From positions 620,001 through 684,000 of the forward strand of contig NZ_JAKZFS010000002.1 of NCBI RefSeq assembly GCF_022808915.1: a stretch of DNA of 64,000 nucleotides, read 5' to 3'. The notes below the pieces were generated by a model, which was not told where the DNA came from, ran no database searches, and was given only the letters and a program-made list of their open reading frames with translations. Made by a program: the position numbers and the translations under genes. Position 1 is the first letter of the stretch, and each line of letters starts with the position of its first letter. Below are positions 1-64,000 of the stretch, piece after piece. The stretch is from Fundidesulfovibrio terrae. GTDB lineage: Bacteria; Desulfobacterota; Desulfovibrionia; Desulfovibrionales; Desulfovibrionaceae.

Positions 1-914
1 CCGGGCGCGACGTGTCCCTGGTGCTGCGCGAGCGCTCCGGCTGGCGTCCCGACAGCGAGGGCGTGCCGGAGCTCGACTTCGACCGGGCAGGGCTCACGCG
101 CGGCGACGTCTGGGTTGTGCCGGAAGGGTGGGTGAACGCGCTCGCCCCCGGGCTTCGGGCCGGGGCGCGCTGCCTGGTGTATGTGCAGAACTGGGCCTAC
201 CTGTTCACCGGCCTGCCCCCGGGCGTGGAGTGGCGCTCGCTTGACGTCTCCTTCCTGGCGGTGTCCCGACCCGTGGCCTGGTTCATTGGGCAGAGCCTTG
301 GCGCTACCGCGCCCATCCTGCGCCCGGGCATCGACCTGGACGTGTTCTCGGCCCCGTCCGCCAAGCCGGACACCCTGGCCGTGGCCTACATGCCCCGCAA
401 AAACAAGGCGCTGGCCGACCAGGTGCGGGCCGTGATCCGCGCCCGAGGGCGCTTCTCCCCCGAGTGGGTCGAGATAAGCGGCCTGGACCGCCAGGGAGTG
501 GCCCAGGCGTTGGCCCGATCCCACGCCTTCCTGGCCACGGGCTTTCCCGAGGGCTGCCCCCTGCCGCCCCTGGAGGCCATGGCCAGCGGGGCCATCCCGG
601 CCGGATTCGCGGGACTTGGCGGCTGGGACTACATGCGCCAGGCCGCGCCGCCAGGCGGCGCTTCCGGGGGCGAACCGGGCGGCTACGTCCCGCCGTGCCC
701 CATGGACCCGGTCCCCTGGGAGGGCAACGGCTTCTTCGTGCCCGACAACGACGTCATGGGTGCGGCCCTGGCCCTGGAGAACGCCCTGGAACTGTGGCAG
801 CGGGGCGGGGAGGAGCTTGCGCGGGTGCGCCGGGCCCTGGCCGCCACGGCGACCGCCTACGGGCTCGAGCCTCAGCGCCAGGCCGTGCTCGATTTCTGGG
901 AGCGACTGGGCTAG
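1..914 (+). CDS. glycosyltransferase family 1-like, 5' end outside the window
   Basis: The reading frame is open through base 3, so the gene very probably starts upstream; the first in-window start codon, GTG at 12, is probably internal. The visible 300 residues end in a GT-B type C-terminal half: a donor-site stretch GCPLPPLEAMASGAIP near residues 181-196 with the Glu typical of GT4/GT1 enzymes, followed by a loop and a helical tail. Such enzymes transfer a sugar from a nucleotide donor during surface polysaccharide assembly, probably on the cytoplasmic face. The next gene, an O-antigen ligase-like membrane protein, starts 11 bases after the stop, which supports a joint role in polysaccharide assembly. 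The acceptor and sugar cannot be told from sequence. Confidence 0.8.
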   Translation, partial: GRDVSLVLRERSGWRPDSEGVPELDFDRAGLTRGDVWVVPEGWVNALAPGLRAGARCLVYVQNWAYLFTGLPPGVEWRSLDVSFLAVSRPVAWFIGQSLGATAPILRPGIDLDVFSAPSAKPDTLAVAYMPRKNKALADQVRAVIRARGRFSPEWVEISGLDRQGVAQALARSHAFLATGFPEGCPLPPLEAMASGAIPAGFAGLGGWDYMRQAAPPGGASGGEPGGYVPPCPMDPVPWEGNGFFVPDNDVMGAALALENALELWQRGGEELARVRRALAATATAYGLEPQRQAVLDFWERLG

Positions 915-925
915 AAGGCCCCTGC

Positions 926-2902
926 ATGAAATTTCAGCGCGCCATTTTTTCGTCCAAGATCGTCTTCCTGGCGGCCAACGCCACCATGTCCGGCATGCTC
1001 CTCTGGGACATGGGCGGGCGCGCCAAGCTGTTCGCCCTGGCCGTGCCCCTGGCCTGCGCCGTCTGCCTGTGGCGCAGGTCCCTGCCCCTGGTGCTTGCCG
1101 CCCTGGGCGCGTCGCTGCCCTTTTTCGGATTCCAGTCCTACTCGGCCCATGCCCAGGTGATGCACTTCCTGGTGAGCGTGGCCGCCCTGGCCCTGCTGCT
1201 GGATACCGGCGAGAGGCGCCCGGCCGAGGGCTTCGGGCCGCTTCGGCTGTGGCTCATGGGCTTCGTGGGGGTGATGCTGGCCGGGCTGCCGCTCCTTCCT
1301 TTCGGCGAGATGGCCTCCGCCCTGCGCGAGACAGGCCCTCTGGGGCTGGCCCGGATGCTGGCCTACTCGGTGGCCGCCAGCTCCTTCTACGCCGTGGCCG
1401 CCCTGGACCGGCTGGCGCTCTACGCCCTGTTCGCCTGGGAGCTCTCGCGCACGCGCGAAGACGAACCCCTGATGGCCATGGCCCGGGGCGTAGCCGCCTC
1501 CATCCCGGCCGCCCTGGCCTTCGGGCTGGCGGAATACTTCCTGGCTCGCGGAACGGCCTACGCCATGAGCGACCGGCTCACCTCGCTGTTTCTGAACCCC
1601 GGCTGGTTCGCGGAATACGTCTGCGTGGGATTCCCGCTGCTCTTTCTTCTGGGGCGCGGGCGTGGCCGCTGGTTTCTCTTCGCCCTGCTGGCGGTGGCCC
1701 TGGCGGCCATGGTGCTCACCATGGCCCGGGCGGCCTGGCTGGTCTCGGGCGTGCTGGCCATGGGCTGCGTGGTGGCCGCCACGGGAGGCTTCGACCTGTT
1801 CTCGCTGGACTACCGGCGCATGGCCAAGGGCGCGCTTCTGGGGCTCGCGGCCGTGGCCGTGGTGGGGGTGGGGGTGTACGGGGCCTTGTCCGCCACGCGG
1901 GTGTCGCTCCTCAACTTCCCCCTGGCCACCATGATCGCCCAGCGCCTGGAGAAATTCTCCGAGACCCCGCGCCCGCTGGTGTTCAAGAGCGGCGTGCTGA
2001 TCGGGCTTGAGTCCCCCGTGTCCGGCATGGGCTACGAGACGTACGCCTGGCATTATCCGCACCTCATGGATGCCCCGGCCGGGCGCATGGCCCGGGAGAT
2101 TCCCCGCGATGCCGAGATGTTCGAGGCCACCCACAACCTGTTCATCCAGATTTTTTCCGGAGCGGGCCTCCTGGGCCTCGCGGCCTGGGTTTTCCTGGCC
2201 TTTCGGGCGGCCCAGCTGGCCCTGCGCGCCCACCGGCTCCGGGCCGACGCCATGAGCCTGGCGGCGCTCTTTTCCCTGGCCGCCTTCCACGGTTTCGGCT
2301 TCTTCCAGGAGATGATCTACATCCCGGCGGTGTGGCTCTTGTTCTTCGTGGTGTTGGCCTGGTGCCTGCGCTTGGAGGACGCCCATGGCGGCTGGATCGC
2401 AGATTTCACCGAGCGCCGGGCCGGGCGGGCCGTGGCCCTGGCCGTGCTGGCGGCGCTTGGCCTGAACCTCTCCAACGCCGGATTCGCGGCCATGGCGGCG
2501 CGCTTGGGACTTGACGCCTACCCCGCGCCCGGTTCCCAGGACGTCCAGGGGCTCTCGGGGCCGGAGGTCGTGTCCGGGCGTGAGGTGCTGTGGAGTTCCG
2601 GCGCATCCTCGTTTCTTCTGCGGGGGGAGGGGCCGTGGCGGTTCACGGCGGGGGTGCCCCATCCGGATATGACCACGCGGCCCGTGCGGGTGGCGCTGTC
2701 GGCCAGGGGCAGGGTGCTCTGGGAGAAGGTCTTCGACGCCTCCACCGGGCGCGAGGCGTCCTTCGAAATCGGGAGGGACGCGGTGAAGTCCGGGGAGCGC
2801 GTCTTCCTGACCGCGTCCAGGCTGTATTTCCCGCTGACGTCGGGTATCAAGGATTACCGCGCGCTGGGCGTCTGGATCGCCGGACCGGGGCTTTCGCGCT
2901 AG
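926..2902 (+). CDS. O-antigen ligase / Wzy-like polytopic membrane protein
   Basis: I chose ATG 926 because the membrane-protein composition begins there; the frame also runs open upstream through the preceding gene. The 658-residue protein has about a dozen hydrophobic segments in its first 510 residues and a larger loop near 345-395 (GMGYETYAWHYPHL followed by EATHNLFIQIFSGAGLLG) that resembles the periplasmic loop and the H-N-x-F/Y motif of the O-antigen ligase family (Wzy_C). About 130 C-terminal residues after the last membrane span look soluble and beta-rich. Family members ligate or polymerise lipid-linked glycans at the periplasmic face of the inner membrane. It probably forms an operon with the glycosyltransferase just upstream. 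Confidence 0.82.
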   Translation: MKFQRAIFSSKIVFLAANATMSGMLLWDMGGRAKLFALAVPLACAVCLWRRSLPLVLAALGASLPFFGFQSYSAHAQVMHFLVSVAALALLLDTGERRPAEGFGPLRLWLMGFVGVMLAGLPLLPFGEMASALRETGPLGLARMLAYSVAASSFYAVAALDRLALYALFAWELSRTREDEPLMAMARGVAASIPAALAFGLAEYFLARGTAYAMSDRLTSLFLNPGWFAEYVCVGFPLLFLLGRGRGRWFLFALLAVALAAMVLTMARAAWLVSGVLAMGCVVAATGGFDLFSLDYRRMAKGALLGLAAVAVVGVGVYGALSATRVSLLNFPLATMIAQRLEKFSETPRPLVFKSGVLIGLESPVSGMGYETYAWHYPHLMDAPAGRMAREIPRDAEMFEATHNLFIQIFSGAGLLGLAAWVFLAFRAAQLALRAHRLRADAMSLAALFSLAAFHGFGFFQEMIYIPAVWLLFFVVLAWCLRLEDAHGGWIADFTERRAGRAVALAVLAALGLNLSNAGFAAMAARLGLDAYPAPGSQDVQGLSGPEVVSGREVLWSSGASSFLLRGEGPWRFTAGVPHPDMTTRPVRVALSARGRVLWEKVFDASTGREASFEIGRDAVKSGERVFLTASRLYFPLTSGIKDYRALGVWIAGPGLSR

Positions 2903-2916
2903 CCCGCCCGCACTGA

Positions 2917-2960
2917 GCGGGAGCCCAGAGGGCCCCAGTTCCTTTGGCCGCCGGGAGCCC
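2917..2960. repeat. dispersed intergenic palindromic repeat, copy 1
   Basis: The segment between two convergent genes contains CCAGAGGGC and TTCCTTTGGCCGCCGGGAG, words that recur in other intergenic gaps at about 8838, 17620, 18339, 19352 and 48268. The modules are GC-rich and palindromic, so they could act as transcription terminators or REP-like elements. Confidence 0.5.
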
Positions 2961-3012
2961 CCCCTTGCGCAGGCGCGAATCCATCCTATCTTCGAAACAC
3001 TGCCCCTTGGGA

Positions 3013-3480
3013 TCAGTTCTTTCCAACTGCCGCCGCTAAGTTGCGTTCGAACACGCGCAGCTCGTTGGCCAGCCGCAAGCCGATTTCGCGGATGCGGGAG
3101 TTCTTGCTGGTCGAGGCCAGGCTCTCGATGACTTTGAGATCGCCCTCGATGAAGCTGTCGGCGTAGGACCGGGTTTCGGCCAGCTTCTGCCGGAGCAGGG
3201 CCTTGTCGCCCGGAAGGCTCACCTGGGCGGCCACGTCTGAGAGCTGGGCCATGGCGTGGGCGCGTACGGCGTAGGTCATGGCGGTGGCTGTGAAATAGTT
3301 GCAGGCGTTCTTTTCGCCGGGAGCGTCCATGTCCGCGGCCAGGGTGGCCGCCTTGGTGGCCAGCTCCTCGAAATGGCGCTGGGAGGCCCAAAAGTGCTTG
3401 GCCTCGGCCCGGGCCTGCGCAGCGGCCAGGGTGACGAGCAGGCAGGCTGCGAGCAGGGCGGCGAGTCTGGGAGTGTGCAT
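3013..3480 (-). CDS. exported hypothetical protein
   Basis: The 155-residue protein starts with a clear Sec signal peptide: MHTPR, a hydrophobic run of Ala and Leu, and a likely signal peptidase I site after AQARA near residue 25. The mature part is predicted mostly helical, with many Ala, Glu and Lys residues and a single Cys in KNACNYFTATAMTY. A Shine-Dalgarno GGAGG lies 5-6 bases before the ATG. I do not recognise a family; the all-helical exported architecture resembles small periplasmic four-helix proteins, but that is only an impression. It is transcribed toward the O-antigen ligase-like gene and has no evident operon partner. Confidence 0.75.
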   Translation of the reverse strand: MHTPRLAALLAACLLVTLAAAQARAEAKHFWASQRHFEELATKAATLAADMDAPGEKNACNYFTATAMTYAVRAHAMAQLSDVAAQVSLPGDKALLRQKLAETRSYADSFIEGDLKVIESLASTSKNSRIREIGLRLANELRVFERNLAAAVGKN

Positions 3481-3753
3481 GCGAACCTCCGAGAAGGGGC
3501 TCCTAACAGGTTGTGGGATGTGGTCAAGGGCTTGGCGGTTACGGTTTTTTCATCCGGAGTGGGCAATTTGCGTGCCCGGGCCCGGGTGGACGGTTTGATT
3601 TTGGGGCTCATTTCCTATAAAGGGTCCGTTCCGGCGCGCGCGAAGACAAGTGGGCGAAGGGGACGACCGGGATGGCCCGGTCCTTGCTTGCGTGGTCTCG
3701 CGGAATGATCGTGTGTCAGGGCGGGGGAGTACGGATTTGAGGGGTTCATTTGC

Positions 3754-4797
3754 ATGAACAGACGGAGTTTTCTCGGGGCTCTGGCCGCAATGGGCGCGGC
3801 TTGCGCCTTTCCAATGCAGCTCTACGCCGGAGAGCAGCGCCTGCCCAAGGGAATGGTCACGTTCGTTTTCGATGACGGCATCGTGACCAACTATACGTAT
3901 TCCTTACCGATCCTCAAGAAACGGGGGCAGCTGGCCACGGCCGCCATCGTCGTGAACAGGATGCTCTCGGGCAACAGCGACTACATGAGCCTGGACCAGG
4001 TTCGCGAGCTCGAGAAGAGCGGCTGGGAGATCGCCTCCCACAGCATGACCCACAGCCGTCCCGTCCAGATTCCCAAGACCCTCGAGCAGGAAGTGATCAC
4101 CGGATGGCGCCTGGACGAGAACGATCCCGATCACTACCAGGCGCAATACGACTATGATCGCGTGGCCGCGCTCTTCCAGGACGGCAAGCCCCTCAAGGAA
4201 GTCGAGAACCTGGAACAGCTGCGGGCCACACCCGGAACCTACTGGCTCGACCTGACCATCGCTGAGTTGCACGTGCACCCTTTCAGGAGCGGCGACCCCG
4301 CCACGCTTGGCATCAGGGCCGGCTCCTACCAGCGCGAGATGGAGGATTCCAAGCGCATCCTGACGGAGCTTGGCTTCAAGGTGGACACGTATGTCGCGCC
4401 GCACAACTACTGGACCGACGACGTGGAGGTCATCAGCCGGCGCTATTACTCGCGCGCCTGCACCGGCCGCGATTCCGACAACCGGCCCGGCTCCTTCGAC
4501 CCCTTCGCCATCAAGCGCTTCATGGTCCACACCAAGGATTCGGCCCAGTCGCTCATCCGCATCATCAAGGACCATTCCCTGGAGCACGGGGGCTGGGTCG
4601 TGTTCTGTTTCCACGGAGTGGGCGAGAACATCGGGTGGGAACCCTACCCCGCGGAGAGCCTCGACGCCGTGTGCGCTTTCGTGGACGAACAGAAGATCCC
4701 CGTGGTGACGGCGCGCGAGGGCGCGAAACTCATGGACGATCTGAAGAAGCAGCAGACCGCCGCGCAGTCCAAATCCATCATGAAAAAGGGTTCGTAA
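3754..4797 (+). CDS. polysaccharide deacetylase (NodB homology domain), exported
   Basis: The 347-residue protein begins MNRRSFLGALAAMGAAC, resembling a Tat or Sec leader with RRSFLG, and a lipoprotein-like Cys is present. The NodB fold is shown by TFVFDDGIVTNY near residues 31-42, with the Asp-Asp metal/base pair, and by EIASHSMTHS near 92-101, the H-x3-H zinc motif. HNYW and FCFHGVG (near 285-291) correspond to later motifs holding the catalytic His. Such enzymes remove N- or O-acetyl groups from polysaccharide outside the cytoplasm. The next gene, a glycosyltransferase, begins three bases after the stop, so both probably act on one surface glycan. An insertion of about 80 residues separates the zinc motif from the C-terminal motifs. 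Confidence 0.88.
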   Translation: MNRRSFLGALAAMGAACAFPMQLYAGEQRLPKGMVTFVFDDGIVTNYTYSLPILKKRGQLATAAIVVNRMLSGNSDYMSLDQVRELEKSGWEIASHSMTHSRPVQIPKTLEQEVITGWRLDENDPDHYQAQYDYDRVAALFQDGKPLKEVENLEQLRATPGTYWLDLTIAELHVHPFRSGDPATLGIRAGSYQREMEDSKRILTELGFKVDTYVAPHNYWTDDVEVISRRYYSRACTGRDSDNRPGSFDPFAIKRFMVHTKDSAQSLIRIIKDHSLEHGGWVVFCFHGVGENIGWEPYPAESLDAVCAFVDEQKIPVVTAREGAKLMDDLKKQQTAAQSKSIMKKGS

Positions 4798-4800
4798 AGA

Positions 4801-5961
4801 ATGCGCAAGCTCAAAATCGTGGTCGGCGGCTACGTGGTGAGCTTCCCCCTGGGCGGTCAGGTGTGGATGTTCATGCATTACCTGGAGGGGCTCGCGCGCC
4901 TGGGGCACGACGTGGTGTTCGTGGAGGACACCGCCGAGTGGGCTCTGCCCTTCGATCCCAACAAGGGGTACGCCTCGGCCGATTCCAGCCACGGGCGCAT
5001 GGTGGTCGGCGAGGCCTTCGGCAAGATCGGGTTCACCGGACGCTGGGCCTACAACACCATTTTCGAGAACAAGCTCTACGGCATGGAGCGCGAGGATCTG
5101 GACCGTTTCTGCGCCGAGGCCGACCTGTTCTTGAACATCTCGGGCGTCATCCCCCTGCGCGATTCCTACATGAAGGCCAAGGTCCGGGCCATCATCGACA
5201 CCGACCCCATTTTCACCCAGTCCAAGATCGCCAACGACGACTGGACCCGCGACTACTTCAAGCGGCACGACGTCTTTTTCACCTTCGGCCACAACATCCC
5301 CACCGGCTCCACCGGCGTGCCCCTCTCGGGCATCGAATACGTCCCCACCCGGACGCCCGTGGTCCTGGACATGTGGCCCCACGTGGAAGGCCCCGGCACC
5401 GGCTTCACCACCATCGGCAGCTGGGACGCACAGGGCCGCGACATCGTTCACGAAGGCAAGAAGCTCTCCTGGCGCAAGTGCGAGAAGTACGAGCAGATCA
5501 TCGACCTGCCCTCCAAGCTCCCCGGCGTCACTCTGGACCTGACCATGAGCGGCATGAAGGACGACGCCCAGCGCTTCGCCGGGCACGGCTGGAACGTCAA
5601 GGACGCCCTGGTGCTCTCAAAGGACATCTGGGGCTACCACGACTACATCCTGAATTCCACGGGCGAGTTCTCCGTCGCCAAGGAGCAGAACATCCAGCTC
5701 AAGTCCGGATGGTTCTCCGACCGCTCCGCCAGCTACCTGGCTTCGGGGCGCCCGGTGATCGTGGAAGATACCGGCTTCGGCACCTTCCTTCCCGTGGGAG
5801 AGGGGCTCGTCACCTTCGAGGGCGTGGACAACGCCAAGGCCGCCATCGAGAGCGTGCTCGCCGACTACCCCAGGCACCGCGCGGCCGCCCGGAACATCGC
5901 CCGGGAATTCTTCGACGCCGAAACGGTGCTCGCACACCTCCTGAAGACCTGCGGATTCTGA
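4801..5961 (+). CDS. glycosyltransferase-like GT-B protein
   Basis: The 386-residue protein opens with KLKIVVGGYVVSFPLGGQV, a Gly-rich N-terminal GT-B strand-loop, and has a donor-domain region near 300-330 (WFSDRSASYLASGRPVIVE, then GEGLVTFEG) that matches the consensus seen in GT1/GT4-type enzymes. No membrane span or signal is visible, so it should be cytoplasmic. It follows the deacetylase by three bases and is probably co-transcribed with it. The acceptor is unknown. A perfect 9-bp GC stem at 5984-6010 follows the stop codon and may end the transcript. Confidence 0.72.
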   Translation: MRKLKIVVGGYVVSFPLGGQVWMFMHYLEGLARLGHDVVFVEDTAEWALPFDPNKGYASADSSHGRMVVGEAFGKIGFTGRWAYNTIFENKLYGMEREDLDRFCAEADLFLNISGVIPLRDSYMKAKVRAIIDTDPIFTQSKIANDDWTRDYFKRHDVFFTFGHNIPTGSTGVPLSGIEYVPTRTPVVLDMWPHVEGPGTGFTTIGSWDAQGRDIVHEGKKLSWRKCEKYEQIIDLPSKLPGVTLDLTMSGMKDDAQRFAGHGWNVKDALVLSKDIWGYHDYILNSTGEFSVAKEQNIQLKSGWFSDRSASYLASGRPVIVEDTGFGTFLPVGEGLVTFEGVDNAKAAIESVLADYPRHRAAARNIAREFFDAETVLAHLLKTCGF

Positions 5962-5983
5962 TCCTTTTCCCCAAAAAGTAATC

Positions 5984-6010
5984 GCGGCCGCCTTGCCAAA
6001 GGGCGGCCGC
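5984..6010 (+). terminator. GC-rich hairpin after the deacetylase/glycosyltransferase operon
   Basis: GCGGCCGCC and GGCGGCCGC form a perfect 9-bp stem with a 9-base loop, 22 bases after the stop codon. There is no U-tract, so it could be a factor-assisted terminator or simply the end of the transcript. Confidence 0.5.
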
Positions 6011-6031
6011 GAGCGTATCTGCCTGGACAAC

Positions 6032-6160
6032 GTATCGCCGAGTTCCGCTAGGAGCGGAAGCGGGGGACCCAAAATCCCGGGGCGTATCGCGCATAGCGCG
6101 TAGGGCAACTTCCTCGGCCCGAGCCCGTCAGCTAACCTCGTAGGCGTCGAGGGGGAGAAC
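6032..6160 (+). promoter_or_regulatory. ydaO/yuaA-type c-di-AMP riboswitch
   Basis: Several ydaO-class core blocks occur in the expected order: ATCGCCGAGTTCCGC at 6033-6047, GGGGGACCCA at 6062-6071, a CCCGGGGCGTATCGC block at 6076-6090, then AGCCCGTCAGCTAACCTCG from 6122 running directly into TAGGC, and GGGGGAGA near 6151-6158. The CCCGtCAGCTAACCTCG block is the most diagnostic part of this class. It lies about 165 bases upstream of an APC/KUP-like transporter, a classical regulon member. In the family, c-di-AMP binding usually switches expression off, matching c-di-AMP control of potassium and osmolyte uptake. The sequence between 6161 and 6323 is the likely expression platform; I did not resolve its alternative helices. 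Confidence 0.88.
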
Positions 6161-6323
6161 CTTCCATTTTTCGTGGCAAGGCTCTGCCCGTCTTTCCGGA
6201 TGGCTGTGCCGCGTCCTTCGTCCGCTTTTTGGCGCGCGAGCGATGCCGTTACACGCCCCCCGATCCCTCGACTCCCACGTCCGTGCTGGTTTCCGCTTTT
6301 CGGCCATGCAAAGGAGATCCGAA

Positions 6324-8300
6324 GTGGATCAGCATCCTTCGGTCGGCAAGCGCGTCAAGGACGCGGTCATCGGCAAAAGCCTCAATCTCGGGGACCAGTC
6401 CATCTTCCATCAGCTCTCGCTCATGGCCTTCTTCGCCTGGGTGGGACTCGGGGCGGACGGCCTATCCTCCTCCTGCTACGGTCCGGAAGAAGCCTTCCTG
6501 GCGCTGGGCGAGCACACCTTCCTGGCGGTGTTCGTGGCGTTGGGCACGGCGGTGACCATCCTCGTCATCTCGGCCAGCTACTCCCAGATCATCGAGCTCT
6601 TCCCCTCGGGCGGCGGCGGCTACCTGGTGGCCTCCAACCTGCTCTCCCCCAAGGTGGGCATGGTTTCGGGCTGCGCCCTGCTCATCGACTACGTGCTGAC
6701 CATCACCATCTCCATCGCCTCGGGTGCGGACGCCATCTTCAGCTCCCTGCCCGCATCCCTGGCGCCCTACAAGCTGGAAGCGGCCATCGCCGGCGTACTC
6801 ATCCTCACCATGCTCAACCTGCGGGGGGTGAAGGAGTCGGTCACGGTGCTGGTGCCCATCTTCATGACTTTCGTGATCACCCACATCGTGGCCCTGGGCT
6901 ACGGCCTGGGAACCCACGCCGCCCAAGGGGCGGAACTCGCGGCGCGCATCAGCCAGGACGCCTCCGCGGCGCGGGACCAGTTGGGCTACCTGGGCATGTT
7001 CCTGCTGATCCTTCGAGCCTACACCATGGGCGCGGGCACATACACCGGCATCGAGGCCGTGAGCAACGGCCTGCCCATCCTGCGCGAGCCCAAGGTGCGG
7101 ACCGGCAAGCGCACCATGGTGTACATGGCCGTGTCCCTTGCCGTGACCGTCACCGGGCTCATGTTGGCCTACCTGCTCTACGGGGTGGGGCACCAGGAGG
7201 GCAAAACCCTGAACGCCGTGCTCTTCGAGGCCGTGACCGGGCAGTGGCCCCAGCCCTTCGGCCAGTGGTTCGTGTGGGTGACTCTGGCCTCCGAGGCGCT
7301 GCTCCTGTTCGTGGCGGCCCAGGCGGGCTTCCTGGACGGGCCGCGAGTGCTGGCCAACATGGCCCTGGACCGCTGGTTCCCCACCCGCTTCGCCATGCTC
7401 TCGGACCGCCTGGTCACCCAGAACGGCATCCTGCTCATGGGTGGGGCGGCCCTGCTGCTCATGCTCGTGTCCAAGGGCTCCGTGGACTTTCTGATCGTCC
7501 TGTATTCGATCAACGTCTTCATCACCTTCGTGCTCTCGCAAACGGGCATGGTGCGCCACTGGTGGCAGGTCCGCCACAAGGCCGGCGAGAAGTGGGTCAA
7601 GGGGCTGGCGCTGAACGGCCTGGGGCTCGCGCTCACTGCCTTCATCCTGGCCTCGGTGGTGGTGGTGAAGTTCTTCGAGGGCGGTTGGCTCACCGTGGTG
7701 ATCACCGCCGCCCTGGCCTTCTTCGCCCTCAAGATCAAGCGCCATTACGACGACACCTGGAAGCAGATCCAGTCTCTGGACACCCTGGTGGATTCCGTGA
7801 CCCTGCCGGCCTGCGACCTGGAAGCCCCCTCCGAGCCGGACACCCAGGCCAAGACGGCCGTCATCCTGGTCAACGGCTACAACGGCCTGGGGCTGCACAC
7901 GCTCTTCAACGTGCTCAGGCTCCATGGCGAGGAGTTCAAGAACTACGTATTCGTTCAGGTGGGCGTGGTGGACGCCCACGTCATGCGCGACCACGCCGAG
8001 CTGGGCCGCCTCAAGCAGGGCATACGCGCCAGCATGGACAAGTACCTGGCTCTCATGCGCTCCAAGTGCTACCATGCGGAGGCCCACTGGGCCGTCGGCA
8101 CGGAGGTGGTCCACGAGATTCTCGAACTGGCGCCAGTGATCAAGGAGCGCTTCCCGCGATGCGTGTTCTTCGGCGGGCAGTTGGTGTTCGAAAAGGACAC
8201 CCTGCTCACCAGGCTCCTGCACAACTACGTGGTCTTCAGCCTGCAGCGCCAGATCTACAAAGTGGGCATCCCCTTCATGATCATGCCCATCGCCCTGTAA
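6324..8300 (+). CDS. APC-family (KUP-like) cation/amino-acid permease
   Basis: I prefer GTG 6324 because AAGGAG (6311-6316) sits seven bases before it; an ATG at 6306 is in frame but would overlap that ribosome site. The 658-residue protein has about 12 membrane segments between residues 28 and 465, including FFAWVGLGADGLSSSCYGPEEAF, a signature of this subfamily of the APC superfamily, and SGGGGYLVASNLLSPKVG. A soluble C-terminal domain of roughly 180 residues begins around TWKQIQSL and may be regulatory. The upstream c-di-AMP riboswitch makes potassium uptake the most likely role; amino acid transport cannot be excluded. A stable hairpin at 8312-8344 follows the stop codon. Confidence 0.85.
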   Translation: MDQHPSVGKRVKDAVIGKSLNLGDQSIFHQLSLMAFFAWVGLGADGLSSSCYGPEEAFLALGEHTFLAVFVALGTAVTILVISASYSQIIELFPSGGGGYLVASNLLSPKVGMVSGCALLIDYVLTITISIASGADAIFSSLPASLAPYKLEAAIAGVLILTMLNLRGVKESVTVLVPIFMTFVITHIVALGYGLGTHAAQGAELAARISQDASAARDQLGYLGMFLLILRAYTMGAGTYTGIEAVSNGLPILREPKVRTGKRTMVYMAVSLAVTVTGLMLAYLLYGVGHQEGKTLNAVLFEAVTGQWPQPFGQWFVWVTLASEALLLFVAAQAGFLDGPRVLANMALDRWFPTRFAMLSDRLVTQNGILLMGGAALLLMLVSKGSVDFLIVLYSINVFITFVLSQTGMVRHWWQVRHKAGEKWVKGLALNGLGLALTAFILASVVVVKFFEGGWLTVVITAALAFFALKIKRHYDDTWKQIQSLDTLVDSVTLPACDLEAPSEPDTQAKTAVILVNGYNGLGLHTLFNVLRLHGEEFKNYVFVQVGVVDAHVMRDHAELGRLKQGIRASMDKYLALMRSKCYHAEAHWAVGTEVVHEILELAPVIKERFPRCVFFGGQLVFEKDTLLTRLLHNYVVFSLQRQIYKVGIPFMIMPIAL

Positions 8301-8311
8301 ACAAACGGCTT

Positions 8312-8344
8312 GTCCGGGCCGGGATTTTTCATCCCGGCCTGGAC
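8312..8344 (+). terminator. hairpin after the APC/KUP-like permease
   Basis: GTCCGGGCCGGGAT and ATCCCGGCCTGGAC pair over about 14 positions (one G-T wobble) around a TTTTC loop. It starts 11 bases after the stop. Its right arm overlaps the -35 element proposed for the first tandem RNA. Confidence 0.6.
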
Positions 8345-8367
8345 AGCGGGCATCGGGTGTTTATCTT
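8340..8367 (+). promoter_or_regulatory. candidate promoter of tandem RNA 1
   Basis: TGGACA (8340-8345), 16 bases, TATCTT (8362-8367). The second RNA has the same layout (TGGACG, 16 bases, TATTTA), each preceded by CC. Both place the start near the shared 5' word AGAGGCAATG. Confidence 0.5.
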
Positions 8368-8376
8368 GTCTTGCAG

Positions 8377-8549
8377 AGAGGCAATGGTGTTCAACTCCAT
8401 CGGAGGGATGAGGGGAATAAACCTCGAATACCATAAGCAGCGCATTGAGGCGCCTGACAAGATTTGCCGTAGCGCACCGTAAGAGCCACACCTGAAGGAA
8501 GGGGAGGCTGCCTGACAATCAGGCTCACGCGCCAGGCAAATCTTTTTTT
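8377..8549 (+). ncRNA. structured small RNA, copy 1 of a tandem pair
   Basis: About 173 nt from AGAGGCAATG to a T7 run. The 3' half is closed by a perfect 9-bp stem AGATTTGCC (8460-8468)/GGCAAATCT (8535-8543) followed by T7, a strong intrinsic terminator. Inside are a GCGC/GCGC helix, an AGCC/GGCT hairpin whose loop exposes GAAGGA, and GCCTGA-CAA-TCAGGC (8510-8524). The 5' half can fold with ATGGT/ACCAT enclosing CTCC-ATC-GGAG and GAGG/CCTC hairpins. Bases 8478-8512 are identical to copy 2. No open frame is shared by the copies and no gene follows on this strand, so a riboswitch is unlikely. Five GGA words suggest a possible CsrA target. I cannot assign it to a known family. Confidence 0.72.
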
Positions 8550-8601
8550 GTGCCCCGCGTCCGTGATGATTCGAACCCGGAAGAAAGACGATCCAGTCCC
8601 C

Positions 8602-8629
8602 TGGACGTGGAAGAAAGCGTGGTTATTTA
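8602..8629 (+). promoter_or_regulatory. candidate promoter of tandem RNA 2
   Basis: TGGACG (8602-8607), 16 bases, TATTTA (8624-8629), matching the elements and spacing in front of copy 1. The surrounding TTATTTAATTAAG is strikingly AT-rich for this genome. Confidence 0.5.
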
Positions 8630-8636
8630 ATTAAGT

Positions 8637-8811
8637 AGAGGCAATGAGGTGCAACAATCAACGGGGGGACGAGGGAAATAAGCCGCTTTCATCATAATCG
8701 CGCGTTGAGGCGCCTAATTACAAAGATTTGCGTAAGCGCATCGTAAGAGCCACACCTGAAGGAAGGGGAGGCTGCCGGAGTTCCGGCTATCGCGCCAGCA
8801 AATCTTTTTTT
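8637..8811 (+). ncRNA. structured small RNA, copy 2 of a tandem pair
   Basis: About 175 nt, starting with the same AGAGGCAATG and ending in the same stem plus T7 (AGATTTGC 8724-8731 / GCAAATCT 8798-8805). It shares the identical 35-nt core (8742-8776) and the GCGC helix. Its third hairpin is GCCGGA-GT-TCCGGC (8774-8787) where copy 1 has GCCTGA/TCAGGC: a T-A to G-C compensatory change. In the 5' half ATGA/TCAT replaces ATGG/CCAT, another compensatory change. Start-to-start distance between copies is 260 bases. Conservation of structure across sequence change supports a functional RNA; the role is unknown. Confidence 0.72.
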
Positions 8812-8837
8812 GTGCCCTGTGAATCGTGAAGGGGAGG

Positions 8838-8880
8838 GGCCTCCGGCGGCCAAAGGGCTACGCCCTCTGGACTCCCGTTA
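8838..8880. repeat. dispersed intergenic palindromic repeat, copy 2
   Basis: GGCCTCCGGCGGCCAAAGGG followed by CTACGCCCTCTGGACTCCC, the same modules as in the gaps near 2930, 17650, 18340, 19355 and 48270. It sits between the end of tandem RNA 2 and the 3' end of the convergent EboE-like gene. Confidence 0.6.
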
Positions 8881-8885
8881 TGGGG

Positions 8886-10028
8886 TTACCCTCTGCGGCA
8901 GGCCTCGACCCATTCGATCTCACGCACGATGGATTCCACCACCGTGGGTGTTTGCAGCTCCTTTGGCAGCACCGAGAAGGTGTACGTCTCCACTTCCAGC
9001 GGGACATGAGCAGGAACCAGGGGTAGGAAGTCCCTCAGGAAAGCCTGGGTCGTCGAGCACTCGGACAGCTCTTCCAGGAACACCGGCAGGTGGAAGTGCA
9101 CCCGCCAGCTGGGTGCGCCGCCAAAATCCGGCCGGGGCGACGGGTCGGCCGGAACTCCCTTCACCCATCCCAACGCCTGCCCCAGGTCGTCGAACCGCTC
9201 AAGCTTCCCGCTCCCATCCCTGAACACGCATTGGTGCAAATACACCGGTTCGTCGAATCGCGACAGGCAGGAGAGGGCCGGGCAGGGCAGGTTGAGCGCC
9301 GAGGACACCTGCACGTGGCCGATCTCGATGGCGTTGTCCGCCAGAAGCGTAAGCGACCAGGCCGGGTCCTCGAACTGCAGGGCCTGGTGGCAGCAGTCGT
9401 AGCAGGCCGCCAGGTGCGCGCGCAGATTTTCCGGCAACGCCAGGCGTTCGAACAGCGAAACCAGCTGGGGCGTGGTCTCCACCAGGCAGCCTGGCTCGGG
9501 CTCCACGGACAGGCGGATCAGCTTGCCGGTGCGCTGGGCGATCCGGTCGAGCCCCTCCAGGGCCTTGCCGATGGTGGCCAGGGCCATGCCTTCCTGCGCG
9601 AGGTCGAAATCCGCCGTGAATCCCACCGGCACCGAGGATATGGACCCGTCCATGCCCTCCGGCAGCCACACCGCCAGGAGTTCCGCCAGCCGCAGGGTGT
9701 ATTCCAGGCGGGCCGGATCGCGCCAGTCCGGCAGGTACACCCCGGACTTCACCGGCGTGCCGTGGAAGGTCCCGAAGGGAAATCCGTTCACCGTGGCCAC
9801 GTACAGGCCGTGCTCCCCCATCCAGTCCTTGAAGCGCAACGCCTCCCCGCCGTCCACCTGGCGGCTGGCCAGCCCCGACACGCGAAGCCCCACCGGGAAG
9901 GGATCGTCCGGGCACACGGCGGCCTTCACGGCCAGGGTGTGCGCCTCAAGGTTGCGCCGGGTCTCGTCCCAGGATTCGCCCGGGTGGATGTTGGTGCAGT
10001 AGGTGACGGGGGCCGGCCGGGCGCTCAC
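8886..10028 (-). CDS. EboE-like sugar-phosphate isomerase/epimerase family TIM-barrel protein
   Basis: The 380-residue protein begins VTYCTNIHPGESW near residue 8, a hallmark of the metabolite traffic protein EboE family within the xylose-isomerase-like TIM barrels. Later blocks include SVEPEPGCLVE (a metal/sugar-site Glu), CYDCCHQALQFED and GHVQVSSALN, with His and Asp at metal-binding positions typical of the fold, and LEVETYTFSVLP near the end. The start is GTG at 10028, overlapping the TGA of the EboD-like gene by four bases (GTGA), so the pair is translationally coupled. In other bacteria these genes belong to the ebo cluster, linked to export of aromatic metabolites; eboA, B, C and F are not visible here. 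Confidence 0.78.
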   Translation of the reverse strand: MSARPAPVTYCTNIHPGESWDETRRNLEAHTLAVKAAVCPDDPFPVGLRVSGLASRQVDGGEALRFKDWMGEHGLYVATVNGFPFGTFHGTPVKSGVYLPDWRDPARLEYTLRLAELLAVWLPEGMDGSISSVPVGFTADFDLAQEGMALATIGKALEGLDRIAQRTGKLIRLSVEPEPGCLVETTPQLVSLFERLALPENLRAHLAACYDCCHQALQFEDPAWSLTLLADNAIEIGHVQVSSALNLPCPALSCLSRFDEPVYLHQCVFRDGSGKLERFDDLGQALGWVKGVPADPSPRPDFGGAPSWRVHFHLPVFLEELSECSTTQAFLRDFLPLVPAHVPLEVETYTFSVLPKELQTPTVVESIVREIEWVEACRRG

Positions 10029-11164
10029 GAGAAACGCTCCCGGAGCATGGCGGCTGCGCGGCGCATGAGCCCGAAATCCACGTCGTTGATCTCCACGCGC
10101 GAACCGATTCCGGTGAGCATGCTGAGGAATAGCCTGCCGCCCAGGTGCTCGCGGAATGATTCGATGGAGGCTTCCATGTCGAGCGTCTCCAGGGCCGGAT
10201 GCCAGGGCGCGAAGCCAAGATCGGGCAGGATGGCCAGGATGCGCGTGAGGTCCGCTTCAGGCAGAAGCCCGGCCAGGCGGGAATAGACGCTGTCCAGGGC
10301 CACGCCCACGGCCACGGCGCAGCCGTGCCCAAGCGCGCCGGATGTTGCTTCCTCCATGGCGTGGGCGCTCCAGTGGCCGAAATCCAGGGGGCGCGAGGAC
10401 CCGAACTCGAAGGGGTCGCCGCCCGTGGCGATGTGCTCCAGGTGCAGTTCGGCGCAGCGCTCGATGGAGCGCTCGAACGGGGCCTGCTCGAATGCATTCA
10501 GGGCGGCCCGGTGGGCGAAAAGCTCATCGAAGAACACCTTGTCCTTGATGAGAGCGATCTTGACCGCCTCGGCCAGCCCGGCCCGGCGCTCGTTTTCGGG
10601 CAGGCCGTCCAGCAGGGCGAAGTCGTTCACCACCGCGAACGGCGGGGCGAAGCTGCCCAGGAAGTTCTTTCGCCCGAAATAATTCACCGCGTTCTTCACT
10701 CCGACCCCGGCGTCGTTCTGGCCCAGCGCCGTGGACGGCATGCGGATCAGGCGTACCCCCCGGTGGGCCGTGGCCGCCGCGAACCCGGCCGCGTCCAGCA
10801 CCGCGCCTCCCCCCACAACCAGCAGGTATGACTGGCGGCACAGCCGGGCCTCGAAGATGAGGTCCAGCACCGCCTGGTACGCGGACAGGTCCGCCTTGCA
10901 CCTCTCCCCGCCGGGCACGGTCAGCACGGGCGCGGCCAAGCGGGCTACGGGATGGCGCGTGAAGTAGGCTTCGATGTCGCGCATCAGGCCGGGAAAGGCC
11001 CCGACCACGCCGGAATCGACCGCCACGGCCAGCCTGTGCGGGCCGCTTGCGCCAGGCGGGAATATCCCTGCCAGGGTTTCGTTGTCCGGGGCGAGGGCGT
11101 TTCGAGTGAAGGCCACCGGGAAATCGTACGTGACGGCGATTTTCTGTCGAATGATTTTGCTCAT
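10025..11164 (-). CDS. EboD-like 3-dehydroquinate synthase homologue
   Basis: I chose the ATG at 11164 (MSKIIRQKIAV) because an open frame upstream has no coding look. The 379-residue protein is a dehydroquinate synthase fold: LVVGGGAVLDAAGFAAAT binds NAD, MPSTALGQNDAGVGVKNAVN matches the substrate loop, and the zinc ligands are the Glu in GLAEAVKIALI and the His residues in DFGHWSAHAMEEAT and LGHGCAVAVGV. It is divergent from housekeeping AroB, and its EboE-like partner points to the EboD branch, so it probably makes a cyclic polyol-type product from a sugar phosphate rather than serving the shikimate pathway. That function is inference. Confidence 0.78.
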   Translation of the reverse strand: MSKIIRQKIAVTYDFPVAFTRNALAPDNETLAGIFPPGASGPHRLAVAVDSGVVGAFPGLMRDIEAYFTRHPVARLAAPVLTVPGGERCKADLSAYQAVLDLIFEARLCRQSYLLVVGGGAVLDAAGFAAATAHRGVRLIRMPSTALGQNDAGVGVKNAVNYFGRKNFLGSFAPPFAVVNDFALLDGLPENERRAGLAEAVKIALIKDKVFFDELFAHRAALNAFEQAPFERSIERCAELHLEHIATGGDPFEFGSSRPLDFGHWSAHAMEEATSGALGHGCAVAVGVALDSVYSRLAGLLPEADLTRILAILPDLGFAPWHPALETLDMEASIESFREHLGGRLFLSMLTGIGSRVEINDVDFGLMRRAAAMLRERFS

Positions 11165-11627
11165 GCGACTGTGCTTGTAGGTGCCGGGCGCGGGTTTCGT
11201 CAATTGCGGCGGCGCGAAGGCCGGAGATACGCACGAGCTCCAATTTTCGGAGCCCAGCCTGCACGTGGCGATGGCTGGCAGAGGGAGGACGAGAAATCCG
11301 GAAAGTACGGACTCGATTAAATGATAATCCGGGAAGACCAGACTTCCAGGCAGAATTTTCACGTATCAACCGCATGAAATCACAAGCCAAAAAAGATCGC
11401 TTAAGGGGTGCGCGTGCCTGTGCTGGGGCGATTGCGACATGGACAGGAGAATTTTCACGGTAGGAAGGCAGGCAGGGGAACCAGGCCGGGGCGCCATGCG
11501 GGGGGGGCGAGAGGGCGTGAGTAAATTTTGTAATCCGGCAAGTCCCTAGTGAGCAAAAAATGTACTTTTCCCGGTTTCCGGAGAACAAGTAGATGCAGAA
11601 ATGGCTTGTATGGCCGATTCATCGGCT
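11165..11627. other. intergenic region with no recognisable gene
   Basis: About 460 bases between the divergent EboD-like gene and the secreted Ala/Lys-rich protein. Long open frames crossing it lack coding character and overlap the EboD-like gene. The part from 11370 to 11600 is less GC-rich than its surroundings. I see no convincing RNA gene; the stretch presumably holds the EboD-like promoter and activator sites for the candidate sigma-54 promoter that follows. Confidence 0.5.
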
Positions 11628-11643
11628 TGGCATGCTTGATGCT
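11628..11643 (+). promoter_or_regulatory. candidate sigma-54 promoter
   Basis: TGGCATGCTTGATGCT matches the sigma-54 -24/-12 pattern TGGCACG-N4-TTGCW with two mismatches and correct GG to GC spacing (10 bases). It lies about 80 bases before the start of the secreted Ala/Lys-rich protein. Confidence 0.45.
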
Positions 11644-11722
11644 TTAAAGTGTTCGTGCTTCGATGGCGAACGTTGTGTGAGTCATAAGAGGCACTGAAAA
11701 CAATATTTTGGAGATAACTGCA

Positions 11723-12100
11723 ATGAATCGCATTGTTGCTGCCAGCGTCATGGGTGTTTTTCTTGTGTATGCTCCTGTTGCCTTCGCCCTCGACAAGGCG
11801 CCAGTGGACGGTGCGAAAGAGCCGGTGAAGACAGAAACGGCCCCGGCGGTGAAGAAGAGCGACGCCGTAAAGGACGCGGCCGCCCCGTCAACGGTCAAGG
11901 CGGAAGAGGCCAAGGTCTCCGCAAAGCCCGAGGGCAAGGCCGCCCCGGTGGTGGAGAAGAAGGCGGAGAAGGCCGCCGATACCGGCACAGCGAAGCCCCT
12001 GGCCGTGAAGCACAAGACGGCCAAGGACGCGGCCAAGCCCGTGGAGGCCAAGTCCTCCACCGGTTCCAAGGCTGTTGAAACGGCGCCCAAGGCCAACTGA
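11723..12100 (+). CDS. small exported Ala/Lys/Pro/Glu-rich protein
   Basis: ATG 11723 has GGAG nine bases upstream. The 125-residue product has a signal peptide (MNRIVAASVMGVFLVYAPVAFA, cut near residue 22). The mature chain is low complexity, almost entirely Ala, Lys, Glu, Pro, Val and Thr with irregular AKPVEAK- and KxAEKAA-like repeats, no Cys and no Trp. This composition suggests an extended, intrinsically disordered periplasmic or envelope protein, reminiscent of TonB or histone H1-like tails, but I recognise no family. A GGGGGCC-GTAA-GGCCCCC hairpin at 12130-12147 follows. A candidate sigma-54 promoter lies upstream, so expression may depend on an enhancer-binding activator. Confidence 0.7.
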   Translation: MNRIVAASVMGVFLVYAPVAFALDKAPVDGAKEPVKTETAPAVKKSDAVKDAAAPSTVKAEEAKVSAKPEGKAAPVVEKKAEKAADTGTAKPLAVKHKTAKDAAKPVEAKSSTGSKAVETAPKAN

Positions 12101-12129
12101 CCGGCACATGGCCGGATAATCATACACGA

Positions 12130-12160
12130 GGGGGCCGTAAGGCCCCCTTGGCGTTTGGGC
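12130..12160 (+). terminator. hairpin after the Ala/Lys-rich exported protein
   Basis: GGGGGCC (12130-12136), GTAA loop, GGCCCCC (12141-12147), then TTGGCGTTT, a poor U-tract. It is 29 bases beyond the stop codon. Confidence 0.6.
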
Positions 12161-12281
12161 TAAAGCATTTTCCTCCCTGGGCCGATATGTCATGCGGGAC
12201 CGGTTGGAAAGTTCCCTTATCGACCGGCATGCGGAATGCATAAAGAACAGGGAAGTCCGGATCGTCCGGTGGGAGGCGGTC

Positions 12282-12434
12282 ATGTTAGCACGGATGCTGA
12301 GAAATTATCTGCAACACAGGCTTAACCCGGTGCACATTTATTGCCGGCTCAGGGATTTCGGTTTCGGAATCTCCAAGGCCAGGCGAGTGACCACGGTGTA
12401 CGCCAGGCTCTATTCCCTCACCTGGCTCGGCTGA
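12282..12434 (+). CDS. small basic hypothetical protein (50 residues)
   Basis: ATG 12282 has GGGAGG (12271-12276) five bases upstream; the same frame is open further upstream but with no ribosome site. The product has 9 Arg and few acidic residues, reads MLARMLRNYLQHRLNPVHIY and then CRLRDFGFG, with the rest ISKARRVTTVYARLY and a hydrophobic end. NPVHIYCRLRD looks like a conserved block I associate with small unannotated proteins of Desulfovibrio relatives, but I cannot confirm this. It has no visible membrane span or domain. Confidence 0.55.
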   Translation: MLARMLRNYLQHRLNPVHIYCRLRDFGFGISKARRVTTVYARLYSLTWLG

Positions 12435-12523
12435 GCCGGGACACCCGCCAGGCCGTCCGCAGTCCCCGCGCGCAAGGGGGACGCGGCGGTGCCTCCTCCC
12501 CATCCCCCGTTCTCCTCGCCTGT

Positions 12524-12552
12524 TTGACACGGTATGGCACTAGCCGTATGCT
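12524..12552 (+). promoter_or_regulatory. sigma-70-type promoter before the Cache/PAS kinase
   Basis: TTGACA (12524-12529), 17-base spacer, TATGCT (12547-12552), about 48 bases before the kinase start. The -35 is perfect and the spacing ideal. Confidence 0.65.
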
Positions 12553-12599
12553 CTTAGGGTCGTAGATAGTTCACCCTCCGGGCTCGGCTGCGCCCGGGA

Positions 12600-14837
12600 A
12601 TGAGGACCATGCGAGCTCGCTCCAGCTTGAGAACCCGCCTTGCGGTGGGCTTGACCATCCTGGCCTGCCTGGGAGTGGGACTCCAATTCGCCGTGTTCGA
12701 CCGCGTGTCGGAGCGCATGCGAGACGATGTGGCCCGGCGCAACCGGGAACTGGCCCACGCCTTGGCCGGGGAAGTGGGCAACGCCCTGGCCCAGCCCGAA
12801 TACGCCTTGTCCGCCCTGGCCAGGATGCTCGCGTCTGGCCTGTCCGGAGAGGCCCTCGATGTGGCGCTCGGGAGTATCCACCACTTCACCAAGATCGTCG
12901 GACAGGTTCAGGTGATAAACGCCTCGGGACGATTGGTGGCCGCCTCTCCAGCCATGCCGGATTCAGCCGGTGCGGATTTCTCGTCCAAACCGTTTTTCCG
13001 CGTCGCCCGCGAAAAGCAGGGCCTCGTCTATTCCGAGGCGAACGTCCCGAGCCAGAATGAGGGGGGGGGCGCCGTCATCTCCGAGAGCTTCCCCGGGGGG
13101 GTGGCCTCCTTGCATCTGCGCATCGAAGAACTCTCCCGTATGGCCATGGTGCTGCCTTCGCCCCAGGGAGGCTTCATCGCCGTGGTGGATGGAAAAGGCT
13201 CGGTCATCGGACACTCCGATCCCCAGGCGGCTGTGCAACGCGAGAGCCTGCTGAACATGGCCGTGGTCCGCCGCGGCTTCGACGGCGTGGAGGGCACCAA
13301 CGAGGAGGTCTACGCCGGGGTGAGGGGCATCGCCAGCGTCGCGCCGGTGTCCACGTCCGGTTGGCTGGTGATCGTGTTCGAGCCTGCTTCGCTCGCCTAT
13401 TCCTCTGTGCGCAACCTCTATTCCTACACCCTCGGCGGCGTGGTGATCGTGGCCTTGTGCTCGGTGCTGGCCATGGTGGTTTTCAGGGCGCAGCTGTTGC
13501 GTCCGGTGGAGAACCTCACCGCCCAGACCCGGGCCGTGGCCAGGGGAAACTACTCCATCGACATCACCCCGGGATTCCGTGAATTCGAGGACCTGGCCGA
13601 AAGCTTCTCCACCATGGTCGCGAACCTCAAGATCAGGGAGCGGGCTCTGGACAACAGCCGGCGCCGCCTTTCGGCGGTGGTGGACGCCATGCCTTCTTTT
13701 CTGGCCTCCATCGGCAGCAGCGGGCGCATCGAGCAATGGAACGTGGAAGCCGAAAAGCTCACCAACATCCCGGCCCGGGAGGCCCTCGGCAAGACCTTGG
13801 AGCAGACCATGCCCCAACTCACCTCCGCCTTGCCCGGCCTCGGCCCCACGGCCGCCATGAGCATCCCGGCGAAGTGGGAGAAGCTGACCGTGGATTTCGG
13901 CTCGGGGCGGCGCATCGTGGACGTCCTGGTGTATCCGCTCTCGTCCGGTGGGGACATGGGCGCGGTGCTGCGCATCGACGACATCACCGACCGCATCCGC
14001 ATGGAAGAGGTCATGGTGCACACCGAGAAGATGATGACCGTGGGCGGGCTCGCGGCGGGCATGGCCCATGAGATCAACAACCCCCTGGGGGGCATCCTCA
14101 TGTCCGCCCAGAACCTGGCCCGGAGGCTCTCGCCTGACCTGCCCGCAAACCGGGTGGCCGCGCAGGAAGCGGGGATCGACTTGGGAGGGATGCGCGCCTA
14201 TCTGGAAAAACGCGGCGTCTTCCAACAAGTGGAAACCATCCGCGAACTTGGGGCTAGGGCGGGCAAAATCGTGGCCAACATGCTGGGATTCTCCCGGCGC
14301 TCGCATTCGGGCTACATCCCGGCGCGCATCGACGAACTCATCGAGCGGGCCCTGGATCTCGCCGCCAACGACTACGAGCTCAAAAGGCGTCTCGACTTCA
14401 AGACCATCAAGGTGGTGCGGGATTTCTCCCTGGACCTGGGAGAAGCCCCGGTCAACCGCAACCAGATTGAGCAGGTGTTGCTCAACCTCTTCAAGAACGC
14501 CGCCCAGGCCATGGCCGAAACCGCGGATATACGGGCGCCGGAGCTGTGGATACGCGCCTCCAGGACCTCCGACGACGCGGTCATCACCGTGCGCGACAAC
14601 GGCCCCGGCATCCGGAAAGAGGATGCCGCACGCATCTTCGAACCCTTCTTCACCACCAAGGAGGTGGGCGAGGGCACCGGACTCGGGCTTTCCGTGTCCT
14701 ATTACATCGTGACCACCATGCACAACGGCTCCATCACCGTGAAGTCTACCCCCGGGGAGGGGGCCGCGTTCATCCTGACCCTGCCCCTGCGCCGCTCTGC
14801 CAAGCAGCAGCAAAGCCAGCAGGCGGCCAACGCATGA
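12600..14837 (+). CDS. sensor histidine kinase (double Cache, HAMP, PAS, HisKA, HATPase)
   Basis: The 745-residue protein has an N-terminal membrane span (residues 12-32), a periplasmic double-Cache-like domain (about 40-270), a second span (about 275-297), a HAMP domain (about 300-350), a PAS domain starting near SAVVDAMPSFLASI (about 360-465) and a kinase core. The phosphoacceptor is His490 in GMAHEINNPLGG; the ATPase boxes are intact: NLFKNAAQAM, DNGPGI and GTGLGLSVS. About 50 extra residues lie between the H-box helix and the second dimerisation helix. It should sense a small extracellular ligand and phosphorylate an unlinked response regulator; none is adjacent. ATG 12609 is an alternative start. 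The CBS-ACT protein 52 bases downstream may share the transcript. Confidence 0.9.
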   Translation: MRTMRARSSLRTRLAVGLTILACLGVGLQFAVFDRVSERMRDDVARRNRELAHALAGEVGNALAQPEYALSALARMLASGLSGEALDVALGSIHHFTKIVGQVQVINASGRLVAASPAMPDSAGADFSSKPFFRVAREKQGLVYSEANVPSQNEGGGAVISESFPGGVASLHLRIEELSRMAMVLPSPQGGFIAVVDGKGSVIGHSDPQAAVQRESLLNMAVVRRGFDGVEGTNEEVYAGVRGIASVAPVSTSGWLVIVFEPASLAYSSVRNLYSYTLGGVVIVALCSVLAMVVFRAQLLRPVENLTAQTRAVARGNYSIDITPGFREFEDLAESFSTMVANLKIRERALDNSRRRLSAVVDAMPSFLASIGSSGRIEQWNVEAEKLTNIPAREALGKTLEQTMPQLTSALPGLGPTAAMSIPAKWEKLTVDFGSGRRIVDVLVYPLSSGGDMGAVLRIDDITDRIRMEEVMVHTEKMMTVGGLAAGMAHEINNPLGGILMSAQNLARRLSPDLPANRVAAQEAGIDLGGMRAYLEKRGVFQQVETIRELGARAGKIVANMLGFSRRSHSGYIPARIDELIERALDLAANDYELKRRLDFKTIKVVRDFSLDLGEAPVNRNQIEQVLLNLFKNAAQAMAETADIRAPELWIRASRTSDDAVITVRDNGPGIRKEDAARIFEPFFTTKEVGEGTGLGLSVSYYIVTTMHNGSITVKSTPGEGAAFILTLPLRRSAKQQQSQQAANA

Positions 14838-14889
14838 CCCCGCCCGCATGGGCGGTTTCAAAAACCCTTTATGATCCCAGGAGGATCGC

Positions 14890-15546
14890 ATGTACGTCGG
14901 CCTGAAAATGCTCAAGGACTTCCACCCCGTCACCCCCTCCACCCCTCTGCCGGAAGCCAAGAAGATCCTCGAGAAAGAGGAATACTGGATGCTTCTGGTC
15001 ACGGATGGCGGCAAGCTCGTGGGCTACGTGCGCCACGAAGACCTCACCGCCGCGCTGCCCTCCATGCTCTCCACCCTGGACCGCAACGAGGCCCTGTACC
15101 TCATCAGCAAGCTCGACGTGGGCATGGTCATGCGCAAGGACATCACCACCGTTCCCCCTGAGATGGAGATCGAGCTCGCCGCCCAGATCATGCACGACAA
15201 GAACCTAGCCGGCCTGGCCGTGGTGGACGACAAGGGCGGGCTCATCGGCTACATCACCCGCACCGTCATGCTCGAGGTCCTCGTGGAGGAGATGGGCCTG
15301 GCCCTGGGCGGCTCGCGCCTGGTCTTCGAGGTGCAGGACAGGCCCGGCGTCATCCGCGAAGTGGCCGACGCCATCGCCTCCAAGAACGCCAACATCCTCT
15401 CCGCCAGCACCTTCTTCCACGGCGGGCGGCGCATGCTGGTCATCCGCGTGGACGCCGAGAACGTCGAAGACGTGCAGTCGAGCCTCGAAAAGAAGGGCTA
15501 CCGCATGGAAACCGCCAAGAACTTCGTCCAGGAATGGAGCAAATAG
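14890..15546 (+). CDS. CBS-domain pair plus ACT domain protein (AcuB-like)
   Basis: The 218-residue cytoplasmic protein has two CBS motifs (about residues 8-55 and 78-135; VGMVMRKDITTVPPEMEIELAA marks the second) followed by an ACT domain (about 142-212; FEVQDRPGVIREVADAIASK is a textbook ACT opening). CBS pairs typically bind adenosine nucleotides and ACT domains bind small ligands, often amino acids, so the protein is a likely metabolic sensor. A good ribosome site (AGGAGG) lies seven bases before the ATG. The next gene starts four bases after its stop, suggesting one transcript with the exported proteins that follow. Confidence 0.88.
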   Translation: MYVGLKMLKDFHPVTPSTPLPEAKKILEKEEYWMLLVTDGGKLVGYVRHEDLTAALPSMLSTLDRNEALYLISKLDVGMVMRKDITTVPPEMEIELAAQIMHDKNLAGLAVVDDKGGLIGYITRTVMLEVLVEEMGLALGGSRLVFEVQDRPGVIREVADAIASKNANILSASTFFHGGRRMLVIRVDAENVEDVQSSLEKKGYRMETAKNFVQEWSK

Positions 15547-15550
15547 CGCG

Positions 15551-16009
15551 ATGTTTCTCAGAACCGCTTTTCTCGCCGCCGCCCTGGCCTGCCTGTGCGC
15601 CAGCGCCCAGGCCGCCATGCGCGCCGAACCCGTTGATTTCATGGGCATCCCCTTCGGCAAGGAGTACCAGCCCGGCAAGGCATTCGCCTGCGAGACCGAC
15701 TCCGAGGAGGGGCTCAAGTGCGTGCGCGCGGGCGACGACCTTCACCTGCACGGCGTGCCTCTCAAGAGCCTTTCCTACCTGTTCATGTACAAGCGCCTCT
15801 TCACCGTGGACATGGAAGTGGACGGCCGCGAGAATTTTGACAAGCTGAACGCCGAAATTGCCAATCGCCACGGCAAGGCGACCAAGCTCTCCGGCGGCAT
15901 GCTCACCTGGACCGGCAAGCAGGTGGACATCATGCTCTACTATGACGAAACCCGGCACACCGGCGAAGCCAGCTACGTCTTCAAAAACCTGCCCTGTCCC
16001 GTGGAGTAG
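15551..16009 (+). CDS. exported hypothetical protein
   Basis: The 152-residue protein has a signal peptide with a probable cut after SAQAA (residue 18-19). The mature chain begins AEPVDFMGIPFGKEY and contains Cys residues in AFACETDSEEGLKCVR and near the C-terminus (NLPCPVE), which could form disulfides in the periplasm. The PVDFMGIPFG opening resembles small periplasmic proteins that start with a G-I-x-F-G motif, but I do not recognise a named family. It lies four bases after the CBS-ACT gene and three before the next membrane-anchored protein. Confidence 0.75.
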   Translation: MFLRTAFLAAALACLCASAQAAMRAEPVDFMGIPFGKEYQPGKAFACETDSEEGLKCVRAGDDLHLHGVPLKSLSYLFMYKRLFTVDMEVDGRENFDKLNAEIANRHGKATKLSGGMLTWTGKQVDIMLYYDETRHTGEASYVFKNLPCPVE

Positions 16010-16012
16010 GCC

Positions 16013-16591
16013 ATGACGGCGCTCTTAAGCATCCTGCGCGACTGGCGGTTCTGGCTCGTGGCTATCCTGTGCGCCGCGCTCATGGCCGGAGCCTGCCTCG
16101 TCAAGCCCACCGGCCCCGGCTCGGAGGGCAACGCCCCCCTGGGCGGGGTCGCCTCGGCCTTCGTCACCGACGACCCGGCCATGCACGCCATCGTGAACGG
16201 CACCTTCCCCAATGTGGACGATAGGCTCACCCTGGGTGAAGCCTTCGACCGCTACCGCTGGTTCGAGGAGCGTCCCAAATGGATGGGGCGGGGGCAATAC
16301 CCCGCCCGGACCATCATCGTGAGCGCGCCGCTTGCGCTCTCCGCCGAAGCCTTCGCCCTGGGCCTGGGCTCAGGCGCCGCCAGGATTTTCTACGTGGCCG
16401 AGTTCGGATTCTCGGGCGACGGCAAGTCGTTCCGGCCTCTCTCGAGCGCCGTCGAGGTGCGCGACGCCACCAACAAGCTCGTGGCCCGCGTGCCCGACCC
16501 GGAGTTCATCCTGGTGCGCCGCGTCATGCGCGGCGTGGAGCCCGGTGTCAGCCTCAAGGGCGGCGTGGCCAAAGGACCCCAAGGACAGTAA
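16013..16591 (+). CDS. membrane-anchored hypothetical protein
   Basis: The 192-residue protein has one N-terminal hydrophobic segment (about residues 9-28) ending in AGACLVKPT, so it may be a lipoprotein (AGAC lipobox) or a signal-anchored protein. The remainder looks soluble, with a block GEAFDRYRWFEERPKWMGRG followed by beta-rich sequence ending in a receptor-like FILVRRVM stretch. No family recognised. Its TAA overlaps the ATG of the DUF1786 gene by one base (TAATG), so the two are translationally coupled. Confidence 0.72.
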   Translation: MTALLSILRDWRFWLVAILCAALMAGACLVKPTGPGSEGNAPLGGVASAFVTDDPAMHAIVNGTFPNVDDRLTLGEAFDRYRWFEERPKWMGRGQYPARTIIVSAPLALSAEAFALGLGSGAARIFYVAEFGFSGDGKSFRPLSSAVEVRDATNKLVARVPDPEFILVRRVMRGVEPGVSLKGGVAKGPQGQ

Positions 16592-17619
16592 TGCGCTCCA
16601 TCCTCTGCCTCGATATCGGCAGCGGCACCCAGGACGCCCTCTATTTCATGGAGGGCCGCTCCCTGGAGAACTGCCCCAAGTTCGTGCTCCCCGCCCCGGC
16701 CAAGCTCGTGGCCGCACGCATCAAGGCGCTCACCGCCCAGAAACGCCCGATCCATCTGTGCGGCCACAACATGGGCGGCGGATTTTTGCGCGCGGCACGG
16801 GACCACGCAGCCGCAGGGCTGGCGATCTCCGCCCACCCAGAGGCCGCCCTCGCCCTCACCGACGATCCTCCGTCCATCATCCGGCACGGCATCGTCCTCT
16901 CCGGCTCCTGCCCGTCCGGACACGTACCCGTGCACCTTGCGGACTACGATCCCGGCTTCTGGCAGTCACTGCTGGCCCTGGCCGGGCTCGAACCGCCGGA
17001 ACTCGTGCTGGCCTGCGCCCAAGACCACGGGCACCATCCCGGACAGTCCAGCCGCACCGGACGCTTCGGCCTCTGGGAGCGCTTCCTGGCCGGAACCTCC
17101 GGGCGCCTGGACGCGCTCCTCTATGACACGCCGCCTGTCGAACTCACCCGCCTGGCCACGATTCAGCAGGCCACCGGCGGCGGACCCGTCATGGACACCG
17201 GCCCTGCGGCCGCCCTGGGCGCGCTCTTCGACCCCGCCGTGGAGGCCGTGGCCGACGACCGGGGGACGCTCGTGGTCAACATGGGCAACAGCCATGTGCT
17301 GGGCCTTCTGGTGCACCAGGGCAGGCTGGCCGGCGTTTACGAACACCACACCGGCCAGATCGAAATCCCCGAGCTTGTCCGGCAACTGGAACTGTTCCGG
17401 AAGGGGGCGCTGCGCAATGAGGACGTGTTCGATACGGGCGGCCACGGCTGCGCCGTGCGGGAACTCACCGGAACGTTCGATGGCACGTTCGTCATAGGCC
17501 CCCGGCGCGGCGAACTGGGAGGGATGATGGAGGCCGTGTTCCCCGCTCCGGGAGGAGACATGATGCTGGCCGGTTGTTTCGGCATGCTGAAGGCCTGGAA
17601 GGAAAGAGGGGGCGAGTAG
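16591..17619 (+). CDS. DUF1786 protein, actin/ASKHA-like fold suspected
   Basis: The 342-residue protein begins SILCLDIGSGTQDALYF, a phosphate-1 loop like that of the ASKHA superfamily and characteristic of DUF1786. A second nucleotide-site-like segment is TLVVNMGNSHVLGLLVHQG near residues 226-244 and a third GGHGCAVRE near 285. ACAQDHGHHPG is a His-rich stretch in the middle that might bind metal. Some DUF1786 proteins sit near radical-SAM or pyruvate formate-lyase-like genes; none is visible here. The activity is unknown. Confidence 0.78.
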   Translation: MRSILCLDIGSGTQDALYFMEGRSLENCPKFVLPAPAKLVAARIKALTAQKRPIHLCGHNMGGGFLRAARDHAAAGLAISAHPEAALALTDDPPSIIRHGIVLSGSCPSGHVPVHLADYDPGFWQSLLALAGLEPPELVLACAQDHGHHPGQSSRTGRFGLWERFLAGTSGRLDALLYDTPPVELTRLATIQQATGGGPVMDTGPAAALGALFDPAVEAVADDRGTLVVNMGNSHVLGLLVHQGRLAGVYEHHTGQIEIPELVRQLELFRKGALRNEDVFDTGGHGCAVRELTGTFDGTFVIGPRRGELGGMMEAVFPAPGGDMMLAGCFGMLKAWKERGGE

Positions 17620-17692
17620 ACGGGGCTCCGCCCCGTACCCCGGCAGGGCGCTGCCCTGCACCCGCCAAAGGGCTTCGCCCTCTGGACACCAT
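17620..17692. repeat. dispersed intergenic palindromic repeat, copy 3
   Basis: Contains CGGGGCTCCGCCCCG, CAGGGCGCTGCCCTG and CCGCCAAAGGGCTTCGCCCTCTGGA, three short palindromes in a row. The last module also occurs at 8851-8875. It fills the gap between the DUF1786 and GNAT genes. Confidence 0.6.
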
Positions 17693-17716
17693 ATCACTTC
17701 GCAGGAACAGGAACGA

Positions 17717-18235
17717 ATGAATATGATTCGACAAGCTCGAGAAGGAGATTTGATTGATATTTTGGACATTTACAATGACGCCATATTGAACACGACGGCA
17801 GTATATTCGTATAAAGCACAGACTCTGGAAGATCGAACGGCGTGGCTTTGCAACAAGATCGATGATGGCTATCCCGTTTTCGTTTATGACGACGGCGTGG
17901 AGGTTTTCGGATTTTCTACGTATGGTCCGTTCAGGGCATGGCCTGCCTATAAATACACCATCGAGCATTCCGTGTATGTTGCGCCTCAGGCCAGGGGAAA
18001 GGGCGTCGGCATCTCTTTGATGCGGGCCTTGATAGCCGATGCTGTCGGGAGAGGATACGCCACGATGGTTGCCGGCATCGACTCGGAAAACACCATCAGC
18101 ATCAGGATGCATGAGAAGCTGGGCTTCAAATTCTCCGGAACGATCACCAAGGCCGGGTATAAATTCGGACGATGGCTCGATCTGGCGTTCTATCAACTCG
18201 ATCTGGGCGGCCCCGAAGAACCCTCCGAAGATTGA
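17717..18235 (+). CDS. GNAT N-acetyltransferase, phosphinothricin acetyltransferase-like
   Basis: The 172-residue protein has the GNAT core: MIRQAREGDLIDILDIYNDAI at the N-terminus, HSVYVAPQARGKGVGISLM (about 93-111) with the R/Q-x-x-G-x-G/A acetyl-CoA loop, and AGIDSENTISIRMHEKLGF near 125-143, the pattern of the Pat/Bar/YncA group that acetylates amines such as methionine sulfone or phosphinothricin-like amino acids. The first half is notably less GC-rich than its neighbours (ATTTGATTGATATTTTGGAC), which suggests recent transfer. ATG 17723 is an alternative start; the ribosome site is weak. Flanked by dispersed repeats on both sides. Confidence 0.88.
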   Translation: MNMIRQAREGDLIDILDIYNDAILNTTAVYSYKAQTLEDRTAWLCNKIDDGYPVFVYDDGVEVFGFSTYGPFRAWPAYKYTIEHSVYVAPQARGKGVGISLMRALIADAVGRGYATMVAGIDSENTISIRMHEKLGFKFSGTITKAGYKFGRWLDLAFYQLDLGGPEEPSED

Positions 18236-18338
18236 TCCGGTCTTCATGAAATTGAACTAGGCAGAGGGCGCGGCTTTGCGCGCTTCCTGCCTTCTTTCGT
18301 GCCCGATCGCATTCGCATCGATCGACGCGAAGCCATAA

Positions 18339-18380
18339 GGGATTCCAAAGGGACTGGTCCCTTTGGCCGCCGGAGGCGTC
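18339..18380. repeat. dispersed intergenic palindromic repeat, copy 4
   Basis: GGGATTCCAAAGGGACTGGT continues to CCCTTTGGCCGCCGGAGGC; the CCAAAGGGAC/GTCCCTTTGG arms form a 10-bp stem with a two-base loop. It lies between the convergent GNAT and Ntn-hydrolase genes and could terminate both. Confidence 0.65.
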
Positions 18381-18403
18381 TTCCTCTTCTCTTCTTTCCC
18401 CCC

Positions 18404-19321
18404 TTACTCCGGCGCGAGGGTCTTCATCGCCCCGACCGGAATCTGCTCCCAGAACGTTTTGTCCAGTGTGAGCCGCATCGACCATGGCCTGCCGGGATCG
18501 TCGTAGTTCGTCACGGCGGCCACGGGCGCTTGTCCGGGCGTGGTGCGCACAACAAGCCGCGCCATGGTGCGGGTGGATGCGGGTGTGGAGCCTTTGCGGA
18601 AGATGGAGTTGTCCGGTCCGGCGTTCTGGTCCTGGCCGAAACGCTCGAAATCGGCCTCGGTGAAGGTCTTTTGCCCGGCGAGCAGATCGGTGATGCGGAT
18701 CAGGCGCTCGTGGCTGCTGGGGCCGTTCTTGACATTATGGGCGGCCAGTTCGGGAGCGAGAAAATGGTTGGTGTGGGCCAGGGCGCCTTGGGCTGCTTCG
18801 CGCGTGGCCACTTGGCCGTCCGGGCCGATTTCGACCCAGGCGGATTTGCGTCCGTCGGAGAGCATGTAAATAACCGGGGAGTGTCCGGCGAACCAGTCCG
18901 TGTGGGCCAGGGCCTCGTCCACGGTAGCCGTTTGTGTCAGAAGGCGGGCCAGGAGCGATTTGACTTTGGACGGCACGTCGCGCTGTTGGCGCGCCAGGCT
19001 TCCGGCCGTGGCGCTGACCACGGCCAGGCCGGCGTCGTTGACTCCGGCCACCAGGCGTTCGCGTCCCTTCACCCTGGCGTGGTAGCCCAGGTAGGCGTGC
19101 CCGTTTTCCGGGCGCACCAGCACGAGGCTGCCGGTGGAATCCGGCGAGTAGTCGCGGTTCTTGACCAGGATGGTGCCACCGCCAGCCGCATCGCCTACGG
19201 CCGACCAGAGGGTGCAGGCCAGGGCCGGGCTGGCCGTGAGCATGAGCAGCGCCAGCGCCAGGACGCTTGTACATGCCAAAACGGATCTCTCGCAACCGAA
19301 GAACATCTTTCCGCGATTCAT
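18404..19321 (-). CDS. exported Ntn-hydrolase (C45 / linear amide C-N hydrolase family)
   Basis: The 305-residue precursor has a signal peptide ending SPALA, directly followed by Cys36 (CTLWSAVG). In this superfamily the N-terminal Cys exposed by processing is the nucleophile, so signal cleavage alone could create the active enzyme. ILVKNRDYSPD matches the conserved N-R-D motif next to the nucleophile, GVNDAGLAVV is the oxyanion-region motif, and HTNHFLAPEL corresponds to the family's H-x-N-H-F/Y motif. Members hydrolyse linear amides such as conjugated bile acids, penicillin or N-acyl amino acids; the substrate here is unknown. A later start at 19306 is possible. Confidence 0.85.
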   Translation of the reverse strand: MNRGKMFFGCERSVLACTSVLALALLMLTASPALACTLWSAVGDAAGGGTILVKNRDYSPDSTGSLVLVRPENGHAYLGYHARVKGRERLVAGVNDAGLAVVSATAGSLARQQRDVPSKVKSLLARLLTQTATVDEALAHTDWFAGHSPVIYMLSDGRKSAWVEIGPDGQVATREAAQGALAHTNHFLAPELAAHNVKNGPSSHERLIRITDLLAGQKTFTEADFERFGQDQNAGPDNSIFRKGSTPASTRTMARLVVRTTPGQAPVAAVTNYDDPGRPWSMRLTLDKTFWEQIPVGAMKTLAPE

Positions 19322-19351
19322 CGAATCCTGCTCACGAATCCCGCGAAGCTA

Positions 19352-19430
19352 GAGAGGATTCCAAAGGAACGCAGTTCCTTTGGCGGGAGAGTCCAGAGAG
19401 GGCGGCGCCCTCTCTGGCCGCCGGGGGCAT
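19352..19430. repeat. dispersed intergenic palindromic repeat, copy 5
   Basis: GGATTCCAAAGGAACGCAG then TTCCTTTGGCGGGAGAGTCC, then AGAGAGGGCGGCGCCCTCTCT and GGCCGCCGGGGG. Same modules as the other copies. It separates the Ntn-hydrolase start from the ppnP stop. Confidence 0.6.
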
Positions 19431-19452
19431 CTTTACTGTTCCCTCTTAACTC

Positions 19453-19776
19453 TTACCCAAAAGTGCAGATATACTGGGCCAGTTCGCTTTCCACCACCAT
19501 TTCGAACGAGGTGTTGGCGGGGATGTGGAAGGACTGCCCGGGGCCGTAGACGCCCCATTCGTCTTCACCGTCCACCTTGGCGCGGACGTTGCCGGCGGTG
19601 ATTTCCATGATTTCGGGATCGCCGGTGGTGAAGGTGAAGGTCCCGGCGTGGCAGACGCCCAGGGAGCGGCGTTGTCCGGATGCTTCGGTGATGGTGTGGC
19701 TGACCACCTTGCCGTGGAAATAGACGTTGGCCAGGGTCTTCACGGTGACGTTTTCGAAGGATTCAGGGAAACTCAT
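19453..19776 (-). CDS. ppnP: pyrimidine/purine nucleoside phosphorylase
   Basis: The 107-residue cupin-fold protein matches the PpnP (YaiE, DUF1255) family across its length: VYFHGKVVSHTI near residue 18, RRSLGVCHAGTFTFTTGDPE near 36-55, EWGVYGPGQSFHIPANTSFE near 73-92, and the typical end QYICTF. The enzyme splits nucleosides with phosphate to base and pentose 1-phosphate in the cytoplasm. AAGGAAGG precedes the start. It follows the FHPDG-repeat gene by 28 bases on the same strand, so both are probably co-transcribed. Confidence 0.93.
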   Translation of the reverse strand: MSFPESFENVTVKTLANVYFHGKVVSHTITEASGQRRSLGVCHAGTFTFTTGDPEIMEITAGNVRAKVDGEDEWGVYGPGQSFHIPANTSFEMVVESELAQYICTFG

Positions 19777-19804
19777 GCGTGGACCTTCCTTGTTGGGCGC
19801 GGGT

Positions 19805-20749
19805 TCAGCCGCAGATGCCGCATTCGTAGGAGATGGGGGCGAAGCAGTCCTGGAGGAGCCTGCCGACCTTGAACCGGTGTCCGGCGAAGGGGAAGCTGTG
19901 GACGCAGTCTTCGCCGAGGGAGATTTTGCCCGGCCGCAGGAAAATCCGCAAGGGGGAGATGTCCTTCACTCGTTCGTCGCACAGATTGGGCACGGTGGCG
20001 GGCGCGAAGAATTTTTTCGAGCCGTCCGGCAGGGTGATTTCCAGGGTGTTGAGCGGGGTGGCCAGGGAGGCCACGGCGCCGTCCTCGTGGAAGGCCAGGG
20101 AGTTCAGATCTCCGTGGATGCCCTCGGCGTCGGGGTCGAAGGCTTCCATGTCGCCCAGGGGGGTGGGCACTGTGGTCATGCGGGCCGGTTCGAAGGATCG
20201 CAGGTTACCGTTTTTGTGGAAGGCCAGTCCGATGCGGGCGCTCAGGCGTCCGATGGGGGTGTCGATCTCCACGGTGTCGCCGGGCCAGAGGGTGAGGCTG
20301 CGGACTTTCCCGGAGGGAAAGAACTGCACGTTCACGAGCCGCGCGGTGACGGTTCCGACCGGGGTGGGCACGGTGAGCGGCCCGGCCAGGCGGACTTCCT
20401 CTTTTTCGGTCCAGTACCCCGAGAGCTTGCCGTTGAGCGGGAAGACCCGGCGCAGGCTGCCGTCGGGATGGAACGTGACCAGTTCGGCCTCGATGGTCCC
20501 GACGGGGGTGGGTACGGCGGTGCGTTCTTCCAGGGCCAGGGATTTGAGGCTGCCGTCGGGGTGGAATTCGATGGGCTCCACCTTGGGGCGGCGCATGTCG
20601 TCGGTGGAATGCTGCGCGATGAGTTCGCCGAGCGGCGTGGTTATCGTGATGGGAGCCATGGGCACGCAGGACGTGACGTGCCCATGGGGGCCTTTCTCCA
20701 CGAAATCGACCGGCCCGATGGGGCCGTATTTGGTCTGGATGGTGTTCAT
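19805..20749 (-). CDS. repeat-containing hypothetical protein (FHPDG-type repeats)
   Basis: The 314-residue protein consists of about five repeats of 35-45 residues, each pairing a TPVGT/TPLGD/TPIGR turn with an F-H-P/E/K-D/N-G-x-L/V strand: FHPDGSLKSLAL, FHPDGSLRRVFP, FFPSGKVRSLTL, FHKNGNLRSFEP, FHEDGAVASLAT. The regular alternation suggests a beta-repeat fold somewhat like MORN or WD-type strands. It ends ECGICG, with Cys residues that could bind metal. No signal peptide is visible. I recognise no characterised relative. It probably shares a transcript with ppnP 28 bases downstream. Confidence 0.7.
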   Translation of the reverse strand: MNTIQTKYGPIGPVDFVEKGPHGHVTSCVPMAPITITTPLGELIAQHSTDDMRRPKVEPIEFHPDGSLKSLALEERTAVPTPVGTIEAELVTFHPDGSLRRVFPLNGKLSGYWTEKEEVRLAGPLTVPTPVGTVTARLVNVQFFPSGKVRSLTLWPGDTVEIDTPIGRLSARIGLAFHKNGNLRSFEPARMTTVPTPLGDMEAFDPDAEGIHGDLNSLAFHEDGAVASLATPLNTLEITLPDGSKKFFAPATVPNLCDERVKDISPLRIFLRPGKISLGEDCVHSFPFAGHRFKVGRLLQDCFAPISYECGICG

Positions 20750-20924
20750 GTGATGCTGCTCCGTGTGGTGAAAGATATGGGTGTTATACGAAAAATGTCA
20801 AATCTTGGTGTTTGGCGGGGAGGCGCTGGGGCGCCAAAACGGCCGCTTCCTAACCGCCCAAAAAAGCATGCAAAGAATCGTCGCCACCGTTGAAATGCTT
20901 TTGACTTGGGGATAAGAGGCTTTC

Positions 20925-22508
20925 ATGCCGCAGAAGTCGATCCTCTTCGTTGCCCAAGCCCACACCATCACGTCCTTGTTCCCAAGGTTCAAGGAGGCGG
21001 GGGTGGAGGCCGGCATCGCGGACAGCCTGTCCGGGGCCCTGGCGTTTCTGAAGAAATCCAGGCCGTCGGTCATCTTCACCCAGGCCAAGATCGGCGGCGC
21101 GTACCAGGCGGGCGCGCTGCTGGCGGCGGCCAGGGACGCGGACGATTTTCCCCCGGTGATCGTGTTCACCGACCGGGGCACCGCCCAGGAGGCCCAGTCC
21201 TTCCTGGAACAGGGCGCGCGCGACTACTGGCTGGAGCCCCTGTCCTGGGACAAGATCGTGGCGGTGCTGCCGCAGGAGCCGGAAGAGGAAGAGGTCAGGG
21301 AGGCCCCGAGGCGGGAGGAATCCGCCCCAGAGGGCCGCTCGCTTGCCGCGGGTCCCTTGCAGGCGGCGGCCCAGGCGCTGTCCGTAGCCATGCACCAACA
21401 GGTCCCCGGGACGGCGGCCGGCGCCGGGCAGCAGGCCCAGCCCCAGCCCGCGCGCGGCGGAACGTCCGCGGCTCCCGGCGTCACCGGAGAGCGTTTCGCC
21501 ATCATCGGCGGCCAGCCCGCCATCCTGCGCGTGCTGGCCCTGGCCAAGCAGGTGGCCAAGTCCAAGGCCACGGTGCTGATCTCGGGCGAATCCGGCACGG
21601 GCAAGGAGATGTTCGCCCGCTACCTGCACGCCCATTCCGACCGGGCGGGCAAGCCCTTCGTGGCGCTCAACTGCGCGGCCTTGCCCGAGCACCTGCTGGA
21701 GAGCGAACTCTTCGGCCACGAGAAGGGGGCTTTCACCGGCGCCATCGCCCGCAAGCTGGGCAAGTTCGAGCTGGCGAGCGGGGGCACCATCCTGCTTGAC
21801 GAGATTTCCGAGATGGACCTGGGCCTGCAGGCCAAGCTTTTGCGCGTCCTGCAGGAAGGCGAGTTCGACCGGGTGGGCGGCATGGAAACCGTGAAGGTGG
21901 ACGTGCGCGTGCTGGCCACCACCAACCGCAGGCTCGAGCAGTACGTTGAGGAAGGCAAGTTCCGCCAGGACCTCTACTACCGCCTGAACGTCATCCCGCT
22001 CAAGCTGCCAGCGCTGCGCGAGCGCGGCCAGGATATCCTCTCCCTGGCGGTCTATTTCGTGGAGAAGTTCCGCAAGGCGTACGGGCTCGGCTCCCTGGCC
22101 TTTTCCGTGGAGGCCCGCGACTGGCTCATGGCCTACGACTGGCCGGGCAACGTGCGCGAGCTGCAGAACCTGATGGAACGGGCGGTGCTCCTGGCCGGGA
22201 ACGGCCCCATAGAGAAGGTGCACTTCCTGCTGGAGGGCGAGGAGTTCCCCCTGGTGGAGGAGCCACCGGTGAGCATGGAACGGGTGACGTCGCTTTCGCC
22301 CGAGCCCGCGGCCGAGGAGCCCGGCGGCGTGGCCCAGATGCCCCAGGGCATCGTGCCCCTGGACGTACTGGAGCGGGAGATGATCTTGCGAAGCCTCGAC
22401 CAGACCCTGGGCAACCGCACCCAGGCCGCGCTGCTTCTGGGCATCTCGGTGCGGACGCTGCGCAACAAGCTCAACGAATACCGCCAGCAGGGCATGGTCA
22501 TCGATTAG
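20925..22508 (+). CDS. sigma-54-dependent transcriptional activator with degenerate receiver domain
   Basis: The 527-residue protein has an N-terminal receiver-like domain (1-115), a Gln/Ala-rich linker, an AAA+ domain (about 185-415) and a Fis-type helix-turn-helix (about 480-525; [18 protein letters not shown]). Walker A is GESGTGKE (221-228), the sigma-54 contact loop GAFTGA is intact (268-273), and GNVRELQN is present. The receiver lacks its key residues: the acidic pair is VAQA, the phospho-Asp position reads IFTQAK (about residue 52), and the switch Lys is Glu (WLEP). It should activate sigma-54 promoters without receiver phosphorylation. In relatives of FleQ/FlrC such receivers bind other ligands; flagellar control is possible but unproven. 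Confidence 0.9.
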
Positions 22509-22571
22509 TCTTGCATCTCCGACGCGCTCATCCACGCGTGTTGGCAATCACTACGATAATATTCGTTGGGT

Positions 22572-22600
22572 CCTGAAAAAACGGATTCCGATTTTTCAGG
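22572..22600. terminator. bidirectional terminator-like hairpin
   Basis: CCTGAAAAA and TTTTTCAGG pair over nine bases around a smaller CGGA/TCCG stem. The A and T tracts make it terminator-like in both directions, between convergent genes. Confidence 0.7.
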
Positions 22601-22629
22601 ATTAGCAGACTCCGCCAAACGACAAAGAA

Positions 22630-24624
22630 TCAGGATTTTTTTGTTTCGTCGCCAGCAGGAAGTTGCGGCGTGCAAACGCTGGACGATTTGATGAACTTGA
22701 GGGCCTGTTCGGCGGTCAGCGGGCGCGAGAGGCTTTCACCCTGCATGCCCAGGCAGTTGAGGTTGGCGATGATGTCGGCGGTTTCCTTGCTGTCCACGCC
22801 GTCGGCCACCACGGAGAGGTCCAGGGCCTTGGCGATGGACACCAGCGACCCCATCAGCTCCTTGGAGCGCTTGGCCGGCTGGTCGGCCAGCTTGGAAGAA
22901 TCGATGGTCACGCTTTCGAACAGCGACGGGCTCACCCCGTGGAAGCTGAAGAACCGCTCGCCGAAATCCCCCACCGAGAGCCTGACCCCCCGGTCCTTGA
23001 GACGGGTGAGTTCGTGGACGAGATGCTCGCCGCCCGACACCAGGGTGTCCTCCGGAATCTCCAGGCGCAGGGCCGAGCCCGGAAGCCCGGCTCTGTCGAG
23101 CCCGGCGAGCACTTCTTGGGCCAGGCCGGAGGGGGGGAGCTGGGATTGCTTGAGTCTCATGGTGACGGCCATGTCCGCCTGGTGTTGCTCCAGCCAGTCC
23201 TTGAGGCCGTCCAGGGCCTTGGTCATGGTGAGAAGCCACAGGCTCCAGGCCAAGCCTTCCTTGGCCGCGAGTTCGGTCAGCTCCTCGTCACGCAGCTCGC
23301 CGATGCCCTTGGCCCGCCAGGTGGGGATAGCCAGGAAACCGCTCAGGCGCAGGTCCACGCTCGAAAGAGTGGGCACATAGAGCACTCCTGTGGCGTTGCC
23401 GGCAACCGCGCGGGAAAGGCCCGTCAGGAGGGCGGCGTTCATCTTGGCCCTGCCGCTCATGCGGGCGCTGAATACCTTGATGCGGTTGCGCCCGGCTTCC
23501 TTGGCCGCGTGCATGGCCGTGTTGGCCTTTTTGATGAGGATGTCCGGGTTGGACAGGCGCACAGGCCCGAACACCAGCCCGAAGCTTCCGGTCACGGTGA
23601 CGTTGTGGCTGTCGATTTCGAAGGGGCGGGCAAGGCCCTGGCGCACGCGCTTCATCACCCGGATGGCCTCCGAGGGCGAGGTGAGTTCTTCCAGGAAGAT
23701 TACGAATTCGTCTCCGCCGAAGCGGGCCACGGTGTCCAGCTGGCGCACGCATTCGAGGATGCGCTCACCCACCCGGACGAGCAGCTTGTCGCCCGCGTCG
23801 TGGCCCAGGGTGTCGTTGACCAGCTTGAACTTGTCCAGGTCCATGAAGGCCACGGCGTAGCAGACCCCGTCGCGGCGCTGCGAGCGGCGCACGGCCTGCT
23901 GGATGCGGTCGCGCATGAGGGTGCGGTTGGCCAGGCCCGTGAGCGGATCGTGCAGGGCCTGGTGCTTGAGCTGCTCCTCCACCTTGCGGCGGCGTTCGAT
24001 CTCTCGCTTGAGCGAGCGCTGTGATTCCTCGAGGTCGCGCACCTTGGCCTTGAGGTCGGAATTGGCCTTGCGGAAGAGGCTGTAGAGCTCCATGCCCTCG
24101 AGCAGCGAGGCGCTGCCGCGCAAAAGGATGGTGAGCAGGGTGAGCGAGGTGTCCGAGATGCTCTTGATGTCCTGGCCGAGCCACCCCAGGAACATGCCCC
24201 GGATGCGCGACGCCGTGGTCATGGAGTGCATCAGGAGCTGCCCTTCCATGGTCCCCGGAGAGGTGAAGACCGGCCGCTTGCGCTGCAGGGCCCAGGCCGC
24301 CGAGCCGCTCTCCACCAGGAGGCGCATCTCTTCCTCCATCTGGCGGGCCCGCCCCGGGGGGCTGCAGCGGGCCAGGTAGAAATCCCCGCTGGGCTCGCGC
24401 ACCAGGAAAAAGGCGACGGCCTTGAACTTCAGGAGCTTGCGCACGCGAAGCGACGTTTCGTTCAGGATCTGGGTGACGGTTCCAAGGGGCCTGATGCCTT
24501 CGGGAATGCCGAGGGACGCGGCCATCTCCAGGGATTCCAGAGTATGGCGGTACGCCTCTTCGAGGAAGGCCAGGCGCTCCCTGCCGGGGGAGACCTTGGA
24601 GGGTTTATGTGCTGGCGTCTTCAT
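22630..24624 (-). CDS. GGDEF protein with degenerate EAL domain (probable diguanylate cyclase)
   Basis: The 664-residue protein has a GAF-like N-terminal region (about 45-180), a coiled coil (185-220), a GGDEF domain with intact GGDEF at 303-307 and product-inhibition RxxD at 294-297, and a C-terminal EAL-like domain (about 395-650). The EAL signature reads FLAI (430-433), the catalytic Glu lost to Leu; the DDFG metal motif reads GDFG and the K-x-D motif reads TID. So it is predicted to make c-di-GMP and not degrade it; the EAL part may act as a binding domain. Its ATG overlaps the end of the HDOD gene by 20 bases, indicating co-expression. Confidence 0.9.
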   Translation of the reverse strand: MKTPAHKPSKVSPGRERLAFLEEAYRHTLESLEMAASLGIPEGIRPLGTVTQILNETSLRVRKLLKFKAVAFFLVREPSGDFYLARCSPPGRARQMEEEMRLLVESGSAAWALQRKRPVFTSPGTMEGQLLMHSMTTASRIRGMFLGWLGQDIKSISDTSLTLLTILLRGSASLLEGMELYSLFRKANSDLKAKVRDLEESQRSLKREIERRRKVEEQLKHQALHDPLTGLANRTLMRDRIQQAVRRSQRRDGVCYAVAFMDLDKFKLVNDTLGHDAGDKLLVRVGERILECVRQLDTVARFGGDEFVIFLEELTSPSEAIRVMKRVRQGLARPFEIDSHNVTVTGSFGLVFGPVRLSNPDILIKKANTAMHAAKEAGRNRIKVFSARMSGRAKMNAALLTGLSRAVAGNATGVLYVPTLSSVDLRLSGFLAIPTWRAKGIGELRDEELTELAAKEGLAWSLWLLTMTKALDGLKDWLEQHQADMAVTMRLKQSQLPPSGLAQEVLAGLDRAGLPGSALRLEIPEDTLVSGGEHLVHELTRLKDRGVRLSVGDFGERFFSFHGVSPSLFESVTIDSSKLADQPAKRSKELMGSLVSIAKALDLSVVADGVDSKETADIIANLNCLGMQGESLSRPLTAEQALKFIKSSSVCTPQLPAGDETKKS

Positions 24625-25849
24625 TTCCTGAGAGCAGTATGTGCCCTATGTCGTCGAGTTGCCTTTGCGCCTGGGCCGCGGCCGCGCCCAGCGCGCTCTT
24701 GGGAATGTTCAGGTGCTCCCAGACCTCGGCGGAGAGCGCGGGGGCGAGGGGCGAACCGCTCTGCCCGAAACCCACCGCCTGGGCCAGGATGTCCGCCAGG
24801 TGCACCAGGGCGGCGTCCTGGTGGATGGTCTTCCCGGCGGGGCGGTGGTGCTCGGCCACGGCCCGCTCGAGCGACGAAGGGAACTTCCAGTTGGCCAGAA
24901 GCTGTCCGCCGAGCATGGCGTGGTCGAACCCCCAGAGCGCCGCCTCCACCTCGAAGAGCTGGCGGCTGTCCTGCCGGGCCTGGGTGATGGCCTGGGACAC
25001 ATGCCCGGGGTGGTTTTTAAGCATCACCAGGCGTCCGATATCATGCAAGAGCCCTGCCACGAAGCAGCGCTCCTCGTTGGGATGTCCCGCCGTGACGGCC
25101 AGGAGCCTGGCGAGGACGCCGCAGGCCAGGCTGTGTTCCCAGAAGGAGTGCATGTCCAGCACTTCCCTGGGGATGTTCTTGAACACGTTGATGAGCGACA
25201 CGCCCAGCGCCAGGCTGGTGAGGCGGCTGGCCCCGACCACCGTGACCGCCCGGGAGATGGTGTCGATCGGTTCGGGGAAGCCGTACAGGGCGGAGTTGAC
25301 CAGCTTCAGGAGCTTGGCCGACAGGGCGGTGTCCTTGCTGATGATCTCGGCCACGTAGGTGAAGGAGACGTTGGGATTCTTGAGGGCGTCCAGGGCCTGG
25401 GCCACGATGCCCGGCATGGAGGCCAGTTTGGAAGTGCCGTTGGCCAGTCGGGCCATATCAGGGCGTTTCTTGTGCTCTGCGGCGCTGAACTGCTTCACCG
25501 GCCCCGGCTCGGGAACCTCGAGCCCGCCCTGGACGAGATTTATGAAGGTGACGCGCTTTAATTCCCTTACCGCGGGATGGTGCTGGTCGGAGAGATTCAG
25601 GCGGCGGCTGGTTTCGTTCCAGGCGGCCTTGGCCAGAGCGGGGTCGAGGGCTCGGATGCGCTCGTGATCGAGGGCCTCCTGGTCTACCCCCTCGATGAGG
25701 GTCTCGGTCACGCCCCAGAATTTCAGGGTCTGGATGGAGAGTTCGTCCAGGCAAAGCCCCGACGAAAAGAGCAGTCGCCCCTGGCGGCTGCGAACGTCGG
25801 CGGACAAGACCATCCCCGGGCGCAAATCTTCTATGTAGACCGTGCCCAT
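24605..25849 (-). CDS. HDOD-domain signalling protein
   Basis: The 414-residue protein has an N-terminal module (MGTVYIEDLRPGMVLSADV) of the kind fused to HD-GYP/HDOD proteins, and an HDOD domain (about 135-340) with LPGIVAQALDAL-like opening, KLLKLVNSALYGF and FVAGLLHDIGRLVML. HDOD proteins are non-hydrolytic HD relatives that bind signalling partners. The HD pair in LLHDIG is kept, but the complete set of metal ligands of HD-GYP enzymes is not. Transcribed ahead of and overlapping the GGDEF gene by 20 bases; together they look like a c-di-GMP signalling unit. Confidence 0.85.
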   Translation of the reverse strand: MGTVYIEDLRPGMVLSADVRSRQGRLLFSSGLCLDELSIQTLKFWGVTETLIEGVDQEALDHERIRALDPALAKAAWNETSRRLNLSDQHHPAVRELKRVTFINLVQGGLEVPEPGPVKQFSAAEHKKRPDMARLANGTSKLASMPGIVAQALDALKNPNVSFTYVAEIISKDTALSAKLLKLVNSALYGFPEPIDTISRAVTVVGASRLTSLALGVSLINVFKNIPREVLDMHSFWEHSLACGVLARLLAVTAGHPNEERCFVAGLLHDIGRLVMLKNHPGHVSQAITQARQDSRQLFEVEAALWGFDHAMLGGQLLANWKFPSSLERAVAEHHRPAGKTIHQDAALVHLADILAQAVGFGQSGSPLAPALSAEVWEHLNIPKSALGAAAAQAQRQLDDIGHILLSGNEDAST

Positions 25850-25952
25850 ACCCCTCCGGTCGGATCGCTATAGCAATCTCACAGTAAGGCTGTACCCGAG
25901 GGCAGGCCTGGTGGCAAGCCTTGGGAATTGCCTGTCCGGGCACTTGTAGGGT

Positions 25953-27161
25953 ATGTGGCGCGCCATGGTCTCCGCGCCCACCTACAATATCCTCATGTAT
26001 TCCCACGATACCTACGGCCTGGGCCACATCCGCAGGACCATGGCCATCGCCCAGCATCTGCGTGGGGGCGGGGTGAACGTGCTCATCCTGACCGGCTCGC
26101 CTTTGGTCGGACGCTTCGATTTTCCCGAGGGCGTCGATTTCGTGCGCATCCCGGGCATGATAAAGAAGACCAACGAGGAATACCTCCCCCTGTCCATTCG
26201 GCTCTCCGCCCGGCAGGCCCTGAACATCAGGCGCAACATCATCGTGGCCACGGCCAAGTCCTTTCAGCCGCATCTGTTCATCGTGGACAAGGCCCCCATG
26301 GGGCTCAAGCGCGAGGTGCTGCCCACGCTCAAGTGGCTGAAAAGGCGCATGCCCCACTGCCGCACCATCCTGGGGCTGCGCGACATCATGGACGACGCCG
26401 AGTCCACGCGCCGGGAGTGGCGCGAAAAGGGCATCTACGACGTGCTGGACCAGTATTATTCCGAGATATGGGTCTACGGGAACCAGAAGTACTACGACCC
26501 CATCGTGGAGTATGCCGTGCCGGACGCGGTAAGCGCCAAGATGGTCTTCACCGGATACATCCCCCGCGCCGTGCCCCGGCGCGGCAAGGTGGCCGAGATG
26601 CGCGAGGAGGAACGCCTGACCCAGAAGGAGCGCCTGGTGCTGGTGACCACTGGCGGCGGCGGTGACGGCTACCCGCTCATGGACGCCTATCTGCGCATGC
26701 TGGAAGAAATGGTGAACCCGCCGTTTCGGTCCATCCTGGTCTCGGGGCCGTTCATGCCCAGGGACATGCGCGAGGAGGTCCACAAGCGGGCCATCAAGGT
26801 CAAGGCGCGCTTCCACCATTTTCACCGCAACATGGAGGCCCTCATGGGCATGGCCGACGTGGTGGTCTCCATGGGCGGCTACAACACCACCTGCGAGATC
26901 CTCTCGATGGGCAAGCCGTCCCTGGTGGTGCCCCGCGAGGAGCCCCGTCTGGAGCAGCGCATCCGGGCCGAGATGTTCCAGAGCCACAGGCTCGTCGAAT
27001 ACCTGCCCTGGTCGCGGCTCTCCCCGGACGCCCTGGCCGAGAAGGTGACGCGGCTCATCGAGGATCCGCAGTCCTGCTGCGGCGGCATAGCTGATTTTCG
27101 CTTCACCGGCCTCGAGGTGATCTCCTCGCGCCTGGACGAATTCAGGGGCGTCACCGCATGA
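25953..27161 (+). CDS. MurG-like glycosyltransferase (COG4671 type)
   Basis: The 402-residue protein has ILMYSHDTYGLGHIRRTMAI at 14-33, the Gly-His-x-x-R loop of the GT28-like group, and a C-terminal donor site MADVVVSMGGYNTTCEILSM near 299-318. LVTTGGGGDGYPL around 225-237 is the inter-domain Gly-rich stretch. No signal or span, so cytoplasmic. It heads a six-gene run in which four of the five junctions are clear 4-base overlaps; its TGA overlaps the next ATG (ATGA). A second protein of the same type lies four genes later. The ribosome site is weak and ATG 25965 is an alternative start. Confidence 0.82.
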   Translation: MWRAMVSAPTYNILMYSHDTYGLGHIRRTMAIAQHLRGGGVNVLILTGSPLVGRFDFPEGVDFVRIPGMIKKTNEEYLPLSIRLSARQALNIRRNIIVATAKSFQPHLFIVDKAPMGLKREVLPTLKWLKRRMPHCRTILGLRDIMDDAESTRREWREKGIYDVLDQYYSEIWVYGNQKYYDPIVEYAVPDAVSAKMVFTGYIPRAVPRRGKVAEMREEERLTQKERLVLVTTGGGGDGYPLMDAYLRMLEEMVNPPFRSILVSGPFMPRDMREEVHKRAIKVKARFHHFHRNMEALMGMADVVVSMGGYNTTCEILSMGKPSLVVPREEPRLEQRIRAEMFQSHRLVEYLPWSRLSPDALAEKVTRLIEDPQSCCGGIADFRFTGLEVISSRLDEFRGVTA

Positions 27162-28426
27162 CCGGCCTGGGCGGCGACGCGGGGCGCTCCCCGGTGCCGG
27201 GCCCGGTTTTGGGCATGATCCTCAAGGGATATCCGCGGATCTCTGAGACCTTCATCTCCAACGAGATCGCCCTTCTCGAGGCGCAGGGCTTCGACATCCG
27301 CATCCTCTCCATGCGCCATCCCCGCGAGGACTTCTCCCACGAGTCCGTCAAGCGCATCAAGGCTCCCGTGCACTACCTGCCCGAGACCATCGCGGGGAAC
27401 GTCCTGAAGCTTCTGAGCGCCAACCTGGCGGCCATGGCCCGGTCCCCCCGGCGCTACCTGAAGGGGCTGGCCGAGATGTTGCGGCGCCTGGCCGCTACCC
27501 GCAAGGCGGCCACGGCCAAGCACCTGCTCCAGGCCGGGTATCTGGCCTCGCGGGTGCTGCCGGGCTCGGGCGTCACTCACCTGCACGCCCATTTCGCCCA
27601 TTCGCCCACGTCCGTGGCCGTGTTCACGGGCATCCTGGCCGGGCTGCCCTACAGCTTCACGGCCCACGCCAAGGACATCTACACCCAGGACCCGGCCAGG
27701 CTTTCGGAAAAGATCGCCGGAGCCCGCTTCGTGGCCACCTGCACCGGCTACAACAAGGAGTATCTGGGCAAGCTCAATCCGGGCGGCACGCCGGTCCACC
27801 GGGTCTACCACGGCATCGACCTGGGCTTGTTCGACCCCGGCGCTTTGCGGGTCGAGGCCAAGCCGCCCTACGAGATACTCACCGTGGCCCGGCTCACCCC
27901 CAAGAAGGGCCTGCCCACGGTGTTGCGCGCCCTGGCCGGGCTCGAGCGGGCCGGGATCGAGTTCCGCCACGTGCTCATCGGAACGGGGGAGGAACGCGAG
28001 AACCTGGAACGCCTGGGCCGTGAACTGGGCATCGAGGGGCGCATCGAGTGGCTGGGAACCAAGCCCCACGAGGTGGTGGTGGAGCGTCTCCGCCGGGCGG
28101 ATCTTTTCCTGCTGGGCTGCGAGGTGAGCGCCAACGGCGACCGCGACGGCATCCCCAACGTGCTGGTGGAGGCCATGGCCATGGGCGTGCCCGTGGCGGC
28201 CACGACGGTGTCCGCCATCCCGGAACTCATCGCCATGGAGGACCACGGCCTGCTGGCCGCCCCCGGCGACCACGAGGGCTTGGCCGAGGCCGCCCGCCGC
28301 CTGCTCACGGACCGGGACCTGCGCGCCCGGGTGGTCCCCCAGGCCAGGCGGCGCGTGCTCGAGCATTTCGACAACCGGAGGCTCGTGGGCGAGCTGGCCG
28401 CGATCTTTCGCGCCCATATGTCATGA
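27158..28426 (+). CDS. GT4-family glycosyltransferase
   Basis: The 422-residue GT-B enzyme shows LKGYPRISETFISNEI near residues 22-37, the N-terminal motif common in colanic-acid/exopolysaccharide WcaL-like transferases, THLHAHFAHSPTSVA near 145, VARLTPKKGLP near 243, and a donor Glu in GIPNVLVEAMAMGVPV near 326-341. Overlaps both neighbours by four bases. Likely adds a hexose to a lipid-linked or membrane-bound glycan in the cytoplasm. Confidence 0.9.
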   Translation: MTGLGGDAGRSPVPGPVLGMILKGYPRISETFISNEIALLEAQGFDIRILSMRHPREDFSHESVKRIKAPVHYLPETIAGNVLKLLSANLAAMARSPRRYLKGLAEMLRRLAATRKAATAKHLLQAGYLASRVLPGSGVTHLHAHFAHSPTSVAVFTGILAGLPYSFTAHAKDIYTQDPARLSEKIAGARFVATCTGYNKEYLGKLNPGGTPVHRVYHGIDLGLFDPGALRVEAKPPYEILTVARLTPKKGLPTVLRALAGLERAGIEFRHVLIGTGEERENLERLGRELGIEGRIEWLGTKPHEVVVERLRRADLFLLGCEVSANGDRDGIPNVLVEAMAMGVPVAATTVSAIPELIAMEDHGLLAAPGDHEGLAEAARRLLTDRDLRARVVPQARRRVLEHFDNRRLVGELAAIFRAHMS

Positions 28427-29520
28427 AGATCGCCTTCTACGCGCCCTTCAAACCCCTGGACCATCCCCGCCCCAGCGGTGACCTGACCACCGCCCTGGGC
28501 CTGACCCGGTATCTGTCCCGGCACGGCCACGAGATCGCCGTGGCCTCGAGGCTTCGCGCCCGCGAGCTGGCCTCGCGCCCCTTGCTGTGGCCCCTGGCCG
28601 CCTTCGAAGCCCTGCGCGCCGGGATGGGACGCGCGGACGTGTGGCTCACCCACCACGCCTATTACAAGTCTCCGGACGTCATCGGGCCGTGGGCCTCCCG
28701 GCGGATGGGGATTCCCTACGCGGTGTTCCAGGGCATCTATTCCACCAAGCGCCGCAAGACCCCGGCCACGCGCCTGGGCTTCGAACTGAACAAACGCAGC
28801 CTGTTGGCGGCCGACGTGGTGTTCTCCAACCGCCGCCTGGACATGGAGAACCTGCGCCGCCTGCTGCCCGAGGAGCGCCTGTGCTACGTGGCCCCGGGCA
28901 TCGATCCGGGGGCGTTCACGCGGGACGCCCAGGCCGGGGCCGCACTCAGGGCGAGCTGGGGAGCGGCGTCCCGCCCCGTGATCGCCTCCGTGGCCATGTT
29001 CCGTGACGACGTGAAATCCCAGGGGCTTCGCTACCTGATCTCCCGCCTGGGCGGACTCGAGCGGGATTTTCTTCTGGTGCTGGGCGGCGACGGGGAGACC
29101 CGGGCGGAACTCACGGCCCTGGCCCGCGAACATCTGCCGGGCCGGGCGCTCTTCCTGGGACAGCTGCCCCGCGAAGAGCTTCGCGCCGTGTACAGCGCGG
29201 CCGACCTGTTCGCATTCCCAGGCATCCGGGAGAGCCTGGGCATGGTCTACCTGGAAGCCCAGGCCGCCGGTCTTCCCGTGGTGGCCTTCGACAACGGGGG
29301 CATCCCCGAGGTGACGCGGCCCGGCGAGACCGCCTTGCTGACTCCGCCCTTCGACGACGCTGCTTTCACCGGCGCGGTGGAATCCCTGCTGGACGATGCG
29401 GACAGGCGCGCGGCCATGGGCCGGGCGGCGGCCGCCTACGTGCGTGAGCATCACGATGCGGCGCGTAATTTTTCCGTAGTGGAGGAGCGCCTACTCGCGC
29501 TTGCCGGGAGGCGTGCGTGA
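28423..29520 (+). CDS. GT4-family glycosyltransferase
   Basis: ATG 28423 overlaps the upstream TGA (ATGA). The 365-residue protein has IAFYAPFKPLDHPRPSGD at its start, PGIDPGAF near 160, DFLLVLGGDGETRAEL near 209, and the donor site GMVYLEAQAAGLPVVAFD near 269-286. Cytoplasmic. It is distinct from the GT4 just upstream and probably adds a different residue. Its stop overlaps the next GTG. Confidence 0.88.
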   Translation: MKIAFYAPFKPLDHPRPSGDLTTALGLTRYLSRHGHEIAVASRLRARELASRPLLWPLAAFEALRAGMGRADVWLTHHAYYKSPDVIGPWASRRMGIPYAVFQGIYSTKRRKTPATRLGFELNKRSLLAADVVFSNRRLDMENLRRLLPEERLCYVAPGIDPGAFTRDAQAGAALRASWGAASRPVIASVAMFRDDVKSQGLRYLISRLGGLERDFLLVLGGDGETRAELTALAREHLPGRALFLGQLPREELRAVYSAADLFAFPGIRESLGMVYLEAQAAGLPVVAFDNGGIPEVTRPGETALLTPPFDDAAFTGAVESLLDDADRRAAMGRAAAAYVREHHDAARNFSVVEERLLALAGRRA

Positions 29521-30116
29521 CCCGCCTGGCCATCATCCGCCACGCCCAGACCGAGTGGAACGTGGAACGGCGTATCCAGGGCCAGCACGACTCGCCGCTC
29601 ACGCCCGAGGGCGCGCGGGCGGCGCGTGGCTGGGCGGCCTCCCTGGCCGGATACGGGTTCAGCGCCCTGTACGCCAGTCCGCTCGGCCGGGCTTTCCGCA
29701 CGGCCGAACTGGTGGGACAGGGACTTGGACTCTCCCCCCTGGCCGAGCCCGGGCTGCGCGAGCAGGCTTTCGGGGAATGGACCGGCCTCGCCGTGCCCGA
29801 GCTGCGCCTGCAGGGCATCCTGGAGCCGCAGGAGGCGCTGGGCTGGGCCTTCACCCCTCCGGGAGGGGAAGACCGCAGAGCCGTCCTCGAGCGCGCCTGG
29901 GCCAGCCTCATGGGCATCGCCGCGCGCCACGCGGGGCAGTCCGTGCTGGTGGTGACCCATGAGGGGGTGGTGCGGGCCGTTCTCTACGCCCTCATGGGGC
30001 GGGACTACCTGCCCGGCGAGCCGAAAATCCTGGCCCCGCGCGCCCTGCACATCCTGCGGGCGGACAGGGCGGACGGGGGCTGCATGCGCATCGAGGACTG
30101 GAACCTGCCGCTGTGA
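29517..30116 (+). CDS. histidine phosphatase superfamily protein
   Basis: The 199-residue protein has the phosphoglycerate-mutase-type motif LAIIRHAQTEWNVERRIQGQ (R-H-A at 8-10), YASPLGRAFRTAEL near 53-66, and VVTHEGVVRAVLY near 145-157 holding the second catalytic His. Members dephosphorylate sugar phosphates, alpha-ribazole phosphate or nucleotide-sugar precursors. Between glycosyltransferases it may act on a sugar phosphate that feeds glycan synthesis; this is inference. Start is GTG 29517, four-base overlap with the upstream gene. Confidence 0.88.
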   Translation: MTRLAIIRHAQTEWNVERRIQGQHDSPLTPEGARAARGWAASLAGYGFSALYASPLGRAFRTAELVGQGLGLSPLAEPGLREQAFGEWTGLAVPELRLQGILEPQEALGWAFTPPGGEDRRAVLERAWASLMGIAARHAGQSVLVVTHEGVVRAVLYALMGRDYLPGEPKILAPRALHILRADRADGGCMRIEDWNLPL

Positions 30117-30172
30117 CGGGCCTTCCCGCTCCGCGTACCCGAACGTTTCCCCATCAAGCGAGGCTTGCCGAG

Positions 30173-31360
30173 ATGAACATCGTCTTCTACTGCCAGCACG
30201 TGCTGGGCCTGGGCCATTTCATGCGCAGCCTGGCCATCGTGCGCGCCCTGGCCCCCCACAGGACGGTCTTCGTCACCGGCGGCCCCGAAGTGCCGGGCGA
30301 ACTGCCTCCCCACGTGGTCCACGAGCGCCTGCCCGTGCTCTCCATGGACGAGGACTTCCGGGAAATGCTCTCCGGGGACGACCTGGACGCCGTAAAGCGC
30401 GAACGCGCCGCCCGGTTCGCGGCCGTCATGGAGCGCGAGCGGCCGGACGTCCTGGTGGTGGAGCTCTATCCCTTCGGCCGGCGGGCCTTCGAGTTCGAGC
30501 TCCTGCCCGTGCTGGACGCCGTGCGCCGGGGAGCCTACGGGCGGCCCCGCGTGGTGTGCAGCCTGCGCGACATCCTGGTGGAGAAGGACAACCCGGAAAA
30601 GTACCAGTCGAGGGTGGTGGGCAGGCTGAACCAGCTGTTCGACGCCTTGCTGGTCCACTCGGACCCCGCGCTCTTTCCCCTGGAGGAGACCTTCCCCAGG
30701 ATCGCCGAGGCGCAAATCCCAGTGGAGTACACCGGCTTCGTCACCCAGATGCCTTCACCCGGCGCGCGGGAGGCGGTGCGCGCCTCCATGGATCTTGCGC
30801 CAGGGGAAAGGCTGGTGGTGGCCAGCGCCGGCGGGGGCAAGGTGGGCTCCGAATTGCTCTTTGCGGCGGTGAATTCCTATCCTCTTCTGATTACAGACAA
30901 TCCCGTCCGTCTCGAGATTTTCACGGGTCCTTTCCTTGACGAGGAGGCCTATCAACGATTACTGGCCCATTCCTCCGCACACGAGAGGGTTTTCGTGTCG
31001 CGGTTCTCCGGGAACTTCCTGGACCTCCTGGCCGCGGCGGACGCGTCGTTGTCCTTGGCCGGGTACAACACCACGATGAACGTCCTCGCCTCGGGCGTGC
31101 CCGCCCTGGTCTGGCCCTTCGCCCAGAACCGGGAACAGTCCCTGCGCGCGCACAGGCTCGCCGGACTGGGCGCGCTCGGCGTGCTTTCGCCCGAAGATTT
31201 CGAGCCCGCCCGTCTGGCCGGACTTGTGGGCGGACTGCTCGATCGGCGTGAAAAGGCCCTGGCCGGGTCCTTCCGTCTGGACGGAGCGGCCGAGTCGGCC
31301 CGGCTGATCGTTTCCGGCATGCGGCCAAACAGGCAACAACATCAAACCGAGCACCCATGA
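30173..31360 (+). CDS. MurG-like glycosyltransferase (COG4671 type), second copy
   Basis: From ATG 30173 the 395-residue protein starts NIVFYCQHVLGLGHFMRSLA, the same opening as the first gene of the operon, and has the donor site AADASLSLAGYNTTMNVLAS near 286-305. A GTG at 30113 would give the same 4-base overlap seen at the other junctions, but its extra 20 residues look non-conserved; translation from there is possible. It diverges considerably from the first copy, so the two likely use different acceptors. Confidence 0.82.
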   Translation: MNIVFYCQHVLGLGHFMRSLAIVRALAPHRTVFVTGGPEVPGELPPHVVHERLPVLSMDEDFREMLSGDDLDAVKRERAARFAAVMERERPDVLVVELYPFGRRAFEFELLPVLDAVRRGAYGRPRVVCSLRDILVEKDNPEKYQSRVVGRLNQLFDALLVHSDPALFPLEETFPRIAEAQIPVEYTGFVTQMPSPGAREAVRASMDLAPGERLVVASAGGGKVGSELLFAAVNSYPLLITDNPVRLEIFTGPFLDEEAYQRLLAHSSAHERVFVSRFSGNFLDLLAAADASLSLAGYNTTMNVLASGVPALVWPFAQNREQSLRAHRLAGLGALGVLSPEDFEPARLAGLVGGLLDRREKALAGSFRLDGAAESARLIVSGMRPNRQQHQTEHP

Positions 31361-32151
31361 TCGTTTCAAACAACGTCTCTCCTCTCTGGCACAGTCTTCC
31401 CGACGATCACCGCCAACGCCTGGCCCAGGCCATCGACACGGGACTGGCAAAGGCCCCGTCCGCAAAGGCGTCGGTCTATTTCCGCGCCGACGACGTTGCC
31501 GTGCCCGGCAACGCCTTCACCGCCATGGTCGAGGCTTTCGGCGTGCACAAGGTCCCCCTGGGCCTGGCCGTGGTCCCTGCCTGGATCACGGTGAGCCGCT
31601 GGGAGGCTCTGCGCAAGGCGGCCTCGGGCCGCGAGCTGTTCTGCTGGTGCCAGCACGGATGGCGGCACATGAATTACGAGGCTCCCGGGTCCAAAAAGCG
31701 CGAGTTCGGCCAGGCCCGCCCGGCCCGCGACAAGCGCCTGGACCTGACCAAGGGCTTCAAGCGCATGGCCGAGATCTTGGGCGGGGATTTCACCCCCGTG
31801 TTCACCCCTCCCTGGAACCGCTGCGACGGGGACTCCCTGGCCGCCATGCCCGGGATCGGGTTCAAGGGCGTCTCCCGCACGGTGGGGGCCGGTCCCGACG
31901 CTCCCGAGGGTCTGCCGGACTTCCCGGTGCTCATGGACCTGCACACCCGCAAGGAGGCCGACCCCGACGCGTCCCTGGACGCCATGCTGGAGGAGCTTTC
32001 GCGCGGCCTGGCCGACGGCAGCTGCGGCGTGATGCTGCATCATCAGCGCATGAACCAGACCGCCGTCGCCTTCCTGGACGTGCTGCTCGAGCAACTTTCC
32101 TCGCGAAAAGAAGTCTCCCTCGTCCATTTCGGACATCTTCTCCAAGGCTAG
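31357..32151 (+). CDS. polysaccharide deacetylase-like protein
   Basis: The 264-residue protein has YFRADDVAVPG near 41-51 with the Asp-Asp pair, CQHGWRHMNYE near 97-107 with the H-x3-H metal site, and FTPPWNRCD near 148-156, the PPxxR motif of NodB-type deacetylases. LHHQRMN near 228 holds the late His. No signal peptide is visible, so it would act in the cytoplasm or on a membrane-linked intermediate, unlike the exported deacetylase at 3754. It is the last gene of the glycan operon, joined to the previous gene by ATGA; a strong terminator follows. Confidence 0.82.
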   Translation: MIVSNNVSPLWHSLPDDHRQRLAQAIDTGLAKAPSAKASVYFRADDVAVPGNAFTAMVEAFGVHKVPLGLAVVPAWITVSRWEALRKAASGRELFCWCQHGWRHMNYEAPGSKKREFGQARPARDKRLDLTKGFKRMAEILGGDFTPVFTPPWNRCDGDSLAAMPGIGFKGVSRTVGAGPDAPEGLPDFPVLMDLHTRKEADPDASLDAMLEELSRGLADGSCGVMLHHQRMNQTAVAFLDVLLEQLSSRKEVSLVHFGHLLQG

Positions 32152-32226
32152 GCCGCGTTCCGTAACGCCGCCGCTCGGCTCCGGCCCGCCTTTGCGTTTC
32201 GCGCCGGCCGTTCATGATTGAAATAC

Positions 32227-32269
32227 AGGCGGGGAGCGCGCATTTGCTCGCTCCCCGCCTTGTTGTTTG
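32227..32269 (+). terminator. intrinsic terminator of the glycan operon
   Basis: AGGCGGGGAGCG and CGCTCCCCGCCT form a perfect 12-bp stem with a 10-base loop, followed by TGTTGTTTG. Confidence 0.85.
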
Positions 32270-32414
32270 ATGCGTCCTAAAATCCCACCGGGCATGGGGG
32301 AAGGGAGAAGGCTTTTTTATTGTGGGGAGGGTTTAAAAAAATATTTTCGTGGGGTAATGGGGAGGAGGGTAGGTTTCAACCGTTCAGTCCACTTCAACCC
32401 ATGAGGAGGTCCCA

Positions 32415-32657
32415 ATGGCCGCCGACCTGAAGACTTTCACCAATGCCCTGAAGAACGCCATGCCCCAGTGCATCAAAAACGACGAGGACGCCGCTGAAGT
32501 GATCACCATCGTGGGGTCGGTGATCACCAACGCCCTCAAGAACAAGGATACCGCCTACCTGGAGGGTATCGGCGAATGGCGCAGCGAATCCGACGGGGGC
32601 AAGAAGAAGGTCATTTTCACCCCGGACAGGATGCTGATCGACGCCTCCAACGAGTAA
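32415..32657 (+). CDS. small HU/IHF-like protein without the DNA-binding arm (tentative)
   Basis: The 80-residue protein has a strong ribosome site (GAGGAGG). The pattern VITNALKNKDTAYLEGIGEW (36-55) resembles the helix-turn plus LPGFGTF strand of HU, and VIFTPDRMLIDASNE (66-80) resembles HU's closing strand and helix (V-x-F-x-P-x-x-x-L-x-x-x-x-N). Between them only about 10 residues (RSESDGGKKK) replace the usual 25-residue arm with its Arg-Asn-Pro tip. If the likeness is real it is a stand-alone HU core that cannot clamp DNA in the usual way. The AT-rich leader upstream suggests strong expression. No other family recognised. Confidence 0.65.
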   Translation: MAADLKTFTNALKNAMPQCIKNDEDAAEVITIVGSVITNALKNKDTAYLEGIGEWRSESDGGKKKVIFTPDRMLIDASNE

Positions 32658-32714
32658 CCCGCAACCGTTGTCCGCCCAGCCAGGGGGGGCGCTGGCCCGG
32701 CCCTCCCCCCAATC

Positions 32715-33377
32715 CTAAGCCCGCATGAACAGGGCGTCGGCCGCGACGGTCTCCCCATCCTTGCCGGGCCACGGGGCGTAGAGCCCATCCACCCGGAATC
32801 CTCTTGCCTCCATCCAGGCGATCACCTCCGGCCCCAGGGGCTGCCCCCGGTACATGGAGGTGAAGGACACCTCGCACAGGACGGCCTTCACTCCCCCAAT
32901 CAGCTCCCCAAGCCCCTTGAGGGCTTCCAGTTCGAATCCCTGCAGGTCGAGCTTCACCACATCCGGCGCGTCCGCGAGCTCGGCGTCCAGCCGGACCACG
33001 TCCACGTCCACGGTCTGGGCCAGGCCCATGGGTTTGTCCGCGTGCTTCTCCAGGATGCCGGTTGGGTCCAGCAGCGAGGAGCAGGTGGCGCTTTCCAGCA
33101 CGTTGAGGGTCAGCACGGCCGGGGAAGAGCCCAGGGCCACAGGGCGCACCAGCACCCCGGGGGTGTCCGCGAAACGCTTGGCCAACTTGCGGGCCAGGCG
33201 GGGCAGGGGCTCGTAGGCGCGCACCAGGGCGTGCGGGTAGAGCGCCAGGAAACGGTCCACGGTGCGGCCCTTGTTGGCCCCCCCGTCCACCACGCAGGCC
33301 ACATCCGGGCCGGTGATGCGCGCCATCCGCTCGAAGGGGTCGAGGCCCGTCCGGAGAGTCCATGGGATTTTTTCCAT
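32715..33377 (-). CDS. FkbM-family SAM-dependent methyltransferase
   Basis: The 220-residue protein from MEKIPW has the motif I loop CVVDGGANKGRTVDRFLALYP (28-48), VRAYEPLPRLARKL with the acidic residue that binds the SAM ribose, VKLDLQGFELEALKGL near 142-157 (the FkbM DxExE-type region) and CEVSFTSMYRGQP near 168. FkbM enzymes methylate hydroxyls, often of sugars in polysaccharides or natural products. In-frame ATG 33416 is a longer alternative; neither has a clear ribosome site. The longer start would lie next to the divergent Fur-box promoter. Confidence 0.85.
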   Translation of the reverse strand: MEKIPWTLRTGLDPFERMARITGPDVACVVDGGANKGRTVDRFLALYPHALVRAYEPLPRLARKLAKRFADTPGVLVRPVALGSSPAVLTLNVLESATCSSLLDPTGILEKHADKPMGLAQTVDVDVVRLDAELADAPDVVKLDLQGFELEALKGLGELIGGVKAVLCEVSFTSMYRGQPLGPEVIAWMEARGFRVDGLYAPWPGKDGETVAADALFMRA

Positions 33378-33419
33378 GACGCGGACATAGCACGGGAATC
33401 GGAAAATTCGAATCATTAG

Positions 33420-33448
33420 TTGACAATGAAAATCGTTATCATTAAACA
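33420..33448 (+). promoter_or_regulatory. promoter overlapped by a Fur box
   Basis: TTGACA (33420-33425), 17 bases, TAAACA (33443-33448). The spacer is filled by GACAATGAAAATCGTTATC (33422-33440), matching the 19-bp Fur box GATAATGATAATCATTATC at 16 positions. It is 90 bases upstream of the TPR-like gene and divergent from the FkbM gene, so iron-bound Fur should repress the TPR gene. Confidence 0.72.
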
Positions 33449-33537
33449 TGGACATACGTTCGCGCCGCTGATCGGGGGCGCAGTCCATGGGTGGTGTTGC
33501 GCTCCCGATGGCCGCGGACGAGTCCAGGAGGTGTACC

Positions 33538-33951
33538 ATGACCACGAAATCGACCATCGGTTCCAAGTCGCGTCCCAGGCAGATGTTTTCGGCGATTTTA
33601 AAGCCCATGGCCGAGGCCGAGAAAGGCTGCTCGGGCGAGGGCTGCCGAGCGAAGGCCCTGACCCGGCTCAACCGCGAGGGGATGGCCGCCTGCCAGGCGG
33701 GCGACTTCCAGAGCGGGGTGGAGCTTCTTTCGGAGGGGATCAGGCTGGCCAGCCGGGCAGGGACGCGTATGTACGAGGCCAAGCTGCGAAACAACCTGGG
33801 CCTGGTGCTGCTGTTGGCGTCCAGGCCGTGCGAGGCGGTCAGCGAGTTCGGGCATGCCCTGTCACTGGTGGAGGCCAAGCTCGGACGGGACAATTCCCTG
33901 TTCAGGCGCATCGAGGGCAACCTGAGCCGCGTCCCCTGCACTGCGGCCTAG
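33538..33951 (+). CDS. small TPR-like protein, Fur-box regulated
   Basis: ATG 33538 has AGGAGG (33526-33531) six bases upstream. The 137-residue protein has a TPR-like pair of helices: LTRLNREGMAACQAGDFQSG then VELLSEGIRLASRAG (about 41-75) and KLRNNLGLVLLLASRPCEAVSEFGHALSLVEA (about 83-114). The N-terminal third is basic and contains CSGEGC. No signal peptide. The Fur-box promoter upstream suggests a role in iron limitation, perhaps as an adaptor; this is inference. Its TAG stop coincides with the left target-site TA of the candidate MITE. Confidence 0.7.
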   Translation: MTTKSTIGSKSRPRQMFSAILKPMAEAEKGCSGEGCRAKALTRLNREGMAACQAGDFQSGVELLSEGIRLASRAGTRMYEAKLRNNLGLVLLLASRPCEAVSEFGHALSLVEAKLGRDNSLFRRIEGNLSRVPCTAA

Positions 33952-34057
33952 TGTTGCGTCTACGAAATAAATCGATAGTTATTTCGTGGCTAATAATATG
34001 AAATAACAATTTTTATCCTCAAAAAACATGTTCATGTTTTTTGAGGATGCGACACTA
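33949..34057. mobile_element. candidate MITE of IS630/Tc1 type
   Basis: Element 33951-34055, flanked by TA on both sides (33949-33950, 34056-34057), so the outer context reads CTAG at each end, the preferred IS630 target. Imperfect 10-bp terminal repeats: GTGTTGCGTC (33951-33960) and GATGCGACAC (34046-34055), 8 of 10 matching as an inverted pair. The interior is strikingly AT-rich, with a perfect 16-bp palindrome at 34015-34048 (ATCCTCAAAAAACATG and its mirror) and CGAAATAA/TTATTTCG at 33963-33986. No transposase frame fits. It may also work as a terminator for the converging genes. Confidence 0.6.
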
Positions 34058-34149
34058 GCGTCGCGGCGTGGAAGGCCTGGAGATGTTTTTCGAGGCGGAG
34101 GGGACGGTTACGGGATGCCGCTCTGTGGCCGCGCGGGCGCGAGAGGGGG

Positions 34150-35622
34150 TCAGGCCGTGGCCTGCGCGGCGGCGGCCGTGGAATTCTTGAAACGGCGCTG
34201 CACGGACATGGTGAATATCCCCTCGCCGTCCTTCTGCTCGAAGGTCAGCGAGCCGCCCATGGTGCGCAGCAGCCGGTAGCAGAAGGGCAGGCCGATGGTT
34301 TCGCCGCCCTCGTCGAAGGGCAGGAATATCTTCTCCACGTCCTCCACGGGCTTGGCCTGGTCTCCGCCCACCTCCAGGTGCGTGAAGCGTTCGCTGGCGA
34401 AGGTCCTGATCCACATCCCGCCCTTGGGAGGCAGGGCCGCGAGCGTGGAGCGGATGAGGTTGATGACCACCTGGGTGAGCAGGTCCGGGTCTTCCTCCAC
34501 CCCTGTGGCGGCGGGGTCCATGTCGATGCGCGGGATCACGCCGTTGGCTTCGAGCTCCGGGGCCAAAAGCTCCAGGCAGTCGCTGACCAGACTGGACATC
34601 AGGATGGAGGTCCGGTGCATGCGTACGGGGCTCAGGTAGTCGCGGATGCGGTCCAGGATGCGCTCCAGACGCTGGGCTTCGCCGAAGATGATGCCCGCTT
34701 CCTCCTGGGTGGGCTCCTTCTTGAGCAGGCGACGCGCGAAGCCGCCGATGGCCACCAGGGGGTTGCGTATCTCGTGGGCCACTTCGGCCGAAATGGCTCC
34801 CAAGGTTTTGATCTTTTCCTTCTGCACCAGGTATTTTTCCAGCATGAGCCGGTCCGATATATCCAGGACCACCCCCTCCACGCCCGGGGCGGCCGCGGTC
34901 TCGGCGCACTTGGGCTGGGGGATGGACTTGAGGATGCCGTGGACCACGCGCCCGGACTTGTGCAGCAGGCGGCAGGTCTTGGAAAAGGGGGCGTCGCAGT
35001 CGCCCAGGGCCTGGGTCAGGACGCGGCGGACCACCTCGCGGTCTTCCGCGTGGATGCGTCCCAGGAGCCATCCCGGTTCGGCCAGGGCGTCCTCCTGGGT
35101 GTAGCCGAGCATGCTCTGGCAGGCGCGGTTTACGAACTGAAGCTCTAGGGCCGGGTCCAGGCTGAAGATGACCAGGGGGATGTTCTGCACGAGGTTGGTG
35201 TAGCGGGCCTCGGCAATGCGCACCTGGCGGGCGAGCTCGCGGCGTTCCAGCACCACCGAGACGGCGTGGTCCAGCAGGTCGAAGCTCTCGATGGGCTTGG
35301 TGATGTAGTCCCACGCGCCCAGGCGGAATGCCCGGATGGCGTCCTGGAGGTCGGCCCGCCCGGACACCACGATCACCGGGGTGTCGTTTTCCAGGGCCTT
35401 CTTTTCCTCGAGGAAGGTGAGTCCGTCCATGACCGGCATGCGCAGGTCCAGGAGCACCAGGTCCGGGGAGTGCCGGGCGAGAAGTTCGAGCCCTTCCACG
35501 CCGCTGGACGCCTGGATGGCGGTGTACCCGGAATCCTCGATCCAGGCCGCGAGGGTGGCCCGGACGGCGGTGTCGTCGTCCACGGTGAGGATGGTCCGGG
35601 CTGTGGCGGGCGTGCTCTGCAT
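34150..35622 (-). CDS. receiver-PAS-histidine kinase hybrid with degenerate ATPase domain
   Basis: From ATG 35622 (AGGA six bases upstream) the 490-residue protein has a receiver domain (10-125; VDDD at 14-17, phospho-Asp59 in LLDLRMP, Lys109 in TKP), a PAS domain (about 137-258) and an HisKA helix with His283 in EVAHEIRNPLVAI. The ATPase part looks impaired: the N-box reads NLIRSTLAAL with Ser392 for the metal-binding Asn, there is no DxGxG box (GGDQAKPVEDV instead), and the glycine lid reads GETIGLPF. The fold seems kept (PFCYRLLRTMGGSLTFEQ). It may be a pseudokinase or phosphatase-type scaffold; phosphorelay output is uncertain. Confidence 0.82.
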   Translation of the reverse strand: MQSTPATARTILTVDDDTAVRATLAAWIEDSGYTAIQASSGVEGLELLARHSPDLVLLDLRMPVMDGLTFLEEKKALENDTPVIVVSGRADLQDAIRAFRLGAWDYITKPIESFDLLDHAVSVVLERRELARQVRIAEARYTNLVQNIPLVIFSLDPALELQFVNRACQSMLGYTQEDALAEPGWLLGRIHAEDREVVRRVLTQALGDCDAPFSKTCRLLHKSGRVVHGILKSIPQPKCAETAAAPGVEGVVLDISDRLMLEKYLVQKEKIKTLGAISAEVAHEIRNPLVAIGGFARRLLKKEPTQEEAGIIFGEAQRLERILDRIRDYLSPVRMHRTSILMSSLVSDCLELLAPELEANGVIPRIDMDPAATGVEEDPDLLTQVVINLIRSTLAALPPKGGMWIRTFASERFTHLEVGGDQAKPVEDVEKIFLPFDEGGETIGLPFCYRLLRTMGGSLTFEQKDGEGIFTMSVQRRFKNSTAAAAQATA

Positions 35623-35756
35623 GGGTGTCCTGATTTCCTTATTGCATTCAATAGATCGAATATACTTTTCATGGCAAGCCCAGATAAAGCCGGGGCACAA
35701 AAAAGGGGGAGACGCATTGGCGTCTCCCCCTTTGGTTTCATGATTGGCCGGGTGCG

Positions 35757-37725
<1,969 letters not shown>

Positions 37726-38223
37726 TTCCTGATCCCCATTTTGGGCTTCGAGCATGTTTGACGAAATTGTACGAGATGATGGAGGCGCCGGTCGCTTGAA
37801 CCTGAGGAAGGTGAAAACCTAGGAAGAGTCGAGAAACGTAAGCATTTTCATCCTCCCTTCGGGCAACATGACGGGCGGTGTGGGCCAGAAACGGTCGCCG
37901 GAAAGTCTGGTGATGAGGTCGCTTTCGGTGGCCGTCGGAAGTGACCATAAAGTCGGATTTGGGCAAATTCAAGGCAAAATTCTCACTTTTGTAAAATTTT
38001 AAATCCGGATTAATTCTTATTCCTGGTGCGGTGCTCTGCTTGTTTCCAAAATGATGAGAGGGGGTGGGTTGTCATAATATACTGTAATAATATGTTTTTT
38101 ATGCTGAGCTTCCATGGCGGGCCAAGGTGCGCCGCGCGGAGTGCCGGGGCTGCCCGGGTGGGCGAGGGAGAGTGTCGACAATTATGAACGAAAATAATTT
38201 TTTTGTCAGTTTTAGAAAAAAAC
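37726..38223. other. divergent intergenic region between the two amt operons
   Basis: About 500 bases with no gene I can support. AT content rises sharply between 37960 and 38230. The word CAAAAGTG occurs in opposite orientations near 37984 (as CACTTTTG) and 38227, close to each operon; it may be a shared operator. I see no sigma-54 site here despite the nitrogen theme. Confidence 0.4.
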
Positions 38224-38252
38224 TTGCAAAAGTGTAAAACCGTCGCTATTTC
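38224..38252 (+). promoter_or_regulatory. candidate promoter of the second amt operon
   Basis: TTGCAA (38224-38229), 17-base spacer, TATTTC (38247-38252), in an AT-rich stretch 130 bases before the amt start. A GC-rich leader with a possible CCCCCTCGGCAGGGG hairpin (38322-38336) follows. Confidence 0.4.
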
Positions 38253-38380
38253 TCTAGCCGTGCCGACCAAGCCGGGCTGATCAGGCAGGATACGACCGGT
38301 TCCAAACTGGAAGGCACACGGCCCCCTCGGCAGGGGATACTGCCGGGGGGGCATCACCGAACAACAGGAGGAACTCTCTT

Positions 38381-39601
38381 ATGAACGCGGCGGACACAGC
38401 TTTTGTTCTCGTCTCGGCGGCCCTGGTGCTCTTGATGACTCCGGCCCTCGGCCTGTTCTACGGCGGCATGGTCCGCTCCAAGAACATTCTCGGCACCCTC
38501 ATGCACAGCTACGTGCTGATCGGGCTCATCTCGGTGGAATGGGCCGTGCTCGGCTACTCCATGGCCTTCGGCCCCGACGTTCACGGCCTTGTGGGCAACC
38601 TCGACTGGATGAACCTGGCCTCGGTCGGCCAGGAGCCCTTCGAAACCTACTCCAAGACCATTCCGCACCTGGCCTTCATGGCCTTCCAGATGATGTTCGC
38701 GGTCATCACCCCCGCGCTCATCACCGGCGCTTTCGCCGAGCGGATCAAATTCAGCGCGTTTCTGCTCTTCAGCCTCATCTGGGCCGTGGTCATCTACAAC
38801 CCCCTGGCCCACTGGGTGTGGGGCGACGGCGGCTGGCTGCGCGCCATGGGCGCCCTGGACTTCGCGGGCGGCGCGGTCGTCCACATGAGCTCCGGCGCTT
38901 CCGCCCTGGCCTTCTGCCTCTTCCTGGGCAAGCGTAAGAACTACGGCCACGAGCCCTTCATCCCCCACAACCTGCCCATGACCATCCTCGGCGCCGGGCT
39001 CTTGTGGTTCGGCTGGTTCGGCTTCAACGCCGGCTCCGCCCTGGCCGCCAACGGCCTGGCCTCCGCCGCTTTCGTCACCACCCACCTGGCCGCCTCCGCA
39101 GCCTCTCTCTCCTGGATCCTGGCCGAGTGGATGCACCGCGGTAAGCCCACCACCCTGGGCTTGGCCTCCGGCGCCGTGGCCGGCCTGGTCGCCATCACCC
39201 CGGCTGCCGGATTCGTCACCCCCATGGCCGCCATCTTCATCGGACTGGTCGGCGGCGTGGTGTGCTACTTGGGTGTTAACATCAAGCACATCTTCAAGTA
39301 TGATGACGCCCTGGACGTGGTCGGCGTGCACGGTCTCGGCGGCACCTGGGGCGCCCTGGCCACCGGCCTGTTCGCCACCAAGGCCGTGAATCCCGACGGC
39401 GGAGACGGCCTGCTCTTCGGCAACCCCGAGCAGCTGTGGATCCAGTTCGTCTCCGTGGTCGCCACCTGGGTGTTCTGCTTCGTGGGCACCATGGTCATCC
39501 TGGCGGTGGTCAACGCCATCGTGAAGGTCCGGGTGAGCGATGAGGACGAGGTCAAGGGCCTGGACGTGAGCCAGCACGGCGAAACCGGCTATCAGAACTA
39601 A
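38381..39601 (+). CDS. amt: ammonium transporter
   Basis: The 406-residue channel has AGGAGG upstream and no long leader, unlike the divergent copy. Features: ALGLFYGGMVRSKNIL near residues 22-37, AFMAFQMMFAVITPALITGAFAER (pore Phe region and the signature), DFAGGAVVHMSSGASAL (first pore His), and VVGVHGLGGTWGALATG (second pore His). Eleven membrane spans are expected. The PII gene follows after 12 bases, so gating by that PII is likely. Confidence 0.95.
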   Translation: MNAADTAFVLVSAALVLLMTPALGLFYGGMVRSKNILGTLMHSYVLIGLISVEWAVLGYSMAFGPDVHGLVGNLDWMNLASVGQEPFETYSKTIPHLAFMAFQMMFAVITPALITGAFAERIKFSAFLLFSLIWAVVIYNPLAHWVWGDGGWLRAMGALDFAGGAVVHMSSGASALAFCLFLGKRKNYGHEPFIPHNLPMTILGAGLLWFGWFGFNAGSALAANGLASAAFVTTHLAASAASLSWILAEWMHRGKPTTLGLASGAVAGLVAITPAAGFVTPMAAIFIGLVGGVVCYLGVNIKHIFKYDDALDVVGVHGLGGTWGALATGLFATKAVNPDGGDGLLFGNPEQLWIQFVSVVATWVFCFVGTMVILAVVNAIVKVRVSDEDEVKGLDVSQHGETGYQN

Positions 39602-39613
39602 GGAGCGTAACCC

Positions 39614-39952
39614 ATGCGTAAGATCGAGATCATCACCCGGCCCTACAAGCTGGAGGACATCAAGAAGGCCCTCACCGACGCGGGCGTCAAGGGCATGACC
39701 GTCTCCGAGGTCAAGGGCTTCGGCCGCCAGCGCGGACACAAGGAAATCTATCGCGGCGCCGAGTACCAGGTGGACTTCGTGCCCAAGATCAAGATCGAGC
39801 TGGTCATCGACGCGGCCCTGGTCGCGGGCGTCCTCAAGGCCGTCCAGGACGCCGCCCGCACCGGCGAGGTCGGCGACGGGAAGATCTTCATCACCCCCGT
39901 CGAGGAAGTGGTGCGCATCCGCACCGGCGAAACCGGCAAGGACGCCATCTAG
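39614..39952 (+). CDS. glnB: nitrogen regulatory PII protein
   Basis: The 112-residue PII has Tyr51 in the T-loop (GFGRQRGHKEIYRGAEY) and the C-terminal signature [20 protein letters not shown]. Linked to amt, it could equally be called GlnK. Its T-loop differs from the first PII (QRGHKEI versus QKGHTEH), which may give each PII its own partner. An intrinsic terminator separates it from glnD. Confidence 0.94.
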   Translation: MRKIEIITRPYKLEDIKKALTDAGVKGMTVSEVKGFGRQRGHKEIYRGAEYQVDFVPKIKIELVIDAALVAGVLKAVQDAARTGEVGDGKIFITPVEEVVRIRTGETGKDAI

Positions 39953-39965
39953 AGCAACCCTTCGG

Positions 39966-39996
39966 GAAGGGGCCGCGCAAGCGGCCCCTTCCTTTT
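39966..39996 (+). terminator. intrinsic terminator after the second PII gene
   Basis: AAGGGGCCGC (39967-39976), GCAA loop, GCGGCCCCTT (39981-39990), then CCTTTTA. The glnD start codon follows within six bases, so some read-through or a promoter inside the PII gene is implied. Confidence 0.8.
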
Positions 39997-40001
39997 AGCC
40001 C

Positions 40002-42581
40002 ATGCCGCCAAACCCATCCAAATCGGCCAAGCGCCTCGGCAGGCAGCGCCAGCAGCTTTTCACCGATCCAGGCCCCGGCTTCTGCCGCAAGCACTCCGAC
40101 GCCTTCGATGCCTATTTCCGCGCCCGCCTGGGGGAAGTCTCCCCCCGGCGCATTCCTTTCGCCCTTATGGCCGTGGGTGGATACGGCCGCTCGGAACTCT
40201 GCCCTCGCTCCGACATCGACGCCCTCATCCTTTATAAGGATGAAGTCCCCGAGGAAGCCAAGGCCCTGGCCCAGGACGTCTTCTTCCCCCTGTGGGACCT
40301 GGGCGTGGAGCTGGGCCACGGCGTGCGCTCCATGGAGGAGTGCTTCGAGCTGGCCGGAACCGACTGGCAGGTGTTCGCATCCCTCATCGACTGCCGCTTC
40401 CTGGCCGGGGACGAGGCGGTCTTCACGCGTTTCATCCGCCAGCGCGACCAGCGCCTGTTCCCGGGCAAGGGGGCGGCCTTCAAGGACTGGCTGGCCGGAC
40501 ACAACATCACCCGCGCCGCCAGCTACGGCGACGCCTCCGGCATGCTCGAGCCCAACCTCAAGGAGGCCCTGGGCGGGCTGCGCGACATCCACCAGGTCCG
40601 CTGGCTGGACGCGCTCTCCCGCTTGAGCGGCGGGGGCGTCCCGGGCGAATGGCTGGAGGTCCTCGAGGCGCATCTGAAATTCTTACTGGTGGTGCGCAAC
40701 CATCTGCACATCCTGGCCGGGCGCAAGGACGACCGCCTGAGCCTGGACGCCCAGCGCGAGTTGGCCGGACGCCTGGGCTTCGTCGCCTCGGAAGGCATCC
40801 TGGACGTGGAAGCCTTCCTCACCGAGCTGCACCGGGTGATGGCCGAGGTGCGCACCGTGCACCGGGCGCTCTGGCCGGTGCTGGGCTGGGGACCGCCGGT
40901 GGCGGTCGAGCCGGGCAAGCACCTGGGCGGGGCCATCGTGCTCACGCCCGAGGGGTTGGATTTCGACCACGTGTCCCCCGGGGGCGTGGGCCCCGAGGAC
41001 GTGCTGGACATCTTCGGCCACGCCCTGCGCCTGGGCGAGCCCCTGGCCCTTCGGGCAAGGCGCGGCCTGGAGGCGGGCATCGCGTCCCTGGAACGCTTCG
41101 CGGCCACCGAAGAGGGCGGCAGGCGGGCCTTCGAACTCCTGGTGAAGGCGATGCTTGAGCCCCACGGCGAGGCCGCCCTCACCGACATGCTGGAGACCGG
41201 AGTGCTCGGGGCGGTGATCCCCGAGTTCGGGCGCGTGCAGCACATGGTGCAGTACGACATGTTCCACATCCACCCGGTGGGCCGCCACACCCTGGAGACC
41301 ATGCTGGAGATCCGCAAGGCGGCTCTGCCCGAGCACCCCTACCATCATATATATTCGCGCCTTCCCCATCCGGAGCGGCTGCTCCTGGGGGCGCTCTTCC
41401 ACGATATCGGCAAGGGCCTTGGCGGGGCGCACTCGGAAAAGGGCGTGGACCTGGCCCGAGAGGCCCTGACCCGCTTCGGCCTGGACGACGAGGCCGTGTC
41501 CGACGTGTGCTTCCTGGTGCTTAGGCACCTGACCCTGGCCGACACCGCCATGCGCCGCGACATCTCCGACAGCGACGTGCTGGCGGCCATGGCCCAGCGC
41601 GCGGGCACGCCCGAGCGCCTGGACATGCTGCTCCTGCTCACCATGGCCGATTCCGTGGCCACCGGCCCCTCGGCCTGGAACGACTGGAAGGCGAGCCTCA
41701 TCGGCGGGCTCCATGGCAGGATACTCTCCGTGCTGGACGGGGGAGGGCTGTTCGACGCAACCGACGCCCACGCCATGCTCTCCCTGCGCGACAAGCTCCG
41801 GGCCAAGGCCGGGACCATGTTCCCGCCCGAGCGCCTGGAGGGATACCTGGACGCCATGCCGCCCCGGTACCTGCTCACGCGCGGCGCGTCCGCCATCATG
41901 GGCGACCTGGGGCTTCTCTCCCACCTGGAGGATGCCCTGGAGGAAGATTCGCGCATGCGCCCGGCGGGCAAGGCGGGGTCGGGCGTTGCGGTCATCGAGA
42001 GCGCGCCGTCCCCGGCCGGGGACGGCTGGACCGTGACCCTGGTGGCGCGCCACCAGCCGGGCCTGTTCGCCACCATGGCCGGGGTGCTGGCCCTGCACGG
42101 GGTCAATATCCGTTCGGCCGACTTCTTCCTGTGGGGCGACTCGACCGAAATCCACACCTACGAAACCGCCAACCCGCCGGACACCCTCTTCCCCGACGAA
42201 CTCTGGGCCCGGGTGCGCCGGGCGGTGCGCTACGCGCTCACGGGAAAGCTCTCCCTGGACTACCGCATCCAGGAAAAACGGGCTTCCCCCCTGGCTCCAA
42301 AGGCTCCGGACATGGGCATCCGGCCGCGCGTGCGCGTGGACAACGAGTCTTCGGAATACTTCACCGTGGTGGAGGTCTACGCTTCGGACCGCCTGGGGCT
42401 TTTGTACGATATCGCCGTGGCCCTGGATTCCCTGCGTCTGCACGTGCACATGGCCAAGATCGACACCCTGGGCCTGGAGGTGCACGACGTTTTCTACGTG
42501 CGCGGCGACAAGGGCCGCAAGGTTACGGAGCCGGCCAGCCGGGAGGAAATGTCGCGCATCGTGCTGGCCAGCCTGGCTTGA
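40002..42581 (+). CDS. glnD: [protein-PII] uridylyltransferase / uridylyl-removing enzyme
   Basis: The 859-residue protein has the complete GlnD plan: nucleotidyltransferase motif VGGYGRSELCPRSDID (58-73), the PII-UTase helical region, an HD domain (LFHDIGKGLGGAHSEKG, metal pair His467-Asp468) for uridylyl removal, and two C-terminal ACT domains (about 668-740 starting VTLVARHQPGLFATMAGVLA, and about 782-855 starting VVEVYASDRLGLLYDIAVAL) that sense glutamine. It modifies Tyr51 of PII proteins. Placement next to two PII genes is consistent. The start codon is only six bases after a terminator, and no strong ribosome site is visible. Confidence 0.95.
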   Translation: MPPNPSKSAKRLGRQRQQLFTDPGPGFCRKHSDAFDAYFRARLGEVSPRRIPFALMAVGGYGRSELCPRSDIDALILYKDEVPEEAKALAQDVFFPLWDLGVELGHGVRSMEECFELAGTDWQVFASLIDCRFLAGDEAVFTRFIRQRDQRLFPGKGAAFKDWLAGHNITRAASYGDASGMLEPNLKEALGGLRDIHQVRWLDALSRLSGGGVPGEWLEVLEAHLKFLLVVRNHLHILAGRKDDRLSLDAQRELAGRLGFVASEGILDVEAFLTELHRVMAEVRTVHRALWPVLGWGPPVAVEPGKHLGGAIVLTPEGLDFDHVSPGGVGPEDVLDIFGHALRLGEPLALRARRGLEAGIASLERFAATEEGGRRAFELLVKAMLEPHGEAALTDMLETGVLGAVIPEFGRVQHMVQYDMFHIHPVGRHTLETMLEIRKAALPEHPYHHIYSRLPHPERLLLGALFHDIGKGLGGAHSEKGVDLAREALTRFGLDDEAVSDVCFLVLRHLTLADTAMRRDISDSDVLAAMAQRAGTPERLDMLLLLTMADSVATGPSAWNDWKASLIGGLHGRILSVLDGGGLFDATDAHAMLSLRDKLRAKAGTMFPPERLEGYLDAMPPRYLLTRGASAIMGDLGLLSHLEDALEEDSRMRPAGKAGSGVAVIESAPSPAGDGWTVTLVARHQPGLFATMAGVLALHGVNIRSADFFLWGDSTEIHTYETANPPDTLFPDELWARVRRAVRYALTGKLSLDYRIQEKRASPLAPKAPDMGIRPRVRVDNESSEYFTVVEVYASDRLGLLYDIAVALDSLRLHVHMAKIDTLGLEVHDVFYVRGDKGRKVTEPASREEMSRIVLASLA

Positions 42582-42642
42582 AGTGGACTTTTTCCTCCCG
42601 ACTGGGGTAGGAGTGATCCTATCCCGTTCTCCGGAGGACACC

Positions 42643-43293
42643 ATGGACCAAGCTCCCTGCCCACCGCGCCTGCCCCGCATCGGCGAACCCGCCCCGGCCT
42701 TCGAGGCCGAGTCCACCCACGGAGTCATCCGCCTGGAGGACTTCAAGGGCTCCTGGCTGGTGTTCTTCTCCCATCCGGCCGACTTCACTCCGGTGTGCAC
42801 CACCGAATTCCTGGCCTTCGCGGACATCCACCAGGCGCTGCGCGACCGGGGATGCGAGCTGCTGGGGCTGTCCATCGATTCCATCTTCGCGCACATCGCC
42901 TGGGTGAGGCGCATCGAGGAAAAACTCGGCGTCAGGATCGAATTCCCGGTGGTCGCCGACCTGTCGCGCCAGGTGGCGGAGCTCTACGGCATGATCATGC
43001 CGGGCGAATCCAAGACCGAGACCTCGCGCTGCGTCTTCGTCATCGACCCCAAGCAGACCGTGCGAGCGGTGATCTACTACCCCCTGACCACAGGGCGGAA
43101 CACCGACGAGATCGTGCGCCTGGTGGACGCCCTCCAGACCACCGATTCCAAGGGCGTGGCCACCCCGGCCAACTGGCGGCCCGGAGACAAGGTCATCGTG
43201 CCCGCGCCCCGCACCCAGGATGCGGCGGAGGAGCGGGCCAAGGACCAGGGCGTCGAGTGCCTGGATTGGTTCTACTGCCGCAAGAGCCTCTAG
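42643..43293 (+). CDS. peroxiredoxin, Prx6/archaeal type
   Basis: ATG 42643 follows GGAGGA by five bases. The 216-residue enzyme has the peroxidatic Cys52 in HPADFTPVCTTEF and the Prx6-type blocks LLGLSIDSIFAHIAWVRRIEEK and FVIDPKQTVRAVIYYPLTTGRN. The C-terminus CLDWFYCRKSL carries two Cys residues in a C-x5-C arrangement like archaeal 2-Cys Prx6 proteins, so resolution may involve an intra- or inter-subunit disulfide. It reduces peroxides in the cytoplasm, useful for an anaerobe exposed to oxygen. Confidence 0.92.
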   Translation: MDQAPCPPRLPRIGEPAPAFEAESTHGVIRLEDFKGSWLVFFSHPADFTPVCTTEFLAFADIHQALRDRGCELLGLSIDSIFAHIAWVRRIEEKLGVRIEFPVVADLSRQVAELYGMIMPGESKTETSRCVFVIDPKQTVRAVIYYPLTTGRNTDEIVRLVDALQTTDSKGVATPANWRPGDKVIVPAPRTQDAAEERAKDQGVECLDWFYCRKSL

Positions 43294-43359
43294 TGTTTCC
43301 GTCCCGGATCGTTGCCACATGATGCTGCTGTCGATTGCGGACAGGACGGGGCGCTAGGC

Positions 43360-43587
43360 GTGGCCTGCGTCAAGCCGGACGGGTCACTCACCCGGATCGG
43401 CCGCGCCGTGCTTTCGGCCCTCGGGGAACTCGGAAGTGAGGAGGCCGTGTCCCAGGCCCTCGGCCTGCCCCTGTACCGGGTGCGCCTGGTGGCCAGGGCG
43501 CTCGGGGACAAGGGGTTGGTGGAGCGGGGCGACCGGGGCTTCCGGGTGACCGCGCTCGGCGCGGACAAGCTGCGCCAGACGGCCTGA
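43360..43587 (+). CDS. small winged-helix-like regulator
   Basis: From GTG 43360 the product has 75 residues: LTRIGRAVLSALGELGSEEA, then VSQALGLPLYRVRLVARALGDKGLVERGDRGFRVTALG, the layout of a winged helix (helix, recognition helix, beta wing). A TTG at 43312 in the same frame is an alternative start; AGGACGGGG lies nine bases before the GTG. It might be a small MarR/ArsR-like DNA-binding protein. It follows the peroxiredoxin by 66 bases. Confidence 0.6.
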   Translation: MACVKPDGSLTRIGRAVLSALGELGSEEAVSQALGLPLYRVRLVARALGDKGLVERGDRGFRVTALGADKLRQTA

Positions 43588-43661
43588 CATCCGGGCCGGG
43601 CGGTCCGGCGGCTTGTGGAAAGCCGCGCCACGGAGTATTCTGGGCCCTTGCGGAGGATCGT

Positions 43662-44114
43662 ATGAAGTATTTTCTGCTTGCGGCCGTGGCCGCGATGTGC
43701 GTGCTCGCATCCGGCGTGGACTGCCGCGCCGACTGGACGCAGGACCGGCTGCCGCCCCAGGGCGTGCAGGGGCTGTTGCGCGACGGGGGAGAGGTGCGTG
43801 GGGCTGACGCCTCCGGCGAATACCAACTGCTGGATTCCCATTTCAACGCCAGGGTGGTCCTGGAGAAGTCACCGCAGGGCGGCTACCTGGCCTCCGGGAC
43901 GCTGACGCTCGCCGACTCAGCGAACATGGAACGCTGGAGCAGCTGGCGCTTCTTCATCTTCCTCTTCGACGGCCAGGGGCGTGTGGCCAAGGTTCATGTG
44001 CGGGCGGTGGAGAACGCCCGCCACGAGTTGGCCTTCTCGGGCGTGCAGCTGCCGGACAAGCCTTTCGACCGTTTCGAGATATCCATCATCGGCATCATCC
44101 GCTACCGCGACTGA
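43662..44114 (+). CDS. exported hypothetical protein
   Basis: The 150-residue protein has a signal peptide (MKYFLLAAVAAMCVLASGVDCRA, cut near residue 23) and a beta-rich mature part with many aromatic residues (WSSWRFFIFLFDGQGRV). Regular strands suggest a small lipocalin-like or immunoglobulin-like periplasmic domain. No family recognised. GGAGG lies seven bases before the start. A bidirectional terminator follows. Confidence 0.72.
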   Translation: MKYFLLAAVAAMCVLASGVDCRADWTQDRLPPQGVQGLLRDGGEVRGADASGEYQLLDSHFNARVVLEKSPQGGYLASGTLTLADSANMERWSSWRFFIFLFDGQGRVAKVHVRAVENARHELAFSGVQLPDKPFDRFEISIIGIIRYRD

Positions 44115-44135
44115 TTTCAGCCTCGCGAAAACAAG

Positions 44136-44172
44136 AAAGGCCGCCGTGCTTACGCGCGGCGGCCTTTTTGGC
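44136..44172. terminator. bidirectional intrinsic terminator
   Basis: AAAGGCCGCC (44136-44145) and GGCGGCCTTT (44158-44167) pair over ten bases and are followed by TTT; on the opposite strand the stem is followed by TTCTTGTTTT. It serves the converging exported-protein and IscU-like genes. Confidence 0.85.
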
Positions 44173-44184
44173 AGCGGTCCAGAT

Positions 44185-44544
44185 TTACGCGGCTGCTTTC
44201 TTTTCCCAATCGCGCAGCGCAAGCTTCAGCGCGCCGATGGTGAAGACGTCGCAGTCGTAGTCGTCCTTCACCACGGAGAGGGCGGGACGAAGGTCTTCAT
44301 TGGTAAGGGGGTAGAGGTCGTAGATGGACTTGCCCTTGACCATGTTGATCAGGGCGGCCAGGCACTGGCGGCTGTAGAAGCAGCCCTCGGCCTTGCCTCC
44401 GGCGTCGGCCACGACTTCATCGACGATGCGAAGCTGGACGGTGATGGCCTTCTTGCAGGTGGTACAGCCATGTACGCCTTCGGCGTTACAATTATCGACA
44501 GGACGAATCACGTCGGCAAAAGAGTCCTTCTTGGTGGACTTCAT
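44185..44544 (-). CDS. IscU/NifU N-terminal domain-like iron-sulfur scaffold
   Basis: The 119-residue protein aligns by pattern with the IscU/NifU scaffold: CTTCKKAITVQLRI (27-40) in place of the C-G-D strand, GGKAEGCFYSRQCLAALINMVKGKSI (49-74) in place of the FGCGSAIASSS helix, and NEDLRPALSVVKDDYDCDVFTIGALKLAL (82-110) in place of the C-S helix. The three ligand cysteines would be Cys30, Cys55 and Cys98. The Asp normally after the first Cys is Lys32, and there are extra cysteines at 19, 27 and 61. It may be an Fe-S or other metal-binding relative rather than a general scaffold; no nifS or iscS is nearby. Confidence 0.68.
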   Translation of the reverse strand: MKSTKKDSFADVIRPVDNCNAEGVHGCTTCKKAITVQLRIVDEVVADAGGKAEGCFYSRQCLAALINMVKGKSIYDLYPLTNEDLRPALSVVKDDYDCDVFTIGALKLALRDWEKKAAA

Positions 44545-44859
44545 AGGAAAACCTCTGGGGGATTATATACTTCGGTTGCTACCAAGGAGCCGCAACGCGC
44601 AAGCGCATGCATGCTCCAAGGCGGCGCAAGAGACTGGATGGAATAGGACCAAAAGGTTCAGTCGGGATGCGTCGCCAATACCTCACCACTGCCGCGGCCC
44701 TGATAGCTCCCTCTTTTTTGCAGGTCAATGGAAAATGAGGGGGGGTAACGAGAAAAATTTCACATGCCCTTCGCCGAGCCGATTCCGCAATGAGGGATTG
44801 CCACATCGCTTCCAGGGTCATAAATGGGGTCGGAACACGCGCCGGAAAATGTCGAGGAT
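44545..44859. other. intergenic region with no recognisable feature
   Basis: About 315 bases between divergent genes. The only motif is TATAAT-like sequence on the minus strand just upstream of the IscU-like gene. No RNA, repeat or credible short gene seen. Confidence 0.4.
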
Positions 44860-45432
44860 ATGCCAGTGACCAGACGATCAGACCCGAAAGCCGCCGCGCC
44901 GCGCCCCCTGGCCGACGCCCAGGTGTGCGCGCGCTGCGCCCTGGTCAATCCCACCTGCTGCCGCCTGACCCCGGGCGAGGAGGACCTCTGCTTTCCCGTC
45001 TCTGAGATCGAGCGCCAGCGCATCGTGGAATTCGGCCCGAGCAAGGGCGGGCTTACCGGCTCGCCCAATTCCAAGTCGTTCCTGGACAACCTGCTGCGCC
45101 TGTTCCCGCGCGACAAGGCGCATCTGGCCACGGTCTTCCCGCATCACGGCGAGCACCTGCGGCTGGCCACGCTCCCGGACGGCTCCTGCACTTTTCTCGG
45201 CCCGACCGGGTGCGTTCTGACCCGTGAGGCCAGACCCTATTATTGCCGTCTGTTCCCGTTTTGGGTATCGGCAGGGGCCGTCGCGGCCTTCGACGTCAAG
45301 ACGTGCCTGGCCTGCCATGAGGGCCGCACCGTGATGAAGATGCTCCCCTTGCTGGAAACGACCCGCGCCGTGGTCCTCGAGTTGCATGGACGCATGCGCA
45401 TGGCCTGGGGAATGGCCCCGAGCGACGAGTGA
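44860..45432 (+). CDS. YkgJ-type cysteine cluster protein
   Basis: The 190-residue protein has the cysteine spacing of the YkgJ/UPF0153 family: CARCALVNPTCCRLTPGE near 24-41, CTFLGPTGCVLTREARPYYCRLFPFW near 110-135, then CLACHEG near 148-154. The family is thought to bind a zinc or iron-sulfur cofactor; the function is unknown. GTG 44866 is better spaced from the GAGG at 44854-44857 and may be the real start; ATG 44824 is a longer option. It precedes the PBP1A gene by 37 bases and may share a transcript with it. Confidence 0.8.
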   Translation: MPVTRRSDPKAAAPRPLADAQVCARCALVNPTCCRLTPGEEDLCFPVSEIERQRIVEFGPSKGGLTGSPNSKSFLDNLLRLFPRDKAHLATVFPHHGEHLRLATLPDGSCTFLGPTGCVLTREARPYYCRLFPFWVSAGAVAAFDVKTCLACHEGRTVMKMLPLLETTRAVVLELHGRMRMAWGMAPSDE

Positions 45433-45469
45433 GAATACCCCGGATGCATACGGGAAAAAGTGGATAACA

Positions 45470-47770
45470 ATGCGTAAATTTTTGCTTTTCTCTGCCATAC
45501 TTGTGGCGCTCGGCATCGTGGGCGCCGGCGTGGGGCTGGTGGGCGTCTATTTCTGGGCGGCCAGCGATTTGCCGGGATTTAAGAACCTGACCGAGTACAA
45601 ACCTCCCGTGGTGTCCACGGTGTTCACCCGCGACGGCAAGGTGCTGGGCAACCTGTTCGCCGAGAAGCGCTTCCTGGCCAACCTGGGCGAGATGCCGCCG
45701 TTTCTGCCCAAGGCCTTCCTGGCCGCCGAGGACTCCTCCTTCTACATCCACGAAGGCGTGGACCCCTTGGCCATCTTCCGGGCCTTCCTCAAGAACCTCC
45801 AGCACGGCGGGATCAGGCAGGGCGGCTCCACCATCACCCAGCAGATCGTCAAGCGCCTGCTGCTCACCCCGGAAAAGAGCCTCAAACGCAAGCTCAAGGA
45901 AGCCATCCTGGCCTACCGCCTGGAGCGCTACCTCACCAAGGACGAAATCCTCACCATCTATCTCAACCAGATCTATCTCGGCTCGCGCGCCTACGGCGTG
46001 GAGGCGGCCGCGCGCACCTACTTCGGCGTGCACGTGGGCCAGCTGACCCTGGCCCAGGCCGCCATCCTGGCCGGGCTCCCCCAGGCCCCCAGCCGCTACA
46101 GCCCCCTCAAGGACTTCGAAGCGGCCAAGGCCCGCCAGCGCTACGTCCTGGGCCGCATGCTGGAGCTTGGCTGGATCAGCCAGCAGGAGCATGACGCCGC
46201 CGTCAAGGAGCAGCTGGTCTTCAAGAGCATGGACGAGCAGAACTGGGGCGTGGGCGCCTACTATCTCGAAGAGGTGCGCCGCTGGCTGGTGGAGCGCTTC
46301 GGCGAGGACATGGTCTATACCGGAGGCCTCAAGGTGACCACCGGCTGCGACCTGTTCCACCAGGAAGCCGCCGAGAAGGCCCTCAAAAACGCCCTGGTGG
46401 CCTCGTCCAAGCGCCGGGGTTGGCGGGGCACGCTGGACACCCTCACCCCCGACAAGTGGAACGAATTCCTGGCCCAGGACGTGAACCCCGAAGCGCTCAA
46501 GTCCGGACAGTGGATCAAGGCCCTGGTCACGGAAGCCTCCGGCAAGGGCCTGGTGGTCAAGTACGGAAAGAACACCGGCCTCATCGACGCCAAATACCTG
46601 GGCTGGACGCGCGGCAAGGGTCCCAGGCCCGGCGAGGTGGTCTACGTGTCCCTGGCTCCCGAGGACCCCAAGGGCAAGGGCAAGTCCGCCAAGGCCCCCC
46701 GCGCCGGCGAGGACCTCATCCTCCAGCAGGAGCCGGACGTTCAAGGCGCCATGGCCTCCCTGGACCCCAAGACCGGCGAGGTGCTGGCCGTGGTGGGCGG
46801 CTATTCCTTCGAGAAGAGCCAGTTCAACCGCGCCACCCAGGCCCTGCGGCAGTGCGGCTCGGCCTTCAAGCCCATCGTCTACTCGGCGGCCATGGACGAA
46901 GGCATGACCCCGGGCACCGTGGTCATGGACAGCCCCTTCGTCTACGAAGACCCCATTACCCACAAAGTCTGGAAGCCCGAGAACTACGAGGGCGGATTCC
47001 TCGGCCCCATGACCCTGCGCGCCGCTCTGGCCAAGTCGCGAAATCTCGTCACCATCCGGGTGGCCCAGCAGATCGGCATCCAGAAGGTCATCGCCCGGGC
47101 CAAGGCCATGGGCATCGAGTCGGAGCTCGGGCCCTACCTGCCCATTTCGCTGGGCGCGGGCGCGGTGCACCTGATCAACCTCTGCCAGGCCTACACCGCC
47201 TTCGCCAACGGCGGCGTGCAGGTGAAGCCGCGCTTCGTCATGAGCGTGCAGGGGCCGGGCGGCGAGGATCTCTACAAGTCCGAACCCGAATACCACGAGG
47301 CCATGTCCCCCCAGACCGCCTTCATCATGGACGCCATGCTCAAGGAAGTGGTGCGCGCGGGCACCGCGGGCAAGGCCATGGTCATCGGCAAGCCCCTTGC
47401 GGGCAAGACCGGCACCACCAACGACGAGCAGGACGTCTGGTTCATGGGCTTCTCCCCCTATCTGCTCACCGGCGTCTACATCGGCTTCGACCAGCTGCAG
47501 TCGCTGGGCAAGGGCGAATCCGGCGGCACCACCGCGTTGCCCGCCTTCATCGAATACCGCCTGGCCGTGGAGCCGTTCTATCCCACCGAGGACTTCCCCC
47601 AGCCTCCGGGCATCGTGTGGGGCAGCGTGGACGGCGTGTCCATGCCCTTCAAGGAAGGCCAGGAGAAGAGCGCCTACGCCGGCATCATCGGAGGCGAAGG
47701 CAACGTCAATTTCTCCGACCCCAACGCGCCGCTGGCTACGGGCGAGGAACTGCTCAAGCAGATGTATTGA
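45470..47770 (+). CDS. mrcA: bifunctional penicillin-binding protein 1A
   Basis: From ATG 45470 the 766-residue protein has one N-terminal membrane span (7-30), a GT51 transglycosylase domain (about 60-235; catalytic Glu87 in AAEDSSFYIHEGVD, GGSTITQQIVKRLLL), an inserted OB-like region, and a transpeptidase domain with Ser464 in CGSAFKPIVYSAAM, SRN near residue 524 and GKTGTTND near 645. It polymerises and cross-links peptidoglycan in the periplasm. No ribosome site of strength is visible; the frame is open upstream into the preceding gene. Confidence 0.94.
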   Translation: MRKFLLFSAILVALGIVGAGVGLVGVYFWAASDLPGFKNLTEYKPPVVSTVFTRDGKVLGNLFAEKRFLANLGEMPPFLPKAFLAAEDSSFYIHEGVDPLAIFRAFLKNLQHGGIRQGGSTITQQIVKRLLLTPEKSLKRKLKEAILAYRLERYLTKDEILTIYLNQIYLGSRAYGVEAAARTYFGVHVGQLTLAQAAILAGLPQAPSRYSPLKDFEAAKARQRYVLGRMLELGWISQQEHDAAVKEQLVFKSMDEQNWGVGAYYLEEVRRWLVERFGEDMVYTGGLKVTTGCDLFHQEAAEKALKNALVASSKRRGWRGTLDTLTPDKWNEFLAQDVNPEALKSGQWIKALVTEASGKGLVVKYGKNTGLIDAKYLGWTRGKGPRPGEVVYVSLAPEDPKGKGKSAKAPRAGEDLILQQEPDVQGAMASLDPKTGEVLAVVGGYSFEKSQFNRATQALRQCGSAFKPIVYSAAMDEGMTPGTVVMDSPFVYEDPITHKVWKPENYEGGFLGPMTLRAALAKSRNLVTIRVAQQIGIQKVIARAKAMGIESELGPYLPISLGAGAVHLINLCQAYTAFANGGVQVKPRFVMSVQGPGGEDLYKSEPEYHEAMSPQTAFIMDAMLKEVVRAGTAGKAMVIGKPLAGKTGTTNDEQDVWFMGFSPYLLTGVYIGFDQLQSLGKGESGGTTALPAFIEYRLAVEPFYPTEDFPQPPGIVWGSVDGVSMPFKEGQEKSAYAGIIGGEGNVNFSDPNAPLATGEELLKQMY

Positions 47771-47775
47771 TGATG

Positions 47776-47801
47776 AACCCGGTCCGGAAACGGACCGGGT
47801 T
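47776..47801 (+). terminator. hairpin after PBP1A
   Basis: AACCCGGTCCG and CGGACCGGGTT form a perfect 11-bp stem closed by a GAAA tetraloop, six bases after the stop codon; followed by CATGGTTTTGG. Confidence 0.75.
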
Positions 47802-47878
47802 CATGGTTTTGGAGCCCCCGGCCGCGCGTGCGCGTTCCGCCGGGGCTGGGTCAAACGCTTCTGGGGAGAAGTAAGCCT

Positions 47879-48250
47879 ATGGAACACGAATCCGGCATCG
47901 AACACGTTCTGGACCAGGTGCGCGAAACCGCCCGCTCCATCCGGGAGCTGGAGGCCGCGGCCATGGACGCCCTGCACAACAAGGGCGACAAGGACACCCA
48001 CCGCTTCAACATGATGGAGAAGTGCGAGCTGCTGGCCGAGATGCCCGAGCACGCCGAACCCTATCTCAAGGGCGACGACCCGGTGAGCGAACGCCTGCGC
48101 GCCGGGCTGAAGGACTTCGCCCGCCGGGCCAACATGGCGCTGGACCTGGAGAGCATCTTTTTCATGCAGGCGCTTTTGTACCCGGACGACTACCAGGACG
48201 GTGAGCCCAACGACCTGGAGCGGTTCATCATGAAGTTCGAGAAGGCGTAG
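47879..48250 (+). CDS. small acidic helical hypothetical protein
   Basis: From ATG 47879 the 123-residue protein is acidic and predicted all-helical: MEHESGIEHVLDQVRETARS leads a coiled-coil-like N-terminus, FFMQALLYPDDYQDGEPNDLERFIMKFEKA closes it. No signal, Cys-rich motif or known domain. GGGGAGAAG is about 10 bases upstream. I do not recognise a family. It lies 77 bases after the PBP1A terminator. Confidence 0.68.
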   Translation: MEHESGIEHVLDQVRETARSIRELEAAAMDALHNKGDKDTHRFNMMEKCELLAEMPEHAEPYLKGDDPVSERLRAGLKDFARRANMALDLESIFFMQALLYPDDYQDGEPNDLERFIMKFEKA

Positions 48251-48267
48251 GTCAGGAAGGACGAGGG

Positions 48268-48305
48268 AAGAGCCTCCGGCGGCCAAAGGGACCAGTCCCT
48301 ACGGT
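48268..48305. repeat. dispersed intergenic palindromic repeat, copy 6
   Basis: AGAGCCTCCGGCGGCCAAAG then GGACCAGTCCCTACGG, the inverse orientation of the copy at 18339-18380. Confidence 0.6.
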
Positions 48306-48318
48306 GATTCGTCAATGG

Positions 48319-48783
48319 TTAGCTTGGGATATTGATCGTCGGATATTGTTCAGAGATTAGTTGAAGGTCCTCTAAACATCTTGTCATCATGGTTTGATCA
48401 GAGGTGGCGTTGAAATCGATACTGTATTGTGCAGTGCCAATTTTTGTGATGTGGCCGGATACAGTTAGGTCTCCTCTTGAGCCAGATTTGACTTCTATGC
48501 GGGTATCGTTGTCCGTGCTGGATAGTACGGCGGAACCTTGTAGAGATTTATTTAGTATTTGTAGTTCATGTTTGAATGAGATGATGTCTGTCGTTAAGAA
48601 AAAAATATTTTCTTTTCCTGTCAAGCCGTCAATTTTAAACTCTAAGTTGCATCTTAGCCAGTTTGCATCGTGGTAGTCTGTGGCTGATGTGTATTCATAT
48701 CCTTGAGTGGTGAGTATGATCCACCCGCCATCAAAGTGAAGGGTCATGTTTGTCATTCCAGCGTGCCGTTGTTTTATGATCAT
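48319..48783 (-). CDS. WapI-family immunity protein-like
   Basis: The 154-residue protein is strongly AT-rich compared with its surroundings, pointing to recent transfer. The pattern NWLRCNLEFKIDGLTGKENIFFLTTDIISFKHELQILNKSL followed by VKSGSRGDLTVSGHI and DFNATSDQTMMTRCLEDLQLI resembles the WapI immunity family (short beta sandwich, strand-turn repeated, final helix). Such proteins neutralise tRNase toxins of the WapA/Rhs type. No toxin gene is visible in this window, so it would be an orphan immunity gene. Start assignment is uncertain (ATG 48783 or 48754). Confidence 0.65.
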   Translation of the reverse strand: MIIKQRHAGMTNMTLHFDGGWIILTTQGYEYTSATDYHDANWLRCNLEFKIDGLTGKENIFFLTTDIISFKHELQILNKSLQGSAVLSSTDNDTRIEVKSGSRGDLTVSGHITKIGTAQYSIDFNATSDQTMMTRCLEDLQLISEQYPTINIPS

Positions 48784-48905
48784 TTTGGAATAAAAATATA
48801 GTTGTAGCCCATTTCGTCTCTGGTTAGTGCCGGGGCATCGCCGTTTGACGTCAGGGGGACAGGGGGAATTCTAGATAACTTGATCCCGTTCTCCAAGAAA
48901 AACAA

Positions 48906-48945
48906 ACCGGGAGCGCGGTTTTGCCGCGCTCCCGGTCATTTTTTC
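48906..48945. terminator. bidirectional intrinsic terminator
   Basis: ACCGGGAGCGCGG (48906-48918) and CCGCGCTCCCGGT (48924-48936) form a perfect 13-bp stem. T-runs follow in both directions (CATTTTTT on plus, TTGTTTTTC on minus). It ends the U32 peptidase transcript. Confidence 0.9.
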
Positions 48946-48966
48946 AAAGGCAGCCGGAAGTATTCT

Positions 48967-50946
48967 TTACAACACCCCGATCTCCCAGTTGAACACGCAG
49001 CCGCGTTCCTTCCTCTCAATGGTCTTGGGCAGGGGCTCCCTCATGTGGATGATGTGCAGGTATCCGGCCTTGGTCAGATTCTCTTCCTTCTCCGAGAGAT
49101 CCAGCTCCCAGTTGGGGTAGATCCAGAAGTTCTGGCCGTAGCGGGTCACGAAGCACACTTCGCCCTTGGGGCTCGAGATGGGCTCGCAGGACTTCACTTC
49201 CGGGGTCATGGTGCGGCTGATGCCCAGCGGCCACAGGCCGTGGGTCACGATGCCCAGCGGCAGCGGGCTCATCTTGGGCAGGCGCATGATGTCCTCGCCG
49301 GAGAGCTCCGGGCTGACCACGGCGCCGTCGAAGCCCATGTCCTTGAGCTTGCTCAGGGCCAGCGGGTTGGACACGTTGCAGAACGGCCCGGCCCACAGCT
49401 CCATCTCGCGGCGCTTGCGGCCGATGAGCCCGGTCTGCCAGGGGGCGTTCAGCACGAAGCGTTTGCCGCCGCGCTTGAGGATGATCTCCAGGATGTCCAG
49501 GAAGTCCTTTTCCTCGTTGGGCCAGACGACCGGGGGCAGCCACCACCAGGTGGAGGCGGCGCGCCCAAGCGGCAGATGCTGGGTCTTGGTGGCCGACACC
49601 CACACGCCCGCAGTGCCCTTGGCCGGTCCCTTGGGGGGCTGGCGCCAGATGTGGATGGATTCGGCCCGAACGCCGCGCGGGGCCCGGTAGGGCTTGGGGA
49701 ACGTGGGTTCGAAGGAGGATTCCACGGAGTCCACCTCGGGAATCCTGCTCAGCTCGGCCTCCAGGGCGTTTATGCGGCGCACAAGGTCAGGCTCGCGGCG
49801 GTCGATGAGGAACACGTTCATGCCCGCACGGGGACGCTCGCGGCCCTTGCCGGCCAGGGTCAGATCGTAGCGTCCGCCCTTGGGGATGGAGCGGGTGACG
49901 CGCACCACCTGGTGGCCGGCCTCGTCCTCGTAGCCCAGGCGCAGGAGGTCTCCGGCCAGAAGCGGCTGGCGCGGGTTGACGAAGTACTTGCGGGCCTCGC
50001 TCATGGTGAGGCGTCCCACCAGCTTGCCGGAGCCGGTCTGGGCCTGGGAGTCCACGGGGTCGCGGGACTTCTGGGGCAGGAATCCGTAGTGGGTGGTGGG
50101 CCTGCCCAGCGCCTGCTCGATGTAGGAGAGCGCGGCCTTCTTGGCCTGCGGGTCGTCCGGGGAGTCGCGCAGCACTTTGTAGGCCGTGGTGGCGTAGAAG
50201 ACGTAGTGGGGGCCTTTCTTGCGGCCTTCGATCTTCCAGGCCTTCACCTGGGGGATGGTCAAGAGGGCCTTGGCCAGCACGTCGAGCGACAGGTCCTGGC
50301 AGGAGAAGTAGCGTCCCGGCTGGCCCTTGCGGGTGAACACCCGGCGGCAGGGCTGCACGCAGCGGCCGCGAAGCCCGCTCTTGCCGCCGAGGAAGCTCGA
50401 CCACCAGCAGCGGCCCGACACGTTGTGGCACAGCGCGCCGTGCACGAAGGCTTCCAGATCGACGCCTTCGGGGCAGGCTTCGGCCATGAGGCGCATCTCG
50501 TCCACGTTGAGCTCGCGCGGCAGCACCACGCGGCTGATGCCGAGGCTCGGCATGAGCGACAGGGCCGTGGGGGAGGACACGTTGGCCAGGGTGGAGAGGT
50601 GGATTTCGCCCGTGTACCCGGCCTGGCGGATCACGGCGGCCACGCCCAGGTCCTGGGCGATGATGGCGTCGGGCTTGACCACCTTGGCCAGGCGGTCTGC
50701 CAGGCGTCCGGCCTTGGCTTCCTCACCGGGCTTGGCCAGGGTGTTCATGGCCACGTAGACCTTGCGGCCCATGTTGTGGGCCAGCGTGGTCAGCCGCGCC
50801 AGCTCCTGGATGGAGAAGTTTTCGGCCTGCATGCGGGCGGAAAAATGCTTGAGGCCGCAGTAGACTGCGTCGGCTCCGGCGGCAAGGGCGGCAAGGAAGG
50901 AATTGGCGTCGCCGGCGGGAGCAAGAATTTCGGGAATGTGGTTCAT
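48967..50946 (-). CDS. U32 family peptidase
   Basis: From ATG 50946 the 659-residue protein opens PEILAPAGDANSFLAALAAG and GADAVYCGLKHFSARMQAENF, the U32 N-terminal signature. ALCHNVSGRCWWSSFLGGKSGLRGRCVQPCRR near 200-231 supplies the Cys cluster shared by U32/RlhA-type proteins, which may hold an iron-sulfur cluster. Relatives act as collagenase-like peptidases or in RNA hydroxylation (RlhA, TrhP). The long C-terminal half resembles the domain found in the larger U32 proteins. ATG 50958 is an alternative start. Confidence 0.88.
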   Translation of the reverse strand: MNHIPEILAPAGDANSFLAALAAGADAVYCGLKHFSARMQAENFSIQELARLTTLAHNMGRKVYVAMNTLAKPGEEAKAGRLADRLAKVVKPDAIIAQDLGVAAVIRQAGYTGEIHLSTLANVSSPTALSLMPSLGISRVVLPRELNVDEMRLMAEACPEGVDLEAFVHGALCHNVSGRCWWSSFLGGKSGLRGRCVQPCRRVFTRKGQPGRYFSCQDLSLDVLAKALLTIPQVKAWKIEGRKKGPHYVFYATTAYKVLRDSPDDPQAKKAALSYIEQALGRPTTHYGFLPQKSRDPVDSQAQTGSGKLVGRLTMSEARKYFVNPRQPLLAGDLLRLGYEDEAGHQVVRVTRSIPKGGRYDLTLAGKGRERPRAGMNVFLIDRREPDLVRRINALEAELSRIPEVDSVESSFEPTFPKPYRAPRGVRAESIHIWRQPPKGPAKGTAGVWVSATKTQHLPLGRAASTWWWLPPVVWPNEEKDFLDILEIILKRGGKRFVLNAPWQTGLIGRKRREMELWAGPFCNVSNPLALSKLKDMGFDGAVVSPELSGEDIMRLPKMSPLPLGIVTHGLWPLGISRTMTPEVKSCEPISSPKGEVCFVTRYGQNFWIYPNWELDLSEKEENLTKAGYLHIIHMREPLPKTIERKERGCVFNWEIGVL

Positions 50947-51164
50947 GGTCGGGCACATAAGGGTGAAAACAGGTTTGTAAAGGCCCGCATGCGGTCGCGG
51001 GCGCCGGCAACGCATAATGAACGCCGAATCGGCGCGGTTTTCAAAGAAGGCGGCGGATATCTACCCTCTCCGGCCGGTTTAGGCAAGCTTGAAGTATGGG
51101 GCGGGGCGGGGTATCGTCGTCAATTCCTCGCATCACAAATACAAGCAAGCATACGGAGCCGGAT

Positions 51165-52361
51165 ATGAGCATGCTGTCGGCGGAGATTTCCGAGGCCTTG
51201 AGCAAGGGATCCTGGATCAGGCGCATCTTCGAGCAGGGCGCGGAGATGAAGAAGCTGCACGGGGCTGACCGGGTGTACGATTTCAGCCTGGGCAACCCGG
51301 ACCTACCGCCGCCTCCCGTGGTGGGCGAGTGCCTGGCGGACCTGGCCACGCGCGCCTCCGAGCCCTTCGCCTTCGGCTACATGCCCAACGCCGGATACCC
51401 CCACGTGCGCGAGGCCCTGGCCGTCCAGGTAAGCGTGGAGCAGGGCGTCAAGTTCGAGGCCTCCGACCTGCTGCTCACCTGCGGCGCGGCGGGGGGCATC
51501 AACGCCTTCTTCCGGGCGGTGCTTGAGCCGGGCGACGAGGTGCTCTGCCCCCGGCCCTATTTCGTGGAGTACGGCTTCTACGTGGGCAACCACGGCGGCA
51601 GGCTGGTCACGGCCCCCGTGTCGCTGCCCTCGTTCGACCTGGACGTGTCCGCCATGCTCGGGGCCATCACCGACAAGACCCGCGTGGTCATGATCAACTC
51701 GCCCAACAACCCCACGGGCGTCATCTACTCCGAGGAGATCCTGCGGGAACTGGCCCGTGGGCTCAAGGCGCTGAACGCCAAGCGCGTGAAGCCCATCTTG
51801 CTCCTGTCCGATGAGCCGTATCGGTTCCTGGCCTACGACGGGGCCGAGGTGCCGTCGCTGCCGAAGATTTATCCCTACACGGTGGTGGTGAGCTCGTTCT
51901 CCAAGAACCTGTCCCTGGCGGGCGAGCGCATCGGCTACGTGGCCCTGGCTCCGGACATGCCCGGCAAGGACGAGCTGATGAATGGCATCGTCTTCGCCAA
52001 CCGCATCCTGGGCTACGTGAACGCCCCGGCCATCGGGCAGGCCATCCTGTTGAAATCGCTGGGCAGCCAGGTGGACGTGGGCATCTACGACGAGCGCCGC
52101 GCGGCCATGGCCAAGGTGCTGGACGCGGCCGGGTACGAGTACGTGATGCCGGCCGGCGCCTTCTATTTCTTCCCGAAAGCGCCCGGCGGCGACGACATCG
52201 CGTTCGTTACGAAGCTGTGCGAGCAGCGGGTGCTGGCCGTGCCCGGCACGGGATTCGGCATGCCGGGGTATTTCCGCCTGACCTTCTGCGTGGACAAGAC
52301 GGTGATCGAGAACGCGGCCGAAGGGTTCGCGCGGGCCAACATCGGGATGGAGAAAGAGTAG
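51165..52361 (+). CDS. class I/II pyridoxal-phosphate aminotransferase
   Basis: From ATG 51165 (GGAG six bases upstream) the 398-residue enzyme has DFSLGNPDLPPPPVV near 40, LLTCGAAGGINAFF near 101-114, INSPNNPTGVIY near 176-187, LLLSDEPYRFLAYDG with the PLP Asp and Tyr, and SSFSKNLSLAGERIGY with the Schiff-base Lys near residue 248. Substrate is uncertain; aspartate or aromatic/branched amino acids are typical for this subgroup. The next gene is ffh, about 110 bases downstream. Confidence 0.9.
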   Translation: MSMLSAEISEALSKGSWIRRIFEQGAEMKKLHGADRVYDFSLGNPDLPPPPVVGECLADLATRASEPFAFGYMPNAGYPHVREALAVQVSVEQGVKFEASDLLLTCGAAGGINAFFRAVLEPGDEVLCPRPYFVEYGFYVGNHGGRLVTAPVSLPSFDLDVSAMLGAITDKTRVVMINSPNNPTGVIYSEEILRELARGLKALNAKRVKPILLLSDEPYRFLAYDGAEVPSLPKIYPYTVVVSSFSKNLSLAGERIGYVALAPDMPGKDELMNGIVFANRILGYVNAPAIGQAILLKSLGSQVDVGIYDERRAAMAKVLDAAGYEYVMPAGAFYFFPKAPGGDDIAFVTKLCEQRVLAVPGTGFGMPGYFRLTFCVDKTVIENAAEGFARANIGMEKE

Positions 52362-52469
52362 GGCGTCCGCCTCCCCGGCTCGCGTGTGGGCGGCTCTCGT
52401 TTTTCTTGACACGCAATCCCGGCTGCGTTAGCCGAGAGGGCTTATTTTTTCTCGGGACAAGAAGGAAAC

Positions 52470-53915
<1,446 letters not shown>

Positions 53916-54005
53916 GGGCCGCGTCCGCTTTTTCCCGGTTGGGAGCAAGGCGGGGTTGCCAGAACACGAAAACACGTTACATATCCTCATCGGGGGTGAT
54001 TGAGT

Positions 54006-54251
54006 ATGGCCATGAAGCTGAGACTGACCAGAATGGGTTCCAAGAAGCGTCCCTTTTACCGCATCGTCGCCATGGACAGCGCCACCAGGCGTGATGGCCG
54101 CGCCCTGGACTACATCGGACACTACAATCCGATGACCGACCCCGCCGAGATCACCGTGGACGCCGAAAAGGTCGCCATGTGGATCGAACGCGGCGCGCAG
54201 CCCACCGACACGGTGGCCGCGCTGTTGCGCAAAGCCGGCGTGAAGCAGTAG
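54006..54251 (+). CDS. rpsP: 30S ribosomal protein S16
   Basis: ATG 54006 follows GGGGGTGA by six bases. The 81-residue protein has the S16 core [20 protein letters not shown] and [10 protein letters not shown], with a C-terminus [11 protein letters not shown] as usual. Assembly protein of the small subunit. An alternative TTG at 54000 is in frame but less likely. Confidence 0.97.
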
Positions 54252-54309
54252 GTCCAATGCCTCGACCGATGCGGCGCCGGGATGCCTGCCAACAACACGG
54301 AGGCGCCAC

Positions 54310-54543
54310 ATGTTGAAGGACCTGATAGAGTACGTCGCCCGCTCGCTCGTCGATAATCCGGATGCCGTTTCGGTGAAGGAAATCGAGGGTGAACAGACGT
54401 CTGTGATCGAGCTCAAGGTCGCCAAAGAGGACCTGGGCAAGGTCATCGGCAAGCAGGGGCGCACGGCCAGGGCCATGCGCACCATCTTGGGGGCGGCGTC
54501 CACCAAAGCGCGCAAGCGCTCGGTGCTGGAAATCCTGGAGTAA
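54310..54543 (+). CDS. khpA: KH-domain RNA-binding protein
   Basis: The 77-residue protein has the KH motif [19 protein letters not shown] (GKxG at 44-50) and the KhpA length and start ([19 protein letters not shown]). KhpA binds RNA together with KhpB and is usually located between rpsP and rimM. GGAGGC precedes the start. Confidence 0.95.
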
Positions 54544-54562
54544 GGGCCGGGAGGTCCCGGGA

Positions 54563-55084
54563 TTGACTCAAACCAAATTGGTGGTCATCGGTGAGGTGGT
54601 GAAACCTCACGGAATCCGGGGGGAGTTCAGTGTGGCGAACCACGCTGACTCCCCTCGTTTGTATGCGCCGGGCCGGCGTATAGGCATTCGTGCGCCCGGC
54701 AAGCGGGAGCGGTTCGTGGAAGTGCTTTCCTGCCGCCCGCACCAGGGGCGGCTCCTGCTGACGGTGGCGGGCGTGGCCGACCGCGACGCCGCCGACGCCC
54801 TGCGGGGCATGGAAATCGTGGTGCGCTCCGAGGACCTGCCGGAGCTCGGCGACGACGAGGTGTACCTGCACGAGATCGTGGGGTTCGGCGTCGTGCTGCT
54901 CGACGGCTCCAAGGTGGGCGTGCTGGAGGGCTTCCTGGACGTGCCCGGGCAGGACCTGTGGGTGATCCGCTCGCCTGAGGGCAAGGAGATTCTCCTGCCC
55001 GCCACCGAAGAGACCGTGCCCGAGATCGACACGGAAGCCCGGCGCATCGTCATCGACCCGCCGCCGGGGCTTCTGGACCTGTAA
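54563..55084 (+). CDS. rimM: ribosome maturation factor
   Basis: The 173-residue protein starts at TTG 54563 with GGGAGG eight bases upstream; no ATG or GTG is suitable. It has VVIGEVVKPHGIRGEFSV near residues 7-24 and the PRC-barrel part with DEVYLHEIVGFGV, plus ILLPATEETVPEIDTEARRIVIDPPPGLLDL at the C-terminus. RimM helps 30S head maturation with S19 and works alongside TrmD encoded next. Confidence 0.94.
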   Translation: MTQTKLVVIGEVVKPHGIRGEFSVANHADSPRLYAPGRRIGIRAPGKRERFVEVLSCRPHQGRLLLTVAGVADRDAADALRGMEIVVRSEDLPELGDDEVYLHEIVGFGVVLLDGSKVGVLEGFLDVPGQDLWVIRSPEGKEILLPATEETVPEIDTEARRIVIDPPPGLLDL

Positions 55085-55092
55085 CGCTCGCG

Positions 55093-56370
55093 ATGCGCTT
55101 CACCATCCTTTCCCTCTTTCCGGAATTCTTCGATTCCCCGCTGAACTGCGGCCTCATGGGCAAGGCCCGGCAGCAGGGCCTGGTGGAATTCTCCCTGGTG
55201 AACCCGCGCGATTTCGCCACCAACAAGCACAAGTCCGTGGACGACCGCCCCTACGGCGGCGGCCCGGGCATGGTCATGGCCCTGGACCCGCTGGCCAGCG
55301 CCCTGCGCGCGATCGAGACCCCCGGGCGCATCCTGCTTCTTTCCCCGCGCGGGCGCGCCCTGGACCAGTCCTTCGCCCGCGAGCTGTCCGCCGAGTCCGC
55401 CCTGACCATCCTTTGCGGGCGCTACGAGGGCATAGACGAACGCCTGCTGGACCTCTTCCCCATCGAGCTGGTCTCGGCCGGGGACTACGTGCTCTCCGGG
55501 GGCGAGTCGGCCTCGCTGTGCCTGATCGAATCCGTGGCGAGGCTCCTGCCCGGCTTCATGGGCAAGGAGGAGTCCGGCGACGAGGAGAGCTTTTCGGCGG
55601 GGTTGCTGGAGTATCCGCACTATACCCGCCCCGAGGTCTACGAGGGGCTTCCGGTGCCGGAGATCCTCCTGGGCGGCGACCACGCCAAGGTCCGCGCCTG
55701 GCGGCGTGAGCAGGCCCTGTCCCAGACGCTTGCCCGGCGTCCTGAAATTTTGGCCGAGGCCCCGCTCACGTCCTCGGATCGCCGGTTCCTGGCTTCGAAG
55801 CCGCGCACGCTCCTGGCCAGAAACCTGCACATTGCCTTGGTCCACGGGCCGGTGCTGAACAAAATGGGCCATACCGTCACTGTTTCCTTGACCAATCTCG
55901 ACCTCCACGATATAGCCCGCATTTCCCGAACGTATGGACTTGCGGGATTCACCGTGGTCACTCCCCTGGAGGACCAACAGGCGCTCGCAGCGACGCTCAC
56001 CGGCCACTGGACCATGGGAGCGGGCGCTGCCGCGAACCCCGACAGGGCCGAAGCGCTGGGGATGGTCCGGGTGACGGCGACGCTTGCCGAGGCCATCGAT
56101 CAGGTGCGGGAACATGCGGGGCAGGAGCCCCTGGTGCTGGCCACCAGCGCCAGGCCGGACGGGGCGACCACCCCGGGCCGGGTCCGCGAAGCCCTGCGGG
56201 AGCGCCCGGTGCTTCTGGTGCTGGGCACCGGATCGGGACTGGCACCCGAGGCCCTGGCCCTGACGCAGGGACAGCTGGCCCCGGTCAGGCCCTACGGCGG
56301 CTACAACCACCTTTCGGTGCGCGCCGCCTGCGCGATCCTCACGGACCGCATACTTGGAGACATTTTTTGA
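55093..56370 (+). CDS. trmD: TrmD tRNA (guanine-N1)-methyltransferase fused to a C-terminal RNA methyltransferase domain
   Basis: The 425-residue protein joins TrmD (1-235) with a second domain (about 240-425). TrmD signature: [30 protein letters not shown] and [31 protein letters not shown], a trefoil-knot SAM site. The C-terminal part, [20 protein letters not shown], then GSLAP-like knot segment and [16 protein letters not shown], resembles the SAM-dependent RNA methyltransferase family PF09936 (COG4752). The fusion would put m1G37 tRNA methylation and a second RNA methylation on one chain. The gene overlaps rplS's leader region only slightly; the block is co-transcribed. Confidence 0.93.
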
Positions 56371-56405
56371 GCTTCCCCGTGAAGCCAGTCATAAGGAGAC
56401 AGGCC

Positions 56406-56759
56406 ATGGACATCATCCGTCAGATCGAATCCGAGCATATCCGCCTGGACATGCCCAAGTTCAAGCCCGGCGACACGGTGAAAGTGCACTTCCGCATCCT
56501 CGAAGGCGAAAAGGAACGCATCCAGGTGTTCCAGGGCGCCGTGCTGCGCCTGCGCAAGGGCACCACCGACAGCACCTTCACGGTGCGCAAGGTGTCCGAC
56601 GGCGTCGGCGTCGAGCGCATCTTCCCCATGTTCTCCCCCTTCATCGAGCGCGTCGAAGTGCTCATCGAAGGCAAGGTCCGCCGCTCGCGCCTGTACTACC
56701 TGCGCAAGCTCAAGGGCAAGGCTTCGCGCATCAAGGCCAAGAACGACTGGAACAACTAG
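56406..56759 (+). CDS. rplS: 50S ribosomal protein L19
   Basis: ATG 56406 has AAGGAG seven bases upstream. The 117-residue protein has [31 protein letters not shown] and [17 protein letters not shown], the L19 pattern. It lies at the subunit interface. A strong terminator follows at 56846. Confidence 0.97.
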
Positions 56760-56845
56760 TTCCCCGGTCCGAAGTATTTTTCGGGAGATCGGGCGGAACC
56801 TGAGGCCGAAAGGCCAACGGCCTCCCGGCCCGGGAAAAGATCTAC

Positions 56846-56887
56846 AGAGCGAGCCCCCTACACGGGGGCTTGCTCTGTTTTGTTTTT
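56846..56887 (+). terminator. intrinsic terminator after rplS
   Basis: AGAGCGAGCCCCC and GGGGGCTTGCTCT pair over 13 positions (one G-T) with a TACAC loop, followed by GTTTTGTTTTT. Confidence 0.92.
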
Positions 56888-57285
56888 CGCGGCCGTGGCA
56901 GCCTGCCGGGGGCGCCGTTCAGGCCGAGGCGCACTCTCCTGCCCAAGCCTCGTCGGCTCCCTGCGGCGCGCGCCGCCCCTCGCCGGCGCACTTGCGTTTC
57001 GTCCATTCGATCACCTTCCCCCTCGCCAATCACTGCAATCACATGCGGCCGGCGGCAACATACCCGCATCGCGTCTCTGAAAGCCGGGTTTGGAGGTTAA
57101 TTTTCCAGGATTGTAAAAAATCCCGACGCTGAATGGTTTAGATTTTACAATTCAGATCGCATCCACTGTCGGGGGGTATCGGTTCGCTGTTTGAAATGTC
57201 AGGCGGATGTTGTTTATTGTGAGTCGCATAGAGGTGTTACAGTTATAATATAATTTCCTCGCCGCGCATGGTGAAAGCCGATTTC
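56888..57285. other. regulatory region upstream of the PEP-CTERM gene
   Basis: No gene seen; short open frames here lack coding character. From 57100 the DNA turns AT-rich and has inverted elements: ATTGTAAAAAATC (near 57113) against GATTTTACAAT (near 57141), and TCCCGAC (near 57121) against GTCGGGG (near 57169). Lying 120-180 bases before a sigma-54 promoter, these are plausible activator sites. Confidence 0.5.
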
Positions 57286-57300
57286 TGGCAAGGATATTGC
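57286..57300 (+). promoter_or_regulatory. sigma-54 promoter of the PEP-CTERM gene
   Basis: TGGCAAGGATATTGC, with GG to GC spacing of 10, matches TGGCACG-N4-TTGC at all but one consensus base. A transcription start near 57312 would leave room for AAAGGAGG (57319-57326) and GTG 57334. Confidence 0.75.
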
Positions 57301-57333
57301 TTCTTTGGCGCGATTCCCAAAGGAGGCAGCGCC

Positions 57334-58221
57334 GTGCGTATCCCGAAATATGTGATGATGTCCCTGATGGTTGTACTGTTCGTGGCCCAGCAATCCGTGG
57401 CGGCCCCAGTCGTGTTGCCAGATCCGACCGTGTACGCCCATCGCTATGACGATTTCTATTCGTATTCGGCGAAACTGCTGACCGCATGGGGCTTCACGGG
57501 CTTCGACGGCCCTGCCGGGGTCGGCGGGCTGGATTTGGTCATCGGCACGCATGCCGGGGGAGCCAACAACAACCCGGTGTCGGGAGGCTTCAAATTCCCG
57601 GACCCCATGACGACGCCGTCTGGCAACGGCGCCGGCAGCAGCACCTTCAGCGGCACCTGGGGACTGAGCGGGACATTCGCGCCGGTCATGGTGGACGATC
57701 TCGTCAGCTACCTGCACACGGCTTTCGGCTCCAATGTGAACACTCCCGTCTTCGATTTCGACATGTCGCAAAGCCAGGATAAGCCGAACCTGTACGTCAA
57801 CGGCGTGGTCAAGCTGCTCGACGCCTCCAACAACGTCGTGGCCTACTGGTCGTTCGACAACGTCGCCGACCATGTCTTCGACCCGGCCTCGTACGTTCTT
57901 TCTCCGGCTACAATTACGGCTACGAATCCCGCGGCGCCTTTCAACACGGTTACCGTGGACAACAACAAGGGATCGGGGAAAAACGACTTCATCGTATACG
58001 CCCCAGGCATGGACCTGAGCCTCTACACCGGCAAGGGGTTGCGATTCTCGGCCTTCTTCGAGATGAATTCGCTCACCGGTGGTGGCGAGGACCTGTTCCT
58101 CACCGGTTCCTTCCAGCCGAAACCCCCTGTGACCACCCCGGAACCCGGCACCATGCTCCTTATGGGCATGGGCGCTGTGGGGGCCGCCTTCATGCGCAAG
58201 CGCGCCAAGCGGTCAAGCTAG
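57334..58221 (+). CDS. PEP-CTERM sorting-signal surface protein
   Basis: GTG 57334 has AAAGGAGG seven bases upstream; a longer frame from 57268 would start before the promoter. The 295-residue protein has a signal peptide (MMSLMVVLFVAQQSVA, cut near residue 24) and ends TPEPGTMLLMGMGAVGAAF followed by MRKRAKRSS: Pro-Glu-Pro, a membrane span and an Arg-rich tail, the exosortase-recognised signal. The mature part is Asn/Gly/Thr-rich and beta-like. Such proteins are cut and anchored by exosortase during exopolysaccharide biofilm formation. No exosortase is in the window. Confidence 0.88.
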   Translation: MRIPKYVMMSLMVVLFVAQQSVAAPVVLPDPTVYAHRYDDFYSYSAKLLTAWGFTGFDGPAGVGGLDLVIGTHAGGANNNPVSGGFKFPDPMTTPSGNGAGSSTFSGTWGLSGTFAPVMVDDLVSYLHTAFGSNVNTPVFDFDMSQSQDKPNLYVNGVVKLLDASNNVVAYWSFDNVADHVFDPASYVLSPATITATNPAAPFNTVTVDNNKGSGKNDFIVYAPGMDLSLYTGKGLRFSAFFEMNSLTGGGEDLFLTGSFQPKPPVTTPEPGTMLLMGMGAVGAAFMRKRAKRSS

Positions 58222-58242
58222 TTCTGTCCCACACGCTTCGAA

Positions 58243-58271
58243 GGCCTCGCTGGCGGTATGCCGGCGAGGCC
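58243..58271 (+). terminator. hairpin after the PEP-CTERM gene
   Basis: GGCCTCGCTGGC and GCCGGCGAGGCC form a 12-bp stem (one wobble) with a five-base loop, followed by TATTTCGTT, 21 bases after the stop codon. Confidence 0.75.
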
Positions 58272-58628
58272 TATTTCGTTCGCCGCGCCAAAAGCACGAA
58301 CCGCCCCCCTCGTTTTACGGGCAACGGGTACAGCGTTCCGAGGTGCGCCCTGCGTCTTGTCCGCTCGAACGAAATCCCACAAGCACCCGCGCCGCCGCCG
58401 GTTTTCCGGCGGAAGAAAACGTTTGATTCATTCAAACCGGTCCATTACGATTTTAAGAATTGAGCAGGGAACGCGGGTTCCCGTTCGAATTTTCCAGCCT
58501 CCCCGGCCTCCGTCTTTCATGGCGGGCCGGGGAGATGCCTTTCGGCGGGAAGCCATTCCCTCATTTTCTTCAAAGGAGCGCCGCGTGACCGCCAACGCTT
58601 ACACCCCGCCCGTCAAAGGCCAGGACTG
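58272..58628. other. intergenic region upstream of rnhB with two hairpins
   Basis: No gene supported. GGGAAC-GCGG-GTTCCC (58467-58482) and a perfect 10-bp stem CTCCCCGGCC (58499-58508)/GGCCGGGGAG (58525-58534) with a 16-base loop lie in the probable rnhB leader. AT-rich TTACGATTTTAAGAATTGAG (58444-58463) may hold the promoter. Confidence 0.4.
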
Positions 58629-59240
58629 ATGCTCGCCGGAGTGGACGAGGCCGGACGCGGCTGCCTGGCCGGTCCCGTGGTGGCCGGAGCGGTGATCCTG
58701 CCGAACTTCTACGACCTGCCGGGGCTTAACGACTCCAAGAAGCTCACGGCCGACAGGCGCGCCGTGCTGGAACCGGCCATCAAGGCCCAGGCCGTAGCCT
58801 GGGGGCTGGGCGTCGTCTGGCCCGCCGAGATCGACCGCATCAACATCCTGCAGTCCACGTTCAAGGCCATGGCCCGCGCCGTGGCCGCCCTGAAGACCCG
58901 TCCCACGGGCCTTTCGGTGGACGGCAACAAGATCATTCCCGCCCGTTACCTCGGCTCGCATTCCGTGACCCAGAAGGCCGTTGTGGACGGCGACAGCCTG
59001 ATCCCGGCCATTTCCGCCGCCTCCATCCTGGCCAAGACTTTCCGCGACCGGCTCATGGAGCACCTGGACCGGCGCTATCCCGGCTACGGCCTGGCCCTGC
59101 ACAAGGGCTACGGCACTGCGGTCCACATGGAGGCCATCGTGAAGCTTGGACCGTGCCGCCAGCACCGGCTGACCTTTCGCGGCGTGCTTCCCGAAAAGCC
59201 CTCCGCGCGGCAGGAGCAGGCATGCCTGCCGGGACTGTGA
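58629..59240 (+). CDS. rnhB: ribonuclease HII
   Basis: The 203-residue enzyme has [20 protein letters not shown] (catalytic Asp6-Glu7), [43 protein letters not shown] and [15 protein letters not shown]-like motifs with the remaining acidic residues. It removes ribonucleotides from DNA. AGGA is four bases before ATG. Normally next to rplS in this gene order; here a PEP-CTERM gene has been inserted between. Confidence 0.95.
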
Positions 59241-59310
59241 TTGCGTCCCGGGCCGCGCGGAAACGGGTCCGGCCACGCGGCGGACAGGACGGCGCGCCCG
59301 GGGGGCGGGA

Positions 59311-59715
59311 GTGACCGCCGGGCATCTGATCCTGGGCCGTGACGGCGAGGAGGCGGCCGCGCGCCTGCTTGGATCGCTTGGCCTTCGCATCCTGGAGCGC
59401 AATTTCCGCTGCCGCCAGGGCGAGGTGGACCTGATCTGCCGCCAGGGCGACACGCTGGTGTTCGTGGAGGTGAAGACGCGAGCCGAGGGGAGCCTGGCTT
59501 CCGGCACCGACGCCGTGGACCGGCGCAAGCGCTCGCGCATCGTCAAGGCCGCGTCGCAGTACCTGTCCGCCAAGGAACTCTGGAGCACGTCCTGCCGTTT
59601 CGACGTGGTCAGCGTGGTCAGGCGGGACGGACGGCTTCACGCCGAGCATCTGCCCGACGCGTTCCAGGCCGAGTCCGACGCCGGACGCGGGGGGAAGGGC
59701 TGGCAGCCCTGGTAG
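59311..59715 (+). CDS. yraN: YraN (UPF0102) nuclease-like protein
   Basis: The 134-residue protein starts at GTG 59311 and has GRDGEEAAARLLGSLGLRILERNFRC, GEVDLICRQGDTLVFVEVKTR (the PD-(D/E)XK-type nuclease motif D-x-x-E-V-K) and the YraN length. Usually encoded beside rnhB. Biological role unknown. Confidence 0.92.
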   Translation: MTAGHLILGRDGEEAAARLLGSLGLRILERNFRCRQGEVDLICRQGDTLVFVEVKTRAEGSLASGTDAVDRRKRSRIVKAASQYLSAKELWSTSCRFDVVSVVRRDGRLHAEHLPDAFQAESDAGRGGKGWQPW

Positions 59716-59766
59716 CTCGGCGGGTTCGAAATGCCCGGAGGCTCGTGGAGATCCCCCGGGAGCAGG

Positions 59767-60027
59767 CTATCTGAGGAGCCCGAATCCGGGTGTTCCCGTC
59801 GCGCTCGGAGTGGCGCGCAGGTCGTCGGGGTTGCCCTCCACCACGGGATACCACTGGTCGTTGTCCACCAGCCTGACGTTGCCGGTCCACCGGTCCAGCC
59901 GGTACGCCAGGGCGTAGCCGTCCTGGCTGGCCACCGTGTGGAGTTCGAACCGGAACAGCCAGGACACCCAGGCCAGGATGATGACCAGCACGAAAACGGC
60001 GCCAGACGGGACGCGGCCCATGTTCAT
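59767..60027 (-). CDS. small single-pass membrane hypothetical protein
   Basis: The 86-residue protein has one membrane span (GAVFVLVIILAWVSWLF, about 9-25) and a soluble tail: YALAYRLDRWTGNVRLVDNDQWYPV resembles the short W/Y-rich R-L-D-R-x-T-G-x-V motif found in small proteins attached to translation-block genes. No known family name. Opposite strand to its neighbours. Confidence 0.62.
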   Translation of the reverse strand: MNMGRVPSGAVFVLVIILAWVSWLFRFELHTVASQDGYALAYRLDRWTGNVRLVDNDQWYPVVEGNPDDLRATPSATGTPGFGLLR

Positions 60028-60113
60028 CGGGATTACTCGCTCGCGTATGGGCGGAGATTGGGGAGGGCCTGCGGAAAGCGGCGTACTCGCAAATCGCCGC
60101 GTTGCATTCTTTT

Positions 60114-60329
60114 CTAGATCACAACGTTGCCGATGATCCGCCCCTTTTCAATCTCGCCGTAGACGCCTGTCCAGGCGTTCACGGACACGGGCGGGCCGGT
60201 CATGGGGCGGCTCTCGTAGCTCTGCATGGCCGCGGTCTGCGGATTGAAGGTCATGAGGCTCCTGGAGAGAGCCACGGAGATGGGACCGTTCGTCCCGACG
60301 TCATACGCTGGATCAGCCATATTTTTCAT
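60114..60329 (-). CDS. small hypothetical protein
   Basis: The 71-residue frame reads MADPAYDVGTNGPISVALS from its second Met, then SYESRPMTGPPVSVNAWTGVYGEIEKGRIIGNVVI. Composition is plausible for a short soluble protein, but no ribosome site or family supports it. ATG 60320 may be the real start. Confidence 0.42.
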   Translation of the reverse strand: MKNMADPAYDVGTNGPISVALSRSLMTFNPQTAAMQSYESRPMTGPPVSVNAWTGVYGEIEKGRIIGNVVI

Positions 60330-60399
60330 CTAGTCCCGGTGTCCAGCCCTGTCAATGGCCGCTCTTGCTTTCATCCTTCCTCCATGGAATAGGGTATCT

Positions 60400-61248
60400 A
60401 TGAGTGACGCCAGGGGAACTTTGTGGGTGGTGGCCACCCCCTTGGGCAACGCCCAGGACCTCGCGCCGCGCTCGCGCGACATCCTGGCGCGCGCGGCCCT
60501 GGTGCTGTGCGAGGACACCCGCCGCACCGCCCGCCTGTTCGCGCAGCAGGGGATCGCCCCGGGGCGCTTCCTGTCCATGCACGACCACAACGAGGAGGGG
60601 CGCGTGCCCCAGGTGTTGGGGCTTCTGGCCGGTGGGGCCGAGATCGCCCTGGTTTCGGACGCGGGCACGCCCGTGCTCTCCGATCCCGGCTATCTGCTGG
60701 TGCGCGCCTGCCGCGAGGCGGGCCACGCCGTGCGCCCTGCGCCCGGCCCGTCGGCGGTGATGGCCGCGCTGTGCGCCTCGGGGCTGGCTCCGCAGCCCTT
60801 CGTCTTTCTCGGGTTTCTGCCCCGCAAGTCCGGCGACATCCGCCAGGCGCTCGCGCGCTTCGCCCAGGCGGGGTGCACCCTGGTCTTTTTCGAACGCAAG
60901 GACCGGCTGGGTAAATCCCTGGCCGTGGCCCTGGAGGTTCTGGGCGAGCGCGAGTGCGTCATCGCCCGTGAGCTGACCAAGACCCACGAGGAGTTCCTGC
61001 CCGGACGCCTGTCCGATTTCGCGGGCAAGGAGCTGGAGCTCCTGGGCGAGATCACGGTGGTGGTGGGCCCGGCGCTGGAGGCGGCTGTTTCCGGCGAAGG
61101 CGACGTCCGGTCGGTGCTTGCGGCCGAGATGGCCGCCGGCGGCAAGCCCAAGGACGTGGCCCGGCGCGCCGCCGCCCGGCTGCGGGGCGTCACGGTCAAG
61201 GAACTCTACGAGCTGATCCTGGAAGGGCAGGGGAGGGCGCATGGCTGA
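60400..61248 (+). CDS. rsmI: 16S rRNA (cytidine-2'-O)-methyltransferase
   Basis: From ATG 60400 the 282-residue protein has LWVVATPLGNAQDLAPRSRD, CEDTRRTARLF, SDAGTPVLSDPGYLLVRAC and FLGFLPRKSGD, the RsmI pattern in the SAM-dependent tetrapyrrole-methylase fold. It methylates C1402 of 16S rRNA. Its 3' end overlaps the kinase gene by eight bases. Confidence 0.95.
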   Translation: MSDARGTLWVVATPLGNAQDLAPRSRDILARAALVLCEDTRRTARLFAQQGIAPGRFLSMHDHNEEGRVPQVLGLLAGGAEIALVSDAGTPVLSDPGYLLVRACREAGHAVRPAPGPSAVMAALCASGLAPQPFVFLGFLPRKSGDIRQALARFAQAGCTLVFFERKDRLGKSLAVALEVLGERECVIARELTKTHEEFLPGRLSDFAGKELELLGEITVVVGPALEAAVSGEGDVRSVLAAEMAAGGKPKDVARRAAARLRGVTVKELYELILEGQGRAHG

Positions 61249-62740
61249 CCGCTTGCCCGAGGGATATTGCCTCTGGGAAATGGAGGACACCGCCTTCCAG
61301 GTGGGTATCATGGGCACCGGGCCGGGGTTCCTCTCCATCCTGGACATCATCGCGAGCCCCGCCATCGGCGAGTTCCTGCCCCCCATGACCCTGGTGGCGG
61401 TGAGCGAACCGGGACCCGAACGGGATAAGCTGAGGGACCCACGTGTTTTGGACGTCCCCCAATACGAGACCTACCAGCAGATGCTGGCCGCCCATCCCGA
61501 CATCAACCTGCTCATCGAACTGACGGGCAAGCGTTACAAGACCAAGGCCATCGTCGCCTCGCTGCCGGACGCGGTCATCTTCATCGACCACACCGCCTCG
61601 TTCTTCCTGTGCGCGCTGAACAAATTCGCGGCCATCAACGCCCGCTGCCAGGTGAACCTGGACAACCAGCGGGTGCTCCTGCAGGCCATCATCGACGAGG
61701 TGCCCGAGGACATCGTCCTTCTGGACAAGGCCGGACGCGTGGCGGACTGCAACCGCAACGTGGTCCTGCGCCGGGGGCTGGCCAAGGATGAGATCATAGG
61801 CCGCCCCTGCTGGGACGTTCAGGCCATCCGCGACGACATGCCCTTCTGCCATCCCGAGACCAAGGACTGCCCTTTCTACACGGCCCTTCGCACCGGGCGA
61901 AAGGCCGAGTCCCTGGAGACCCGGGTCAGCAAGGAGGGGCGGCTCCTGTATTTCCGCGAATACGCCTACCCCATCTTCGACACCACCCGGAGCCTGAGCC
62001 ACGTCATGGTGATGCGCCGCGACATCACCTCGCGCACCGAGTCCGAGAAGCGCGCCCAGCAGACCGAGAAGATCGGCGTGGTGGAACGGCTCTCCGCCTA
62101 CATGGCCCACGAAATACGAAATCCGCTCTTCGCCATCGGCGGGTTCACAAACTCGCTGCTCAAGTCGCCCAACCTCACCGAGCGGGAGCGCGAGAAGGTG
62201 CGCATCATCCTGGAGGAAACCGCGCGCCTGGACAAGGTGCTCAAGGAGATGCTCGGGTTCGCCCGGCCCGGGGAGGAGACTCCGGGGCAGGTGGACGCGC
62301 TCAAGGTGGCGCGCGATGTGGTGGGAGTGATCGAGTCCGGGTTTTTGCCCAAGGGAGTGAACCTCGCGTTCGAGGCCGGGCGGGAGATACCCCGGGTGAT
62401 CGCCCACGAGGACACGCTCAGCCGCGCGGTGATGCATCTGGTCACCAACGCCGTGGAGGCCATGGACAGCGCGGGCCTGGTGGAAGTAAGCGTCAGGATG
62501 GCCGGTCCCATGGTGGCCATAGGCGTGCGCGACACGGGCAAAGGCATGCCGGGCGAACTGCTGGAGCGGGTCTTCAGCCCGTTTTTTTCCACCAAGGGCA
62601 GGGGATACGGTTTCGGCCTGGCGCTCATACGCCGGTCCGTGGAGGATTGGGGCGGCCAGGTGGAGATCGCCAGCCGGGTGGGGCAGGGCACGCAGGTGAC
62701 GCTGCTGTTGGCCCCGGCCCTGGCCGTGGCTGGGGAATGA
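61241..62740 (+). CDS. histidine kinase with N-terminal Rossmann-like domain and PAS
   Basis: The 499-residue soluble protein starts with a Rossmann-type loop VGIMGTGPGF (21-30) and a dehydrogenase-like segment with LLIELTGKRYKTK, then a PAS domain (about 143-275; IDEVPEDIVLLDKAGRVADCN) with CHPETKDCPF, an HisKA helix with His290 in YMAHEIRNPLFAIGG, and an intact ATPase domain (NAVEAM, DTGKGM, GFGLALI). No membrane span, so a cytoplasmic sensor, possibly of a nucleotide cofactor or its redox state. Overlaps rsmI by eight bases and is followed by an Hpt protein 40 bases downstream. Confidence 0.88.
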   Translation: MADRLPEGYCLWEMEDTAFQVGIMGTGPGFLSILDIIASPAIGEFLPPMTLVAVSEPGPERDKLRDPRVLDVPQYETYQQMLAAHPDINLLIELTGKRYKTKAIVASLPDAVIFIDHTASFFLCALNKFAAINARCQVNLDNQRVLLQAIIDEVPEDIVLLDKAGRVADCNRNVVLRRGLAKDEIIGRPCWDVQAIRDDMPFCHPETKDCPFYTALRTGRKAESLETRVSKEGRLLYFREYAYPIFDTTRSLSHVMVMRRDITSRTESEKRAQQTEKIGVVERLSAYMAHEIRNPLFAIGGFTNSLLKSPNLTEREREKVRIILEETARLDKVLKEMLGFARPGEETPGQVDALKVARDVVGVIESGFLPKGVNLAFEAGREIPRVIAHEDTLSRAVMHLVTNAVEAMDSAGLVEVSVRMAGPMVAIGVRDTGKGMPGELLERVFSPFFSTKGRGYGFGLALIRRSVEDWGGQVEIASRVGQGTQVTLLLAPALAVAGE

Positions 62741-62780
62741 CGGATACGTTCATGGAAGCCATCTAGCGAAGGCGGGTACG

Positions 62781-63128
62781 ATGGAACCGGTTTTGATCGA
62801 TATGGACAAGCTATTCGGGCGGATGGAAGACGACAGGGAGCTGATCCGCGAGGTCTTCGAGGTTTTCATCGAGGAGGTCCCCGGGCGTCGGGTGAAGTTC
62901 GCCAAGGCCCTGGCCGAGGGCGACCACACGGCCATGGTCATGTACGCGCACTCGCTCAAGGGGGCCAGCGGCACGCTCATGGCCGAAGCCCTGCGGGAAG
63001 CCTGTTTCGAGCTGGAACGCGCCGCCCGGGCGGGCGACGCGGCCGGGATCGCGGCCTACACCCCCGTGGTGCTCGATCTTCTGGACAAGACGGCGGCCCG
63101 GATGGCGGAGTTGAAGCCGACGCTCTGA
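62781..63128 (+). CDS. histidine phosphotransfer (Hpt) domain protein
   Basis: The 115-residue protein has the Hpt four-helix pattern with His57 in MYAHSLKGASGTLMA and a preceding FIEEVPGRRVKFAKAL helix. It would relay phosphate between a kinase/receiver and a final regulator. The adjacent kinase is a natural partner, though no response regulator is next to them. Confidence 0.9.
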   Translation: MEPVLIDMDKLFGRMEDDRELIREVFEVFIEEVPGRRVKFAKALAEGDHTAMVMYAHSLKGASGTLMAEALREACFELERAARAGDAAGIAAYTPVVLDLLDKTAARMAELKPTL

Positions 63129-63389
63129 TCTCGTCCGATTTCCACAAAATCCGTCAAGGGAAATTATCGTAACCGCTTCGTGCGCAATTTTCGTAACCGG
63201 CTCGTTTCCAGCTACGTCCCATCCCCGCCTGGCGCGCCTTCCCAGGCGTCCAGCCAACTGGCACATGGATTGCTTTCCGCTTCTCGCGCATGAACGTGCG
63301 CCAACCCCGGCCAAGCAGGCAGCGACCTGCGCCGGGAGGCGAAATCCGCGAGAAACCGGCCCCGCGCGGCCGGAAAGGGTGAGGATACC
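63129..63389. other. intergenic region with a direct repeat
   Basis: Contains AATTATCGTAACCGCTTCGT (63162-63181) and AATTTTCGTAACCGGCTCGT (63186-63205), 17 of 20 bases identical with a 24-base period. It may be a paired regulator site for the glycoside-hydrolase-like gene or a transcript end. Nothing else recognised. Confidence 0.5.
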
Positions 63390-64000
63390 ATGTTCCAGTT
63401 GGAAGGCGGCTCCGCCGGTCAGAGCATCTTCGAGCGTCCCCGTGTGCACGGGCGCTTCCTTTTCCAGGGCGACAAGAAGTTCTTCATCAAGGGCGTGACC
63501 TACGGCCCGTTCCCCGAGAACGAGAACGGCGAGCCCCTGCCCGAGCCCGAACGCGTGGCCGAGGATTTCCGCCTGATGCGCACCATCGGCGTGAACACCA
63601 TCCGCGTGTACTACGTCCCCCCCAAGTGGTTCCTGGACACCGCCGCCCGCGCCGGCATCCACGTCATGGTGGGCATCCCCTGGCCCCAGCACCTGTGCTT
63701 CCTGGACCAGTGGGAAGTGAAGGAATCCATCAAAAACACCATGCGCGAGGCCGCCCGCGCCTGCGCCGGGCACCCGGCCCTGCTCGCCTACCTGATCGGC
63801 AACGAGATCCCCAGCCACATCGTGCGCTGGAGCGGCGCCAAGAAGGTGGAGAAGTTCCTGGCGAAGCTGGCCTCCATCGTGCGCCAGGAAGACCCCACGG
63901 GCCTGGTCACCTACGCCAACTACCCCTCCACGGAATACCTGAAGCTGCCCTTCCTGGATTTCCTGTGCTTCAACGTTTACCTGCACGAGGAGAAGAGCTT
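63390..64000 (+). CDS. glycoside hydrolase-like TIM-barrel protein, 3' end outside the window
   Basis: ATG 63390 follows GAGG (63381-63384) by five bases. The visible 203 residues have GRFLFQGDKKFFIKGVTYGP, RLMRTIGVNTIRVYYVPPKW, IHVMVGIPWPQH and LAYLIGNEIPSHIVRW, the G-N-E motif whose Glu is the acid/base in clan-A hydrolases of the GH2/GH5 type, and FLDFLCFNVYLHEE just before the edge. Without a visible signal peptide it may be cytoplasmic, or act with a fused glycosyltransferase domain as in some related large proteins; the missing end decides this. Confidence 0.78.
   Translation, partial: MFQLEGGSAGQSIFERPRVHGRFLFQGDKKFFIKGVTYGPFPENENGEPLPEPERVAEDFRLMRTIGVNTIRVYYVPPKWFLDTAARAGIHVMVGIPWPQHLCFLDQWEVKESIKNTMREAARACAGHPALLAYLIGNEIPSHIVRWSGAKKVEKFLAKLASIVRQEDPTGLVTYANYPSTEYLKLPFLDFLCFNVYLHEEKS

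Follow-up and report, generated by a model that had tools for sequence, protein, structure and literature searches.

The window examined here, 64,000 nucleotides of Fundidesulfovibrio terrae, holds two similar units in tandem, which raises the question whether these are RNA genes and, if so, how their RNAs would act. A preliminary description, made from the letters alone, had taken them for free small RNAs with matched promoters and terminators. Base-by-base reading agrees with its outline exactly: the units are 173 and 175 nt long, end in T7 runs at 8549 and 8811, and share a 35-nt identity (8478-8512 and 8742-8776). Both begin with the start word AGAGGCAATG (at 8377 and 8637, 260 bases apart), and direct reading confirmed the common -35/-10 layout with 16-base spacers and the P1 stem followed by T7 (Table 1). 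By blastn the two are 79% identical over 174-176 nt, and no third copy was found in the same genome at E 0.01. An amino-acid-permease-like gene lies 5' of the pair on the same strand (6243-8300). The next gene on the 3' side, EboE (8886-10028), is convergent; as had been stated, no same-strand gene follows the pair.

Table 1. Positions of the two units and their parts in the window
Feature	Position	Strand	Description
Unit 1 promoter	8340-8367	+	TGGACA-N16-TATCTT, hexamers 8340-8345 and 8362-8367; direct reading and promoter scan
Unit 1 small RNA (u1)	8377-8549	+	173 nt; predicted ends
u1 family module	8401-8453	+	CGGAGGG 8401-8407, GAATAA 8415-8420, CCATA 8431-8435
u1 module hairpin	8440-8453	+	GCGC-ATTGAG-GCGC; alignment A7, column conservation, covariation
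u1 branched 3' domain	8459-8549	+	closed by P1 AAGATTTGCC/GGCAAATCTT, then T7; probable terminator
Unit 2 promoter, probable	8602-8629	+	TGGACG-N16-TATTTA, hexamers 8602-8607 and 8624-8629
Unit 2 small RNA (u2)	8637-8811	+	175 nt; predicted ends
u2 family module	8662-8713	+	first motif degenerate: CGGGGGG 8662-8668; GAAATAA 8675-8681, TCATA 8692-8696
u2 module hairpin	8700-8713	+	GCGC-GTTGAG-GCGC; alignment A7
u2 branched 3' domain	8722-8811	+	closed by P1 AAAGATTTGC/GCAAATCTTT, with T7; probable terminator

A promoter scan found one site, the unit 1 promoter, against 0.4 expected. The unit 2 promoter is weaker and was missed by this consensus scan; it aligns with the promoters of relatives, most of which, inspected by eye, have TGGACA, TTTACA or TTGACA together with TGnTTAT upstream. 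Both T7 ends were missed by a terminator scan that takes loops of 3-8 only, as P1 closes a branched domain; its three other sites, against 1.9 expected, are near chance. In terms of sequence signals, each unit has its own promoter and terminator and an intergenic position, as a stand-alone trans-acting sRNA would, and u1 and u2 are probably transcribed separately. The fold of u1 has a z-score of -4.39 (0 of 200 shuffles as good), while that of u2 has one of -1.47 (15 of 200), so the whole of u2 folds little better than shuffles.

The two units are more than a chance likeness, since sequences outside the eight genus copies from which we built a covariance model (R1) match it at E values down to 1e-12, and since helices covary against shuffled and slid controls. 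The change from GCCTGA/TCAGGC to GCCGGA/TCCGGC, read earlier as preserving a pairing, is real and corresponds to helix 6 in the covariation test on the genus alignment. A further change read in the same way, ATGG/CCAT to ATGA/TCAT, is present, but the evidence for pairing is weak, and we rejected it as a family helix because CCAUA recurs with or without the upstream partner. On the genus alignment the R1 structure is paired in 91.1% of cases against a comparison value of 84.9%, and P1 and P4 show changes on both strands; this paired count is lowered by three rows (G001, G004 and u1) misaligned at the 3' strand of P1 and by G005, which is short there.

The units very probably are non-coding RNA genes of a family absent from Rfam 15. 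Over the window only the c-di-AMP riboswitch RF00379 (6026-6161, 97.9 bits), which precedes the permease-like gene in an ordinary arrangement, reached the gathering threshold. Three matches to the u1/u2 region down to E 10 were all far below gathering, 16 related loci gave nothing but two tRNAs in one locus, and 10 further related loci gave no match, in line with the earlier remark that the units could not be matched to a known RNA family. A full-text literature search returned no title or abstract on these RNAs among the matches listed; a 2017 survey, reportedly of 224 candidate RNAs, lay outside the comparison.

With the units themselves, blastn found matches in five of six further genomes from the genus (the one without a match is 66% complete) and in none of 52 other genomes searched outside it. 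R1 matched 30 of 247 genomes of the family. Two further models were built from the stretch 5' of the 35-nt core, R2 from 29 sequences and R3 from 46, which match these models by construction. Across the order, R2 matched 110 of 348 genomes in 21 of 59 genera and R3 118 of 348 in 23 of 59, every match falling within one family; 20 of the R3 genera are matched at E < 1e-4, and the other three (g44, g47 and g52) rest on one match each at E 1e-4 to 1e-3. A search of the class took in the same 348 genomes. In a sample of the phylum 8 of 395 genomes matched, two of them outside the family and both weakly. Scanning named genomes for the exact pattern returned 31 stretches, every one from Desulfovibrionaceae genera (Solidesulfovibrio, Pseudodesulfovibrio, Humidesulfovibrio, Desulfocurvus, Fundidesulfovibrio and Desulfovibrio) or from unclassified proteobacterial metagenome genomes, and from these labels we name the family Desulfovibrionaceae. 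As far as searched, then, the RNA is confined to Desulfovibrionaceae by its sequence matches. The covariance search by which the preliminary description had proposed to check itself thus returned homologues, in 118 of 348 genomes, with a covarying hairpin.

The 35-nt core is met only within the genus, and the family signature is the stretch 5' of it, AACGGAGGG-n8-AAUAR-...-CAUA-[GCGN(AnnGAG)NCGC]. In the general layout, promoter-like TTTACA, TTGACA or TGGACA with TGnTTAT is followed by a 5' hairpin in most genera, which is not evident in Fundidesulfovibrio. Then come AAC-n3-5-AACGGAGGG, eight bases, AAUAR, a variable stretch, CAUA and the hairpin GCGN-AnnGAG-NCGC, and finally a branched domain closed by P1, often with a T end. 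Within GGAGG, column counts over 46 sequences show the second and last G in all 46 and the A in 39; the AAUA columns are kept in 44 to 45, and the final letters of the AnnGAG hexaloop in 46 (G), 43 (A) and 45 (G). The distance from GGAGGG to AAUAR is kept although the spacer letters vary (alignment A7). Of the cells of the module hairpin 93.3% are paired, compared with 77.3% after shuffling and at most 57.1% when slid; the pair closing the hexaloop is CG in 21, AU in 13, GC in 9, UA in 1 and UG in 1, so that 45 of 45 are paired. Unpaired letters are thus kept while paired positions keep their pairing, as for a site of contact with protein or RNA. An energy model leaves AAUAR unpaired 87% of the time and GGAGG only 33%, and readings that need a freely exposed GGAGG are weakened accordingly. 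The first motif has no GGA in u2 (CGGGGGG), and the second copy of G003 (G003b) also departs from the GGAGGG consensus. A helix spanning the GAAAUAA stretch, formed by N6 and the next bases, was rejected, as it occurs in single members (AGCG/CGCT in the first copy, G003a), not in most of those inspected by eye. The likeness of ACGGAGGGUGC, presumably a 16S rRNA sequence, to helix 18 of 16S extends over 8 bases and is probably chance.

Paired copies recur. Same-strand matches less than 400 bp apart were found with R2 in at least 19 genomes of at least 7 genera across the order; one of these genomes, G197, has an array that looks like one transcript, so that paired units are found in at least 6 genera. 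In the genus of the window, pairs occur in the genome studied here and in G003; in G001, G002, G004 and G005 a further match, diverged in sequence, lies at another place in the genome (E 1.6e-5 to 4.8e-4). In the G003 pair no T run follows the first copy and no promoter is evident before the second, and the two may form one transcript. In the 3' domain u1 is nearest to G005 (88.9%), and u2 is equally near to G003a and G003b (88.9 and 88.8%), so these identities do not date the duplication. A second type of dispersed paralogue, AACGGAGGGTA...CGTTAATCC-like...CATAACGGGCGAnTGAGCGCCC-like, is common to two genera (L145, L146, L147, L076 and L077).

In a Solidesulfovibrio-type genus (g25) the module itself is multiplied: by a strict pattern it occurs 2, 2, 3, 3, 3, 3, 4 and 4 times at eight of eight loci (L148, L150-L155 and L162), in steps of 192-223 nt. 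An htpX-like ORF, recognized by a residue pattern, is next on the same strand at all eight; profile scans of two of these ORFs gave matches to HtpX models (E 1e-108 and 1e-109) that fall short of the curated cut-off by a few bits. At six of the eight loci a terminator of one fixed form precedes the ORF. The RNA, built of repeats, would be about 0.7-1.1 kb, its ends and length being estimates, and four of the loci (L148 and L151-L153) gave no Rfam match. Genus g53 has one module before an htpX-like gene at two of two loci (by eye). At L149 the strict pattern finds one module and the model two, and htpX is absent there. The htpX-upstream loci were chosen because they matched, and these fractions are not frequencies.

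The genes around the RNAs bear on whether they act in trans or in cis. We took as the next ORF the largest of at least 120 aa beginning 20-900 nt beyond the module, a crude rule that can pick false ORFs; it is convergent at 32 of 49 loci and on the same strand at 17. The same-strand ORFs are of differing kinds, with no constant downstream gene such as a riboswitch or cis leader would have, and neighbours differ between genera, the htpX-upstream relatives being the exception. Because neighbours change between loci, the family RNAs probably act in trans, and the earlier view of u1 and u2 as free small RNAs and not riboswitches gains support, the next gene being convergent here. A cis-acting leader or attenuator would fit the htpX-like genes that lie directly downstream of related RNAs in two genera, with a terminator-like stem between, as well as the 17 same-strand loci (at four g8 loci the ORF begins 58-179 nt past the module), but with a convergent gene in the window and at the majority of loci, and neighbours that change between genera, it is an unlikely account of the family. 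Genes that by eye resemble c-di-GMP enzymes (GGDEF/EAL, HD-GYP) adjoin the RNA in several genera (L017-L033, L081, L082, L087 and L088), and the neighbour at L081 (g8) matches a c-di-GMP phosphodiesterase model below the cut-off; this adjacency is suggestive only.

As for protein partners, the Hfq model PF17209, positive in 5 of 14 control genomes, matched none of 57 genomes of the order with or without the RNA, and bacteria with these RNAs appear to lack Hfq. CsrA is encoded in 53 of the 57, that is in all 31 with the RNA (in the genome studied here at G000:C3:448027-448179) and in 22 of 26 without it. RRM proteins have 1-5 matches in each of 56 of the 57 genomes, so their presence is uninformative and RRM was rejected as a unique partner. 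Genomes that lack the RNA also encode CsrA and RRM proteins, so presence does not single out either. In the genus that includes G088, two genomes carry, immediately 3' of the RNA pair and in the same orientation, a gene for an RRM RNA-binding protein (L079; G033:C5:14201-14410).

The preliminary description had offered a CsrA sponge or a Shine-Dalgarno mimic as hypotheses, pointing to an exposed GAAGGA loop, which we find to belong to the genus-specific 3' domain. A sponge like CsrB or RsmY would draw on AACGGA, which fits A-N-GGA, the sequence we take to be the CsrA core, and on the presence of CsrA in every RNA-bearing genome. However, GGA is not enriched: u1 has 5 against 4.5 in shuffles, u2 has 5 against 3.9, and 61 rows of family members average 4.93 against 4.47 (four duplicates, one weak second match and two weak matches outside the family were left out, and the RNA at L035/L093 is counted twice). 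The same script passed its control, E. coli CsrB, with 22 GGA against 14.7 (1 of 200 shuffles as high) and 14 AGGA against 4.8 (0 of 200). ANGGA is uninformative, being 7 against 4.6 in CsrB itself (27 of 200). Among 11 multi-module or htpX-type RNAs, AGGA is high in three (at most 7 of 200 shuffles) and GGA in two (at most 12 of 200). Since GGA is also lost from the first motif of u2 and G003b, a multi-site sponge is not supported, and CsrA sponging of any CsrB-like kind is doubtful. The mimic, an RNA that would occupy 30S subunits, has one point in its favour: GGAGGG does resemble a strong ribosome-binding sequence, but the site is often predicted to be paired, the conserved base before GGAGG is C and not A, and no start codon stands at a fixed place downstream, which makes this reading very improbable. 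Hardly credible is an mRNA for a small protein. The frame from the codon after GGAGGG is open for 21-28 codons in all eight Fundidesulfovibrio copies, and that codon is GTG in five, ATG in one, ACG in one and TTT in one; the start is thus lost in u2 (ACG) and G003b (TTT), there is hardly any spacing to the putative ribosome site, and the frame of G002 is shifted relative to the other genus copies. Of 13 Solidesulfovibrio-type copies, 10 have an 11-codon frame that starts at an upstream ATG and stops at the UAA of AAAUAA, but it is broken in L019, L023 and L030 and was not seen by eye in other genera. Its carriers (L017, L020-L022, L025, L027-L029, L031 and L033) have an MxxTxTEGxAK-like frame that spans the conserved motif. 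With no conserved start codon and frame, and with peptides that follow the conserved RNA letters, we rejected the small-ORF reading (two genera by script, the others by eye), and the 11-codon frame is taken as a by-product of those letters.

Two readings remain to be weighed for RNAs acting in trans. We tentatively prefer two adjacent, separately transcribed non-coding sRNA genes whose RNAs would work independently of Hfq and serve an RNA-binding protein as decoy or platform; this protein might be CsrA or one of several small RRM proteins. The protein would read the module, that is AACGGAGGG, AAUAR at its fixed spacing and the AnnGAG hexaloop, and copy number would set the titrating dose, through paired genes or through 2-4 modules per presumed transcript in Solidesulfovibrio-type genomes. 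We lean towards this protein decoy because the module is multiplied and both its loop letters and its spacing are fixed; the RRM gene that closely follows the pair in two genomes, both of one genus, also speaks for it. Against it are the lack of GGA enrichment, the second copies in our genome and in G003 that depart from the GGAGGG consensus, the 17 same-strand loci (the htpX-upstream members could be cis leaders), the modest fold of u2, and a GGAGG site predicted to be mostly paired. Nearly as likely as the protein decoy is a base-pairing regulator, a possible reading in which conserved unpaired segments would be seeds for C/U-rich mRNA sites, again without Hfq. Trans-encoded sRNAs commonly show motifs conserved outside helices, ends that resemble promoters and terminators, and scattered loci, as seen here. 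However, the spacer between GGAGGG and AAUAR varies freely, the first motif is not the same in u1 and u2, a difference incompatible with a long fixed seed, and the hexaloop is short as a sole seed. Going further than the protein decoy, and more speculative, is the idea that the module may be the recognition element of an undescribed Hfq-independent RNA-protein regulatory system of Desulfovibrionaceae, in which tandem pairs of single-module sRNAs and the multi-module RNAs of 0.7-1.1 kb upstream of htpX would jointly titrate an RRM-type or other RNA-binding protein by module number.

What sequence comparison establishes is the family, its conserved module with a covarying hairpin, the 3' domain closed by P1 and the recurrent same-strand pairs. 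With Hfq matched in none of 57 genomes of the order, the mode of sRNA action there is a question on which these RNAs bear. There is now a defined RNA family in about 20 genera (E < 1e-4); its conserved module is short, nature supplies versions with one, two or several modules, and covariance models are available. Detecting transcripts, capturing partners and deleting both copies thereby become simple experiments. A link to a named stress gene, the membrane protease gene htpX, comes from the multi-module RNA upstream of it.

Among known RNAs, the Chlorobi-RRM motif (RF01697), listed in PMC2864571, should to judge from this name lie close to an RRM gene. Compared by that name, it resembles the present family in the RRM gene near the RNA in one genus; it differs in that there is no Rfam match here and that the RRM gene adjoins the RNA in only two genomes. 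Trans-encoded sRNAs of the Hfq class share the promoter- and terminator-like ends and the intergenic, dispersed loci, whereas here no Hfq match was found in 57 genomes and the conserved module is larger and has fixed spacing. CsrB/CsrC and RsmX/Y/Z are stand-alone, structured and often multi-copy sponge sRNAs of CsrA-bearing bacteria. The present RNAs are likewise structured, often multi-copy and probably stand-alone, in CsrA-bearing hosts and with a conserved GGA, but they show no GGA excess, have one conserved site per module and match no Rfam family. GOLLD and ROOL are large, ornate bacterial RNAs with repeats. The Solidesulfovibrio-type RNA upstream of htpX is similar to them in its estimated size and in being made of repeats; in contrast to them it has no Rfam match, and its repeat contains the small module.
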